From Pagrus major (Eukaryota; Chordata; Actinopteri; Spariformes; Sparidae): a stretch of DNA of 64,000 bases. A program made the position numbers and the translations under genes. Where the stretch lies: contig NC_133220.1 in the NCBI RefSeq assembly GCF_040436345.1, positions 6,760,436 to 6,824,435 on the forward strand, written 5' to 3'. The notes under the pieces are model-generated. The model made no database searches. It was not told where the DNA came from and worked only from the letters and a program-made list of their open reading frames with translations. Below are positions 1 to 64,000 of the stretch, piece by piece. Position 1 is the stretch's first letter. Every line of letters begins with the position of its first letter.

Positions 1-341
1 TTTTTTACTGTGACATTAAGTATGACTGAAACAATTAGTTCATTATTTTTCCAACAGGAAATTTATTTTGATTAGTGTTAATGCATTGAAGTTACCTTTC
101 AGGCCCATCGACTCTTCACTGCCAAACTGTGAAACAAAGAAGAAAATGCCCCCAAAAACTAAAAATGTACTTTTCAAGCAAAACTGGATGGTGTTAGAGG
201 AAAGTTCACATCCACCAAATTTGTCACAACTTATCGTCTGAATATCATTTTAAAAAATAAACTATTTTCTTTTCATTTATTTTGCACAATTTTCAGTTAT
301 TTTTAATTTGGACTAGCAGTCAATTTATCTTCCCCTTGTAG

Positions 342-477
342 GAGCAATGACACAGTCAGTCACCGACTTCCCATCCTCCATCACTGAATATGTGTTCAAT
401 AAATTGCTCAACCTGGACAACAGTTGTACAAAGAATCAGCTCAATGTTCTGGAAAACTCAATACAATTAGGACTATA
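342..477 (+). other. Conserved alternative-exon candidate in the ZU5 intron (G1)
   Basis: After an AG at 340-341 a 45-codon frame in the phase expected after the first ZU5 exon runs to TAG at 475-477 (contains [18 protein letters not shown]). The same frame is open in the other four copies: 13933-14069, 25348-25484, 36312-36448 and about 55880-56019 (the last reads two codons further). It is not needed for FIIND, since the main splice skips it. It could be an alternative terminal exon that truncates the protein after half of ZU5, or simply intron kept by recent duplication. Confidence 0.3.
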
Positions 478-518
478 GTTGTAATGAGCAAAAGTTTGAC
501 AGCTCTGTGTTTTCACAG

Positions 519-2485
519 CTCCGCTGCCTGAAGGTCTGCTGTCTGTCGTCCACATCACTGGTGATGGAATGAACGTCCTGGAGCCGCTGGAGGTTACAGA
601 CACTCATGTGGTTGTCACAGTCTCTCACTTCTCTGCCTTTGGTTTAGTGAAGGATTTTATCAAAAGGTTTTTGAACAGCAACAAAATGAGACCAGTTAGC
701 GGCAAAGTCCTGCTGTTCCTCGGACAACCAAACCCAAAAACACAGAGACAAAAACTCAACGTGTTTCTCCTGCCGAGGAACATCCATCTGGACGAGGTAA
801 AGCTTCATGTTACAGCTGTCAGTCCAAACGTGTCTCCTAAAGGACAACTTTACAATATGTCTTAAAACAACAGTAATATGTTCATATGAACGCTGAGCAG
901 CATGTTCTTGCTGTAGTGATTTCTCCTGTTCATACTGGATGTTAAGAGATCCCTACATAATGTTCTTTCAACGTATGTGATGGAGGATAAATTTCACTGC
1001 CCCTCCACTGCAGCTCAACAGGGAAACCATAAGAGGGAATTTAAGGCAGAACAAACTGTCGTGTTATTCATTTTGTTTTGATAACGGATCATTAAAATAA
1101 TTTGCCACATTCACTTGTAAAAGCAGAGCAAGCAGCTCCTAGCTGCTCTCGTGTCTTGAATATCTGAAGTGAGTGGACTCTGATGTTTCATATTTTCTTT
1201 ATTTTTTAATGAATGTATTGGTACTGAAGAAAGGATCGTTCAGAAACCAGTATCGAAGTCAAGGTACCACTATCGAGAGTGTTTTGAACGATTCCCAGCC
1301 CTAGTTGCAGCCCCACTCTACTGATGCAGTATATGATGGTACTTGGTGACCTACAAATACACTGATACTGATTTATCTGTGATGAGATATAATTGGCCTG
1401 TTAATGTCAGGCTCTACTGAGGAGAAACGGTTTACATGTTAAAATGTTCTGATGTCTCTTCAGGTGAGCACACAGCAGCAATATACAGAGAACATCCAGG
1501 TTCCTTCAAAATGTAAACTCGTTGAAGATCAAAGTTACAGTCTTCACTGTCCTGAGGCCATTAAAATACAGCCTAAGGTGAGTATTTGAAACAAAAGTCT
1601 GTTAGTGCTGCAGCATGCTGACACAACTCATCATTGGACACTATAAAGATTCTGACACTTGGTTTTCAGAGTGCAGATTTTGAGCTGGAGTTTGGACCAA
1701 ATTATGACCCAACGTTTGAGGTCCGCCTGCCTACAAACACCGAAGAAGTGACTGTAACAGTCAAAGATCAAAGACAGATGGTGGTCTGGGAGCATGACGT
1801 TGATCTCACTGGTAAGACTTCATCCACCTGATGGAACAACAGAGAGGAATAGAATAGATTTGAAGCGGTGATGTTGAAGGGTGTGTGTTGTCTCTGATGC
1901 ATTCAAATCTGAAAGGATGCAGTGAACAGTCCAGAATAGACCTCATTAACATTTGGTGCCGATGCAGATAAATGGACAGATGCAGGAATGTTTTCCTCAC
2001 TTTCTTAAACATTGATGGGGAGTTTTTCAACATTTTGTAAATTTCTTTGGGAATTATCCAAAAAATCGGGTGTAATTAGGTGGTTGGAATTTCAGTTGAA
2101 CTTTCTAAGAGTTTTCTTTAAGGGTGATGTTGGTTTTTAAAAGTTTTATCCCTGATATCTTCCAGATTCAAGCAGGAGAACTCCACAGATGAATGTCCCA
2201 GCAGAAGACAATGTGCCGTCAAACGACAAGCTGAGTTCTATTCGGATGCAGTTTGTAGAGCGAGTGTCTGGACCTGTTCTGAACCAGCTTCTGGATAAAC
2301 TTCTTGATCTGGACTGTATAAATGATGAAGAAATGCAGTCAGTTAAAGCAAAACCGGTCATACAGGATAAAGCACGAGAGTTGATCGACACGGTACGAAA
2401 AAAGGGAACTAGAGCCAGCTCGGCCCTGATCGCTGCTCTCCGTAAGGTGGATCCAAATCTTTCCAGCCATCTGAAATTAAGCTGA
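519..2485 (+). CDS. G1: FIIND-CARD gene, 3' half (UPA and CARD); 5' part outside window
   Basis: Four exons fit: 519-796, 1464-1577, 1670-1811 and 2166-2485, all with GT/AG sites and matching phases. The first completes ZU5 and carries the FIIND cleavage motif (SHFSAFG). The next two give the rest of UPA, with [19 protein letters not shown] typical of fish FIIND. The last is a C-terminal CARD of about 80 residues ending in LSSHLKLS. In NLRP1 and CARD8 this part is released after cleavage and its CARD engages caspase-1 machinery; that role is inferred here. The window begins in the intron after the first ZU5 exon, so the N-terminal half is not visible. G1 is closest to G2 in sequence and orientation. 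Confidence 0.85.
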
Positions 2486-3480
2486 AGAAAAATCAAGAAA
2501 CATGTGATGATGAATCTTTATAACCGCTGTTTAAGGGTGTTTTCACATTTGGAGTCTGGCTCATTGGGGATGATAAGAGTGATGCATTTCAGTTCTGGTC
2601 CGGCTCCTGTTCACACTGACTTTTTACAAACGGACCAAGAGGAGTAAAGGATTGTGGTGATTGTCATCCTGCATCATCAGGTCCCACGTGGGGAAATTAA
2701 ATTCTGGTGACTGACAGAAGTTCATGCAGCACTTTAATGCTTCTAGTTTGTATATTCATGTTGTTTGGTGTCACAAAGAGCTCAAGAGGTGACTGATCAT
2801 AAGCATTATTACTATTGTTGGACTGCAAATCACATGTTATGAATACTGACTAACTGGAAGAGACGAAAAGGAAGCAGCTTGTACATGATTTGGAGCTTTT
2901 TACTGTGGGATCACTGAAACACTTAATCGATCCAATGAAACAACAAAGTAAACAGAGTAGGATAAAAGCACAGCAGTTTGAACAGCTTTTCACCTGCTCA
3001 TCAGGGAAAATAAAAATACATTTATGAAATGATTCACGTCAGTGGAGTCTCAGAAAATCCCACACAAATGCAGTGAAGTTTACAAATGAGTGACTGAATC
3101 AGTGTGTAAATGCAGGTTCAACAGTCTGTATATAAATGTAACAATTCAAATGATGTTTTTGATGAAAATTGTAAATACTTTAAATACACAGTATATTTAC
3201 ATATTTCTACTACATTTATTTAAAACAAGAAAATGTTTTGCTTGCATCAAAAACACATTTTTAAACCTTTTTATATGGATTTGTTTTATATTTTTATACA
3301 ATGATGTTTTTTGTGTGTATTGAAATGTTTTTTATGTCATTTATGTATAAATCCTGAAAATACATTCATTTATTGAGACCGATCTGACTTTATCAATACG
3401 ACACTTTATCAATAAATTCTGTATTAATAATCAGAATCTGCAAAGTAACTAATGTTGACAAATAGAGAAAGCAAAAGTAG
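2486..3480 (+). other. 3' flank of G1, shared with G3 and G4
   Basis: No further coding exon is seen. An AATAAA at about 3007-3012 could be a polyadenylation signal. The block is repeated in reverse complement after G3 (about 22260-23160) and G4 (about 33090-33990). A 77-codon chance frame at 3090-3323 translates identically at 33160-33393, so this noncoding DNA is nearly identical. The matching region after G2 (16600-17050) is much more diverged. Confidence 0.6.
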
Positions 3481-3623
3481 AATAATTCCATCTGAAATGT
3501 GTGAAACCAACATTTTGATTCAAAGTCATTTCAGTTCAGTCAGCTCATAAACACGTCATGTTAAACAGCACCACACACCCACACCCACCCACACACACCT
3601 CAAAGTGAACAGGTAGGAAACCT

Positions 3624-3635
3624 GGAAGTGAAACT
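3624..3635 (+). promoter_or_regulatory. ISRE / ETS-IRF composite-like site upstream of G2 exon 1
   Basis: GGAAGTGAAACT fits the ETS-IRF composite consensus (GGAAnnGAAA) and differs from the ISRE core GAAAGTGAAACT at one base. It lies about 70 bases before the splice donor of the putative noncoding first exon. The same site is found at the equivalent place upstream of G3, G4 and G5, which suggests interferon or IRF control. Confidence 0.5.
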
Positions 3636-3649
3636 GTTCAGTCTGTCGG

Positions 3650-3706
3650 TTCAGACTCCATTTTGAGTCGACGGAGCAGCAGGTGCAGGACTGAAGTCTG
3701 AGGCAG
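3650..3706 (+). other. Putative noncoding first exon of G2
   Basis: A conserved block ends at a strong donor (GGCAG|GTGAGT, donor from 3707). The first coding exon has an AG acceptor just before ACTGACTTCAGACCAGAAG-ATG, so the coding start is probably reached by splicing from here. Equivalent blocks end at about 31913 (G3), 51465 (G4) and 63552 (G5). The 5' boundary is approximate. Confidence 0.45.
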
Positions 3707-4039
3707 GTGAGTGTGGAAACAACATTTTTTATTATTATTTTAAGATTAAAGTCTCTGAGTCAGTTTTCTCGACACTCAATGAACCAATGACGTCAGAGTG
3801 GTGGAGGGATGACGTATTATTGAAGGCTAACTCTGAAGTTAGCATCGCCCTGGTTCCCTCCATAAAAAGCCTCTGGGATTTTTCCATTGGATTTTTGAAC
3901 ATGGCCAAAAATAATCTCCGTGTCAAACACAAGTTTATGATATTTATACGTTTTGTCCAGCAAGATAATCCTCACAGACAAACACAATTTTTGTGATTTT
4001 CGAAGCCTAAATTAAATCTCTAGCAGTAAAAAGTTAATA

Positions 4040-4640
4040 AGCTCGTTCGAGATGAACTGCGCCTCGGCTGGAAGATGGACGAGACCAGGCGGTGGTGACA
4101 AAAAGCTGCAGTCAAGTCGGACAGTTTCCAGCCGCCGTCAAAGAAAATACAGGAAGTCACAGAAATATTTACATCCTGTTAGATCCACCTGTAGGCTACC
4201 TGTAGTTTGCAGAACACGTTCGGATAGCTATATATATATATATATAATTATTTTTGTCTGCCTTGTAAAGCACTGATTGCTCGTTTTGATAAGTGTTATA
4301 TAAATAACCTTTATTATTATTATTATTATTATTATCAACCACACAAAATATGTTTGTTAACAGATTAAACCTTCATTGCACAACATGAGATTCATATAAT
4401 CTAGCATTGAATATAACAATTACACAGAAAACTAGGATTTTCGACAAAACGTAGTGTTTGTAGTCCCAACTAAGAGCCAATCAGCTCTTTGATCAGGCGA
4501 CAGCCAGGCGTTTCCCATCATGCCCTGCGGTCTTGCAGTCGGTGGAGAGCATGGATCTATAATATTACTAATTACTAATATTATTAATAATAGATCCATG
4601 GTGGAGAGCAACTGCGGCTCCTGGCTCTAAAAACCATAGA
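4040..4640 (-). mobile_element. Truncated copy of TIR element, inverted relative to 5573-6365
   Basis: It begins with the terminal sequence (A/G)GCTCGTTCGAGATGA after TA and matches the reverse complement of about 5735-6365. About 150 bases of the far end, including the second terminus, are missing. A short palindromic AT-rich insertion around GGATCTATAATATT...AATAGATCC (about 4553-4600) is present only in this copy. No transposase is seen. Confidence 0.6.
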
Positions 4641-4679
4641 CATGTAAACAGACGCCTCACTGAGCGGGTTGGCCCGTTG

Positions 4680-4790
4680 CTGCGATACGACGACGTCGCC
4701 GCCATATTGGATGTGGCAGATCTGATACAAGTGAATGGAGTGAACTTTACAAAGCTCCTTCTACAAAGTGCTGTAAGTTAATGTCTCTCA
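4680..4790 (+). other. Duplicated exon- or promoter-like module (also 62220-62330)
   Basis: The block runs from ACGACGACGTCGCCGCCATATTGG to an excellent donor-like GTAAGTTAA. It includes a YY1-like GCCGCCAT core. A nearly identical copy lies at about 62220-62330 in the same orientation. It may be a first exon or promoter fragment of a repeat family or unrelated gene; I do not recognise the encoded sequence. Confidence 0.35.
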
Positions 4791-4923
4791 TTTACACATT
4801 CACACACGTACGAATATATTCAGGAAACAGACAGGAACCAAAAACAACGTCTGTTACGTCCTCTGATGATTATAAACGTTAACTACTCCTCATATGTTCA
4901 GTAAACAGGTGGCACCAAACCAC

Positions 4924-5343
4924 CGGATGTATTTTTATAATGTTTTTATGTGTTTACAGCTGCCAACGTTTGTAACTCTGCTACTGTGATGATAAATGAC
5001 GGTTAAATATTGAATCTGTGTCTACAATAACCAGATCCTGACACGTAAATGTGATGTCTGTTGGAATAAAAAGTACCAACGTCGTTTTTACACAGTGATT
5101 TCTGATAATTTAAGTAATAAAATTAACAATCATGGAGACAAATAATTAAAAAGTCCGCAAATCAAGATAAGAAACTGCAACTGGCAGTGAGCCTGCTTTC
5201 TTTTCTTTTAGCAGTGAAGTGATAAACTCCATGACAGAACATTATAAAATAGGATATTGTATAAAATAACATTACATGGTAAAAAAAAAAAAAGTAAAGT
5301 TGCAGTAGACTACTTTTATAAATATGCACTATATATATAGTTT

Positions 5344-5395
<52 letters not shown>

Positions 5396-5545
5396 CATCA
5401 TCATTATTATTGTTATTATTACTATTTTTCTGCATATTCTTGACTTTGAATGGGAGCAGCTGTGACGCAAGCAATTTCCGGTCGGGGATTAATGTAGTGT
5501 TTCTGATTCTGATTCATATATTATGCAGTCAGTTGTCCATATTTA
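4924..5545 (+). repeat. Module copy with flipped inner segment (partner 62466-63226)
   Basis: Bases 4924-5061 match 62466-62605 directly. The following segment, about 5062-5545, matches about 62610-63102 in reverse complement. It contains the ATT microsatellite (about 5344-5415) and a GATTCTGATTC tail resembling a common fish retroelement end. This indicates inversion of the inner segment in one copy. Confidence 0.6.
5344..5420. repeat. (ATT)n microsatellite
   Basis: About 20 uninterrupted ATT units are followed by ATC/ATT variants. It gives spurious poly-Ile or poly-Tyr frames. Related tracts lie at about 4309-4335, 5967-6019 and 62755-62820. Confidence 0.95.
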
Positions 5546-5572
5546 AGTCGTCTATGCTTATATAAGTCTATA

Positions 5573-5972
5573 GGCTCGTTCGAGATGAGCCAGGCCTGCG
5601 CAGAATCGATCACCGGCGACCACCGCACAATGCATGCCGGTTAGATTTGTGTCCGACTTGATCCCGACTTGCTCTGACGTCATGCACGCGCCGGCAACGA
5701 TAACCTCACGAGATCAAGGCGGCCGCAGTTTTTAGAGCCAGGAGCCGCAGTTGCTCTCCACCGACTGCAAGACCGCAGGGCATGATGGGAAACGCCTGGC
5801 TGTCGCCTGATCAAAGAGCTGATTGGCTCTTAGTTGGGACTACAAACACTACGTTTTGTCGAAAATCCTAGTTTTCTGTGTAATTGTTATATTCAATGCT
5901 AGATTATATGAATCTCATGTTGTGCAATGAAGGTTAAATCTGTTAACAAACATATTTTGTGTGGTTGATAAA

Positions 5973-6022
<50 letters not shown>

Positions 6023-6365
6023 TAAAGGTTATTTATATAACACTTATCAAAACGAGCAATCAGTGCTTTACAAGGCAGACAAAAAGTACAAAGGATAGAA
6101 TACAATGCCAGATACACACATATTCCCACATATATACTGTATATAATTACAAATATATATATAGCTATCCGAACGTGTTCTGCAAACTACAGGTAGCCTA
6201 CAGGTGGATCTAACAGGATGTAAATATTTCTGTGACTTCCTGTATTTTCTTTGACGGCGGCTGGAAACTGTCCGACTGGACTGCAGCTTTTTGTCACCGC
6301 TCCCTGCTGCTGCCGCCTGGTCTCGTCCACCTTCCAGGCGAGGCGCAGTTCATCTCGAACGAGCC
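5573..6365. mobile_element. Non-autonomous DNA transposon with 16-bp TIRs
   Basis: The element begins GGCTCGTTCGAGATGA and ends TCATCTCGAACGAGCC, a perfect 16-base inverted terminal repeat, flanked on both sides by TA. It is 793 bases long and contains an AAT microsatellite, with no recognisable transposase. TA target duplications fit several superfamilies, so I do not assign one. It lies in the long 5' intron of G2. Confidence 0.75.
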
Positions 6366-6787
6366 TAATGTTGGGCTACACGGTCGCGTGATTTAAACGT
6401 CACCACCACTAAGCGTCTTACTACACAGTTACTATACACGTTTTGTATAAACTGATAAATGTACAAGTTGTAAAGTTAAAGTTAGAATAGTTTGTAACTA
6501 AAGTCGGCCTGTAAAGACGAACTAGTGAGTAGATGAGTCTCCTGTTCGCTGTGATGACGTTTAATGTCCGCGACAACCGCTGCAGTCTCAATTAGACACT
6601 TGTTAGCAACCACTGTTTTTTACACACATAAGCGCTTTATAATTAAACTGTGGGACATTTAATGATGTATTTTATGTCGTAGAACAAAACATGTAAATAT
6701 CTTCAGCCTGTGGTAACCACACACCTTATTTCAGGCATTTAACTGAAAACCAAATCAAAACGATCCGTTAACTTTGAGATGAGGGAA

Positions 6788-6796
6788 CCGGAAGTG
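6788..6796 (+). promoter_or_regulatory. Conserved ETS-site pair upstream of G2 5' block 1
   Basis: CCGGAAGTG, a strong ETS/GABP consensus, is followed about 20 bases later by an inverted TTTCCGGG. The pair lies about 220 bases before the ATG-bearing exon and recurs before every first coding exon (8704, 31324, 48952 and 61783). It could be an alternative promoter without the far upstream exon. Confidence 0.4.
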
Positions 6797-7017
6797 CAAC
6801 AATACTAACTGATTTCCGGGTTTTGGGACTACAAACCATAGACATATATATATGTATATATAGTATATATATATAGACAGTTTGATTCATCTGGGGACGC
6901 AAAGTCCTGATATAATGATTAATCCACATTAAGAATAAACGAGCACAGACTCAAAGAAAGGTGACCAGGTGGTTTTATTACACTGTTTATCTTCTCAGAC
7001 TGACTTCAGACCAGAAG

Positions 7018-8032
7018 ATGAGTGATTCTGTGAAGGAAGACGAGGACGAGGCTGAGTCTCCAGGATCGAGCCGTCTGTCTGTGAAGGCTGACGGCTCTAA
7101 AGTTCATCTTCTCCAAAAAGTTAAAAATCGGTAAGAGGACTGACACTAACTCATTCATTGTTAGCTGATTATGTTTTGCCATTTGCTAAATGTTAGAGTA
7201 ACATTACGCTTCAGGAATTGAAGAAATACTCTGTCAGACCTCCATATTTTTGAGCAGGTGTTGTTGGCAAATCTATTTCATAATCACAAGCTATAACCAG
7301 ATCACACATCCTGTTGTCGAGTGTCTCCAGCAGCAGGATTAGCAGTTACTTACAACCCAGACTCCCAAAAAGTTGGGCCTTTGTGTAAAACACAAGTAAA
7401 ACAGAATGTGATCATTTGCAGTTATTTTTCTGCTGTGATCACAACTTTAATTTTGACCCACAAGAAGTTCTCTAGACGTCTGTGACTGGTGTTGAAAATA
7501 TTACTTTAATTTGAATCAGAGAATTTAAGAAGGATTCATGAGTTATGAATTAAAACGTCCTGGTGTTTACACAGATGGAGGTCAAAGTCTGCAGAATCCA
7601 GATCTGTGAAGGGTCACCGGTCCGATGAATATGCTCCAATGGCCAGGATTCAACGTAGACCACTATACACAAAGTAAGAGAACTGATACTAACTAATTCA
7701 GTGTTTGCTGCAAAACGTTGTGACACAGAGAATTAATTTGTCACATCTCCCTCTGAGTGTCTGTGACAGCTGTCACTGACTTTACAAACTTTTAAACCAC
7801 CTTATTATGGACAGTAGCAGCACTTTGTGTTTTTAGACATCTTAAAAGATCTTAGTAGAGAATATAAGAAGAATTCATGTGTTTATGAATAAAAACATCC
7901 TGGTGTTTGCAGAGTTCAGTACAACAGTCCGAGTTCAGAGTCTGGAGAATCCGACTGTCTGTCTGTGAAGGCTGACGGCTCTAAAGATCATCCTCCAATG
8001 TTCAGTAATGAACCTGGACCCTCAGGAACAAA
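7018..8032 (+). CDS. G2 5' block 1: three N-terminal repeat exons, first ATG
   Basis: Exons 7018-7130, 7575-7673 and 7913-8032 all end in phase 2. The first begins [20 protein letters not shown]. The third carries the repeat core [12 protein letters not shown]...[11 protein letters not shown]. Such acidic, Ser/Pro-rich repeats resemble the tandem motifs at the N-terminus of fish NLR proteins (family resemblance only). The block is followed by a second copy with its own ETS pair and ATG at 8914. That second first-exon is also open upstream of its ATG in the right phase, so block 1 may be spliced on as extra repeats or be an alternative 5' end. Confidence 0.6.
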
Positions 8033-8396
8033 GTAAGCAAATGTTTTCACACTAACCTGATAGAAGATGATGCATCTTGGATGAAGACAAAATGTTGACT
8101 TAAAGTCTTAATGTATTGCATTTAGTGCCGAATGTATAAAATGGCACAGACTAAGAATTTACAGTAGCAGTTGCACAAAGTTAGTGAAGTATCTCATCAC
8201 TCAGCAACTCTCAAAATGGATTCTTATGCCTCAGTGTCAGCGACCACTGTGGCCGAGGCGTGATGTTTCATGTTGTCCGTCCATCTGTCAGTCCCATTCC
8301 TGATCTCAGGAACTTCTTGAGGGAATTTTCTTACATCTGAAAACAAAACGTCCACTTGGACTCAAGGATGATTAGGTTTTGGTGGTCAAAGGTCAA

Positions 8397-8411
8397 AGGT
8401 CACTGTGACCT
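8397..8411 (+). promoter_or_regulatory. Perfect palindromic ERE-like site in intronic repeat
   Basis: AGGTCACTGTGACCT is an exact AGGTCAnnnTGACCT palindrome. It is preceded by AGGTCA spaced by one base (a DR1-type array AGGTCAAAGGTCA). The palindrome also occurs at 10342-10356, near 29684 and near 61077; in G4 (near 47338) one half-site is mutated. It lies in a repeat-like intronic block shared by all copies, so function is uncertain. Confidence 0.4.
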
Positions 8412-8703
8412 CACAAAAGAAAATTTTTGGCCACAACACAAGAATTAATGAGCTTATTGTGACAAAATGTAATGTGTAAAATGTCCAATATGATAAAATG
8501 ACAAAGTGATGACATTTTAAATCCTGCTGGTCTACCACAGTTATTGTCAGGCTAGCTTGGCGTGCTTTTTTATAAGGAGGAGGAAGTCCCTCCTCCAGGG
8601 AGCGGTGAAAAATAGCTTCTGGGGACAAGCGCAGGGGGCGTGTCCCATAGTGAGATACCGAAACGAATGTTGAAAGAGACCCGTTAACTTTGAGATGAGG
8701 GAA

Positions 8704-8712
8704 CCGGAAGTG
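8704..8712 (+). promoter_or_regulatory. Conserved ETS-site pair upstream of G2 5' block 2
   Basis: CCGGAAGTG is followed by inverted TTTCCGGG, about 200 bases upstream of the ATG at 8914. It was duplicated with the 5' block. Confidence 0.4.
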
Positions 8713-8913
8713 CTAAAATACTAACTGATTTCCGGGTTTTAGGACTACAAACTACACCACTCTATGAACTCGACAATTTGATTCATCTGTGGACGCAAAG
8801 TCCTGATATAATGATTAATCCACATTAAGACTAAACGAGCACAGACTCAAAGAAAGGTGACCAGGTGGTTTTATTACACTGTTTATCTTCTCAGACTGAC
8901 TTCAGACCAGAAG

Positions 8914-11900
8914 ATGAATGTTTCTGTGAAGGAAGACGAGGACGGGGCTGAGTCTCTAGGATCGAGATGTCTGTCTGTGAAGGCTGACGGCTCTAAAGAT
9001 CATCTTCTCCAAAAAGTTAAAAAACTGTAAGAGGACTGACACTAACTCATTCAGTGTTAGCTGATTATATTTTGCCATTTGCTAAATGTTAGAGTAACAT
9101 TACGCTTCAGGAATTGAAGAAATACTCTGTCAGACCTCCATATTTTTGAGCAGGTGTTGTTGGCAAATCTATTTCATAATCACAAGCTATAACCAGATCA
9201 CACATCCTGTTGTCGAGTGTCTCCAGCAGCAGGATTAGCAGTTACTTACAACCCAGACTCCCAAAAAGTTGGGCCTTTGTGTAAAACACAAGTAAAACAG
9301 AATGTGATCATTTGCAATTCTGTTAGCTGCTGTGATCACAACTTTAATTTTGACCCACAAGAAGTTCTCTAGACGTCTGTGACTGATGTTGAAAATATGT
9401 CTAAAATTACATTTTACATTACTTTAATTTTAATCAGAATTTAAGAAGGATTCATGATTTACGAATAAAAATGTCCTGGTGTTTGCAGACTTAAATACAA
9501 CAGAATGAGACCAGCGTCTGCAGAGTCCGGCTATGTGTCTATGAAGAGAATCTGGTCTGAAGAATATTCTCCAATGCTCAGTAATGAACCTGGATCATCA
9601 TACACAAAGTAAGAGAACTGATACCAACTAATTCAGTGTTTGCTGCAAAACGTTGTGACACAGAGAACTAATTTGTCACATCTCCCTCTGAGTGTCTGTG
9701 ACAGCTGTCACTGACTTTACAAACTTTTAAACCACCTTATTATGGACAGTAGCAGCACTTTGTGTTTTTAGACATCTTTAATGACTTTAAGTAGAGAATT
9801 TAAGAAGGATTCATGTGTTTTTGAATAAAAACATCCTGGTGTTTGCAGAGTTCAGTACAACAGACGGAAATCAGAGTCTGGAGAATCTGACTGTCTGTCT
9901 GTGAAGACTGACGGCTCTAAAGATCATCGTCCAATGTTCAGTAATGAACCTGGACCCTCAGGAACAAAGTAAGACAATGTTTTCACACTAACCTGATAGA
10001 AGATGATGCATCTTGGATGAAGATTTAGGATGAAGACAAAATGTTGACTTAAAGTCTTAATGTATTGCATTTAGTGCCGAATGTATAAAATGGCACAGAT
10101 GACTAAGAATTTACAGTAGCGGTTGCACAAAGTTAGTGAAGTATCTCATCACTCAGTAACTCTCAAAATGGATTCTTATGCCTCAGTGTCAGCGACCACT
10201 GTGGCCGAGGCATGATGTTTCATGTTGTCCGTCCATCTGTCAGTCCCATTCCTGATCTCAGGAACTTCTTGAGGGAATTTTCTTACATCTGAAAACAAAA
10301 CGTCCACTTGGACTCAAGGATGATTAGGTTTTGGTGGTCAAAGGTCACTGTGACCTCACAAAAGAACATTTTTAGCCACAATACAAGAATTAATGCGCTT
10401 ATTGTGACAAAATGTAATGTGTAAAATGTCCAATATGATAAAATGACAAAGTGATGACATTTTAAATCCTGCTGGTCTACCACAGTTATTGTCACCACTT
10501 CTACTGGAAGAGCAGTTTATTAGTGTTAATGAAAGCAGAGGAGCTGAAATAAAAATAAAAATATTCTCATTGCAGACTGAATGCTGGATTAAAAACAGTA
10601 TTGGATTGGATTTCCAATCAAGAAATCAGTTCAGTCAAACAGGACTGTCTCCACAGAGGTACAGAGAAGAGTCATGTTTCTGAAGAGGAGCAGCTGTCTT
10701 TGGATAGTGACTTGTCCCAAGATCAACTTGAAAAGATCATCAGGTCCAGTACTGTAACTGGACCCTCAGACACAGAGTAAGACACTTTTTTTTTTTTTTT
10801 TACCGTAAACTGACCAGACTGAAGATGCTGTGTTTAGGATGAAGACAAAATGTCCTGCTAAATGATTTATATTCATAATGCAGAAGAAGTGCAGAGACTT
10901 AAGATGGACGCACTGAATTACTGACACTTATCCTGTGACAGACAAGAGACTGGTATGAAGGTAACTCCAGCAGCCTCTGAGGTGTTTCAGAGATCCTTTA
11001 TTGATTTATTTAAGAAGATGGTAACAGTAACAGTTTGTTACAAAGTAAACCATCTTCCCAAGAAAATCAAGAAAGGATCTTTGCCAATGTTATCACTTTA
11101 GTTCAGTCAGTTCAGTTTTTCCTCCATGAGCCGTCTTTGTAAAGAAATTGTCAATACTGCATTTTGAATTCGATTGTTGACAGTGAAGGTTCATTTCCAT
11201 CAATTTTCAATGTAACGTAGGAATTATGTAACTAAGCAACCGACCACAGAGATTATTCTGAAATGCTGCTAAATAACTCGTCTGGAAGGTGATTATTTTT
11301 CACCTATGTACATGTGGACTAGGCCTTAGCACCTCTCATTAAGTCTCCCTCTAATGATCATTCTTCCTCTCACTTGAGCCAAATACTTGAAAGAGAAATT
11401 TATACATATTTAAACTCTCTCACTAAGATTTTCTCTCCTTTCCCTCCAAGGAAGTACACAGTGATCACCTCTCCGGAGCAGCGTCAGAGGTATAAGAATG
11501 ATTTTGCCACCTTGTACAGTGAGTACCAGCGTCTGCATGCTCATTTAGAGCTCATCTGCCGGCGCTTGACTGAGCTTCAAAATGAGTTTAAACAGGTCCA
11601 ACAAAGCAAAGGAAAGGAGGAGGTAGATTCCCTGAAAGATGCACACAAATCTGTTCCTTGTGTTCCACAATACCCTGATTAAAAAGTGCCCCATTATATT
11701 TAACTGGTTCAGTTTTATTCATATCATTTGCCCTTTTGTGTCTCCTCTTCTCAGACAATCCAACATCAGTTACTTCAAGAGTATTGGAAAAGAAAAAAGG
11801 TAACGACTATCAAGTATCTTGATCATCATGTATCTGAGTACATTATCAGATTGTGACTGTGCTTTTTCATATCCCTTTCAGACTCATCCGAACTATACTC

Positions 11901-14900
11901 AAGGAAGGAGACACCTTGAATATCTACACAACAAAATGGAAAATATAAAGAGAAGTATTGCCATTTACGATCAAAGTCGTCTAAGGCAATTCTTGCCACT
12001 CGGCAGCCATCCTGGCAACGTCAACAGGGCTCCACCTGACAGACATGAACAATGTGAGTAAAAGCCTACAGGAATATTGTAAAGAAACTTAAACTGTTAT
12101 TAAAGTGTAACTGTAAGATTGGCTGCTGTGTGTTAATGACACTCAGCAGCAGATCTTTTGCGTTGTTTTCTTTTCTGTTGGGAATGATGATGTCTTGTAT
12201 TTGGTTTGCCTCAATGCTTATTAGGGATTGAATCTCTCTTCTTCATTGCCAATAGATAACGGCTTTGAACTGTGGACTTGGCTGTTAGAAGTTTATGAAT
12301 GTTGGGTCACCAGGATGTGTGAAAGTTTGACATCTGCTGCGTCTCCATCCCCTAGATCCATCCACATCTGAGTCAGACCTCCCTGTGTCTTACGACATCA
12401 AAGAGGAGAGTAAAGAAGTTAAAGTGGAGCAGCTGTGTCCTGATGATCCAGAGAGGTCGAACCAGCAGCATCAGCTTCTGTGTGGAGAGGCTCAAAATAC
12501 AAATGTCAGTTTTAGACTGGGGTTTCTTAGTTTCACCACAGCCAGAGTTTAGTATTCATTACCTCCTGCATTCTGTCCATCACAGTCCTGCAGGCTTCAC
12601 TTGTGCAGGATAATTTCACTTAATGATGATAATATTTTTAACAAAGGACAATGAACTGATGAATAAATATGAAGGAGTGCATATAGACTAAACTGTACGT
12701 AACTGGGAGAGTTGAGCTGCAGTCTTTGCCCCCATCTCAATGTGTTTTAATTAACTCTCCCGTCCAGTTTATTTAACTAAGTTTGTGACTCTTTTAATTT
12801 TAGGACAAGCAACATTTCCTACCTGAACTACTAACTGAGTCTGGAAAGACATCATACAGGTAACAACACATCAAATGCTCTATAAGAAATGTACTACAGA
12901 GCGAGATTAGTGGATTAGCGAGGTATGTTGAATCTATTCTGTGTCACAAACCTGGCTCTCTTTTAAAGGTTCACTCTGTAGCTTTGGGGAAGACATTTTA
13001 ATCAGAAGAGAAAAATCTTCAGTGACTTTTGTTTATGCCTAAACAAACTAAATAAACAAACTGTGTCCTACAGGTTCAGGTGTTCTGGTCCAGGTGTGTT
13101 CCAGTGTGAATCGACTGGACTGGTGTTTGTTATGGTTCAGGAGGCGGAGCTGCTGTACAGGACTGTCCAATGGGATGAGGGCCTCCTCAAATCAGCTGAC
13201 AAGATGGCTGCAGGGCTGCTGTTCAATATCAAGTGTTCAGAGGATGCTGCTGTCACTCAGCTCCACCTGCCTCACTGTGAAGTTATGGATGGTAAGGACT
13301 TTATTGTTCTGTGTTAATAGAGTTTTGTTAGATTAGTCCTTTTACTGCCCCCTACAGGCTGCAGGGTTCATTACAGCCACAGTCTGAACAAACAACATCC
13401 TGATGATTTATACGTTCTTAGGGTGTGGTGCAATAGTCTCATCATATGTCCTTTCTTAACCCTGATTGAAACAAAAAGGAAGTTAAGTCGTGATGTGAAG
13501 GAGATTTCATCAGGAGAAACAAAAAGACAACTGCTGTGCTGAGAGAATCTGACTGCCCTTCATTTTTCATTTTGCACAGAAGTTGTACATTTTTATATTG
13601 TGACATTAAGTATGACTGAAACAATTAGTTCATTATTTTTTCAACAGGAAATTTATTTTGATTAGTGTTATTGCATTGAAGTTACCTTTCAGGCCCATCG
13701 ACTCTTCACTGCCAAACTGTGAAACAAAGAAGAAAATGCCCCCAAAAAACTAAAAATTTACTTTTCAAGCAAAACTGGATGGTGTTAGAGGAAAGTTCAC
13801 ATCCACCAAATTTGTCACAACTTATCGTCTGAATATCATTTTAAAAAATAAACTATTTTCTTTTTATTTATTTTGCACAATTTTCATGTATTGTTAATTT
13901 GGACTAGCAGTCAATGTATCCTCCCCTTGTAGGAGCAAGGGCACAGTCAGTCACCGACTTCCCATCCTCCATCACTGAATATGTGTTCAATAAATTGCTC
14001 AACCTGGACAACAGTTGTACAAAGAATCAGCTCAATGTTCTGGAAAACTCAATACAATTAGGACTATAGTTGTAATGAGCAAAACAGCTCTGTGTTTTCA
14101 CAGCTCCGCTGCCTGAAGGTCTGCTGTCTGTCGTCCACATCACTGGTGATGGAATGAACGTCCTCGAGCCGCTGGAGGTTACAGACACTCATGTGGTTGT
14201 CACAGTCTCTCACTTCTCTGCCTTTGGCATTGTGAAGGATTTTATTAAAAGGTTTTTGAACAGCAACAAAATGAGACCAGTTAGCAGCAAAGTCCTGCTG
14301 TTCCTCGGACAACCAAACCCAAAAACACAGAGGCGAAAACTCAACGTGTTTCTCCTGCCGAGGAACATCCATCTGGACGAGGTAAAGCTTCATGTTACAG
14401 CTGTCAGTCCAAACGTGTCTCCTAAAGGACAACTTTACAATATGTCTTACAACAACAGTAATATGTTCATATGAACACTGAGCAGCGTGTTCTTGCTGTA
14501 GTGACTTCTCCTGTTCATACTGGATGTTAAGAGATCCCTACATAATGTTCTTTCAATGTATGTGATGGAGGATAAATTTCACTGCCCCTCCACTGCAGCT
14601 CAACAGGGAAACCATAAGAGTAAATTTTACGCAGAACAAACTGTTGTGTTATTCAATCTTGTTTTGGTAACGGATCATTAAAATAATTTGCCACATTCAC
14701 TTGTAAAAGCAGAGCAAGCAGCTCCTAGCTGCTCTCGTGTCTTGAATATCTGAAGTGAGTGGACCCTGATGTTTCATATTTTTGAATGAATGTATTGGTA
14801 CTGAAGAAAGGATTGTTCAGAAACCAGTATCGAAGTCAAGGTACCACTATCGAGAGTGTTTTGAACGATTCCCAGCCCTAGTTGCAGCCCCACTCTACTG

Positions 14901-16077
14901 ATGCAGTATATGATGGTACTTGGCGACCTACAAATACACTGATACTGATTTATCTGTGATGAGATATAATTGGCCTGTTAATGTCAGGCTCTACTGAGGA
15001 GAAACGGTTTACATGTTAAAATGTTCTGATGTCTCTTCAGGTGAGCAAACAGCAGCGATATACAGAGAACATCCAGGTTCCTTCAAAATGTAAACTCGTT
15101 GAAGATCAAAGTTACAGTCTTCACTGTCCTCAGGCCATTAAAATACAGCCTAAGGTGAGTATTTGAAACAAAAGTCTGTTAGTGCTGCAGCATGCTGACA
15201 CAACTCATCATTGGACACTATAAAGATTCTGACACTTGGTTTTCAGAGTGCAGATTTCGACCTGGAGTTTGGACCAAATTACGACCCAACGTTTGAGGTC
15301 CGCCTGCCTACAAACACCGAAGAAGTGACTTTAACAGTCAAAGATCAAAGACAGATGGTGGTCTGGGAGCATGACGTTGATCTCACTGGTAAGACTTCAT
15401 CCACCTGATGGAACAACAGAGAGGAATAGAATAGATTTGAAGCGGTGATGTTGAAGGGTGTGTGTTGTCTCTGATGCATTCAAATCTGAAAGGATGCAGT
15501 GAACAGTCCAGAGTAGACCTCATTAACATTTGGTGCCGATCCAGATAGACGGACCGATGCAGGAATGTTTTCCTCACTTTCTTAAACGTTGATGGGGAGT
15601 TTTTCAACATTTTGTAAATTTCTTTGGGAATTATCAAAAAAATTGGGTGTAATTAGGTGGTTGGAATTTCAGTTGAACTTTCTAAGAGTTTTCTTTAAGG
15701 GTGATGTTGGTTTTTAAAAGTTTTATCCCTGATATCTTCCAGATTCAAGCAGGAGAACTCCACAGATGAATGTCCGAGCAGAGGACGAGGTCCCAGCAGA
15801 GGACAATGTGCCGGCAAACGACAAGCTGAGCTCTATTCGGGCAGAGTTTGTGTCTGGAGTGTCTGGACCTGTTCTGAACCAGCTTCTGGATAAACTTTAT
15901 CCGGATGTTATAAATTATGAAGAAATGCAGTCAGTTAAAACAAAACCGGTCATACAGGATAAAGCACGAGAGTTGATCGACACAGTGCGACAAAAGGGAA
16001 CTAGAGCCAGCTCGGCCCTGATCGCTGCTCTCCGTAAGGTGGATCCAAATCTTTCCAGCCATCTGAAATTAAGCTGA
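8914..16077 (+). CDS. G2: OCEL-ZU5-UPA-CARD protein (complete gene)
   Basis: Fourteen exons with consistent GT/AG sites sum to 2154 nt (717 residues): 8914-9026, 9489-9608, 9849-9968, 10657-10776, 11451-11622, 11755-11799, 11882-12053, 12356-12504, 12804-12859, 13074-13291, 14104-14381, 15041-15154, 15247-15388, 15743-16077. The first four give short acidic repeats. Exons 5-7 give a full occludin/ELL domain ([12 protein letters not shown]...EYWKRKKTHPNYTQ...YLHNKMENIKRSIAIYDQ), about 115 residues. Two linker exons follow (the second DKQHFLPELLTESGKTSYR), then ZU5 ([21 protein letters not shown]), UPA and a C-terminal CARD. The FIIND cleavage site is SHF|S with Ser codon at 14217. A His codon at 14136 lies exactly 27 residues upstream, the spacing of the catalytic His and Ser in NLRP1 and CARD8. 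It is probably a cytosolic sensor that self-cleaves and can release UPA-CARD. NACHT and LRR are absent. Confidence 0.85.
11451..12053 (+). other. Occludin/ELL (OCEL) domain exons of G2
   Basis: Three exons encode the conserved signature of the ELL C-terminal domain in order: Y..I.S.EQRQ.YK.DF, EY..L.A, a long helical stretch, EY...KK, NY...K..LEYLHNK, IK..I..YD. In ELL proteins this domain docks super-elongation-complex partners such as AFF4; in occludin it is cytoplasmic and binds ZO-1. Here it is embedded between fish NLR-like repeats and FIIND. It is intact in G2 and G5, shortened in G3 and broken in G4. Confidence 0.85.
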
Positions 16078-18700
16078 AGAAAAATCAAGAAACGTGATGA
16101 TGAATCTTTATAACAGCTGTTTAAGGGTGTTTTCACACCACATCATTTGATCAGGACCAAGGGGGGAAAAGGTGATGCATTTCAGTTCTGGTCCGGCTCC
16201 TGTTCACACTGACTTTTTACAAACGGACCAAGAGGAGTAAAGGATTGTGGTGATTGTCATCCTGCATCATCAGGTCCCACGTGGGGAAATCAAATTCTGG
16301 GGACTGCCAGAAGTTCATGCAGCACTTTAATGCTTCTAGTTTGTATATTTATTTTGTTTGGTGTTACAAAGAGCTCAAGAGGTAACTGATCATAAGCATT
16401 ATTACTATTGTTGGACTGCAAATCACATGTTATGAATACTGATTAACAGGAAGAGATGAAAAGTAAGGCAGCTTGTACATAATTTGGGAGCTTTTTACTG
16501 TGGGATCACTGAAACACACTTTTAATGGACTGAATGAACCAACAAAGTAAACCGTAGGATAAAACCACAACAGTTTTAACAGCTTTTAACCTGTTAATCA
16601 GGGAAAATACCCATATACAGATATGTATGTGAGGAGTGAGGAGCTAACTGATTGGCTACAGGTCATTCAAAATGAATTGAGGCACGTCAGGGGAGTCTAA
16701 AAAAAAAAAATAACAATAAAAAAACCCAACACAAATGCAGTAAAGTTTACAAAAGTTTACACAGTTTGTGTATAAATGTAGCAACATTCAATATTTCTAC
16801 ATTCATATTTTTATGGATTTCTACTACATTTATATAAGTAAATATTTGTCTGCTTCAAAAATATATTTGTAAAACTTATATTTTTTATTTTATGTGTGGA
16901 TTTGTTGTTTTTTTTTTTCATTTTTATACAATGATACATTTTGGTGTCTGTGAAATGAAATGTATTTTTATGGAGAGAGTAATGCAAGTATAAATCCTGA
17001 AATACTTGTCTGAGGCTTGTTCATTTATCAATACTGAGACTGATCTGTCTTTCGTCATACTAACTGGGAAAATGGTCTGTTTTTAGGTTAACCCAACAGG
17101 TTAGGTGTGAAGGCAAAGACCTTTCAGTGCTGACTAAGTATCAGTACCTTCTCCAAAGACAACAAGAAGGACCAACTTTGAGCATCTGTATCGCCTCTAA
17201 AATTTACACAGGTAAAGTTCACACTGAAGAAGCTGTACGACACATTAAAACTTCACAGGTGTGCAGGGCACCAGAAGAAGGGAGCTGGGAAGGAGCTATT
17301 GGCCCTGAATCTATGTCCCTGGGCCAAATTAGTTTTAAGTTGCATATCTCTGTATCCCAGCTGAATCATTCCTTAAGTCGAGAAGTCACACCCTTTCCAG
17401 TTTCCCTCATGGGACTTTATTTTAGAAAAACTATGAGATAAAAATGTTTTTGAAAATTTTTTTTCTCCTGTTTGAATTGTCATGAATCACACGTTTGTCA
17501 ATTTAAAAGCTAACTTTTCAACTTGAGAAAGCCAGTTGTTTTTTTTCATAAAACTAATGAAATATCAGACTGAAAATACATAATTATAAAGACTACACAG
17601 CCAACAGTAGTGTTAGTGACATCATCTCTTTGAACCGTCACCAAAACCCATAACTTAAACATTGTAGAGCTGCTCCTGTTTATCAGCAGCTCACAGAGCT
17701 GACAAACCTTTAGAGATAACCGCAGTCATTGAAATGACCAGATTTATTGTGATTTTCACCTTTTTTAGTACCTTTTCTGACCCGAGTTGGCGGCCATGTT
17801 GTGCTGGTGACGTGTTGAATGAGACGATGTAGTTCACCGAGCGGTTTAACACAAAACTAGATGATATTTTACTTTATTTACTACAAACTGTGTTTCTCAA
17901 GTTATAAAAATATCTTTTAAACTTACGTGTGATTCATGATGCAATTCAAACAGTATCAAAAATGTATTTGTTTTTCCTCTATTCACTTCCATACATTTTC
18001 CAAAACAAGGTCCCATTAGGGAAACTGGAAGGGGGGGTGACTTTGGGTCTCTATGCAGCTAGACTTTTGGATCTTTGGGTGGTGATCAACATTAGGGTGC
18101 ATTACCACCACCTACTGTGACCGAGGTGAAGTTAGTTTCAGGTTGGATATTGGACAGACATCCACTCCAGAGAGCCTCCCAGAACCTCACACTGCACTGG
18201 AGGCTGACTTAGGGACCATCAGTAAATTACACTACTGTTTGATTGATTTACAGAAAAACAAATGTTTCTTCATGCTGACTTGATGATATAAGTGAAAATT
18301 ATGATAAAAAAAAAAAATACTAAACTGATCTCATGTAGTGAACTTATTATGATTGCTATGTGTTTTGTATTTATTTAGCAAAAATATTTGTATAAGATGT
18401 TTTTTTTTCCCCCAATAGCTTCCATGTCATGTGACCCAGTGACTCCAAACTAATGCTGAGTTGTATCACTACACAGGCCACATAGGACACACCAACAAAG
18501 CAAAGTGGTTGTAGCAAACTGAACATGTTTTCACAGTTTTGAGAAGCACAATATGAGCATGTTTGTTTATTGTCAGGAGAATGATGAAGAAGAAACAAAT
18601 TTTAAAAAATCAAAATATTGATATAAAATAGACGAAGTATAAAAATATAAAAATCTCATAAATCACAGTGTAAGAAAGCCCTATAGGTCAAGGTCCGACA
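16078..18700. other. Intergenic spacer between G2 and the BEL/Pao relic
   Basis: 16078-17050 is a diverged version of the 3' flank seen after the other copies. The rest is AT-rich with no convincing gene. A 104-codon frame at 17127-17441 has no recognisable domain or homologue elsewhere in the window. A short block at about 18415-18490 recurs at about 32883-32955 (GCTTCCATGTCATGTGACCC). Confidence 0.5.
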
Positions 18701-18779
18701 GCACCCTCTACTGGTACAACTGACAGGACAAGCAGAGGTGTGAGGCTGCATGGACGTTCTGTGTTTCGCTAATGACGTG

Positions 18780-18830
18780 TGCGTTCTTGAGGAGATACCA
18801 CACACACACACACACCCACCTACACACATA
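18780..18830. repeat. CA-rich simple repeat
   Basis: An ACACAC tract lies just upstream of the BEL/Pao relic. Confidence 0.8.
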
Positions 18831-19097
18831 CATTTGTTGTACGTTACGTAGATTCCAACAACCTCATTAAAGGAGTGAAATCAGATCTCTGTGTCAAAGT
18901 GCCTTGATTCTCTGACTGGAGTCACAGTCCATGATCTGCCGCCTCAACCAGCTATCTGTTTAAAGAGGTGTGCCCTCAAACATTGGTCCTTCGAGCCAGA
19001 TTGAGTGCAACCAAATAAGAAGATCATGGACAATGCAGCATCAGACATCTCCGAGCACCGGAGCCGTCCGCGGAGAGACCACTGATTACCTGCTTAC

Positions 19098-20039
19098 TTG
19101 GAGGACTACCAAGTTGGATTCCCACCATCCATGCACCCAGCTCCACATGCTACTGTTTCCCGCTCCTACAGCCACCACGGCAGCAACCCGAGCAGGACAT
19201 CCAGCAGCAGTTTGTACATTCATAGCAGATCTAGTAGGCGCACATATTACTCTGTTGGTACGTATCCCACTCAGGGTCTCTCAACTGCACAAGCTGCAAT
19301 CATGGAAGAGAGAATAAAGCAGTTGGAACTGGAAGATATCCGCCGTTCGATTACGCACGAGACTCAAGCTGACTTGGAGTGTAAACTGCTGGATGATCAA
19401 GCGAAAGAAGCACAGCAGCTCCAAGAAGAGGCACTCAAAGCCCGAGAAGCACTCACTAAGCGGCTAGAAAGACAGCGGCGCTTAACGAGAGCGGAACAAG
19501 ACCTTGAGATCGCCAAGCTTCGTTCGTCGATGTTTTCTGATAGCAGGACGCCTGCACCTTCACCTGCGCCCTCGGACAAGTCAAACGTTTTCCTGGACTT
19601 ACCACCGCCAGTACAGGCTGACATGCTGTCATCTACCTACCAGCTGTCACCGTCAACCCAGTTACATCCAACGCCCGCACCAGTAGTGCGCCCGCGTATT
19701 CCTCCCCCACAAGTGGGGCAACGAGTCATTCCAGTCTCTACGGCACCTCCTGCTGGACCACAGCCAATGCTGCAACCTACTGCCACCCCAGCGATACCAG
19801 CTCCCCTGGCAAACCCGACGGCACAGCTCCAGGGTCCAGTACCCATGGCATCTAGATCTGTGAGACTACAACCTGCCCCAGTGTTAGCACCTGTTCCTGT
19901 GATACAACCGGTGACACACCCTTCGGTGCATGTCATCACCTCAGCACCTTTAGCCCATACGACAGCTCAGGTGGCATCATCTCTCAAGTCACACCGGCTA
20001 GGAAAGATCACCAAATTGTCCAACCCAAAGAGAAGCTGA
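19098..20039 (+). pseudogene. BEL/Pao gag-like fragment
   Basis: A 313-codon frame contains a charged helical stretch (residues about 70-150; rich in Glu, Arg and Gln, as in ...EARKAL-type coiled coils), then a long Pro/Ala/Gln-rich linker. The frame ends at 20039 just before the zinc-knuckle region, which is in another frame, so a frameshift separates them. Confidence 0.65.
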
Positions 20040-20041
20040 CT

Positions 20042-20851
20042 GTGTGCTTCAATACCACTGAGAAGGTAAACAGGGAAGGGACAACCGGGCCAGAGCTTAC
20101 ACAGGCAAGGGCCAAATCCAAGCTTAAACCTTACTGTCCATATTGTGATAGTCGCGACCACTACCTTAACTCCTGTGAGGAATTCAAGAAGCTGAACACC
20201 GACCAGGTCTTACAGTGGCTCAAGGATGGCAAACGGTGTCGGAAATGCGGACGCGATCACACCGAGGACCGTTGCACTCTTAAGCGCCCTTGTAAAACCT
20301 GTAAGGAAACGCACCTCACTGTCTTGCATGAGTCAGTCCACGAAACCAAGCATAAGGTATACACGGTCAGTTTTCTTCCCACAAAGGTGTATCTGGACCG
20401 GCCCAACAGATCTCAAAGGGTAATGCTTAAAGTGGTCAAGGTCCTCCTCCATAACGGCAACCGAAGGATGGAGACTTATGCCGTACTCGATGACGGCTCA
20501 GAGAGGAGCATTGTCCTTCCTCAAGTGGTGCAACAGCTCAACCTCATCTGCCATCCAGAGACTCTACCCCTGCAGACTGTGCACCAAAGCGTTAAGCAAC
20601 TCAATGGTGCATCAGTCTCCCTGGAAGTATCATCACCACTACGGCCATCCGAGAAGCACAAGATATCCAACGCCTTCACCGCAGAAGGACTGGCTCTCGC
20701 CAAACACACTTATCCAGTTGCCATGCTGCAGCAGAAATACAAACACCTCAGAGAGCTTCCCTTACCACTGGTGAACCGTGCCCAACCTTTGCTCCTTATA
20801 GGGTCTGACATGCCTCACCTGATTACCCCAGTCCAACCGGTGCATGCATGA
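20042..20851 (+). pseudogene. BEL/Pao zinc knuckles and aspartic protease fragment
   Basis: Cys/His clusters CPYC...HYLNSC and CRKCGRDHTEDRC, then CKTC...H, are typical of Pao gag-pol. The A17-type protease follows with AVLDDGSERSIV as the active-site region (D-D-G-S). An in-frame TGA at 20849-20851 interrupts the frame just before the conserved PPGGPVAI segment, which continues in the same frame. Confidence 0.75.
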
Positions 20852-21830
20852 CCACCAGGTGGACCTGTTGCCATCTGCACTAAGCTGGGCTGGTCGCTTC
20901 AAGGGCCAGTTGATACTGTCCATCTTTCACCTGGGGTCCAGCAATGCCTGCATGTCGCCACCGCCTCAGCTTCCAGTGAGCTTCTCAAGAACGTGGAGCG
21001 CCTCTGGCAGATGGACGCCTCACCCTACAGTGAGAAGGCTGCCACTCGCTCAAAGGAGGACCAGCAAGCTCTTACTCTGCTCCAGACAGCCACTACCAGA
21101 GTAACAGTAGGTGGCATCTCACGCTATGCCACGCCTCTTCTGCGCCATAGGACCGACATGGCTCTCCATGCTCCTGTGGAAGCAGTACTCTCCAGGCTTC
21201 GTAGCACAGAGCGGAAGCTAGCTAGGAACCCCACACAAGCTGAGTCTTACTGCGCTGAGATCCGGAAGCTGGAAGAAGCTGATTATGTATCAAGGGTCTC
21301 ACCAGGAGAAGCCAGCCAGTCATCAGAGTCATGGTTGATCCCACACCACATGGTCCATCACAACGGAAAGGACAGAGTTGTCTTTGACTGTTCTTTCCAA
21401 TACCGAGGACAGTCACTGAATGAGCTACTGTTGCTTGGACCAACCTTAGGGCCGTCCCTACTTGGTGTCCTACTGTGGTTCCGTCAGCACTCGGTTGCTG
21501 TGAGCAGGGACATAAAGGCTATGTTCCATCAGATCCGCCTGCAGCCCATTGACACACCGGTGCTGAGGTTCATCTGGAGAGACATGCAGAGGGAGGAGGA
21601 GCCGACCATCTACGACGGCAGGTGCTACCGTTCGGCACTACATGCAGCCCCTGTTGCGCTGTATATGCCCTCCAACGTCATGTTCAGGACAACTGTGGTG
21701 ACAAGTCTAACTTGGTCGAGGTCGTGGAGCACTCTTTCTATGTGGACAATTGTCTACATAGCACCCGCACAAACACACAGTATTATCTTAAAATCACCTG
21801 TTAACTTGTGGATTGAAACTGGGATACAAA
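20852..21830 (+). pseudogene. BEL/Pao reverse transcriptase fragment
   Basis: The frame resumes after the stop with PPGGPVAICTKLGW and later WLIPHHMVHHN, RVVFDCS and DIKAMFHQIRL, which are Pao reverse-transcriptase motifs. Near 21620-21650 the frame shifts: PFGTTCSPCCAVYALQRHV and the catalytic-box variant FYVDNCL are read in a different frame. The polymerase is truncated after that. Confidence 0.75.
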
Positions 21831-21844
21831 GATCTGCAACTTAA

Positions 21845-23171
21845 AGCGAATGTGGGCCAGCGATGTAAAATCGGGGGCCAATGGCTACTTCCTACTTCCG
21901 GTGCCCTTGCTCAGACCACATACACCCTCCGACTCTGGCTACATATTGATCATATTAATTGTTTTCTCAGTTTGTGTGTCAGCAAACATGCTGCATGAAC
22001 CCATATCACATTTAGACAGCTATGAACTAAAGAGCAGTTCATCTCAAAACACTGGAGAAGCAGTAGAAGAGGTAAATCAGTAACTACTAAGTTGGCTTTA
22101 AAAGGTTTTTGACCACACTTTTAATTGTGCCTGTTCCCTTGGTCTCATTTAATAAAAGCATTTGTATTTTCAGATTACACTGAGTGATGTGAGAGTGTGA
22201 GGACGCCTTCACAAGTAACCGGCTTGGTTCGGTTACAACAGAACTTCCCAGTTAGTACAGAGAAAGTCAGATCGGTCTCAATAAATGAATGTATTTTCAG
22301 GATTTATACATAAATGACATAAAAAACATTTCAATACACACAGAAAACATCATTGTATAAAAATATAAAACAAATCCATATAAAAAGGTTTAAAAATGTG
22401 TTTTTGATGCAAGCAAACCATTTTCTTGTTTTAAATAAATGTAGTAGAAATGTGTAAATATACTGTGTATTTAAAGTATTTACAATTTTCATCAAAAACA
22501 TCATTTGAATTGTTACATTTATATACAGACTGTTGAACCTGCATTTACACACTGATTCATTCACTCATTTGTAAACTTCATTGCATTTGTGTGGGATTTT
22601 CTGAGACTCCCCTGACGTGAATCATTTCATAAATGTATTTTTATTTTCCCTGATGAGCAGGTGAAAAGCTGTTCAAACTGCTTTGCTTTTATCCTACTCT
22701 GTTTACTTTGTTGTTTCATTGGATCGATTAAGTGTTTCAGTGATCCCACAGTAAAAAGCTCCAAATCATGTACAAGCTGCTTCCTTTTTGTCTCTTCCTG
22801 TTAGTCAGTATTCATAACATGTGATTTGCAGTCCAACAATAGTAATAATGCTTATGATCAGTTACCTCTTGAGCTCTTTCTGACACCAAACAAAATAAAT
22901 ATACAAACTAGAAGCATTAAAGTGCTGCATGAACTTCTGTCAGTCACCAGAATTTAATTTCCCCACGTGGGACCTGATGATGCAGGATGACAATCACCAT
23001 AATCCTTTACTCCTCTTGGTCCGTTTGTAAAAAGTCAGTGTGAACAGGAGCCGGACCAGAACTGAAATGCATCACTCTTATCATTTCCCCCAATGAGCCA
23101 GACTCCAAATGTGAAAACACCCTTAAACAGCGGTTATAGAGATTCATTGTCACATGTTTCTTGATTTTTCT
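21845..23171. other. Spacer and 3' flank of G3
   Basis: After the BEL/Pao remnant there is no convincing gene. From about 22200 the sequence is the reverse-complement equivalent of the G1 3' flank; the part from about 22150 also recurs at 33000-33990 in the same orientation. Confidence 0.55.
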
Positions 23172-26100
23172 TCAGCTTAAGTTCAGCACTCTAGAAAGAT
23201 TTGGATCCACCTTACGGAGAGCAGCGATCAGGACCCAGCTGGCTCCATTTTCCTTTTTTCGTACTGTGTCGATCAACTCTCGTGCTCTATCCTGTATGAC
23301 CGGTTTTGCTTTAACTGACTGCATTTCTTCATCATTTATAAAGTCCAGATCAAGAAGTTTATCCAGAAGCTGGTTCAGAACAGGTCCAGACACTCGTCTT
23401 ACAAACTCTGTTCGAACTAAATGCAGCCTCTGCTCTGCTGGGATCCTCTGCTCTGCTGGGGCATTTCTTTGTGGAATTCTCCCTCTTGAATCTGGAAGAT
23501 ACCCAGGCATAAATATTTGAATAACCAACATCACTTTGAAAGTAAAGCACAACATTTTGAGGTTCTACTGAAACTAGAACTTCAGTCAGTATAGCGCATA
23601 CCTCCACTAAGGCCCAACAGTTCCCTTTAATTCAATCAAGCCTAATCCAACACCAAATGAAACATATTTAAATCTGCTACATCCAGATTTGTGTGTGTCT
23701 GCATTAGATTGTCCTCACTCTTGGATTCCAGCCACCTAAATACACCCGATTTCTTTCACCAAGATTCATGGATAATTCCCAGAGAAATTAACAAAATGTT
23801 GAAAAACTCCCCATCAACATTTAAGAAAGTGAGGAAAAAATTCTTGCATCTGTCCGTCTATCTGGATCGGCACCAAATGTTAATGAGGTCTATTCTGGAC
23901 TGTTCACTGCATCCTTTCAGATTTGAATGCATCAGAGACAACACACACCCTTCAACATCACCGCTTCAAATCTATTCTATTCCTTTCTGTTGTTCCATCA
24001 GGTGGACGAAGTCTTACCAGTGAGATCAACGTCATGCTCCCAGACCACCATCTGTCTTTGATCTTTGACTGTTACAGTCACTTCTTCGGTGTTTGTAGGC
24101 AGGCGGACCTCAAACGTTGGGTCATAATTTGGTCCAAACTCCAGGTCGAAATCTGCACTCTGAAAACCAAAGTGTCAGAATCTTTATAGTGTCCAATAAT
24201 GAATCGTGTCAGCATGCTGCAGCACTAACACAGACTTTTGTTTCAAATACTCACCTTAGGCTGTATTTTAATGGCCTGAGGACAGTGAAGACTGTAACTT
24301 TGATCTTCAATGAGTTTACATTTTGAAGGAACCTGGATGTTCTCTGTATATCGCTGCTGTGTGCTCACCTGAAGAGACATCAGAACATTTTAACATGTAA
24401 ACCGTTTCTCCTCAGTAGAGCCTGACATTAACAGGCCAATTATATCTCATCACAGATAAATCAGTATCAGTGTATTTGTAGGTCGCCAAGTACCATCATA
24501 TACTGCATCAGTAGAGTGGGGCTGCAACTAGGGCTGGGAATCGTTCAAAACACTCTCGATAGTGGTACCTTGACTTCGATACTGGTTTCTGAACAATCCT
24601 TTCTTCAGTACCAATACATTCATTCAAAAATAAAGAAAATATGAAACATCAGGGTCCACTCACTTCAGATATTCAAGACACGAGAGCAGCTAGGAGCTGC
24701 TTGCTCTGCTTTTACAAGTGAATGTGGCAAATTATTTTAATGATCCGTTACCAAAACAAAATGAATAACACAACAGTTTGTTCTGCATAAAATTCCCTCT
24801 TATGGTTTCCCTGTTGAGCTGCAGTGGAGGGGCAGTGAAATTTATCCTCCATCACATACGTTGAAAGAACATTATGTAGGGATCTCTTAACATCCAGTAT
24901 GAACAGAAGAAATCACTACAGCAAGAACACGCTGCTCAGTGTTCATATGAACATATTACTGTTGTTGTAAGACATATTGTAAAGTTGTCCTTTAGGAGAC
25001 AAGTTTGGACTGACAGCTGTAACATGAAGCTTTACCTCGTCCAGATGGATGTTCCTCGGCAGGAGAAACACGTTGAGTTTTTGCCTCTGTGTTTCTGGGT
25101 TTGGTTGTCCGAGGAACAGCAGGACTTTGCCGCTAACTGGTCTCATTTTGTTCAACAACCATTTAAAAAAATTCTTCACTATGCCAAAGAAACTGAACTG
25201 AGAGACTGTGACAACCACATGAGTGTCTGTAACCTCCAGCGGCTCCAGGACGTTCATTCCATCATCAGTGATGTGGACGACAGACAGCAGACCTTCAGGC
25301 AGCGGAGCTGTGAAAACACAGAGCTGTCAAACTTTTGCTCATTACAACTATAGTCCTAATTGTATTGAGTTTTCCAGAACATTGAGCTGATTCTTTGTAC
25401 AACTGTTGTCCAGGTTGAGCAATTTATTGAACACACATTCAGTGATGGAGGATCGGAAGTCGGTGACTGACTGTGTCCTTGCTCCTACAAGGGGAAGATA
25501 AATTGACTGCTAGTCCAAATTAACAATAAATGAAAATTGTGCAAAATGAATAAAAAGAAAATAGTTTATTCTTTTAAATAATATTCAGACGATAAATCGT
25601 GACAAATTTGTTGGACGATGAACCCTTTTACACCATCCAGTTTTGCTTGAAAAGTACATTTTCTTGTCTAATGAATTATCATTAATCAAAATAAATTTTC
25701 TATTGAAAAAGTAATGAACTAATTGTTTCAGTCATACTTATTGTCACAATAAAAAAAATCACAACTTCCGTGCAAAATGAAAAATGAAGGGCAGTCAGAT
25801 TCTCTCAGCACAGCAGTTGTCTTTTTGTTTCTCCTAATGAAATCTCCTTCACATCACAACTTGAGCTTCCTTTTTGTTTCAATCAGGGTTAGGAAAAGAC
25901 ATATGATGAGACTACTGCACCACACCCTAAGAACGTATAAATCATCAGGATGTTGTTTGTTCAGACTGTGGCTGTAATGAACCCTGCAGCCTGTAGGGGG
26001 CAGTAAAAGGACTAATCTAACAAAACTCTTTATTAACACAGCACAATAAAGTCCTTACCATCCATAACTTCACAGTGAGGCAGGTGGAGCTGACAGACAG

Positions 26101-29100
26101 CAGCGTCCTCTGAACACTTGATATCGTACAGCAGCCCTGCAGCCATCTTGTCAGCTGATTTGAGGAGGCCCTCATCCCATTGGACAGTCTTGTACAGCAG
26201 CTCCACCTCCTGAACCATAACAAACACCAGTCCAGTCAATTCACACTGGAACACACCTGGACCAGAACACCTGAACCTGTAGGACACAGAGGAGCTGTTA
26301 ACAACAAGCCAGTCTGTCGTCAAAGGATCTGTTATGACGTGCAGATGCTTGGCTTTTTTATTCATCATATACGTTGTGTTTTACATGTTTAAATCTTCCT
26401 TTCTGCACAACCTGCAACATTTCTGCTCACACTGAAAACTATCCCATCGTCCAACAGACAGAAGTTCACCACAAATTTTAAAATTCAAGAAATTAGCTAA
26501 ATTGTAAATGTTGAACTTTCAATTAAACTGTAAATGTTGAAAGGAGTCGACTAGTTCCCTGTACCACTAAGCAGGATCGACATTGCCAAGCTTTCTTTGC
26601 ATGAGTTGGCTCTACAAAACCTAAAACCTCAGTCATGGATTACAGGTAACAAATAGTAAATGAATAAATAAATATTCTGTCATAATAAATAGTGTTTATT
26701 AACCTGCTTTGTTAACCCAGTCTTTCTTTTTCAGGCTGTGTGCACGTTCCCATTAAAAGGGGCATTTCACTGCACATTCTGAGCCTTTAAACTGTAAACT
26801 TGATAAAGCATATTCACATATTCTACTCAAGAGTTTCAAACAGGTCTGACAGTCACATATTGAGGTATATGTAGTAATCTGTTTACTTTCATTGACTGAA
26901 TATTATCTGTGATAAATGCCAAGAGACTGATCAGACTTCAGCAAATCAGGACCAAGCATAAAAACATAATCCACAGTGGAAACGTTTGGAGGAATTACAC
27001 TACATTTCATTTGTCATCGTAGGCCACTGATTTATAACAGCGAACTTTTGATGTATGTTTTGTGACTTCTCTTATAACAAGCAGATTTTCTGCAGGACTG
27101 ATTGAGCTCCATAATCTGGACCAGATTATGTCTGCATCTTAAATTAGCATGGTGATCTCTCTAGATTAAATGTATATTTATTCAGTCATTAAAACAAAGA
27201 GAGTTTGTTTATTTAGTTTGTTTAGGCGTAAACAAATGTCACTGAAGATTTTTCTCTTCTGATTAAAATATCTTCCCCAAAGCTACAGAGTGAACCTTTA
27301 AAAGAGAGCCAGGTTTGTGACACAGAATAGATTCAACATACCTCGCTAATCCACTAATCTCGCTCTGTAGTACATTCCTTATAGAGCATTTGATGTGTTG
27401 TTACCTGTATGATGTCTTTCCAGACTCAGTTAGTAGTTCAGGTAGGAAATGTTGCTTGTCCTAAAATGAAGAGAGTCACAAAATTAGTTAATTAAACTGG
27501 ATGGGAGAGTTAATTAAAACACATTGAGATGGGGGCAAAGACTGCAGCTCAACTCTCCCAGTTACGTACAGTTTAGTCTATATGCACTCCTTCATATTTA
27601 TTCATCAGTTCATTATCCCTGGTTAAACATATTATCATCATTCAGTGAAATTATCCTGCACAAGTGAAGCCTGCAGGACTGTGATGGACAGAATGCAGGA
27701 GGTAATGAATACTAAACTCTGTGGCGAAACTAAGAAACCCCAGTTTAAAAATGTGACAAACTGACATTTGTATTTTGAGCCTCTCCACACAGAAGCTGAT
27801 GCTGCTGGTTCGACCTCTCTGGATCATCAGGACACAGCTGATCCACTTTATTCTCTTTACTCTCCTCTCTGATGTCGTCAGACACAGGGAGGTCTGACTC
27901 AGATGTGGATGGATCTAGGGGATGGACACGCAGCAGATGTCAAACTTTCACACATCCTGGTGACCCAACATTCATAAACTTCTAACAGCCAAGTCCACAG
28001 TTCAAAGCCGTTATCTATTGGCAAACCCTCCAATAAAGCCAACATGTAGAAAATCAAGTAAAAAGTTAAGGCCAAGTGCAGGTATGTTTAAGTCAAGACA
28101 AGGTCCAAAGGGGGTCAATGCAAATTTAAGACCAAGTCCACACTGTATAATTAAAGAAAATTAACAAAAAGAGAGATTCAATCCCTAATAAGCATTGAGG
28201 CAAAACAAATACAAGACATCATCATTTCACAACATTTAAAACAGAAAAGAAAACAACGCAAAAGATCTGCTGCTGAAATTACTGAGTGTCATTAACACAC
28301 AGCAGCCAATCTTACAGTTACACTTTAATAACAGTTTAAGTTTCTTAACAATATTCCTGTAGGCTTTTACTCACATTGTTCATGTCTGTCAGGTGGAGCC
28401 CTGTTGACGTTGCAATGATGGCTGCCGAGTGGCAAGAATTGCCTAAGATGACTTAGATCGTACATGGCAATACTTCTCTTTATATTTTCCATTTTGTTGT
28501 GTAGATCTTCAAGGCGTTTCCTCCCTTGAGTATAGTTTGGATGAGTCTTAAAGGGATATGAAAAAGCAGTCACAACTTTTTAATCAAGGTATTGTGGAAC
28601 ACAAGGAACAGATTTGTGTGCATCTACCTTCTTTCCTTTGATTTGTTGGACCTGTTTTTCAAGCTCATTTTGAAGCTTAGTTGAGATGTCCTCTAACTGA
28701 GCATGCAGACACTGGTACTCACTGTACAAGGTGCAGAAATCTTCCCTATATCTCTGACTGATCACTGTGTACTTCCTTGGAGGGAAAGGAGAGAAAATCT
28801 TAGTGAGAGAGTTTAAATATGTATACATTTCTCTTTCAAGTATTTGGCTCAAGTGAGAGGAAGAATGATCACTAGAGGGAGACTTAATGAGAGGTGCTAA
28901 GGCCTAGTCCACATGTACATGGGTAAAAAATAATCACCTTCCAGATGAGTGATTTAACAGCATTTCAGAATAATCTCTGTGGTCGGTTGCTTAGTTACAG
29001 AATTCCTATGTTACATCGAAAATTGATGGAAATGAGCCTTCACTGTCAACAATCGAATTCAAAATGCAGTACTGACAATTTCTTTACGAAGACGGCTCAT

Positions 29101-31102
29101 GGAGGAAAAACTGAACTGACTGAACTAAAGTGATAACATTGGCAACGATTCTTTATTGATTTTCTAGGGAAGATGGTTTACTCAGGGAATAAACTGGTGT
29201 GTGAGAGTGTATGAATGTTTATAGCTCCTGATGAGCATGTGGCACTGTACACAGTACTGAGGTTGAAGAATTTTTGAAGAGGATCTTGGGACAAGTCACT
29301 ATCCAAAGACAGCTGCTCCTCTTCAGAAACATGACTCCTCTTCGTACCTCTGTGGAGACAGTCCTGTTTGACTGAACTGATTTGTTGATTGGTTTTTAAA
29401 AAATAAATAAGATTTAGCAAAAAAAATTTATAGAAAAGTAAGTGTTTCTTTTCTGTTTGAAATCCAGCATTCAGTCTGCAATGAATATTATTTTTTCTTT
29501 TTATTTCAGCTCCTCTGCTTTCATTAACACTAATAAACTGCTCTTCCAGTAGAAGTGGTGGCAATAACTGTGGTAGACCAGCAGGATTTAAAATGTCATC
29601 ACTTTGTCATTTTATCCTATTGGACATTTTACACATTAAGGTCATTAATTCTTGTGTTGTGGCCAAAAATATTATTTTGTGAGGTCACAGTGACCTTTGA
29701 CCTTTGACCACCAAAACCTAATCATCCTTGAGTCCAAGTGGACGTTTTGTTTTCAGATGTAAGAAAATTCCCTCAGGAAGTTTCTGAGATCAGGAATGGG
29801 ACTGACAGATGGACGGACAACATGAAACATCATGCCTCGGCCACAGTGGTCGCTGACACTGAGGCATAAGAATCCATTTTGAGAGTTGCTGAGTGATGAG
29901 ATACTTCACTAACTTTGTGCAGCTGAGTCATCTGTGCCATTTTATACATTCAGCATCAAATGCAATACATTAAGACTTTAAGTCAACATTTTGTCTTCAT
30001 CCAAGATGCATCATCTTCTATCAGGTCAGTTTGAAAACATTGTCTTACTTTGTTTCTGAGGGTGCAGGTTCATTTCTGAACATTGGAAGATGAACTTTAG
30101 GGCCGTCACTCATCATAGACACATAGCCGGATTCTCCAGACTCTGAACTCGGACTGTTGTACTGAACTCTGCAAACACCAGGACATTTGTATTCATAACA
30201 CATGAATCCTTCTTAAATTCTCTACTTAAAGTCATTAAAGATGTCTATAAACACAAAGTGCTGCTACTGTCCATAATAAGGTGGTTTAAAAGTTTGTAAA
30301 GTCAGTGACAGCTGTCACAGACACTCAGAGGGAGATGTGACAAATTAATTCTCTGTGTCACATCGTTTTGCAGCAAACACTGAATTAGTTGGTATCATTT
30401 CTCTTACTTTGTGTATGATGATCCAGGTTCATTACTGAGCATTGGAGAATATTCTTCAGACCAGATTCTCTTCTTAGACACATAGCCGGACTCTGCAGAC
30501 TCTGGTCTCTCTCTGTTGTATTGAACTCTGTAAACACCAGGACGTTTTTATTCATAACTCATGAATCCTTCTTAAATTCTCTGATTCAAATTAAAGTAAT
30601 GTAAAATGTAATTTTAGACATATTTTCAACACCAGTCACAGACGTCTGGAGAACTTCTTGTGGGTCAAAATTAAAGTTGTGATCACAGCAGCTAACAGAA
30701 TTGCAAATGATCACATTCTGTTTTACTTGTGTTTTACACAAAGGCCCAACTTTTTGGAAGTCTGGGTTGTAAGTAACTGCTAATCCTGCTGCTGGAGACA
30801 CTCAACAACAGGATGTGTGATCTGGTTATAGCTTGTGATTATGAAATAGATCTGCCAACTAGTGCTTGCTTAAAAATATGGAGGTCTGACAGAGTATTTC
30901 TTCAATTCCTGAAGCGTAATGTTACTCTAACATTTAGCAAATGGTAAAATATAATCAGCTAACACTGAATGAGTTAGTGTCAGTCCTCTTACTTTGCGTC
31001 AAAGCGTGTAAGATGATCTTTAGAGCCGTCAGCCTTCACAGGCAGACGGCTCGATCCTGGAGACTCAGCCCCGTCCTTCTCTTCCTTCACAGAAACATTC
31101 AT
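23172..31102 (-). CDS. G3: FIIND-CARD gene with shortened OCEL region
   Basis: Exons in transcript order: 30993-31102, 30408-30527, 30049-30168, exon 4 from 29349 (3' end damaged), 28628-28775, 28375-28546, 27766-27914, 27405-27460, 26059-26276, 25036-25307, 24255-24368, 24018-24159, 23172-23491. The product would have three or four N-terminal repeats, a reduced OCEL domain, ZU5, UPA and CARD. Relative to G2, OCEL exon 1 lacks the codons for TSPEQ and neighbours without losing frame. The 45-base OCEL exon 2 is deleted; because flanking exons are phase 0, the frame is kept. Exon 4 runs into repeat-derived sequence and lacks its usual donor. The FIIND site reads SQF|S rather than SHF|S; the His 27 residues upstream is kept. 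The gene may be expressed or decaying. Confidence 0.7.
29180..29300 (-). repeat. Repeat relic fused to G3 exon 4
   Basis: About 29185-29255 matches part of the repeat at 60064-60140 in G5 (TAGCTCCTGATGAGCATGTGG). In G3 it is joined directly to the truncated end of exon 4, so a deletion took the intron between them together with the exon's donor. Confidence 0.5.
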
Positions 31103-31323
31103 CTTCTGGTCTGAAGTCAGTCTGAGAAGATAAACAGTGTAATAAAACCACCTGGTCACCTTTCTTTGAGTCTGTGCTCGTTTAGTCTTAATGTGGATTA
31201 ATCATTATATCAGGACTTTGCGTCCACAGATGAATCAAACTGTCTATATAAATATACTATATATACATATATATATGTCTATGGTTTGTAGTCCCAAAAC
31301 CCGGAAATCAGTTAGTATTTTAG

Positions 31324-31332
31324 CACTTCCGG
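31324..31332 (-). promoter_or_regulatory. Conserved ETS-site pair upstream of G3
   Basis: CCGGAAGTG on the minus strand with the inverted TTTCCGGG partner about 20 bases downstream, roughly 220 bases before the start codon at 31102. Confidence 0.4.
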
Positions 31333-31912
31333 TTCCCTCATCTCAAATTTAACGTTTTTTTTTTAATTTGGTTTTCAGTTAAATGCCTGAAATAAGGTGT
31401 GTGGTTACCACAGGCTGAAGATATTTACACGTTTTGTTCTACGACATAAAATACATCATTAAATGTCCCACAGTTTAATTATAAAGCGCTTATGTGTGTA
31501 AAAAACAGTGGTTGCTAACAAGCGTCTAAATGAGACTACAGAGGTTGTCGCGGACATTAAACGTCATCACAGCGAACAGGAGACTCATCTACTCACTAGT
31601 TCGTCTTTACAGGCCGACTTTAGTTACAAACTATTCTAACTTTAACTTTACAACTTGTACATTTATCAGTTTATACAAAACGTGTATAGTAACTGTGTAG
31701 TAAGACGCTTAGTGGTGGTGACGTTTAAATCATGCGACAACATTAACTTTTTACTGCTAGAGGGAACCAGGGCGATGCTAACTTCAGAGTTAGCCTTCAA
31801 TAATACGTCATCCCTCCACCACTGTGACGTCATTGGTTCATTGACTGTCTAGAAAACTGACTCAGAGACCTTAATCGTAAAAATAATTTTTAAAAAATGT
31901 TCTCACACTCAC

Positions 31913-31975
31913 CCTGCCTCAGACTTCAGTCCTGCTCCTGCTGCTCTGTTGACTCAAAATGGAGCCTGAACCGAC
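31913..31975 (-). other. Putative noncoding first exon of G3
   Basis: This block is homologous to the G2 first exon and ends at a GTGAGT donor. Its upstream limit is approximate. Confidence 0.4.
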
Positions 31976-31984
31976 AGACTGAAC

Positions 31985-31996
31985 AGTTTCACTTCC
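31985..31996 (-). promoter_or_regulatory. ISRE / ETS-IRF composite-like site of G3
   Basis: GGAAGTGAAACT on the minus strand, at the same place relative to the first exon as in G2. Confidence 0.5.
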
Positions 31997-31999
31997 AGG

Positions 32000-34000
32000 T
32001 TCCCTCCCTCTCCACTATGGTGTGTGTGTGTGTGTGTGGTGCTGTTTACCATGACGTGTTTATGAGCTGACTGAACTGAAATGACTATTATTCTACTTTT
32101 GCTTTCTCTATTTGTCAACATTAGTTACTTTGCAGATTCTGATTATTAATACAGAATTTATTGATAAAGTGTTTCCATATGATTGTTGAGCAGGATGTCC
32201 CCAGCCTGTAAAAGTCAGGTACTAGTTTCTCCTTTGTTTTTTAATGCATCTTACAAAATCCACACACCATCTCCTCTCTTGTGCGTCACTGTAGGTGAGT
32301 GAGATGTTTTTCAGAGGTTCAAAGCTTATTGATCAAATGTAAAACATGCAGCAGTCTTTATATATTATTTTTCTACTCTTTCACAACCTTATTCAAGACG
32401 TGTTTTTTTGTGAGTTTGAATCAGTTATACATCTGGCCCCTGGTTAGTTCCTCCTACTGTTTTTTAATTAAGATTTTAGCACAGAACTGTGACTACGACC
32501 CCTGAATGAAGTTAAGTGACTCTGAAAAGAACAATTAAGATCCAGCAAAGTGCCGTGTAATCCAGTTATTTTTTCTTTACATATGCATTTAAAAATGTGC
32601 CGTCTCGGTCCAAATCTAGTTTTAACATCTTGGAAACGTGCAGAGAAAACCAGCCATCTTTAATTTACCAATCAAGTATAAAAACTATCATCAAGTGCAA
32701 AATTTGTCAGTTGATAATTTCAGGACAGCAAAAAATCAACAGATTTTTATTTTCCAAATCAGGTCATTTCTTTTAGCCATTTTATGTACAGCTCCAGCTT
32801 TAGGCAAGATATCAGCATCTACCACTTTTTACCATTAAGCCTCCCTGATTCACCGCAGATCTTTAAAAATCTGACTTAATCAATAGCTTCCATGTCATGT
32901 GACCCAGTGACTCCAAACCAGTGCTGAATTGTATGGGACAAATGAGACACACCTGTTTTTATTCAATTCTACTGCTTCTTCTATTTTATATTATATTTTC
33001 AGATTACACTGAGTGATGTGAGAGTGTGAGGACGCCTTCACAAGTAACCGGCTTGGTTCGGTTACAACAGAACTTCCCAGTTAGTACAGAGAAAGTCAGA
33101 TCAGTCTCAATAAATGAATGTATTTTCAGGATTTATACATAAATGACATAAAAAACATTTCAATACACACAAAAAACATCATTGTATAAAAATATAAAAC
33201 AAATCCATATAAAAAGGTTTAAAAATGTGTTTTTGATGCAAGCAAAACATTTTCTTGTTTTAAATAAATGTAGTAGAAATATGTAAATATACTGTGTATT
33301 TAAAGTATTTACAATTTTCATCAAAAACATCATTTGAATTGTTACATTTATATACAGACTGTTGAACCTGCATTTACACACTGATTCAGTCACTCATTTG
33401 TAAACTTCACTGCTTTTTTGTGGGATTTTCTGAGACTCCCCTGACGTGAATCATTTCATAAATGTATTTTTATTTTCCCTGATGAGCAGGTGAAAAGCTG
33501 TTAAAACTGCTGTGCTTTTATCCTACTCTGTTTACTTTGTTGTTTCATTGGATCGATTAAAAAGTGTTTCAGTGATCCCACAGTAAAAAGCTCCAAATCA
33601 TGTACAAGCTGCTTCCTTTTCGTCTCTTCCTGTTAGTCAGTATTCATAACATGTGATTTGCAGTACAACAATAGTAATAATGCTTATGATCAGTCACCTC
33701 TTGAGCTCTTTCTGACACCAAACAACATGAATATACAAACTAGAAGCATTAAAGTGCTGCATGAACTTCTGTCAGTCACAAGAATTTGATTTCCCCACGT
33801 GGGACCTGATGATGCAGGATGACAATCACCACAATCCTTTACTCCTCTTGGTCCGTTTGTAAAAAGTCAGTGTGAACAGGAGCCGGACCAGAACTGAAAT
33901 GCATCACTCTTATCATCCCCAATGAGCCAGACTCCAAGTGTGAAAACACCCTTAAACAGCTGTTATAGAGATTCATTATCACATGTTTCTTGATTTTTCT
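32000..34000. other. Spacer between G3 promoter and G4 3' end
   Basis: It contains a short TG repeat (about 32020-32040) and a block at about 32245-32500 shared with 51565-51800 upstream of G4. From about 33000 it is the G4 3' flank, nearly identical to those of G1 and G3. No gene is recognised. Confidence 0.5.
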
Positions 34001-37000
34001 TCAGCTTAAGTTCAGCACTCTGGAAAGATTTGGATCCACCTTACGGAGAGCAGCGATCAGGACCGAGCTGGCTACAGTTCCCTTTTTTCGTACTGTGTCG
34101 ATCAACTCTCGTGCTTTATCCTGTATGACCGGTTTTGCTTTAACTGACTGCATTTCTTCATCATTTATAAAGTCCAGATCAAGAAGTTTATCCAGAAGCT
34201 GGTTCAGAACAGGTCCAGACACTCGTCTCACAAACTCTGGTCGAACTAAATGCAGCCTCTGCTCTGCTGGGACCCCGTCCTCTGCTGGGGCATTTCTTCC
34301 TTCAGTTCTCCTTCTCCTTCTTCTTCTTCTATCTAGAAGATACACAGGGGAAAAATATTTTAATAACCAACATCAATTTGAAAGAAAAGTCTTAGAAAAG
34401 CACAAAATATTAAGGTTCTACTGAAACTAGAACTTCACTCAATAGAGCGCATACCTCCACCAAAGCCAACAGCCCCCTTTAATTCATTTAAGGCTTAAAT
34501 TTTAAGCCTAATCCAATACCAAATGTAACATATTTAAATCCACTAGATCCAGTTCTTTATATGTGTCTGCGTCAGATTGTCCTCACTCTTAGATTCCAGC
34601 CACCTAAATACACCAGATTTTTTTCATCAAGATTCATTATTCCCAGTGAAATTAAGAAAATTTACATTTAGGGCATTTAGCGGACACTTTTGTCCAAAGC
34701 AACTTACAATAAGTACATTTGTCACAAGAAAGAAACCACAACATTTCACCGTTGATAAAGTAAGAATGAAAAAAAAAAAAAAAAAGAGGAGGGAGGGAGT
34801 CATGCTATGCTAAATGTTGAAAAACTCTCCATCAATGGTGAAGACAGTGAGGAAAACATTCCTGCATCCGTCCATCTATCTGGATCGGCACCAAATGTTA
34901 ATGAGGTCTATTCTGGACTGTTCACTGCATCCTTTCAGATTTGAATGCATCAGAGACAACACACACCCTTCAACATCACCGCTTCAAATCTATTCTATTC
35001 CTTTCTGTTGTTCCATCAGGTGGATGAAGTCTTACCAGTGAGATCAACGTCATGCTCCCAGACCACCATCTGTCTTTGATCTTTGACTGTTAAAGTCACT
35101 TCTTCGGTGTTTGTAGGCAGGCGGACCTCAAACGTTGGGTCGTAATTTGATCCAAACTCCAGGTCGAAATCTGCACTCTGAAAACCAAAGTGTCAGAATC
35201 TTTATAGTGTCCAATAATGAATCGTGTCAGCATGCTGCAGCACTAACACAGACTTTTGTTTCAAATACTCACCTTAGGCTGTATTTTAATGGCCTGAGGA
35301 CAGTGAAGACTGTAACTTTGATCTTCAACGAGTTTACATTTTGAAGGAACCTGGATGTTCTCTGTATATCGCTGCTGTGTGCTCACCTGAAGAGACATCA
35401 GAACATTTAAACAGTTTCTCCTCAGTAGAGCCTGACATTAACAGGCCAATTATATCTCATCACAGATAAATCAGTATCAGTGTATTTGTAGGTCGCCAAG
35501 TACCATCATATACTGCATCAGTAGAGTGGGGCTGCAACTAGGGCTGGGAATCGTTCAAAACACTCTCGATAGTGGTACCTTGACTTTGATACTGGTTTCT
35601 GAACAATCCTTTCTTCAGTACCAATACATTCATTTAAAAATATAAACATCAGGGTCCACTCACTTCAGATATTCAAGACACGAGAGCAGCTAGGAGCTGC
35701 TTGCTCTGCATTTACAAGTGAATGTGGCAAATTATTTTAATGATCCGTTATCAAAACAAAATGAATAACACGACAGTTTGTTCTGCATAAAATTCCCTCT
35801 TTGTGTTTCCCTCCATCACATACATTGAAAGAACATTATGTAGGGATCTCTTAACATCCAGTATGAATAGAAGAAATCACTACAGCAAGAACACGCTGCT
35901 CAGTGTTCATATGAACATATTACTGTTGTTGTAAGACATATTGTAAAGTTGTCCTTTAGGAGACACGTTTGGACTGACAGCTGTAACATGAAGCTTTACC
36001 TCGTCCAGATGGATGTTCCTCGGCACGAGAAACACGTTGAGTTTTTGTCTCTGTGTTTTTGGGTTTGGTTGTCCGAGGAACAGCAGGACTTTGCCGCTAA
36101 CTGGTCTCGTGTTGTTGCTGTTCAAAAACCTTTTAATAAAATCCTTTACAATGCCAATGGGAGAGAAGTGAGAGACTGTGACAACCACATGAGTGTCTGT
36201 AACCTCCAGCGGCTCCAGGACGTTCATTCCATCATCAGTGATGTGGACGACAGACAGCAGACCTTCAGGCAGCGGAGCTGTGAAAACACAGAGCTGTTTT
36301 GCTCATTACAACTATAGTCCTAATTGTATTGAGTTTTCCAGAACATTGAGCTGATTCTTTGTACAACTGTTGTCCAGGTTGAGCAATTTATTGAACACAT
36401 ATTCAGTGATGGAGGATGGGAAGTCGGTGACTGACTGTGTCCTTGCTCCTACAAGGGGAAGATAAATTGTTGCGCCTTTGGGGAAAATTTTTTTTATTTT
36501 AAGATTTAATGCCTGGTTAGCCATTGCTGTAACCTATCCAGCATCCCAAATGTGGTTGTATTTTTCACTTGGTTGTCGTGTTTTTATAGCCTGTATGAAC
36601 AACAAAAAATTATCAAAGATGGGCTATTGGTGGGCCATCTTCAGAAGACTACAGTTTCACCATGGCCAGAATCAGTAACATCTGTAGTTGCATAATATCA
36701 TTGGCAAGTATGAGCACAGTCTGAAATATCAGATTTCCTAATGAAATCCCTCACATCATGACTTGACCCTGTGACCTTGTCAATCGGGGTTAGGGAAAAG
36801 TGGTTTAGTGAAGACTGTTGAAATCGATGGGGAATATTACTTGATTATTGACTGTTAATTAAATCATTAATCAATGAAATGTATGTTATTATTATTCATT
36901 AATAATCACCAGAGCACCACCCTGGAATCAGAGAACAATAATCAAATGGGGTAAATCCGAGCACCGACTGTCTCAACCAGCTGTTATTAAAATATTAGAT

Positions 37001-40000
37001 GGGCAAAATAACTGCTCAGTTACAATCAGCAGTGCGAATGCTGTAGTTAGGCTTCTGGTTTTACCTACAGGCCTCTCTATTGTCTGCAATATGTGGATGA
37101 GGTCCCAACAAGATATAGTGACTATTCCTTGGCACCGTAAGAAAGAAGAAACTCTCCATTCATATAGCACAATAAAGTCCTTACCATCCATAACTTCACA
37201 GTGAGGCAGGTGGAGCTGACGGACAGCAGCATCCTCTGAACACTTGATATCGAACAGCAGCCCTGCAGCCATCTTGCCAACTGATTTGAGGAGATACTCA
37301 TCCCATTGGACCGTCCTGTACAGCAGCTCCGCCCCCTGAACCATAACAAACACCAGTCCAGTCGATTCACACTGGAACACACCTGGACCAGGACAAATGA
37401 ACCTGTAGGACACGGAGGAGCTGTTAACAACAAGCCAGTCTGTCGTCAAAAGATCTGTTAAGACGCGCAGATGCTTGGCTTTTTTATTCATCATATACGT
37501 TGTGTTTTACATGTTTAAATCTTCCTTTCTGCATAATCTGCAACCTTTCTGCTCACACTGAAAACTATCCCATCGTCCAACAGATAGCAATTTTAAAATA
37601 AGCCAAATTCTGACATGAATTAAGCCTTATGCATATAGCATCTGCCCTGCTTTATGACAACACAAACACATCCAGCTTTTGTCCTGTTAAGCAGCCAAGG
37701 TGTGGACTGAAGACACATGACTTGGACTCAAGACGGACTCGAATCACTTTCGACTCTACTTGACAAAATCAAAGGAAAATTGCAACTAGATTTGGACTTT
37801 TCCAGTAATACTCGTGACTTCACTTGGACTTGAGCCTTTTGACTTGAAAATTATTTATTTACTTATTACCTTCCCCTATCGCAAAGATAAAAAAAATATG
37901 TATTTTTTAAAAAGTGTGCCATCAATCAGCTATTTTCCTTAAGTTACTGAATTACTTAATGTTGACACCATGGGTCCCAAATTAACACCCAACACATTGC
38001 AGATATGGGTAGATTTTCCGTTTGGTCATTACTTTCTTGTTCTTTTACTACAGCGTTTTTATAATTGGATACTAAAATCATAACAATATCCAATTCATTT
38101 TTCATAGGCAGATTTTAAAAATTATCTACATACACTATAAGTAATGGACCACCTACACATTACACCTACAGTAGCTTTTATGACATCCCATTCTAAATCC
38201 GTAGGTATTAATATGTTGCTGGTCCCCCCCTTTACAGCTCTAACAGCTTCCACTCTTCTGGGAAGGCTTTCTACAAGATTTTGGACTGTGTCTGTGGGAA
38301 TTTTTGCCCATTCATCCAGAAGAGCATTTGTGAGCTCAGACACTGAGTTGGACGATAGGGCCTGGCTTGCAATCTCTGTTCTAGTTCACCACAAAGGTGT
38401 TCGATGGGGTTGAGGTCAAGGCTCTGCGCGGGCCAGTCAAGTTCTTTCACACCAAACTTATCCAACCATGCCTTTATGGACCTTGCTTTGAGCATTGGGA
38501 CACAGTCATGCTGGAACAGAAAAGGGCCTTCCCCAAACTGTTCCAACAAAATTGGAAGCATAGAGTAGTCAAAAATGTCTTGGTAAGCTGTAGCATTAAG
38601 ATTTCCCTTCACTTGAACTAAGGGGATTAGGCCAACCCCAGAAAAACAACCCCATAGCATTATCCCTCCTCCACCAAACTTTACAGTTGGCACAAAGCAG
38701 TCAGGCTGGTAAAGTTCTCCTGGTATTAGCCAAACCCAGACTTGTCCATCAGACCACTGATGGAATATCTAGGAGGGAAGACATTTCATAAACTGACTTG
38801 TTGCAATGGTGGCAACCTATTACAGTACCAAGCTTGAATTCAGTGAGCTCTTTAGAATGACCCATTCTTTCACAAATGTTTGTAAAAGCATAATACATGG
38901 CTAGTTGCTTCATTGCAATGGGACTGAATGAAACACCTGAATTCAATGATTGAGAGGTGTGGTCCAATACTTTTGTCCATATCGTGTGTATGAACAGTGT
39001 TCAACATAGCCCCTGCCAAGCCCAGATCTGAAAGGTGTGTATGTGTGAGGGAGGGTGTTTCTGAAGCTGTTTCACCATTCAACAGTTCTGGTGAAGTACA
39101 CTAGCATCTTTTGCAAGAAATGAGCCAAAAGTGCTGAAAAGAGTTGCAGAGGTTTAAGTGTTCTGCATTTCATTTTTTGGTTACCTGTATGACGTCTTCT
39201 GTGAATCAGTCAACAGTTCTGGTGTGAAAACTCGCTTGTCCTAAAATTGAAAAAGGCACAAATATAATGAATTAGACCATATTGGAAAAAATGCATTGAA
39301 ATTGGAGCAGAGACTGCCACTTAACTCATCTTGCTTTTATTCCTCACTTCATTATCCCTTGTCAAAATGACTAAATTGTTGTTTTTAGTGAGATTTGTAC
39401 CCGGTTATCGTTGGTGGCGTATCGCAGCACGAAGCTTTTAACCTTCAGGACAAAGACACTGTTGTAGAACTGGATGAGGTCACCACGTTCCTCCTCCGCT
39501 GTTTGGTTGGAGTTTGCGTCTCCTGAGACCTGATTGGTTTTCTCTGCAGCTGATGAAACAGAAGGATCGATAGTTTAAGAAATCTATCAGATGAAAATGC
39601 CAAATATTATTAATTGAATCCTGTTGGGTTTTCATAATGATTAGTCGGTTAATCAAGTTATTTTGTTTATTAATTAATGGTTTGAGTCACTTTGAGGGCA
39701 AAAAATCCAAAACAGAGATAATTTGCTGCTTTTGTTGGTCTAAAATTATAGTACATTTTATATTTTGAGGCTTTGGTGGGGAAGTCAGACAAGACAAAAC
39801 ATCTGCTCACATTGCTTTTCTTGTCTTTAGTTTTGTAGAACAAATAATTGATACCGACAATGAATGAGAACCTCTTCTGTAACAGTCACGAAAAGCTTTT
39901 CAATGCCAGAAAGTCTTTTCGAAAGGTCTGTTGGATTTTGAAATTCATACATCCAGAATTCCCAAAATGTTTGTTTGATGAGGTTCTGAGGACCAAAATG

Positions 40001-43000
40001 TTGTTATAAAAGTGAGTGCAAGAGATCAACAATGCACAAAACTTTCTGGTTCAGTTTTTCAGAGGAAACAAAAAACATCACTTCAGTAAAAATGCTCACA
40101 ACTTATATAAAAAGATGCTGTAGACAAACTGATTTCAACCTGTGATGGGGAAATTGCTTCATTAGACTTCTTCTTACACAGTGTGTTTATGAAGCATTTC
40201 AGTGTGAGATTCTTACATTCGCCTCCCGAAACAGGATCCACCTCCATGTTCTCATCAGCCACCTGCTCTCTAGGAGTGTGACGCAGCAAGACGCTGTGGC
40301 ACACCTACACACACATACACACAAACAGTGAGCTTCTACAAAAAAACTTGTGCAAGATGTTTTTCAGTTCATGGATTGTTGTTGTATCATAATGGTTTGC
40401 AGTGGTCTGTCCGTGTGTTCTTACATGACTGCTGGCCTGTGGTTGGCTGCGGTAACACTTCATGATGTCACGGAAGGTGTGAGTCTCTTTGGTGACCTGT
40501 AAGGGAGGATTGAATCACAGGAATTACAACTAGTGTGTTAGCACGCCTCATAACGTCTGAAGAAGTCTGTTTCCACCACTGAACATTTGACTGTTAAAAA
40601 CCTGGTTTCATTTTTCACAGAGTACATTCAAATTCAAGCATATTCTTGAAACCATTTCAAATGAAGCATTTTCCAAACTCTGAAAACTTTGTATGAACCC
40701 TGGTATTAAAAGTTACTAGACCCTAGGATTATGTGAGTAAAATTTCTCTGGCAGGTTTTCAGGATCGCTGCCAGAAACATATTTATCCTGAAACCACAGC
40801 AGCTTATGCTGAATTAAATAAGAAGTGTTTGGTTTGTTTCCTCACTTTTGATATGATGTAAACGCTGCACAGCAGCAGCTGGTCGAGATGTCTGCCCTTC
40901 ATCAGATCAGTACTGTGAACCAGAGTGTGTTCAAAACATGTCCAGATTTTCCCTCGCAGCTCCGACGGGATGTCCAACTTCACACACAAATCCCTCAGAC
41001 GTACACTGGCCAGATGATACACCTGGAGACACACACAGAGGAGACAAGATGGTCAGAAGACAGAAACATCCATCCGTCAAAGTGTGTTTATATTCTATCA
41101 GACAAAGTGAAAACTAATCAGTCCTCATGTGGAAATATTCTGCTATTGAACAAACACACTGAAGACACGGGCAGGATTTGTTGCAGTTATAAAATGTCTC
41201 TTTTAGGAACTCTTTCCCTCAATTTATACTAAAGTTAATCACTGAAGTCACATTTAAGATGACCAATTATTTTTTCCAGTTCCTACCTTCCTGAAGAACA
41301 GAGCGAGGGATTCAGTGTGCCGCAGCCCACCACTTCCGGTCTGTGGGTCTGAGGTCGTGGGTGCGGCTGTGACGCGGCTTGGGGAGGCGGTGCGGTGCGG
41401 TGAAGCCAGCAGGAACTGAGCGTTGATGGTACCAGAGGAGTCGCAAGACTGAACCGGGATCAGTGTGATGGTTCGGTCGTTACTCATACCTGCAGATATT
41501 CACAATAAATATAAAAGATCATATCATAGTCATACCATCCATCAAAGACCATCCTACCCTCAGGAAGTGAAACTGTCCACTCAGGGGGCAGGACATAATT
41601 CAGATTTGTCTCATTGAAATTAATAAAGAAATGTTTCTGGTCTAAACGGCGTCATGACAGATGTAAAAGTGCTTGTTCAGACCCGAGACCAAGATGTCAA
41701 ATGTCATTCAGATCAACATAAAGAAGACATTTCTGAAGGGGTCTTTCACTGCAGTTGTGTCTGTTTTATGCATCAGCATCTCCTTTGTATCCTCCGTGTT
41801 CAGTTATGTAAACATGTGTAAATGTGCGTGTCGTCTACCTTGCAGTGGGAAACTCAGCACGGTGGCCGGGCTGCCCTGAGCTCCGATCCTCAGGGTGCTG
41901 GTCGAGCTGAACGTCAGCCTTTTAGCTGGTGAGGACATCGGGCTCAGGGTCACTCCTGCTGCTGGAGGGTCATCACCAAAGAGATGTTGTTTAGGGCTGC
42001 CAGCTGCCAGGGAGCTGTACCGGTCATGGACCGACAACGGAGAGGGAGGAACATCTGGAAGAAAACAGATAATACATTTTATCACAGTTCATTTTTTAAC
42101 TGCAAATACAAACTATTTACACACAGATGCAGTCAACACCCACCTTTACGTGCACTGCCCAGGCCTGACCTGAACTCCCTGATGCGAGGGTGGATGACGG
42201 GGGGGAGGGCAACCAGAGGCAGGTGGGTCTGCCCTACGCTGGTAGAACTAGAACCAGAACCAGAGCCTGTGTCCAGACTGGACGAAAAATTCACCTAGAG
42301 AGAGATGAGGAGAGAGAAAGTGAAATAAAGACAAAGACAGGAAGTAGCAAGACAGGCAAAAAAGGATATTTCTCTTATGTTTATACAGTCAAAGTGTGAC
42401 GGGTTAGGGTGCATCCAAAAGCAAACACCTGTTGTATTGTACTGTAAGTAGTGCAAGATCACAAGTTCCCTTAATTGACTGACTTCCTGCTCAAAGTGTC
42501 ACTCAAATAAATAATTTTATTAATTTTTGATTTTTTGTGCTGACACATGCCAAATAGAACCTTACGGAGGGCCAACTTTGGCCCACAGGCCCAACTTTAG
42601 GCAGCCCTGAGAAAAATAACAAAAGACAGCCAGCAAAGGAAAGGAGCAAGTAACATCCTTCATAATGTTGCCTTTTATGTCTATGATTTAGCCTTGAGGA
42701 CTTATTTTTCCATTTCAAGACAAAAAATCTACATACGTGGTGTCATAATGACAGCTGTTCTCTGCACAGTGACATCTTCTTTCTCAGCAAAAGTGTTTGT
42801 ATCTTAAAGCAAAACCAATTGAGGCACACAGCTGCACTAGTATTAAGAAATATATTCTAGAAAGTTGGAACGCCTTGATTTATGGCAGAGAAACTTCTGC
42901 TTGAATCAACAAAATAAGATTCCTGCTGACCTCCTCCACTGTGGGCACTTTGTTCCCTGCATCCTGTAAGGCGCTCCACAGGGCGGAGTCTGCGCTCCAC

Positions 43001-44201
43001 GCTTGGCTTTCCAGAATCTGCTCCTCGATCTGGTTTAGATGTTTCACCATGTCTCTGGACAGGCCTTCCTCTGAGCGGATAAACACCTCGATCACCTGCA
43101 CACACACACACACACACAAATATTACTTAGGAAGCTGACACGAGTTTTGCCTGAATGTGCTTTTTCAGCAATTGATAATTAGATTTATTGGCAACTGCAG
43201 TTGAACTTTGTATCCAACAGACTCCTGACTGGCTGTTTAAAGATGTTAAAGCGTGTACGTTTTAGTGTGTGTGACCTTGAAAAAGTCAAATGGGGACAGT
43301 TTGAAGATGTTGATGATCCAGGGGAAGGTTCTCTGAGAGCTGTAGGAGAACAACACCACCTCCAGACAACACGCCATCAGGGAACAGTGGAAGATATCCT
43401 GCTCCAGTAACGTCTAACAACACACACAGATTCATATTTATCACTCATGTGGCAGCCAACTGATTATCACAAAACACTGAAACACATCTGGAAATGTCTA
43501 ATGAAACAAGGAAGGAAAGAAAAAGTGTTACTTTATACATATATTAAAAAAAGAAAAATTCTACCGGATGAGAAATTTCTGAGAATTTTGGGCCATTTCA
43601 AAGAACTATGTAAAACATTTACTGTATATTAAATCACTCATGTATGAAAGTTTACTGATGTTTAACCACATCTGGTTGATAAGTCTCAAACCTTAGAAAA
43701 AGCTAGTAAGTGGATCTTTGAGGGTTTTTTTTCTGAATTTTCCATCAATCTTCTCATCAAACAGAAAGACTACTATTGTATAAGGATATGAAACACACTG
43801 AGAATGATGCTTACACTCATGTCTTTGCCGTGCAGCCGTTTGGTCTCCTGACTGATGACGTTCTCCAGGATCTTGTAATAAAGGATCTCAGCCAGTTTCA
43901 AACGGTTCTCTGCAAAGTCTGGAAAAGACAAAAGGAAGATCGTTTGTATGTAGTGATTGAGCTGTGTTGACATGTAAAACTACAGCGTGTTATATAAGCA
44001 CAATATATAGTATTTTGTGTATAGTACAGTGGCATGAGTAAATCCTCTTGTAAGATGATTTAAGAAGGTTGAAGCATTGTTGTTTCAAAGTTGTGTGACT
44101 GCAGATTGTTGAACCACCTGCTCGAGATGTTTATTACATGTTGTCTGTTTGAAATTCAGGATAACTCACCAAGAACTATTTCTGCTTTATTTATACTTAT
44201 A

Positions 44202-44262
<61 letters not shown>

Positions 44263-47200
44263 TACCTATATGAGAGCCTGGCATGTCCTCTGAGTCTTTG
44301 GTGTAATGTTCTTTGAAGGTTTGTCCCAGTGTCTTCACTCTGGTCAGGATGTTGTCTGAGGGATCTCTGGAGCACGACCTTTAATAAACAGCACAGGACA
44401 CACTGTTACTATGGACAGTAAATATTCACATTTCACACAGTAACAATAACTGAACACCTCAAAACAATTAAACTAAAGCAATCAAATTGACATCATTTAA
44501 AAATAGAGCCTGACCGATATTTGCCCTCAAAGATGTTTGTTTATCGACGTTATGATGATGATGTGTTTGTAGGATTTGTCATGATCCATATGGGGGCATT
44601 TTATGTTCTTACTGCTCAAAGTTTTGAAGGAGCTTTGTGGAAGTTGTGTGTTGTGCTGGAAGATCGTTGTTAGTTTATGTCAGCGGACTCCATTTCTAAA
44701 CTAACATTAGCTACTGTTGCTCTGAGACGAGGCACTCAAACATGCATAAAGTCACATCCTCTTAACTGTCATGGAAAATCTGAACTTAAAACAAATCGTC
44801 CATCAGTATTAATTACTGAACATTTCTTAAAGAAACATTCCAAAGAAGACACCAATATGCATAACTTTAGCACCCACATTTGATCTTTATAATAGGACGT
44901 TTAATGTATGTTCCAATGAAATGTTACCATAGAATATACAACATAGATTGGTAATACAAACACCCCCCACCCCACCCCCAACTGTTTTCCAATAAATATA
45001 CACCAATTACAGAAAGAACCCTGAGCACAAAGAGGAACTGACCTGAAGATCTGCATCAGGTGGTCGCTCGGGGACGTCCTTAATCCGGCCACCATGCTCT
45101 GCAGCCGGCTGACACTCTGCGTCGCAGAGGAGACGGGCGTGACGAGCAGGTCCTTCTCCTTCAGGTAGACTCGTCCTGTCAGAGGGGTGGAGGGGGCGAG
45201 AGAGGCAGACTGCGCACACACAGAAAGAGAGAGAGACAGAGAGAGATGATTTCTACTTCACTTGATTGTACATTTTGATCAGGATTAGTTAATGCTTGGA
45301 TTGTTTCTTTTCAACTATTAAGAGTTTTTTTGTTTGTGTTTGGGCATGTGAAAAAAATTAGGGCTGTCAATCGCTCAAAATATTTAATTGTGATTAATCG
45401 CATGATTGTCCATAGTTAACTCACTATTAATCGCATGTAAAAAGCATGTTGCATCTTGTTTTAAAAAGCAGATGTGAAACAAATTGTCGATAAACTAACC
45501 ATCTCTGAGAATTGGTTATGGACACTACTATGAGTACTTTTCACTACTTTCTGACATTTTTACAGGCCAAACAATCCATAAAATGAAATGTAAACACTCA
45601 GCTGTTTCATAGCTTTTGGTCAGAAGTATGATTTAGAATTTCAATTAAAGTTAGTGCATCTGTTTTTGTTGAAAGTCTGTTATGTAGATCTTCAAGTAGT
45701 TTCCTCTCTTGATTTAAGTTCTGATAAGTCTTAAAGGGATATGAAAAAGCACAGTGACAATCTGATAATGTACTCAGATATATGATGATCAAGATACTTG
45801 ATGGTCGTTACCTTTTTTCTTTTCCAATACTTTTGATTTAACTGACGTTGGATTCTCTGAGAAGAGGAGACACAAAAAGGGCAAATGACATGAATAAAAC
45901 TGAACCAGTAAAATATAATGGGGCACTTTTTAATCAAGTTATTGTTGAACACAAAGAAAAGATTTGTGTGCATCTTTCAGGGAATCTACCTTCTTCTTTC
46001 CTTTGCTTTGTTGGACCCGTATACTATAATTTTGAAGTATAGCTGAGCGCCGGGAGATGGCCTCTCTCTGAGGTCGCAGACGCTGGTACTCACTGTACAA
46101 GGTGGCAAAATCATTCTTATACCTCTGACGCTCCTCCGGAGAGGTGATCACTGTGTACTTCCTTGGAGGGAAAGGAGAGAAAATCTTAGTGAGAGAGTTT
46201 AAATATGTATACATTTCTCTTTCAAGTATTTGGCTCAAGTGAGAGGAAGAATGATCATTAGAGGGAGACTTAATGAGAGGTACTAAGGCCTAGTCCACAT
46301 GTACATAGGTGAAAAATAATCACCTTCCAGACGAGTGATTTAACAGCATTTCAGAATAATCTCTGTGGTCAGTTGCTTAGTTACAGAATTCCTATGTTAC
46401 ATTGAAAATTGATGGAAATGAACCTTCACTGTCAACAATCGAATTAAAAAATGCAGTACTGACAATTTCTTTACAAAGACGGCTCATGGAGGAAAAACTG
46501 AACTGACTGAACTAAAGTGATAACATTGGCAAAGATCCTTTCTTGATTTTCTTGGGAAGATGGTTTACTTTGTAACAAACTGAATTTGAAGTTGAATTCA
46601 GTTTTTCCTCCACGAGTAAACCATCTTCTTAAATAAATCAATAAAGGATCTCTGAAACATCTCAGAGGCTGCTGGAGTTACCTTCATACCAGTCTCGTTT
46701 GTCTTGGTGCACACAGGATAAGTGTCTGTAATTCAGTGAGTCCATCTTAAGTCTCTGCACTTGTCCTGCATTATGAATATAAATCATTTAGCAGGACATT
46801 TTGTCTTCATCCTAAACACAGCATCTTCCATCTGGTCAGTTTACAGTAAAAAAAAAAAAAAAAAAAGCGTCTTACTCTGTGTCTGAGGGTCCAGTTACAG
46901 TACTGGGCTTGACGATCTTTTGAAGAGGATCTTGGGACAAGTCACTATCCAAAGACAGCTGCTCCTCTTCAGAAACATGACTCCTCTTCGTACCTCTGTG
47001 GAGAAAGTCCTGTTTGACTGAACTGATTTGTTGATTGGTTTTTAAAAAATAAATAAGATTTAGCAAAAAAAATTAGAGAAAAGTTTCTGTTCTTTTCTGT
47101 TTGAAATCCAGCATTCAGTCTGCAATGAATATTATTTTTATTTTTATTTCAGCTCCTCTGCTTTCATTAACACTAATAAACTGCTCTTCCAGTAGAAGTG

Positions 47201-48750
47201 GTGACAATAACTGTGGTAGACCAGCAGGATTTAAAATGTCATCACTTTGTCATTTTATCATATTGGACATTTTACACATTACATTTTGTCACAATAAGCT
47301 CATTAATTCTTGTGTTGTGGCCAAAAATGTTCTTTTGTGAGGACACAGTGACCTTTGACCACCAAAACCTAATCATCCTTGAGTCCAAGTGGACGTTTTG
47401 TTTTCAGATATAAGAAAATTCCCTCAAGAAGTTCCTGAGATCAGGAATGGGACTGACAGATGGACGGACAACATGAAACATCACGCCTCGGCCACAGTGG
47501 TCGCTGACACTGAGGCATAAGAATCCATTTTGAGAGTTGCTGAGTGATGAGATACTTCACTAACTTTGTGCAACTGTTACTGTAAATTCTTAGTCATCTG
47601 TGCCATTTTATACATTCAGCATCAAATGCAATACATTAAGACTTTAAGTCAACATTTCGTCTTCATCCAAGATGCATCATCTTCTATCAGGTTAGTGTGA
47701 AAACATTTGCTTACTTTGTTTCTGAGGGTCCAGGTTCATTACTGAACATTGGAGGATGATCTTTAGAGCCGTCAGCCTTCACAGACAGACAGTCAGATTC
47801 TCCAGACTCTGATTTCCGTCTGTTGTACTGAACTCTGCAAACACCAGGATGTTTTTATTCATAAACACATGAATTCTTCTTATATTCTCTACTAAGATCT
47901 TTTAAGATGTCTAAAAACACAAAGTGGTGCTACTGTCCATAATAAGGTGGTTTAAAAGTTTGTAAAGTCAGTGACAGCTGTCACAGACACTCAGAGGGAG
48001 ATGTGACAAATTAATTCTCTGTGTCACAACGTTTTGCAGCAAACACTGAATTAGTTGGTATCAGTTCTCTTACTTTGTGTATAGTGGTCTACGTTGAATC
48101 CTGGTCATTGGAGCATATTCATTGGACCGGTGACCCTTCACAGATCTGGATTCTGCAGACTTTGACCTCTCTCTGTGTAAACACCAGGACATTTTTATTC
48201 GTAAATCATGAATCCTTCTTACATTCTGATTAAAATTAAAGTAATGTAAAATGTAATTTTAGACATATTTTCAACACCAGTCACAGACGTCTAGAGAACT
48301 TCTTGTGGGTCAAAATTAAAGTTGTGATCACAGCAGCTAACAGAATTGCAAATGATCACATTCTGTTTTACTTGTGTTTTACACAAAAGCCCAACTTTTT
48401 GGGAGTCTGGGTTGTAAGTAACTGCTAATCCTGCTGCTGGAGACACTCGACAACAGGATGTGTGATCTGGTTATAGCTTGTGATTATGAAATAGATCTGC
48501 CATCTAGCACTTGCTTAAAAATATGGAGGTCTGACAGAGTATTTCTTCAATTCCTGAAGCGTAATGTTACTCTAACATTTAGCAAATGGCAAAATATAAT
48601 CAGCTAACACTGAATGAGTTAGTGTCAGTCCTCTTACAGTTTTTTAACTTTTTGGAGAAGATGATCTTTAGAGCCGTCAGTCTTCACAGACAGACGGCTC
48701 GATCCTGGAGACTCAGCCCCGTCCTTCTCTTCCTTCACAGAATCACTCAT
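34001..48750 (-). CDS. G4: N-repeat-OCEL-Rb pocket-ZU5-UPA-CARD candidate fusion gene
   Basis: Cluster-type exons: 48638-48750 (starts [10 protein letters not shown]), 48074-48172, 47715-47834, 46876-46995, OCEL exon 1 45990-46161, OCEL exon 2 45812-45856. Then the twelve pocket exons at 39401-45209, then 39185-39240 ([19 protein letters not shown]), ZU5 37185-37402, ZU5/UPA 36000-36277, 35273-35386, 35036-35177, CARD 34001-34332. The OCEL exon 3 counterpart (45607-45729) diverges after LHNR and reaches a stop. If it is skipped, exon 2 (ends phase 0) joins the first pocket exon (begins phase 0) and the total is 3552 nt, 1184 codons with stop. FIIND retains the catalytic His and HF|SP. A run of seven Arg precedes the CARD. 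The domain content is well supported; single-transcript continuity is inference. The alternative is separate transcripts or a pseudogene. Confidence 0.6.
34660..34795. repeat. Interspersed repeat in the G4 CARD intron, shared with G5
   Basis: TTTACATTTAGGGCATTTAGCGGAC...CCAAAGCAACTTAC resembles a widespread teleost repeat and ends in an A-rich tract. The same insertion is at about 53455-53590 in G5 but not in G1, G2 or G3, which makes it a marker that G4 and G5 share ancestry in this interval. Confidence 0.6.
36470..37150. other. Diverged ZU5 intron of G4
   Basis: Unlike the corresponding intron in G2, G3 and G5, this stretch is mostly unalignable by eye; only short matches remain (around 36740-36800). 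Together with the diverged linker exon it marks a part of G4 older or less homogenised than the rest. Confidence 0.45.
37680..37870. repeat. ACTTGGACT-rich interspersed repeat
   Basis: Repeated GACTTGGACTC/GACTTGA words suggest a fish interspersed repeat. Weakly similar AAGTCAAGACAAGGTCC-rich sequence occurs at about 28050-28145 and 58760-58845. Confidence 0.4.
38131..38990 (-). mobile_element. Tc1/mariner-type transposon relic
   Basis: The right end (GTCCAATACTTTTGTCCATATCGTGTGTA) and a shortened left end (TACACTATA...GGACCACC) are inverted Tc1-like termini. On the minus strand 38271-38693 encodes the C-terminal part of a transposase with [21 protein letters not shown] and the [12 protein letters not shown] region. 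The N-terminal part is missing or broken, so it is non-functional. It lies in the G4 intron between the linker exon and ZU5. Confidence 0.85.
39185..39240 (-). CDS. FIIND-family linker exon joined to the pocket exons (G4)
   Basis: This 56-base exon encodes [19 protein letters not shown], the counterpart of DKQHFLPELLTESGKTSYR in G2, G3 and G5. It starts in phase 0, matching the phase-0 end of the last pocket exon, and ends in phase 2, matching ZU5. It is visibly more diverged than the other three copies are from each other. The intron beyond it also aligns poorly, to about 39380. Confidence 0.8.
39401..45209 (-). CDS. rbl1-like: RBL1/p107-like pocket domain exons, partial retinoblastoma-family gene
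   Basis: Twelve exons: 45043-45209, 44266-44378, 43815-43918, 43276-43413, 42931-43095, 42144-42294, 41839-42054, 41287-41489, 40846-41022, 40425-40496, 40217-40304, 39401-39549. They total 1743 nt (581 codons) with no stop and matching phases. Pocket A begins at [13 protein letters not shown] and includes [28 protein letters not shown] and [20 protein letters not shown]. The spacer has [20 protein letters not shown]. Pocket B has [28 protein letters not shown] and FYNSVF. Wording favours RBL1 over RBL2. In Rb proteins the pocket binds E2F and LxCxE proteins. The Tyr-Asn pair (39461-39466) and the Tyr of VYHLA match LxCxE-cleft residues of RB1. The N-terminal cyclin-like exons and the C-terminal tail exon are absent on both sides. 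Introns are kept, so this is a genomic duplication rather than a retrocopy. Confidence 0.9.
44203..44261. repeat. (TG)n microsatellite
   Basis: About 28 TG units immediately follow the donor of the second pocket exon (transcript orientation). Confidence 0.97.
45358..45480. repeat. Transposon-derived repeat at the OCEL/pocket junction
   Basis: AGGGCTGTCAATCG...TTAATTGTGATTAATCGCATGATTGTCC resembles a common teleost MITE-like repeat rich in GATTAATCGCA. It lies between the last OCEL-related sequence and the first pocket exon, close to the breakpoint. Confidence 0.5.
45607..45729 (-). pseudogene. Degenerate OCEL exon 3 of G4
   Basis: Starting at 45729 the frame matches OCEL exon 3 through [15 protein letters not shown], then loses all similarity ([11 protein letters not shown]...) and ends at a stop at 45607-45609. 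No usable donor is visible before the stop. This is the point where G4 departs from its paralogs. Confidence 0.65.
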
Positions 48751-48951
48751 CTTCTGGTCTGAAGTCAGTCTGAGAAGATAAACAGTGTAATAAAACCACC
48801 TGGTCACCTTTCTTTGAGTCTGTGCTCGTTTATTCTTAATGTGGATTAATCATTATATCAGGACTTTGCGTCCACAGATGAATCAAACTGTCGAGTTCAT
48901 AGAGTGGTGTAGTTTGTAGTCCTAAAACCCGGAAATCAGTTAGTATTGTTG

Positions 48952-48960
48952 CACTTCCGG
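48952..48960 (-). promoter_or_regulatory. Conserved ETS-site pair upstream of G4
   Basis: CCGGAAGTG on the minus strand plus the inverted TTTCCGGG partner, about 200 bases before the ATG at 48750. Confidence 0.4.
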
Positions 48961-49147
48961 TTCCCTCATCTCAAAGTTAACGGATCTTTTTGATTTGGTT
49001 TTCAGTTAAATGCCTGAAATAAGGTGTGTGGTTACCACAGGCTGAAGATATTTACACGTTTTGTTCTACGACATAAAATACATCATTAAATGTCCCACAG
49101 TTTAATTATAAAGCGCTTATGTGTGTGTAAAAAACAGTGGTTGCTAA

Positions 49148-51063
49148 CAGAGGAGGATTAAGGTAGTCATGGGCCCCTAGGCTATTTTTTATGTGGGCCC
49201 CCCCTTATGCATCATGCTCTACCAGAAAAAATGTAATTTTGCACCATGTGTAACAGTGCAAGATAATATTTGGCAAACATGATCCACACACACTCCAGTT
49301 AGCACACAGGTAGGTCAAATCGAATCGATGAGCTTGATTGGATGAGGTGACCCGTGTCTGCCCAATCAGTGCTGTTTTGTTTGTTTATTACCCCATGGAC
49401 CAATAGAGGTCAATGAATTTTTCCATTATTGTACAAGTACCATAATTATACAAGTGTATTTAAATTTCTAAAAAATAATCTGACCAATTCAAGGACCCTC
49501 CACAGGGGTGGAGCAGCAATTTTAAATGTGGGGGGGTTCTGGGGTAGCACATGGGCACCGCAACCACCTTTGGCCCCTGTTTCAGTCTCCAAAACTAATG
49601 CGATGCATTTCTAGATTTTCTTCACTAGGATATGCCAATAATATTGCATTCAAAATGTACATTATAGCACAACGCTCTTTAACCTGAGATATTATATATT
49701 CACAAGCAATCACATACCATGGTATTAAGAAATTAATGTATATGTCTTATTAAAGAACAAGTGTGAATGAGTGAAATTGGCAAGAACACTGTGTTCCTCC
49801 CTCTTCTCTTGTGTTATCTCCCTCTCCTCCTCTCATGTTCTCCCTCTCTTCTCCTGTGTTCTCCCCTCTTGTCTTCTCTCCAACTTCTCTCCTGTTCTCT
49901 CCCTCATCTTCTCCATGCTCTCCTTTGTCCTGCCTCCTGAACTTCCCTTCCTCAGAAACATCCTACATAAAGAACTGAGTGTTAATATTCCTGAACATGT
50001 AAACTTAGAACAAACAGCCTTGATTTTGATTAGGAAACATTCAATTCTTTTGTTGTTCTTTTATCTGCTTTTTATTAATTATTTTACATATATTTTGTTG
50101 TTCTAATCTGTTTTAACTAATCTTTCATCCTAGCCTTTATTGTACTGTATATTATTTTATTCCTCTTATTATTTAAGATTTTAATAGTTTTATTGCATTT
50201 CATTGTCTTCATTTCTATTCTTTTCTAGTTTCTGAGAGCAGTAACAGGGATGAGTTGATGTAGGAGATTTTCTTCATTGAAAAGAAGGTTTTAAGCTCCA
50301 ACAAATAGCTTTAAGTTACGTAAATGAACACCTACATGGCATTAATGCAAGAATATGAATGTACTACCATAAAACTGAATTAGTGCATTTATGGATTGAA
50401 AGCTAGCTTTCTGTTTCCCTCCTGTCACATAACTCCAATTAAATGACAACTTGACTTGAAAAAGCAGTCAATCTTCTGCTGCCTCTTCCTGTTTGGCATT
50501 CCTAACAAAAAGAATAATGATAATGTTGAATAATATCAAAATCAGTGGATGTCTCTAGAAAACTATCTGTCAGTTACCATTAACTTTACCTGGCTTGCAT
50601 TAACTTTTTTGCCACCTGGCTTGCTTAATATTAGCGGACATGCCACAAAGCAAGACACAGTTTAGTTATTTACAGACACAATCCTACATTATTAACTAGT
50701 TAAATAACTGTTTCATACCTCTGCTCTGTTCGCTGTCTGCGGCAGCTCCGTGTTACATGTACGTGTTTACTTTCCCGGGGGGCGGGACTAGTGGGTTTGG
50801 TCAAATGGCTGTGATTGGCTTGATGGCTGTCAATCAATCTAACTTGGCAAATGGGTTTTCATGTATGGGGGACTGAGGTGCGCTCCATTTTAGTACGCCG
50901 GTACACCGCGAGGGCGGGCAAACGGTTTAATACCTTAGGAGAAAGTCATGGGGATGAAATCACCTTGTTTTAAAAGTCCCCCACGGCTGTGACGCCACGG
51001 CCCCTCCACACGTGGGGCCCCTAGGCTGCAGCCTAGGGAAGCCTGTGCATTAATCCGCGTCTG
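49148..51063. mobile_element. Non-autonomous hAT-type transposon with 8-bp target duplication
   Basis: The left end CAGAGGAGGATTAA and right end TTAATCCGCGTCTG are inverted repeats. They are flanked by a perfect direct 8-base repeat GTTGCTAA (49140-49147 and 51064-51071), the hAT hallmark. The other copies have the uninterrupted site. The 1916-base insert has a pyrimidine-rich tract (about 49795-49930) and no recognisable transposase. It lies in the 5' intron of G4. Confidence 0.88.
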
Positions 51064-51464
51064 GTTGCTAACAAGTGTCTAAATGAGACTGCAGAGGTTG
51101 TCGCGGACATTAAACGTCATCACAGCGAACAGGAGACTCATCTACTCACTAGTTCGTCTTTACAGGCCGACTTTAGTTACAAACTATTCTAACTTTAACT
51201 TTACAACTTGTACATTTATCAGTTTATAGAAAACGTGTATAGTAACTGTGTAGTAAGACGCTTAGTGGTGGTGACGTTTAAATCATGCGACAACATTAAC
51301 TTTTTACTGCTAGAGGGAACCAGGGCGATGCTAACTTCAGTTAGCCTTCAATAATACGTCATCCCTCCACCACTCTGACGTCATTGGTTCATTGACTGTC
51401 TAGAAAACTGACTCAGAGACTTTAATCGTAAAATAATAATAAAAAAAAATGTTCTCACACTCAC

Positions 51465-51530
51465 CCTGCCTCAGACTTCAGTCCTGCTCCTGCTGCTCTG
51501 TTGACTCAAAATGGAGCCTGAAGCGACAGA
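51465..51530 (-). other. Putative noncoding first exon of G4
   Basis: Homologous to the first exons of G2 and G3, ending at a GTGAGT donor on the minus strand. Upstream limit approximate. Confidence 0.4.
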
Positions 51531-51536
51531 CTGAAC

Positions 51537-51548
51537 AGTTTCACTTCC
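51537..51548 (-). promoter_or_regulatory. ISRE / ETS-IRF composite-like site of G4
   Basis: GGAAGTGAAACT on the minus strand, same relative position as in G2 and G3. Confidence 0.5.
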
Positions 51549-52162
51549 AGGTTCCCTCCCTCTCCACTATGATGCATCTTACAAAATCCACACACCATCT
51601 CCTCTCTTGTGCGTCACTGTAGGTGAGTGAGAGGTTTTCCAGAGGTTCAAAGCTTATTGCACAAATGTAAAACATGCAGCAGTCTTTATATATTTATTTC
51701 TACTCTTTCACAACCTTATTCAAGATGTTTTTGTGAGTTTGCATCAGTTATACATCTGGCCCCTGGTTTGTCCCCCCTTCTGTTTTTAATTAAGAATTTA
51801 GCACAGAACTGAATGAAACTGAATGTCACAAACAAACAGAGATCCAGTAAATGTCTTTTTAATTCCAGTTGATTTTAATTATCAAATGTACACCATCTCA
51901 GGGTTTAATTTCACATTAAAACACCCATTCCCTAATACAAAATGAGAAGTTATTCCCCCACCCCCATACAAAAGTCCTCTCATCCCTTAAGTATCAAAAG
52001 TAGCAATGATTAGGCAACAACATCCAGGTAAGACAAAGATTCATCCAGGTTTCTACAGGATTTACACAAAAAACTAAAATCTGACCTCTAATATTCCAGC
52101 TCAGGTTGTTTTTTTTAATGTTTTATTCCAGAATTTTATGGAGTAACAGTAACAGTGTGTTT

Positions 52163-52219
52163 TTAATTGTACTTTCGCTGGTCGTGCAGCATCTCTACCG
52201 GAGTGATGTCTACTCCGAC
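52163..52219 (-). CDS. Possible terminal exon of an unidentified gene
   Basis: Behind an acceptor-like CTGCTTCAG, 18 codons and a stop read VGVDITPVEMLHDQRKYN. An AATAAA on the same strand follows within about 40 bases. The block 51810-52440 has no counterpart in other copies. It looks like the 3' end of an unrelated gene duplicated or broken here, but I cannot name it and no upstream exon is seen. Confidence 0.25.
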   Translation of the reverse strand, partial: VGVDITPVEMLHDQRKYN

Positions 52220-52808
52220 CTGAAGCAGATCAGAGCTGAGCCACAAAGTTAAAAGTCAGATCTGTTCATGTGAAAATGCAGCTGAAAGAACAACAGAAAA
52301 CAGCGATGAACCCAAAACTCTAGCACACATTTAAGTAGTCTGTTGTACAGTGCAGGAACCAGTAGTGTGAAGGCAGCTTTAAAGGGACAGTTCACCCCGA
52401 AATCAATCAATCAATCATCATCATTTTCCCTTTTGAGAGATATCAGCTATAGAGATAACTTTTCTTGAATGTAATGGAACGAGACGGCTTCAACAGAATT
52501 AATTCAGTTGCCTCTTGAGCTCTTTGTGACACCAAACAACATGAATATACAAACTAGAAGCATTAAAATGCTGCATGAACTTCTGTCAGTCACAAGAATT
52601 TGATTTCCCCACGTGGGACCTGATGATGCAGGATGACAATCACCACAATCCTTTACTCCTCTTGGTCCGTTTGTAAAAAGTCAGTGTGAACAGGAGCCGG
52701 ACCAGAACTGAAATGCATCACTCTTATCATTCCCCCCCCTTGGTCCTGATCAAATGATGTGGTGTGAAAACACCCTTAAACAGCTGTTATAAAGATTCAT
52801 CATCACAC

Positions 52809-55800
52809 TCATTTCTTGATTTTTCTCCATCTTAGTTTCAGCACTCTGAAAAGATTTGGATCCACCTTACGGAGAGCAGCGATCAGGGCCGAGCTGGCTC
52901 TAGTTCCCTTTTTTCGTACTGTGTCGATCAACTCTCGTGCTTTATCCTGTATGACCGGTTTTGCTTTAACTGACTGCACTTCTTCATCATTTATAAAGTC
53001 CAGATGAAGAAGTTTATCCAGAAGCTGGTTCAGAACAGGTCCAGACACTCGTCTTACAAACTCTGGTCGAACTAAATGCAGCCTCTGCCCTGCTGGGGCA
53101 TTTCTTCCTTCAATTCTCCTTCTTGAATCTAGAAGATACACAGGGAAAAAATATTTTAATAACCAACATCACTTTGAAAGAAAAGTCTTAGAAAGCACAA
53201 AATTTTAAGGTTCTACTGAAACTAGAACTTCACTCAGTAGAGTGCATACCTCCACCAAGGCCCAACAGCCCCCTTTAATTCATTTAAGGCTTAAATTTTA
53301 AGCCTAATCCAATACCAAATGAAACAAATTTAAATCCACTAGATCCAGTTCTTTATATGTGTCTGCGTCAGATTGTCCTCACTCTTAGATTCCAGCCACC
53401 TAAACACACCGGATTTTTTTCATCAAGATTCATTATTCCCAGTGAAATTAAGAAAATTTACATTTAGGGCATTTAGCGGACACTTTTGTCCAAAGCAAAT
53501 TACAATAAGTACATTTGTCACAAGAAAGAAACCACAACATTTCACCATCGATAAAGTAAGAATGAAAAAAAAAAAAAAAAGAGGAGGGAGGGTGTCATGC
53601 TATGCTAAATGTTGAAAAACTCCCCATCAGTGTTAAAGAAAGTGAGGAAAACATTCCTGCATCTGTCCATTTATTGGGATCGGCACCAAATGTTAATGAG
53701 GTCTATTCTGGACTGTTCACTGCATCCTTTCAGATTTGAATGCATCAGAGACAACACACACCCTTCAACATCACCAGTTCAAATCTATTCTATTCCTCTC
53801 TGTTGTTCCATCAGGTGGATGAAGTCTTACCAGTGAGATCAACGTCATGCTCCCAGACCACCATCTGTCTTTGATCTTTGACTGTTAAAGTCACTTCTTC
53901 TGTGTTTGTAGGCAGGCGGACCTCAAACGTTGGGTCATAATTTGGTCCAAACTCCAGGTCGAAATCTGCACTCTGAAAACCAAAGTGTCAGAATCTTTAT
54001 AGTGTCCAATGATGAGTTGTGTCAGCATGCTGCAGCACTAACACAGACTTTTGTTTCAAATACTCACCTTAGGCTGTATTTTAATGGCCTGAGGACAGTG
54101 AAGACTGTAACTTTGATCTTCAACGAGTTTACATTTTGAAGGAACCTGGATGTTCTCTGTATATCGCTGCTGTGTGCTCACCTGAAGAGACATCAGAACA
54201 TTTTAACATTTAAACCGTTTCTCCTCAGTAGAGCCTGACATTAACAGGCCAATTATATCTCATCACAGATAAATCAGTATCAGTGTATTTGTAGGTCGCT
54301 AAGTACCATCATATACTGCATCAGTAGAGTGGGGCTGCAACTAGGGCTGGGAATCGTTCAAAACACTCTCGATAGTGGTACCTTGACTTCGATACTGGTT
54401 TCTGAACAATCCTTTCTTCAGTGCCAATACATTCATTTAAAAATATAAACATCAGGGTCCACTCACTTCAGATATTCAAGACACGAGAGCAGCTAGGAGC
54501 TGCTTGCTCTGTTTTTACAAGTGAATGTGGCAAATTATTTTAATGATCCGTTATCAAAACAAGACTGAATAACACAACAGTTTGTTCTGCATAAAATTCC
54601 CTCGTATGGTTTCCCTGTTGAGCTGCTTATTTTGAAAGGGTTTGGTAAATGGAAAAGGAGCAAATGGACGGTAAATTGATTGAGGAAGGTAAACTAGCAT
54701 CACATGGATATAAGGAATGCACGGATAAAGGAAAATAACTACGGTGTTGAACTAAACTACAAGAGTGATTTATTAGCCTGGTTGAAAGTGGCAACAAGGT
54801 GAAGGCTTATGGTTCATTTATGTTTGTGTTGAAATTTAAGTTCGTTTTATGTTAAGTAAAGCTAAATGCCACAAGCTAATTATAGATGTATGGACTAATG
54901 GCTTTTTATTTGTTTTTATTTTAGCTCTTACGTTGTTGTTGTTGTTGTTGGTCATAAAGAATTGCTTCGAGGAATAAAATACTTCAGACCACCACCAGTA
55001 AAAGCTTCATTCATTTTAACTGGCGCTACACTACTATTTGCCACACACACAGTAACTTTGACGAGTGGTTAACAACACCGTCGGCTAAACTCAACGTCTT
55101 AATTTTACCTTTTCAATGCTGTTTGCATTGGCTGAGAACTATAGGGATGCAGGCGATTAGCAGTGACAGCAAGCGGGCGAAGAGGGATCGGTTATCCGGC
55201 CACCCTGGCTTGCTTGAGGCACTGAATTGAATTGAACGTGCGAAGCATTTGGCTCGGAGGGGCAGGTGGGCGAGGGTGTTAAAATGTAGCGCTCTGATTG
55301 GCCAAAAGCTTTTCACTCCACTTACACGCAGATTGTTGTGGCTCAGCGGCAGAATCAATTTCATAGATTGAACTTGCACAGAAACTGAAACCGGCGAACT
55401 GCAAGATGCAACAAAATGCGTACCTGGAGAGCAGCAATTCGCACAAGCGTACTTAAGGGTCAAAATGCGTGCAGAGTGCGAAAAATGCGTACATGTTGGC
55501 AGGTCTGCATATTGTAAAGTTGTCCTTTAGGAGACAAGTTTGGACTGACAGCTGTAACATGAAGCTTTACCTCGTCCAGATGGATGTTCTTCGGCAGGAG
55601 AAACACGTTGAGTTTTTGTCTCTGTGTTTTTGGGTTTGGTTGTCCGAGGAACAGCAGGACTTTGCCGCTAACTGGTCTCATTTTGTTCAATAACCTTTTA
55701 ATAAAATTCTTCAATAAACCAATGGCAGAGAAGTGAGGGACTGTGACAACCACATGAGTGTCTGTAACCTCCAGCGGCTCGAGGAAGTTCATTCCATCAC

Positions 55801-58800
55801 CAGTGATGTGGACGACAGACAGCAGACCTTCAGGCAGTGGAGCTGTGAAAACACAGAGCTGTTAAACTTTTGCTCATTACAACGATAGTCCTAATTGTAT
55901 TGAGTTTTCCAGAACATTGAGCCGAGTCTTTGTACAACTGTTGTCCAGGTTGAGCAATTTATTGAACACACATTCAGTGATGGAGGATGGGAAGCCGGTG
56001 ACTGACTGTGTCATTGCTCCTACAAGGGGAAGATAAATTGACTGCTAGTCCAAATTAAAAATAAATGAAAATTGTGGAAAATAAATAAAAAGAAAATAGT
56101 TTATTTTTTAAAATAATATTCAGATTGCACCATCCAGTTTTGCTTGAAAAGTACATTTTTAGTTTTTGGGGGCATTTTCTTCTTTGTTTCAGTTTGGCAG
56201 TGAAGAGTCGATGGGCCTGAAAGGTAACTTCAATGCATTAACACTAATCAAAATAAATTTCCTGTTGAAAAAATAATGAACTAATTGTTTCAGTACTTAA
56301 TGTCACAATAAAAAAATTCACAACTTCCGTGCAAAATGAAAAATGAAGGGCAGTCGGATTCTCTCAGCACAGCAGTTGTCTTTTTGTTTCTCCTGATGAA
56401 ATCTCCTTCACATCACGACTTAACTTCCTTTTTGTTTCAATCAGGGTTAAGAAAGGACATATGATGAGACTATTGCACCAAACCTTAAGAACTTGTAAAT
56501 CATCAGGATGTTGTTGGTTCAGACTGTGGCTGTAATGAACCCTGCAGCCTGTAGGGGGCAGTAAAAGGACTAATCTAACAAAACTCTATTAACACAGCAC
56601 AATAAAGTCCTTACCATCCATAACTTCACAGTAAGGCAGGTGGAGCTCACAGACAGCAGCGTCCTCTGAACACTTGATATGGAACAGCAGCCCTGCAGCC
56701 ATCTTGTCAGCTGATCTGAGGAGATTCTCATCCCATCTGGCAGTCCTGTACAGCAGCTCCGCCTCCTGAACCATAACAAACACCAGTCCAGTCGATTCAC
56801 ACTGGAACACACCTGGACCAGAACATCTGAACCTGTGGGACACAGAGGAGCTGTTAACAACAAGCCAGTCTGTCGTCAAAGGATCTGTTATGACGTGCAG
56901 ATGCTTGGCTTTTTTTATTCATCATATACGTTGTGTTTTACATGTTTACATCTTCCTTTCTGCACAACCTGCAACTTTTCTGCTCACACTGAAAACTATC
57001 CCATCGTCCAACAGACAGAAGTTCACCACAAATTTTAAAATGTAAGAAATTACCTAACCTGTAAATGTTGAAAGGAGTCGACTAGTTCCCTGTACCACTA
57101 AGCAGGATCGACATTGCCAGGCTTTCTTTGCATGAGTTGGCTCTACAAAACCTGAAACCTCAGTCATGGATTACAGGTAACAAATAGTAAATAAATAAAT
57201 CTTCTGTAATAATAAAGTAGTAGTAGTAGTAGTATTTATAAATCTGCTTTGTTAACCCAGTCTTTCTTTTTCAGGCTCTGTGCACGTTCCCATTAAAAGG
57301 GGCATTTCACTGCACATTCTGAGCCTTTAAACTGTAAACTTGATAAAGCATATTCAGATATTCTGCTCAAGAGTTTCAAACAGGTCTGACAGTCACATAT
57401 TGAGGTATATGTAGTAATCTGTTTACTTTCATTGACTGAATATTATCTGTGATAAATGCCAAGAGACTGATCAGACTTCAGCAAATCAGGACCAAGCATA
57501 AAAACATAATCCACAGTGGAAACGTTTGGAGGAATTACACTACATTTATACACTACAGGGCTGATTGAGCTCCATAATCTGGACCAGATTATGTCAGCAT
57601 CTTAAATTAGCATGGTGATCTCTCTAGATTAAATGTATATGTAATATGTCATTTTTGGAGAGGAAATTCGAACTCAGTATTATAATATTTACATTATTAA
57701 TGAGTTAATAATACAAACTAAGAAATATTTATTCCATAACTGAATAAACAAGCTGTTCTCAGAGGAAAATAAGGTCCCCAGAACACTGTTTGAAGCTAGA
57801 AAGATGGCAGGGTCCACCACATATAAACAAAGTAAAATATTATGAAACTTTGTTGTCCTTTAAGGTCAGTTTGTTTATTCAGTTTATTTAGTCATGAAAA
57901 TGAAAAGAGTTTGTTTATTTAGTTTGTTTAGGCGTAAACAAAAGTCACTGAAGATCTTTCTCTTCTGATTAAAATGTCTTCCCCAAAGCTACAGAGTGAA
58001 CCTTTAAAAGAGAGCCAGGTTTGTGACACAGAATAGATTCAACATACCTCGCTAATCCACTAATCTCGCTCTGTAGTACATTTCTTATAGAGCATTTGAT
58101 GTGTTGTTACCTGTATGATGTCTTTCCAGACTCAGTTAGTAGTTCAGGTAGAAAATGTTGCTTGTCCTAAAATTAAAAGAGTCACAAACTTAGTTAAATA
58201 AACTGGACGGGAGAGTTAATTAAAACACATTGAGATGGGGGCAAAGACTGCAGCTCAACTCTCCCAGTTACGTACAGTTTAGTCTATATGCACTCCTTCA
58301 TATTTATTCATCAGTTCATTATCCTTTGTTAAAAATATTATTATCATTCAGTGAAATTATCCTGCGCAAGTGAAGCCTGCAGGACTGTGATGGACAGAAT
58401 GCAGGAGGTAATGAATACTAAACTCTGTGGCGAAACTAAGAAACCCCAGTTTAAAAATGTGACAAACTGACATTTGTATTTTGAGCCTCTCCACACAGAA
58501 GCTGATGCTGCTGGTTCGACCTCTCTGGATCATCAGGACGCGGCTGCTCCTCTTTATCCTCTTTACTCTCCTCTCTGATGTCGTCAGACACAGTGAGGTC
58601 TGACTCAGATGCGGATGGATCTAGTGGATGGAGACGCAGCAGATGTCAAACTTTCACACATCCTGGTGACCCAACATTCATAAACTTCTAACAGCCAAGT
58701 CCACAGTTCAAAGCCGTTATCTATTGGCAAACCCTCCAATAAAGCCAACATGTAGAAAATCAAGTAAAAAGTTAAGGCCAAGTGCAGGTATGTTTAAGTC

Positions 58801-61581
58801 AAGACAAGGTCCAAAGAGGGTCAATGCCAAGTCCACACTGTATAATTAAAGTAAATTAACGAAGAAGAGAGATTCAACCCCTAATAAGCATTGAGGCAAA
58901 ACAAATACAAGACATCATCATTCCCAACAGAAAACAACGCAAAAGATCTGCTGCTGAAATTACTGAGTGTCATTAACACACAGCAGCCAATCTTACAGTT
59001 ACACTTTAATAACAGTTTAAGTTTCTTTACGATATTCCTGTAAGCTTTTACTCACGTTGTTCACGTCTGTCAGGTGGAGGCCACTTGATGTTGCCAGAAT
59101 GGCTGCCGAGTGGCAAGACTTGCCTATGAAGACTTTGATCGTACATGGCAATACTTCTCTTTTTATGTCCCAGTCTGTTGTGTAGATATTCAAGGCGTCT
59201 CCTCCCTTGAGTATAGTTCGGATAAGTCTAAAAGGGATATGAAAAAGCACAGTCACAATCTAATAATGTAACAGATACATGATGATCAAGATACTTGATA
59301 GTCGTTACCTTTTTTAATTTCCAATACTCTTGATTTAACTGACGTTGGATTGTCTGAGAAGAGGAGACACAAAAGGGCAAATGATATGAATAAAACTGAA
59401 CCAGTAAAATATAATGGGGCACTTTTTAATCAGGGTATTGTTGAACACAAGGAACAGATTTGTGTGCATCTTTTAGGGAATCTACCTCCTTCTTTCCTTT
59501 GCTTTGTTGGACCTGTTTAAACTCATTTTGAAGCTCAGTCAAGCACGGGCAGATGAACTCTAACTGAGCACGCAGATGCTCGTACTCATTGTACTTGCTG
59601 TTGAAATCATTCTTACACCTCTGACGCTGCTCCGGAGAGGTGATCACTGTGTACTTCCTTGGAGGGAAAGGAGAGAAAATCTTAGTGAGAGTTTAAATAT
59701 GTATAAATTTCTCTTTCAAGTATTTGGCTCAAGTGAGAGAAAGAATGATCATTAGAGGGAGACTTAATGAGAGGTGCTAAGGCCTAGTCCACATGTACAT
59801 GGGTAAAAAATAATCACCTTCCAGACGAGTTATTTAGCAGCATTTCAGAATAATCTCTGTGGTCGGTTGCTTAGTTACAGAATTCCAATGTTACATCGAA
59901 AATGGATGGAAATGAACCTTCACTGTCAACAATCGAATTCAAAATGCAGTACTGACAATTTCTTTACAAAGACGGCTCATGGAGGAAAAACTGAACTGAC
60001 TGAACTAAAGTGATAACATTGGCAAAGATCCTTTCTTGATTTTCTTGGGAAGATGGTTTAATCAGGGAGTAAACCGGTGTGTGAGTGTGTATGAATGATT
60101 ATAGCTCCTGATGAGCATGTGGCACTGTACATGGCAACCTCTGCCACCAGTGTATGAATATGTGTGTGAATGGATGAATGCTGACTTGTGTTGTAAAGCG
60201 CTTTGAGACTGAGTTGGTCAGAATAGAAAAGCGCTTCATAATTTCATTCATTTACCACTTAGAAATTCAGTTTGTTACAAAGTAAACCCTCTTCCCAAGC
60301 AAATCCGTAAAGGATCTTTGGCAATGTTATCACTGTAGTTCAATTCAGTTTTTCCTCCACGAGTAAACCATCTTCTGAAATAAATCAATAAAGGATCTCT
60401 GAAACGCTCTCCAAGGCTGCTGGAGTTACCTTCATACCAGTCTCTTGTTTGTCTTGGTGCACACAGGATAAGTGTCTGTAATTCAGTGCGTCCATCTTAA
60501 GTCTCTGCACTAGTTCTGCATTATGAATATAAATCATTTAGCAGGACATTTTGTCTTCATCCTAAACACAACATCTTCCATCTGGTCAGTTTACAGAAAG
60601 AAAAAAAAAAAGCGTCTTACTCTGTGTCTGAGGGTCCAGTTACAGTACTGGGCTTGACGATCTTTTCAAGAGGATCTTGGGACAAGTCACTATCCAAAGA
60701 CAGCTGCTCCTCTTCAGAAACATGACTCCTCTTTGTACCTCTGTGGAGACAGTCCTGTTTAACTGACCTGATTTGTTGATTGGTTTTTAAAAAATAAATA
60801 AGATTTAGCAAAAAAAACTTAATAGAAAAGTTAGTGTTTCTTTTCTGTTTGAAATCCAGCATTCAGTCTGCAATGAAAATATATATATATTTTTTTATTT
60901 CAGCTCCTCTGCTTTCATTTACACTACTAAACTGCTCTTGCAGTAGAAGTGGTGACAATAACTGTGGTAGACCAGCAGGATTTAAAATGTCATCACTTTG
61001 TCATTTTATCATATTGGACATTTGTCACAATAAGCTCATTAATTCTTGGGTTGTGGCCAAAAATGTTCTTTTGTGAGGTCACAGTGACCTTTGACCACCA
61101 AAACCTAATCATCCTTGAGTCCAAGTGGACGTTTTGTTTTCAGATATAAGAAAATTCCCTCAAGAAGTTCCTGAGATCAGGAATGGGACTGACAGATGGA
61201 CGGACAACATGAAACATCACGCCTCGGCCACAGTGGTCGCTGACACTGAGGCATAAGAATCCATTTTGAGAGTTGCTGAGTGATGAGATACTTCACTAAC
61301 TTTGTGCAACTGCTACTGCAAATTCTTAGTCATCTGTGCCATTTTATACATTCAGCATCAAATGCAATACATTAAGACTTTAAGTCAACATTTTGTCTTC
61401 ATCCAAGATGCATCATCTTCTATCAGATCAGTTTGAAAACATTGTCTTACTTTGTTCCTGAGGGTCCAAGTTCATTACTTGACATTTGAAGATGATCTTT
61501 AGAGCCGTCAGCCTTCACAGACAGACGGCTCGATCCTGGAGACTCAGCCCCGTCCTCCTCTTCCTTCACAGAAACATTCAT
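52809..61581 (-). CDS. G5: OCEL-ZU5-UPA-CARD protein with fused first exon
   Basis: Exons in transcript order: 61451-61581, 60621-60740, 59486-59657, 59309-59353, 59056-59227, 58472-58620, 58111-58166, 56615-56832, 55571-55842, 54068-54181, 53831-53972, 52809-53128. They sum to 1911 nt (636 residues), all in phase. The first exon fuses the start of repeat exon 1 ([20 protein letters not shown]) with the end of repeat exon 3 (SNELGPSGTK), so only one such repeat precedes the acidic [10 protein letters not shown] exon. OCEL is complete (SPEQRQRCKNDF, NYTQGRRRLEYLHNR, SIAMYDQ). FIIND keeps the catalytic His and HF|S (PHFSAIG). UPA has a 6-base in-frame deletion shared with G3. The CARD ends with a longer basic tail, RVLKLRWRKIKK. 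Confidence 0.82.
53455..53590. repeat. Interspersed repeat in the G5 CARD intron, shared with G4
   Basis: Same sequence and position as 34660-34795, ending in a poly-A tract. Confidence 0.6.
54625..55507. mobile_element. Insertion replacing part of the G5 UPA intron
   Basis: About 880 bases here have no match in the other copies and replace about 300 bases of shared intron. The right edge ends GTTGGCAGGTCTG, reverse complement of CAGACCTGCCAAC, which resembles a hAT-type terminus. No matching left terminus or target duplication is seen, so this is a rearranged remnant. Confidence 0.5.
60060..60290. repeat. Teleost interspersed repeat near OCEL exon 1 of G5
   Basis: GTGTATGAATGATTATAGC...GTGTGAATGGATGAATG...TTGTAAAGCGCTTTGAGAC matches the wording of a very common fish repeat. 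A fragment is fused to exon 4 in G3. Confidence 0.6.
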
Positions 61582-61782
61582 CTTCTGGTCTGAAGTCAGT
61601 CTGAGAAGATAAACAGTGTAATAAAACCACCTGGTCACCTTTCTTTGAGTCTGTGCTCGTTTATTCTTAATGTGGATTAATCATTATATCAGGACTTTGC
61701 GTCCACAGATGAATCAAACTGTCGAGTTCATAGAGTGGTGTAGTTTGTAGTCCTAAAACCCGGAAATCAGTTAGTATTGTTG

Positions 61783-61791
61783 CACTTCCGG
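61783..61791 (-). promoter_or_regulatory. Conserved ETS-site pair upstream of G5
   Basis: CCGGAAGTG on the minus strand plus inverted TTTCCGGG partner, about 200 bases before the ATG at 61581. Confidence 0.4.
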
Positions 61792-62465
61792 TTCCCTCAT
61801 CTCAAAGTTAACGGATCTTTTTGATTTGGTTTTCAGTTAAATGCCTGAAATAAGGTGTGTGGTTACCACAGGCTGAAGATATTTACACGTTTTGTTCTAC
61901 GACATAAAATACATCATTAAATGTCCCACAGTTTAATTATAAAGCGCTTCTGTGTGTAAAAAACAGTGGTTGCTAACAAGCGTCTAAATGAGACTACAGA
62001 GGTTGTCGCGGACATTAAACGTCATCACAGCGAACAGGAGACTCATCTACTCACTAGTTCGTCTTTACAGGCCGACTTTAGTTACAAACTATTCTAACTT
62101 TAACTATACAACTTGTACATTTATCAGTTTATAGAAAACGTGTATAGTAACTGTGTAGTAAGACGCTTAGTGGTGGTGACGTTTAAATCATGCGACCGTG
62201 ATGTTGTCTGTAGCCTATACAGCCTATACGACGACGTCGCCGCCATATTGGATGTGGCAGATCTGATACAAGTGAATGGAGTGAACTTTACAAAGCTCCT
62301 TCTACAAAGTGCTGTAAGTTAATATCTCTCACTTACACATTCACACACGTACGAATATATTCAGGAAACAGACAGGAACCAAAAACAACGTCTGTAACGT
62401 CCTCTGATGATTTCAAACGTTAACTACTCCTCATATGTTCAGTAAACAGGTGGGCACCAAACCAC

Positions 62466-62766
62466 CGGATGTACTTTTATAATGTTTTTATGAGTGTTTA
62501 CAGCTGCCAACGTTTGTAACTCTGCTACTGTGATGATACGTGACGGTTAAATATTGAGTCTGTGTCTATAATAACCAGATCCTGACATGTAAATGTGATG
62601 TCTGTCTACCATACTGTCAACTTAAATATGGACAACTGACTGCATAATATATGAATCAGAATCAGAAACACTTCATTAATCCCCGACGGGAAATTGCTTG
62701 CGTCACAGCTGCTCCCATTCAAAGTCAAGAATATGCAGAAAAATAGTAATAATAACAATAATAACG

Positions 62767-62799
<33 letters not shown>

Positions 62800-63226
62800 T
62801 TAATAATAATAATAATAATACAAACTATATATATAGTGCATATTTATAAAAGTAGCCTACTGCAACTTTACTTTTTTTTTTTACCATGTAATGTTATTTT
62901 ATACAATGTCATATTTTATAATGTTGTCATGGAGTTTATCACTTCACTGCTAAAAGAACAGAAAGCAGGCTCACTGCCAGTTGCAGTTTCTTATCTTGAT
63001 TTGCGGACTTTTTGATTTATTGTCTCCATGATTGTTAATTTTATTACTTAGATTATCAGAAATCACTGTGTAAAAACGACGTTGGCACTTTTTATTCCAA
63101 CAGACATCACATTTACATGTCAGGATCTGGTTATTATAGACACAGATTCAATATTTAACCGTCATTTAACATCACAGTAGCAGCTGTAAACACTCATAAA
63201 AACATTATAAAAATACATCCGGTGGT
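62466..63226. repeat. Inverted-repeat module in the G5 5' intron
   Basis: Arms 62466-62605 and about 63103-63226 are reverse complements (for example AAATGTGATGTCTGT and ACAGACATCACATTT). They enclose about 500 bases holding an AAT microsatellite and a GAATCAGAATCAG retroelement-like end. The inner segment is inverted relative to 5062-5545. Confidence 0.65.
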
Positions 63227-63551
63227 CTGTAGCCTAACATTAACTTTTTACTGCTAGAGATTTAATTTACTCTCCGAAAATCACAAAAATTGTGTTCGTC
63301 TGTGAGGATTATCTTGCTGGACAAAACGTGTAAATATCATAAACTTGTGTTTGACACGGAGATTATTTTTGGCCATGTTCAAAAATCCTGGAGGCTTTTT
63401 TTTGGAGGGAACCAGGGCGATGCTAACTTCAGAGTTAGCCTTCAATAAAACGTCATCCCTCCACCACTCTGACGTCATTGTTCACAGACTGTCGAGAAAA
63501 CGGACTTTAATCGTAAAATAATAAAAAATGTTGTTGTTTTTTCACACTCAC

Positions 63552-63615
63552 CTGCGTCAGACTTCAGTCCTGCTGCTGCTGCTCCGTCGACACAAAATGG
63601 AGTCTGCACCGTTAG
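63552..63615 (-). other. Putative noncoding first exon of G5
   Basis: Homologous to the other first exons and ends at a GTGAGT donor; upstream limit approximate. Confidence 0.4.
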
Positions 63616-63622
63616 ACTGAAC

Positions 63623-63634
63623 AGTTTCACTTTC
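63623..63634 (-). promoter_or_regulatory. Perfect ISRE core upstream of G5
   Basis: The plus strand reads AGTTTCACTTTC, i.e. GAAAGTGAAACT on the gene strand, an exact ISRE core. It occupies the position of the ETS-IRF-like site in the other copies. Confidence 0.55.
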
Positions 63635-63793
63635 AGGCGTCCTACCTGTTCACTGTGAGATTATGAGAGATAATTATTCTACTTTTGCTTTATCTATTTG
63701 TCAACATTAGTTACTTTGCAGATTCTGATTATTAATACAGAATTTATTGATACAGTGTTTCCATATGATTGTTGAGCAGGATGATCCCCAGCC

Positions 63794-64000
63794 TAGGGTG
63801 ACCAAACGTCCTGTTTTTACCAGGACATGTCCTGTTTTCACGTCCTGTCCTGGCCGTCCCGGGAGTGTTTTATAAAGTGGTGAAATGTCCTGGTTTTCAT
63901 TGTTTTTCATTGGGCCATTAAATTGACGCTGCATGTGACGTAATCCCTGAGAGGCTGCTACATGTACACTCACAACGAGCGAGCAGACAGCCACAGCACT
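63794..64000. repeat. Edge of an interspersed repeat at the window end
   Basis: Starts at about CTAGGGTGACCAAACGTCCTG and runs off the window, interrupting sequence otherwise shared with about 32190-32215. The GGTGACCAnACGTCCTG wording resembles a common vertebrate hAT-like repeat end. Confidence 0.45.

Follow-up and report, generated by a model that had tools for sequence, protein, structure and literature searches.

How does the pocket of a retinoblastoma (Rb)-family protein come to stand inside a gene of the FIIND-CARD type, and does it belong to that gene's product? The question is raised by a locus of Pagrus major (red seabream), located in a 64,000-nucleotide stretch of contig C6 (the window, whose positions are used throughout unless C6 is prefixed). 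The recipient is a member of a six-gene array of OCEL-FIIND-CARD-type (CARD8-like) genes, and all of its features described here lie on the minus strand. FIIND sensors are thought to respond to the destruction of their N-terminal part; a decoy role has been put forward, so far without confirmation (PMC7483925). If real, a fusion this young, in which a FIIND-CARD backbone has acquired a classic virus-targeted domain, would make this decoy idea directly testable and show a route to new sensors, namely local duplication. If unexpressed, the locus nonetheless documents cleanly how two genes fused in frame within a single fish lineage. Overall, we favor, with modest confidence, a duplication-born, in-frame and spliced OCEL-pocket-FIIND-CARD fusion.

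Architecture of the Recipient Gene

The first coding exon (48638–48750) is open, ends in a GT donor and is also the first exon of the NCBI model P0001, an unnamed predicted protein of 1183 residues that already contains the fusion with the same two joins. The model has one extra N-terminal exon of 33 residues (48073–48171; tblastn of P0001, 100%) and lists the domains RB_A, RB_B, Occludin_ELL, FIIND, UPA, and CARD. An N-terminal repeat exon (47715–47834) and a further N-terminal exon (46876–46995) lead to OCEL exon 1 (45990–46161), which encodes the first half of an ELL-type Occludin_ELL domain (PF07303): It scores 29.7 bits (29.2 in a second run), below the cut-off of 31.2, P0001 is listed with PF07303, and the identity to Sparus ELL is 44% across 86 residues. 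OCEL exon 2 (45812–45856; 15 residues) runs from phase 0 to phase 0 and has the donor AAG/GTAACG.

On the other side of the pocket, the linker exon (39185–39240) starts in phase 0 and is closest to the linker of array gene 1 (82% including flanks). It is followed by the ZU5 exon of the FIIND (37185–37402), which matches the FIIND model at 94.2 bits, and by a second FIIND exon (36000–36277; Pfam FIIND 49.2 bits), which aligns to NLRP1 and carries the motif SHFSPIG and then the start of the UPA. UPA exons 2 (35273–35386) and 3 (35036–35177) precede the exon of the C-terminal CARD (34001–34332; Pfam CARD 69.1 bits), which includes the stop codon. The UPA-FIIND profile scores 24.9 bits, below its cut-off of 27; P0001 carries PF13553 and PF23679 in its domain list, and the FIIND (ZU5-UPA) domain is present. 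According to PMC9700037, the autoprocessing residues of NLRP1 are H1186 and E1195, with cleavage at F1212-S1213. The FIIND aligns with NLRP1 through to the CARD: F-S-P and the histidine are retained, and the catalytic glutamate is one position off in the alignment. Neither NACHT nor LRR occurs in the domain list of P0001. One recipient exon, present in the five other array genes, is lost here; the preliminary description had seen neither this loss nor the OCEL exon 3 remnant and the donor rbl1 copy treated below.

The Pocket Block Corresponds to the RBL1 (p107) Pocket

Between these parts lie twelve pocket exons (45209–39401, −), which had been described as intact and forming an Rb pocket. This proved correct: AG/GT borders are found at 12/12 exons, and the joined exons are open over the reported 581 codons of the RBL1 (p107) pocket block. 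The block begins with exons 1 (45043–45209), 2 (44266–44378), 3 (43815–43918), 4 (43276–43413), and 5 (42931–43095), the last of which ends the A lobe; spacer is encoded by exons 6 (42144–42294) and 7 (41839–42054), where KRRLF of the donor is KQHLF in the copy. Exon 8 (41287–41489) contains further spacer and the start of the B lobe, followed by exons 9 (40846–41022) and 10 (40425–40496), both B lobe, and 11 (40217–40304); exon 12 (39401–39549) ends the B lobe. Both lobes are recognized by Pfam (RB_A, 3.5e-82, 275.5 bits; RB_B, 6.3e-58, 195.2 bits), and the nearest solved structures are those of the p107 pocket, 4yoz and 4yoo. Exon 12 retains the B-lobe motif FYNSVF, which aligns with RB; presumably, it belongs to the LxCxE cleft and may serve in binding. 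An AlphaFold2 prediction of P0001 (22 sequences) gave a poor model with a mean pLDDT of 43.8, values above 70 being confined to the CARD and a portion of the B lobe.

The reported absence of the N- and C-terminal rbl1 exons also holds. The Rb N-terminal domain (PF11934) is listed for rbl1 (P0002) and not for P0001, and the corresponding donor exons are without counterpart at the fusion locus. At the other end the donor runs on with ADAPPLSPFP..., whereas detectable rbl1 homology of the copy stops 12 bases beyond exon 12, so that the C-terminal region of RBL1 is missing. Both sets of exons were found by tblastn with P0002 in an intact, full-length rbl1 gene of the same orientation (C6:6718984-6706736), at a distance of about 93 kb.

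Origin by Partial Duplication of rbl1

The presence of a complete rbl1 at this distance suggests that the block arose by partial duplication and is not a displaced rbl1. Its main part, introns included (39389–45333, −), corresponds to C6:6707367-6712654, with main blastn pieces 93.9–97.1% identical. Exons are 97.8% identical to rbl1 (39 differences in 1743 bases, zero gaps) and introns about 95% (149/3287 or 175/3286 differences, depending on the alignment); as protein, the pocket is 97% identical to Pagrus rbl1. Because introns are kept, a retrocopy origin was ruled out. A separate fragment of rbl1 intron 1 (45434–45670, −) is 92% identical to C6:6717464-6717686. The 4.8 kb of donor DNA that follow this fragment, holding the coding exons for approximately residues 60–366, are missing from the copy. 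Copy and donor share a residue against Sparus RBL1 at 20 sites, which dates the duplication after the Pagrus-Sparus split; relatives without a pocket are present in Acanthopagrus and Sparus. An RB_B profile search of the genome yielded 13 matches among the best-scoring candidates; the rbl1-like ones occupy two sites on C6, and the others fall on C8, C4, and C13. Among the matches assigned, namely those on C6, no second pocket fusion was recognized.

Judged from these alignments, a partial segmental duplication of rbl1 into an array gene is almost certain. It would have copied rbl1 from inside intron 1 to just beyond the last pocket exon and placed this DNA in one of the six OCEL-FIIND-CARD-type genes, some 93 kb distant on the same chromosome. 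OCEL exon 3 of the recipient is cut, the next exon is gone, and the 4.8 kb with the pre-pocket coding exons are missing in the copy; the sequence shows all of these losses, whatever their order.

Possible Splicing of the Fusion and Alternative Explanations

The pocket block enters and leaves in phase 0, as had been claimed, matching the phase 0 end of OCEL exon 2 (45856–45812) and the phase 0 start of the linker exon (39240–39185). However, such an in-frame landing is by itself unremarkable, because 7/12 exon ends of the block are in phase 0 and the probability that strand and both end phases agree is about 0.17. The preliminary description had proposed one spliced product. In support of this, the architecture is open across 23 exons (1150 residues), and the NCBI model has the identical two joins. 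Against it stands a remnant of OCEL exon 3 (45607–45729, −), in which homology to the recipient extends to about 45678 and gives way to rbl1 intron 1 DNA. The acceptor AG of this truncated exon is intact, and an in-frame TGA (45609–45607) stops translation if the exon is included; the fusion therefore requires that exon 3 be skipped. Skipping is plausible, since the exon has lost its own donor site. The good-scoring donor-like GT at 45555 speaks against the fusion. Moreover, the NCBI model is weak transcript evidence, because two of the four array models inspected (P0121, P0242) appear to merge exons of two adjacent genes. The donor of exon 12 (CGG/GTACAA) scores low, 1.9 on a matrix built from 20 local donors, and the same nine bases occur in rbl1. 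In the likeliest mature product, pocket exon 1 would directly follow OCEL exon 2 and the linker would follow pocket exon 12, with OCEL exon 3 skipped. We consider it slightly favored that the pocket block is spliced into a fusion product.

Three other explanations were weighed. The array bears repeats and the observation comes from one assembly, so that rbl1 sequence might simply have been misplaced in the array. This is very improbable: No N occurs across the 224 kb joined, rbl1 is complete elsewhere, and the intron divergence of about 5% together with the copy's own indels makes a duplicated contig or allele unlikely. Assembly error was accordingly set aside for a diverged copy in N-free sequence. 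The gene could also encode a normal-type OCEL-FIIND-CARD protein, as OCEL exon 2 can be joined directly to the linker in frame, the pocket block then being a long intron. We regard this as unlikely, given that twelve exons with retained splice sites would all have to be skipped together and that the single NCBI model found for the gene includes the pocket. More serious than these two, though less probable than the spliced fusion, is the explanation that the duplication is real and the pocket exons are debris, transcripts ending in OCEL exon 3 or being unproductive and the frame being open through youth. The exon 3 remnant with its stop and donor-like site and the chance of in-frame landing are in line with this, and a simulated neutral copy of equal age has a chance of 0.23 of containing no stop.

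The divergence of the copy bears on the same alternative from both sides. With 19 of the 20 amino-acid differences on its branch, the copy has changed at a much higher rate than rbl1; at 17 of these 19 sites, including KRRLF to KQHLF, the donor, Sparus, and five other fish all differ from the copy. Such a distribution suits debris, as does the nearly neutral evolution of spacer and B lobe (17 changes vs 22.3 expected from the intron rate). On the other hand, the exons show 0 indels between copy and rbl1 and the introns 31, of which 17 lie outside simple repeats; the introns predict 4.5 (non-simple) to 8.2 (all) on the copy branch over the 1743 exonic bases. The 19 changes also fall short of the 33 expected (P 0.005), a figure resting on an intron rate that is 4.5% or 5.3% depending on the alignment (5.3% was used). 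The A lobe is conserved, with 2 changes vs 12.6 expected from the same rate, although the segments were chosen post hoc, with the changes already known. Measured by synonymous changes, which are unpolarized (branch assignment covers amino-acid changes), the deficit is clear in the A lobe alone (2 vs 10.7 expected) and not in spacer and B lobe. Gene conversion was considered as a cause of the conserved A lobe; it would need to spare the diverged introns 1–3 (7.9, 7.4, and 3.9%) between the exons.

Possible Function of the Fusion

The spliced fusion would comprise, in order, N-terminal repeats, half an OCEL, the Rb pocket, ZU5, UPA, and CARD. By analogy with NLRP1 and CARD8, its FIIND would self-cleave at HF/SP, and the pocket-bearing N-terminal part would restrain the UPA-CARD. 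Family knowledge further suggests that unfolding or degradation of this part could free the UPA-CARD and lead to inflammasome nucleation. The pocket might then serve as bait, attracting whatever binds or destroys Rb-family proteins, a role that the analogy makes conceivable but rather improbable. Equally speculative is the broader idea that a fish sensor lineage captures virus-targeted nuclear regulators (the ELL OCEL in Sparidae, then the rbl1 pocket in Pagrus), the pocket being an integrated decoy whose degradation by a pathogen frees the UPA-CARD. The fusion may also be a young chimera without function.

According to the preliminary description, no inflammasome-type protein with an Rb pocket is known to have been described. 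In the database, RB and FIIND co-occur in no other protein among the matches listed. Literature searches for retinoblastoma, FIIND, and CARD retrieved no such fusion (the sole match, by its listing, concerns myeloma), those for retinoblastoma-like, inflammasome, and fusion gene retrieved nothing, and those for FIIND and occludin retrieved matches that are unrelated by title. Pagrus is unmentioned in the available part of a fish NLR review (PMC12436146) that mentions FIIND 10 times.

Comparison with Known Systems

With CARD8 and NLRP1, the fusion shares a ZU5-UPA (FIIND) with the F-S-P cleavage motif, a C-terminal CARD, and a variable N-terminal part, which here, in contrast, combines half an ELL-type OCEL with an Rb-family pocket, the domain list of P0001 being free of NACHT and LRR. 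Sparid CARD8-like proteins (Acanthopagrus P0122–P0125, Sparus P0240, Pagrus P0243) likewise have N-terminal repeats, OCEL, linker, FIIND, and CARD, but in them both OCEL exon 3 and the PSTSES exon after it are retained, and RB domains are listed for none of them. RBL1 (p107) has the same succession of A lobe, spacer, and B lobe; unlike RBL1, the fusion lacks the N- and C-terminal regions and the KRRLF sequence. As an idea, the joining of a host target domain to an immune receptor resembles the integrated decoys of plant NLRs, which are cited in PMC7483925, although these belong to another receptor class and the decoy role in the fish fusion is putative.

The Pocket Block and Its Genomic Context

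The pocket block, located on the minus strand of the window (C6 bases 6760436-6824435 of a 786 Mb assembly), comprises 12 exons (45209-39401) with AG/GT borders that encode 581 codons without a stop. It starts and ends in phase 0, as do the flanking OCEL exon 2 and the linker exon (39240-39185); the coordinates and phases in the preliminary description were correct. Its identification as an RBL1-like pocket was borne out as well: Pfam detects both RB_A and RB_B, and the best-matching solved structures are those of the p107 pocket. The N- and C-terminal regions of rbl1 are indeed missing at the fusion locus. Lacking these two defining regions, the fusion does not qualify as a complete member of the Rb family and is classed as a CARD8-like protein that has acquired a new N-terminal domain.

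This part of C6 contains six FIIND genes, three on the plus strand (window ~-13.4 kb, -0.5 kb, and 13.1 kb) and three on the minus strand (26.3, 37.4, and 56.8 kb), and only the gene at 37.4 kb carries the pocket. Alignment of the Pagrus fusion with two Acanthopagrus relatives places the 581 pocket residues where OCEL exon 3 and the exon after it would otherwise stand. A search with the OCEL part of an Acanthopagrus latus relative found and listed 45 proteins: OCEL and FIIND occur together in seven, all from Sparidae (Acanthopagrus latus, A. schlegelii, Sparus aurata, and Pagrus major), PF10390 marks 32 as ELL-type elongation factors, and the remaining six are further fish proteins of FIIND or NLR type; P0001, the NCBI prediction of the Pagrus fusion, is absent among these 45. 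These matches, together with 60-63% identity over ~100 aa between ELL and the OCEL of Acanthopagrus and Sparus, indicate that the OCEL domain derives from ELL. The OCEL-FIIND-CARD arrangement (window 45990-46161 and other array genes) is itself unusual and represents a previous capture of a domain by this gene family.

Several further features accompany the array. A conserved 114-bp stretch between the two FIIND exons (36334-36447) is present in five of the six genes. By visual inspection it extends the ZU5 frame as far as a stop codon, so that it may serve as an alternative terminal exon of a form lacking the CARD. The intron between the recipient's linker and ZU5 exons holds an open frame (38271-38768, minus) resembling what we take to be a Tc1-like transposase, and long open frames at 19086-21844 (plus) presumably resemble a BEL/Pao-type retroelement. 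Eight FIIND matches (161-165 bits, open frames of 606-1491 codons) spread over ~52 kb at C19:27003434-27055558 form a cluster different from the C6 array.

Origin by Duplication of rbl1

A blastn comparison with 224 kb around the window recovered the pocket DNA, including introns, at C6:6707367-6712654 on the same strand. P0002, the NCBI full-length Pagrus RBL1 (1066 aa), maps to C6:6718984-6706736 with its N- and C-terminal parts included; the complete rbl1 locus that the preliminary description had proposed to seek elsewhere in the genome was thus found. Copy and rbl1 differ at 39 of 1743 exon bases, with no gap, and at 149 of 3287 or 175 of 3286 intron positions, depending on the alignment. 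A 237-bp piece (window 45434-45670) matches rbl1 intron 1, its donor counterpart lying 4.8 kb further up, and the copied stretch therefore seems to start within this intron. Donor exons for approximately residues 60-366 have no counterpart in the copy, and ~100 bp of non-rbl1 DNA (45334-45433) lies between the intron 1 fragment and the main rbl1 block. This filler is AT-rich and perhaps a dispersed repeat. The duplication is real, and 20 amino-acid sites at which the copy equals Pagrus rbl1, both unlike Sparus aurata RBL1, indicate that it dates to the Pagrus line. In Sparus, the contigs listed for RBL1 (P0003) and for the CARD8-like P0240 have the same length, 40124345 nt, and therefore both genes probably lie on one chromosome there too.

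The Fusion Frame and OCEL Exon 3

Joining the recipient, pocket, and FIIND-CARD exons yields 1150 aa in 23 exons without an internal stop; this open fusion frame is real. P0001 ("uncharacterized protein [Pagrus major]", 1183 aa) makes both joins identically and has one extra N exon. It is the only protein combining RB and FIIND among the 120 listed of 1393 pocket-query matches and among the 120 listed of 322 FIIND-CARD-query matches. The breakpoint falls within OCEL exon 3, whose acceptor is intact (exon start 45729) and whose in-frame reading enters rbl1 intron DNA and meets a stop at 45609-45607. The fusion product would therefore require skipping of this exon, which is not certain. With a matrix built from only 20 local donors (own range 4.3-11.9), a donor-like site at position 45555 reaches 10.3, compared with 9.5 for the OCEL exon 2 donor; the last pocket donor, whose nine bases are identical in rbl1, reaches no more than 1.9. 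Two of the four NCBI array models inspected (P0001, P0121, P0242, and P0243) appear to merge exons of two neighbouring genes, namely P0121, whose RING-NACHT-LRR N-terminus lies near window -21 kb and whose CARD lies at 2.2-2.5 kb, and P0242. P0001 may therefore be output of the same gene-prediction program without transcript support. As for the single spliced product originally proposed, the continuous frame and the matching joins of P0001 speak for it and the exon with its in-frame stop against it; the balance tips slightly toward a fused protein.

Substitution Patterns in Pocket and Backbone

Of 20 amino-acid differences between copy and rbl1 (pairwise dN/dS = 0.32), 19 arose on the copy and one on rbl1; at two of the 19 (393 and 542) the copy residue is also found in some other fish. 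With the intron rate as neutral expectation, ~33 changes were expected on the copy (P for at most 19 = 0.005), 1.4 stops against none (P = 0.23), and 4.5-8.2 exonic indels against none (P = 0.01, for non-simple indels only). The deficit is concentrated in residues 1-223 (2 changes versus 14.3 expected), while spacer and B lobe together show 17 versus 22.3. One copy change, Y171D, introduces the residue that RB carries at this position, and KQHLF replaces KRRLF, which we take to be the cyclin-docking motif of p107. This substitution pattern is compatible with constraint that is weakened rather than absent, and agrees poorly with a pocket retained for all p107 functions. The recipient FIIND backbone gives a ratio of 1.24 against gene 3 of the array (dN 0.037, dS 0.030) and of 0.80 against gene 2, which suggests a fast-changing backbone, through either an arms race or relaxation.

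The Pocket as a Putative Bait

Alignment to NLRP1 runs through the FIIND part as far as the CARD. The F-S-P cleavage motif is kept, and so is the histidine of the catalytic triad (as given in PMC9700037), with the glutamate of the triad offset by one position. NLRP1 is activated by degradation of its own N-terminal part, termed "functional degradation" (PMC7483925), and viral proteases trigger it (PMC7857732). Several viral proteins attach to pRb, and often to p107 and p130 as well, by means of LxCxE or related motifs, and a subset of them brings about degradation of pRb; EBNA-3C, one of these proteins, is said not to degrade p107 or p130 (PMC12197514). The description of fish polyomaviruses in PMC4836724 labels the LXCXE motifs in large T as hypothetical binders of pRb. 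On a combined view of functional degradation and of viral binding and degradation of pRb, the pocket would be a bait; such a decoy function is an idea both attractive and testable. FIIND-CARD backbones of other fish among the 120 listed of 322 matches bear differing N-terminal domains, which we take to be a PYD in P0130, a caspase in P0199, a RING-NACHT-LRR part in several including P0126, and a stonustoxin-like part in P0186; N-terminal exchange therefore seems usual for this backbone.
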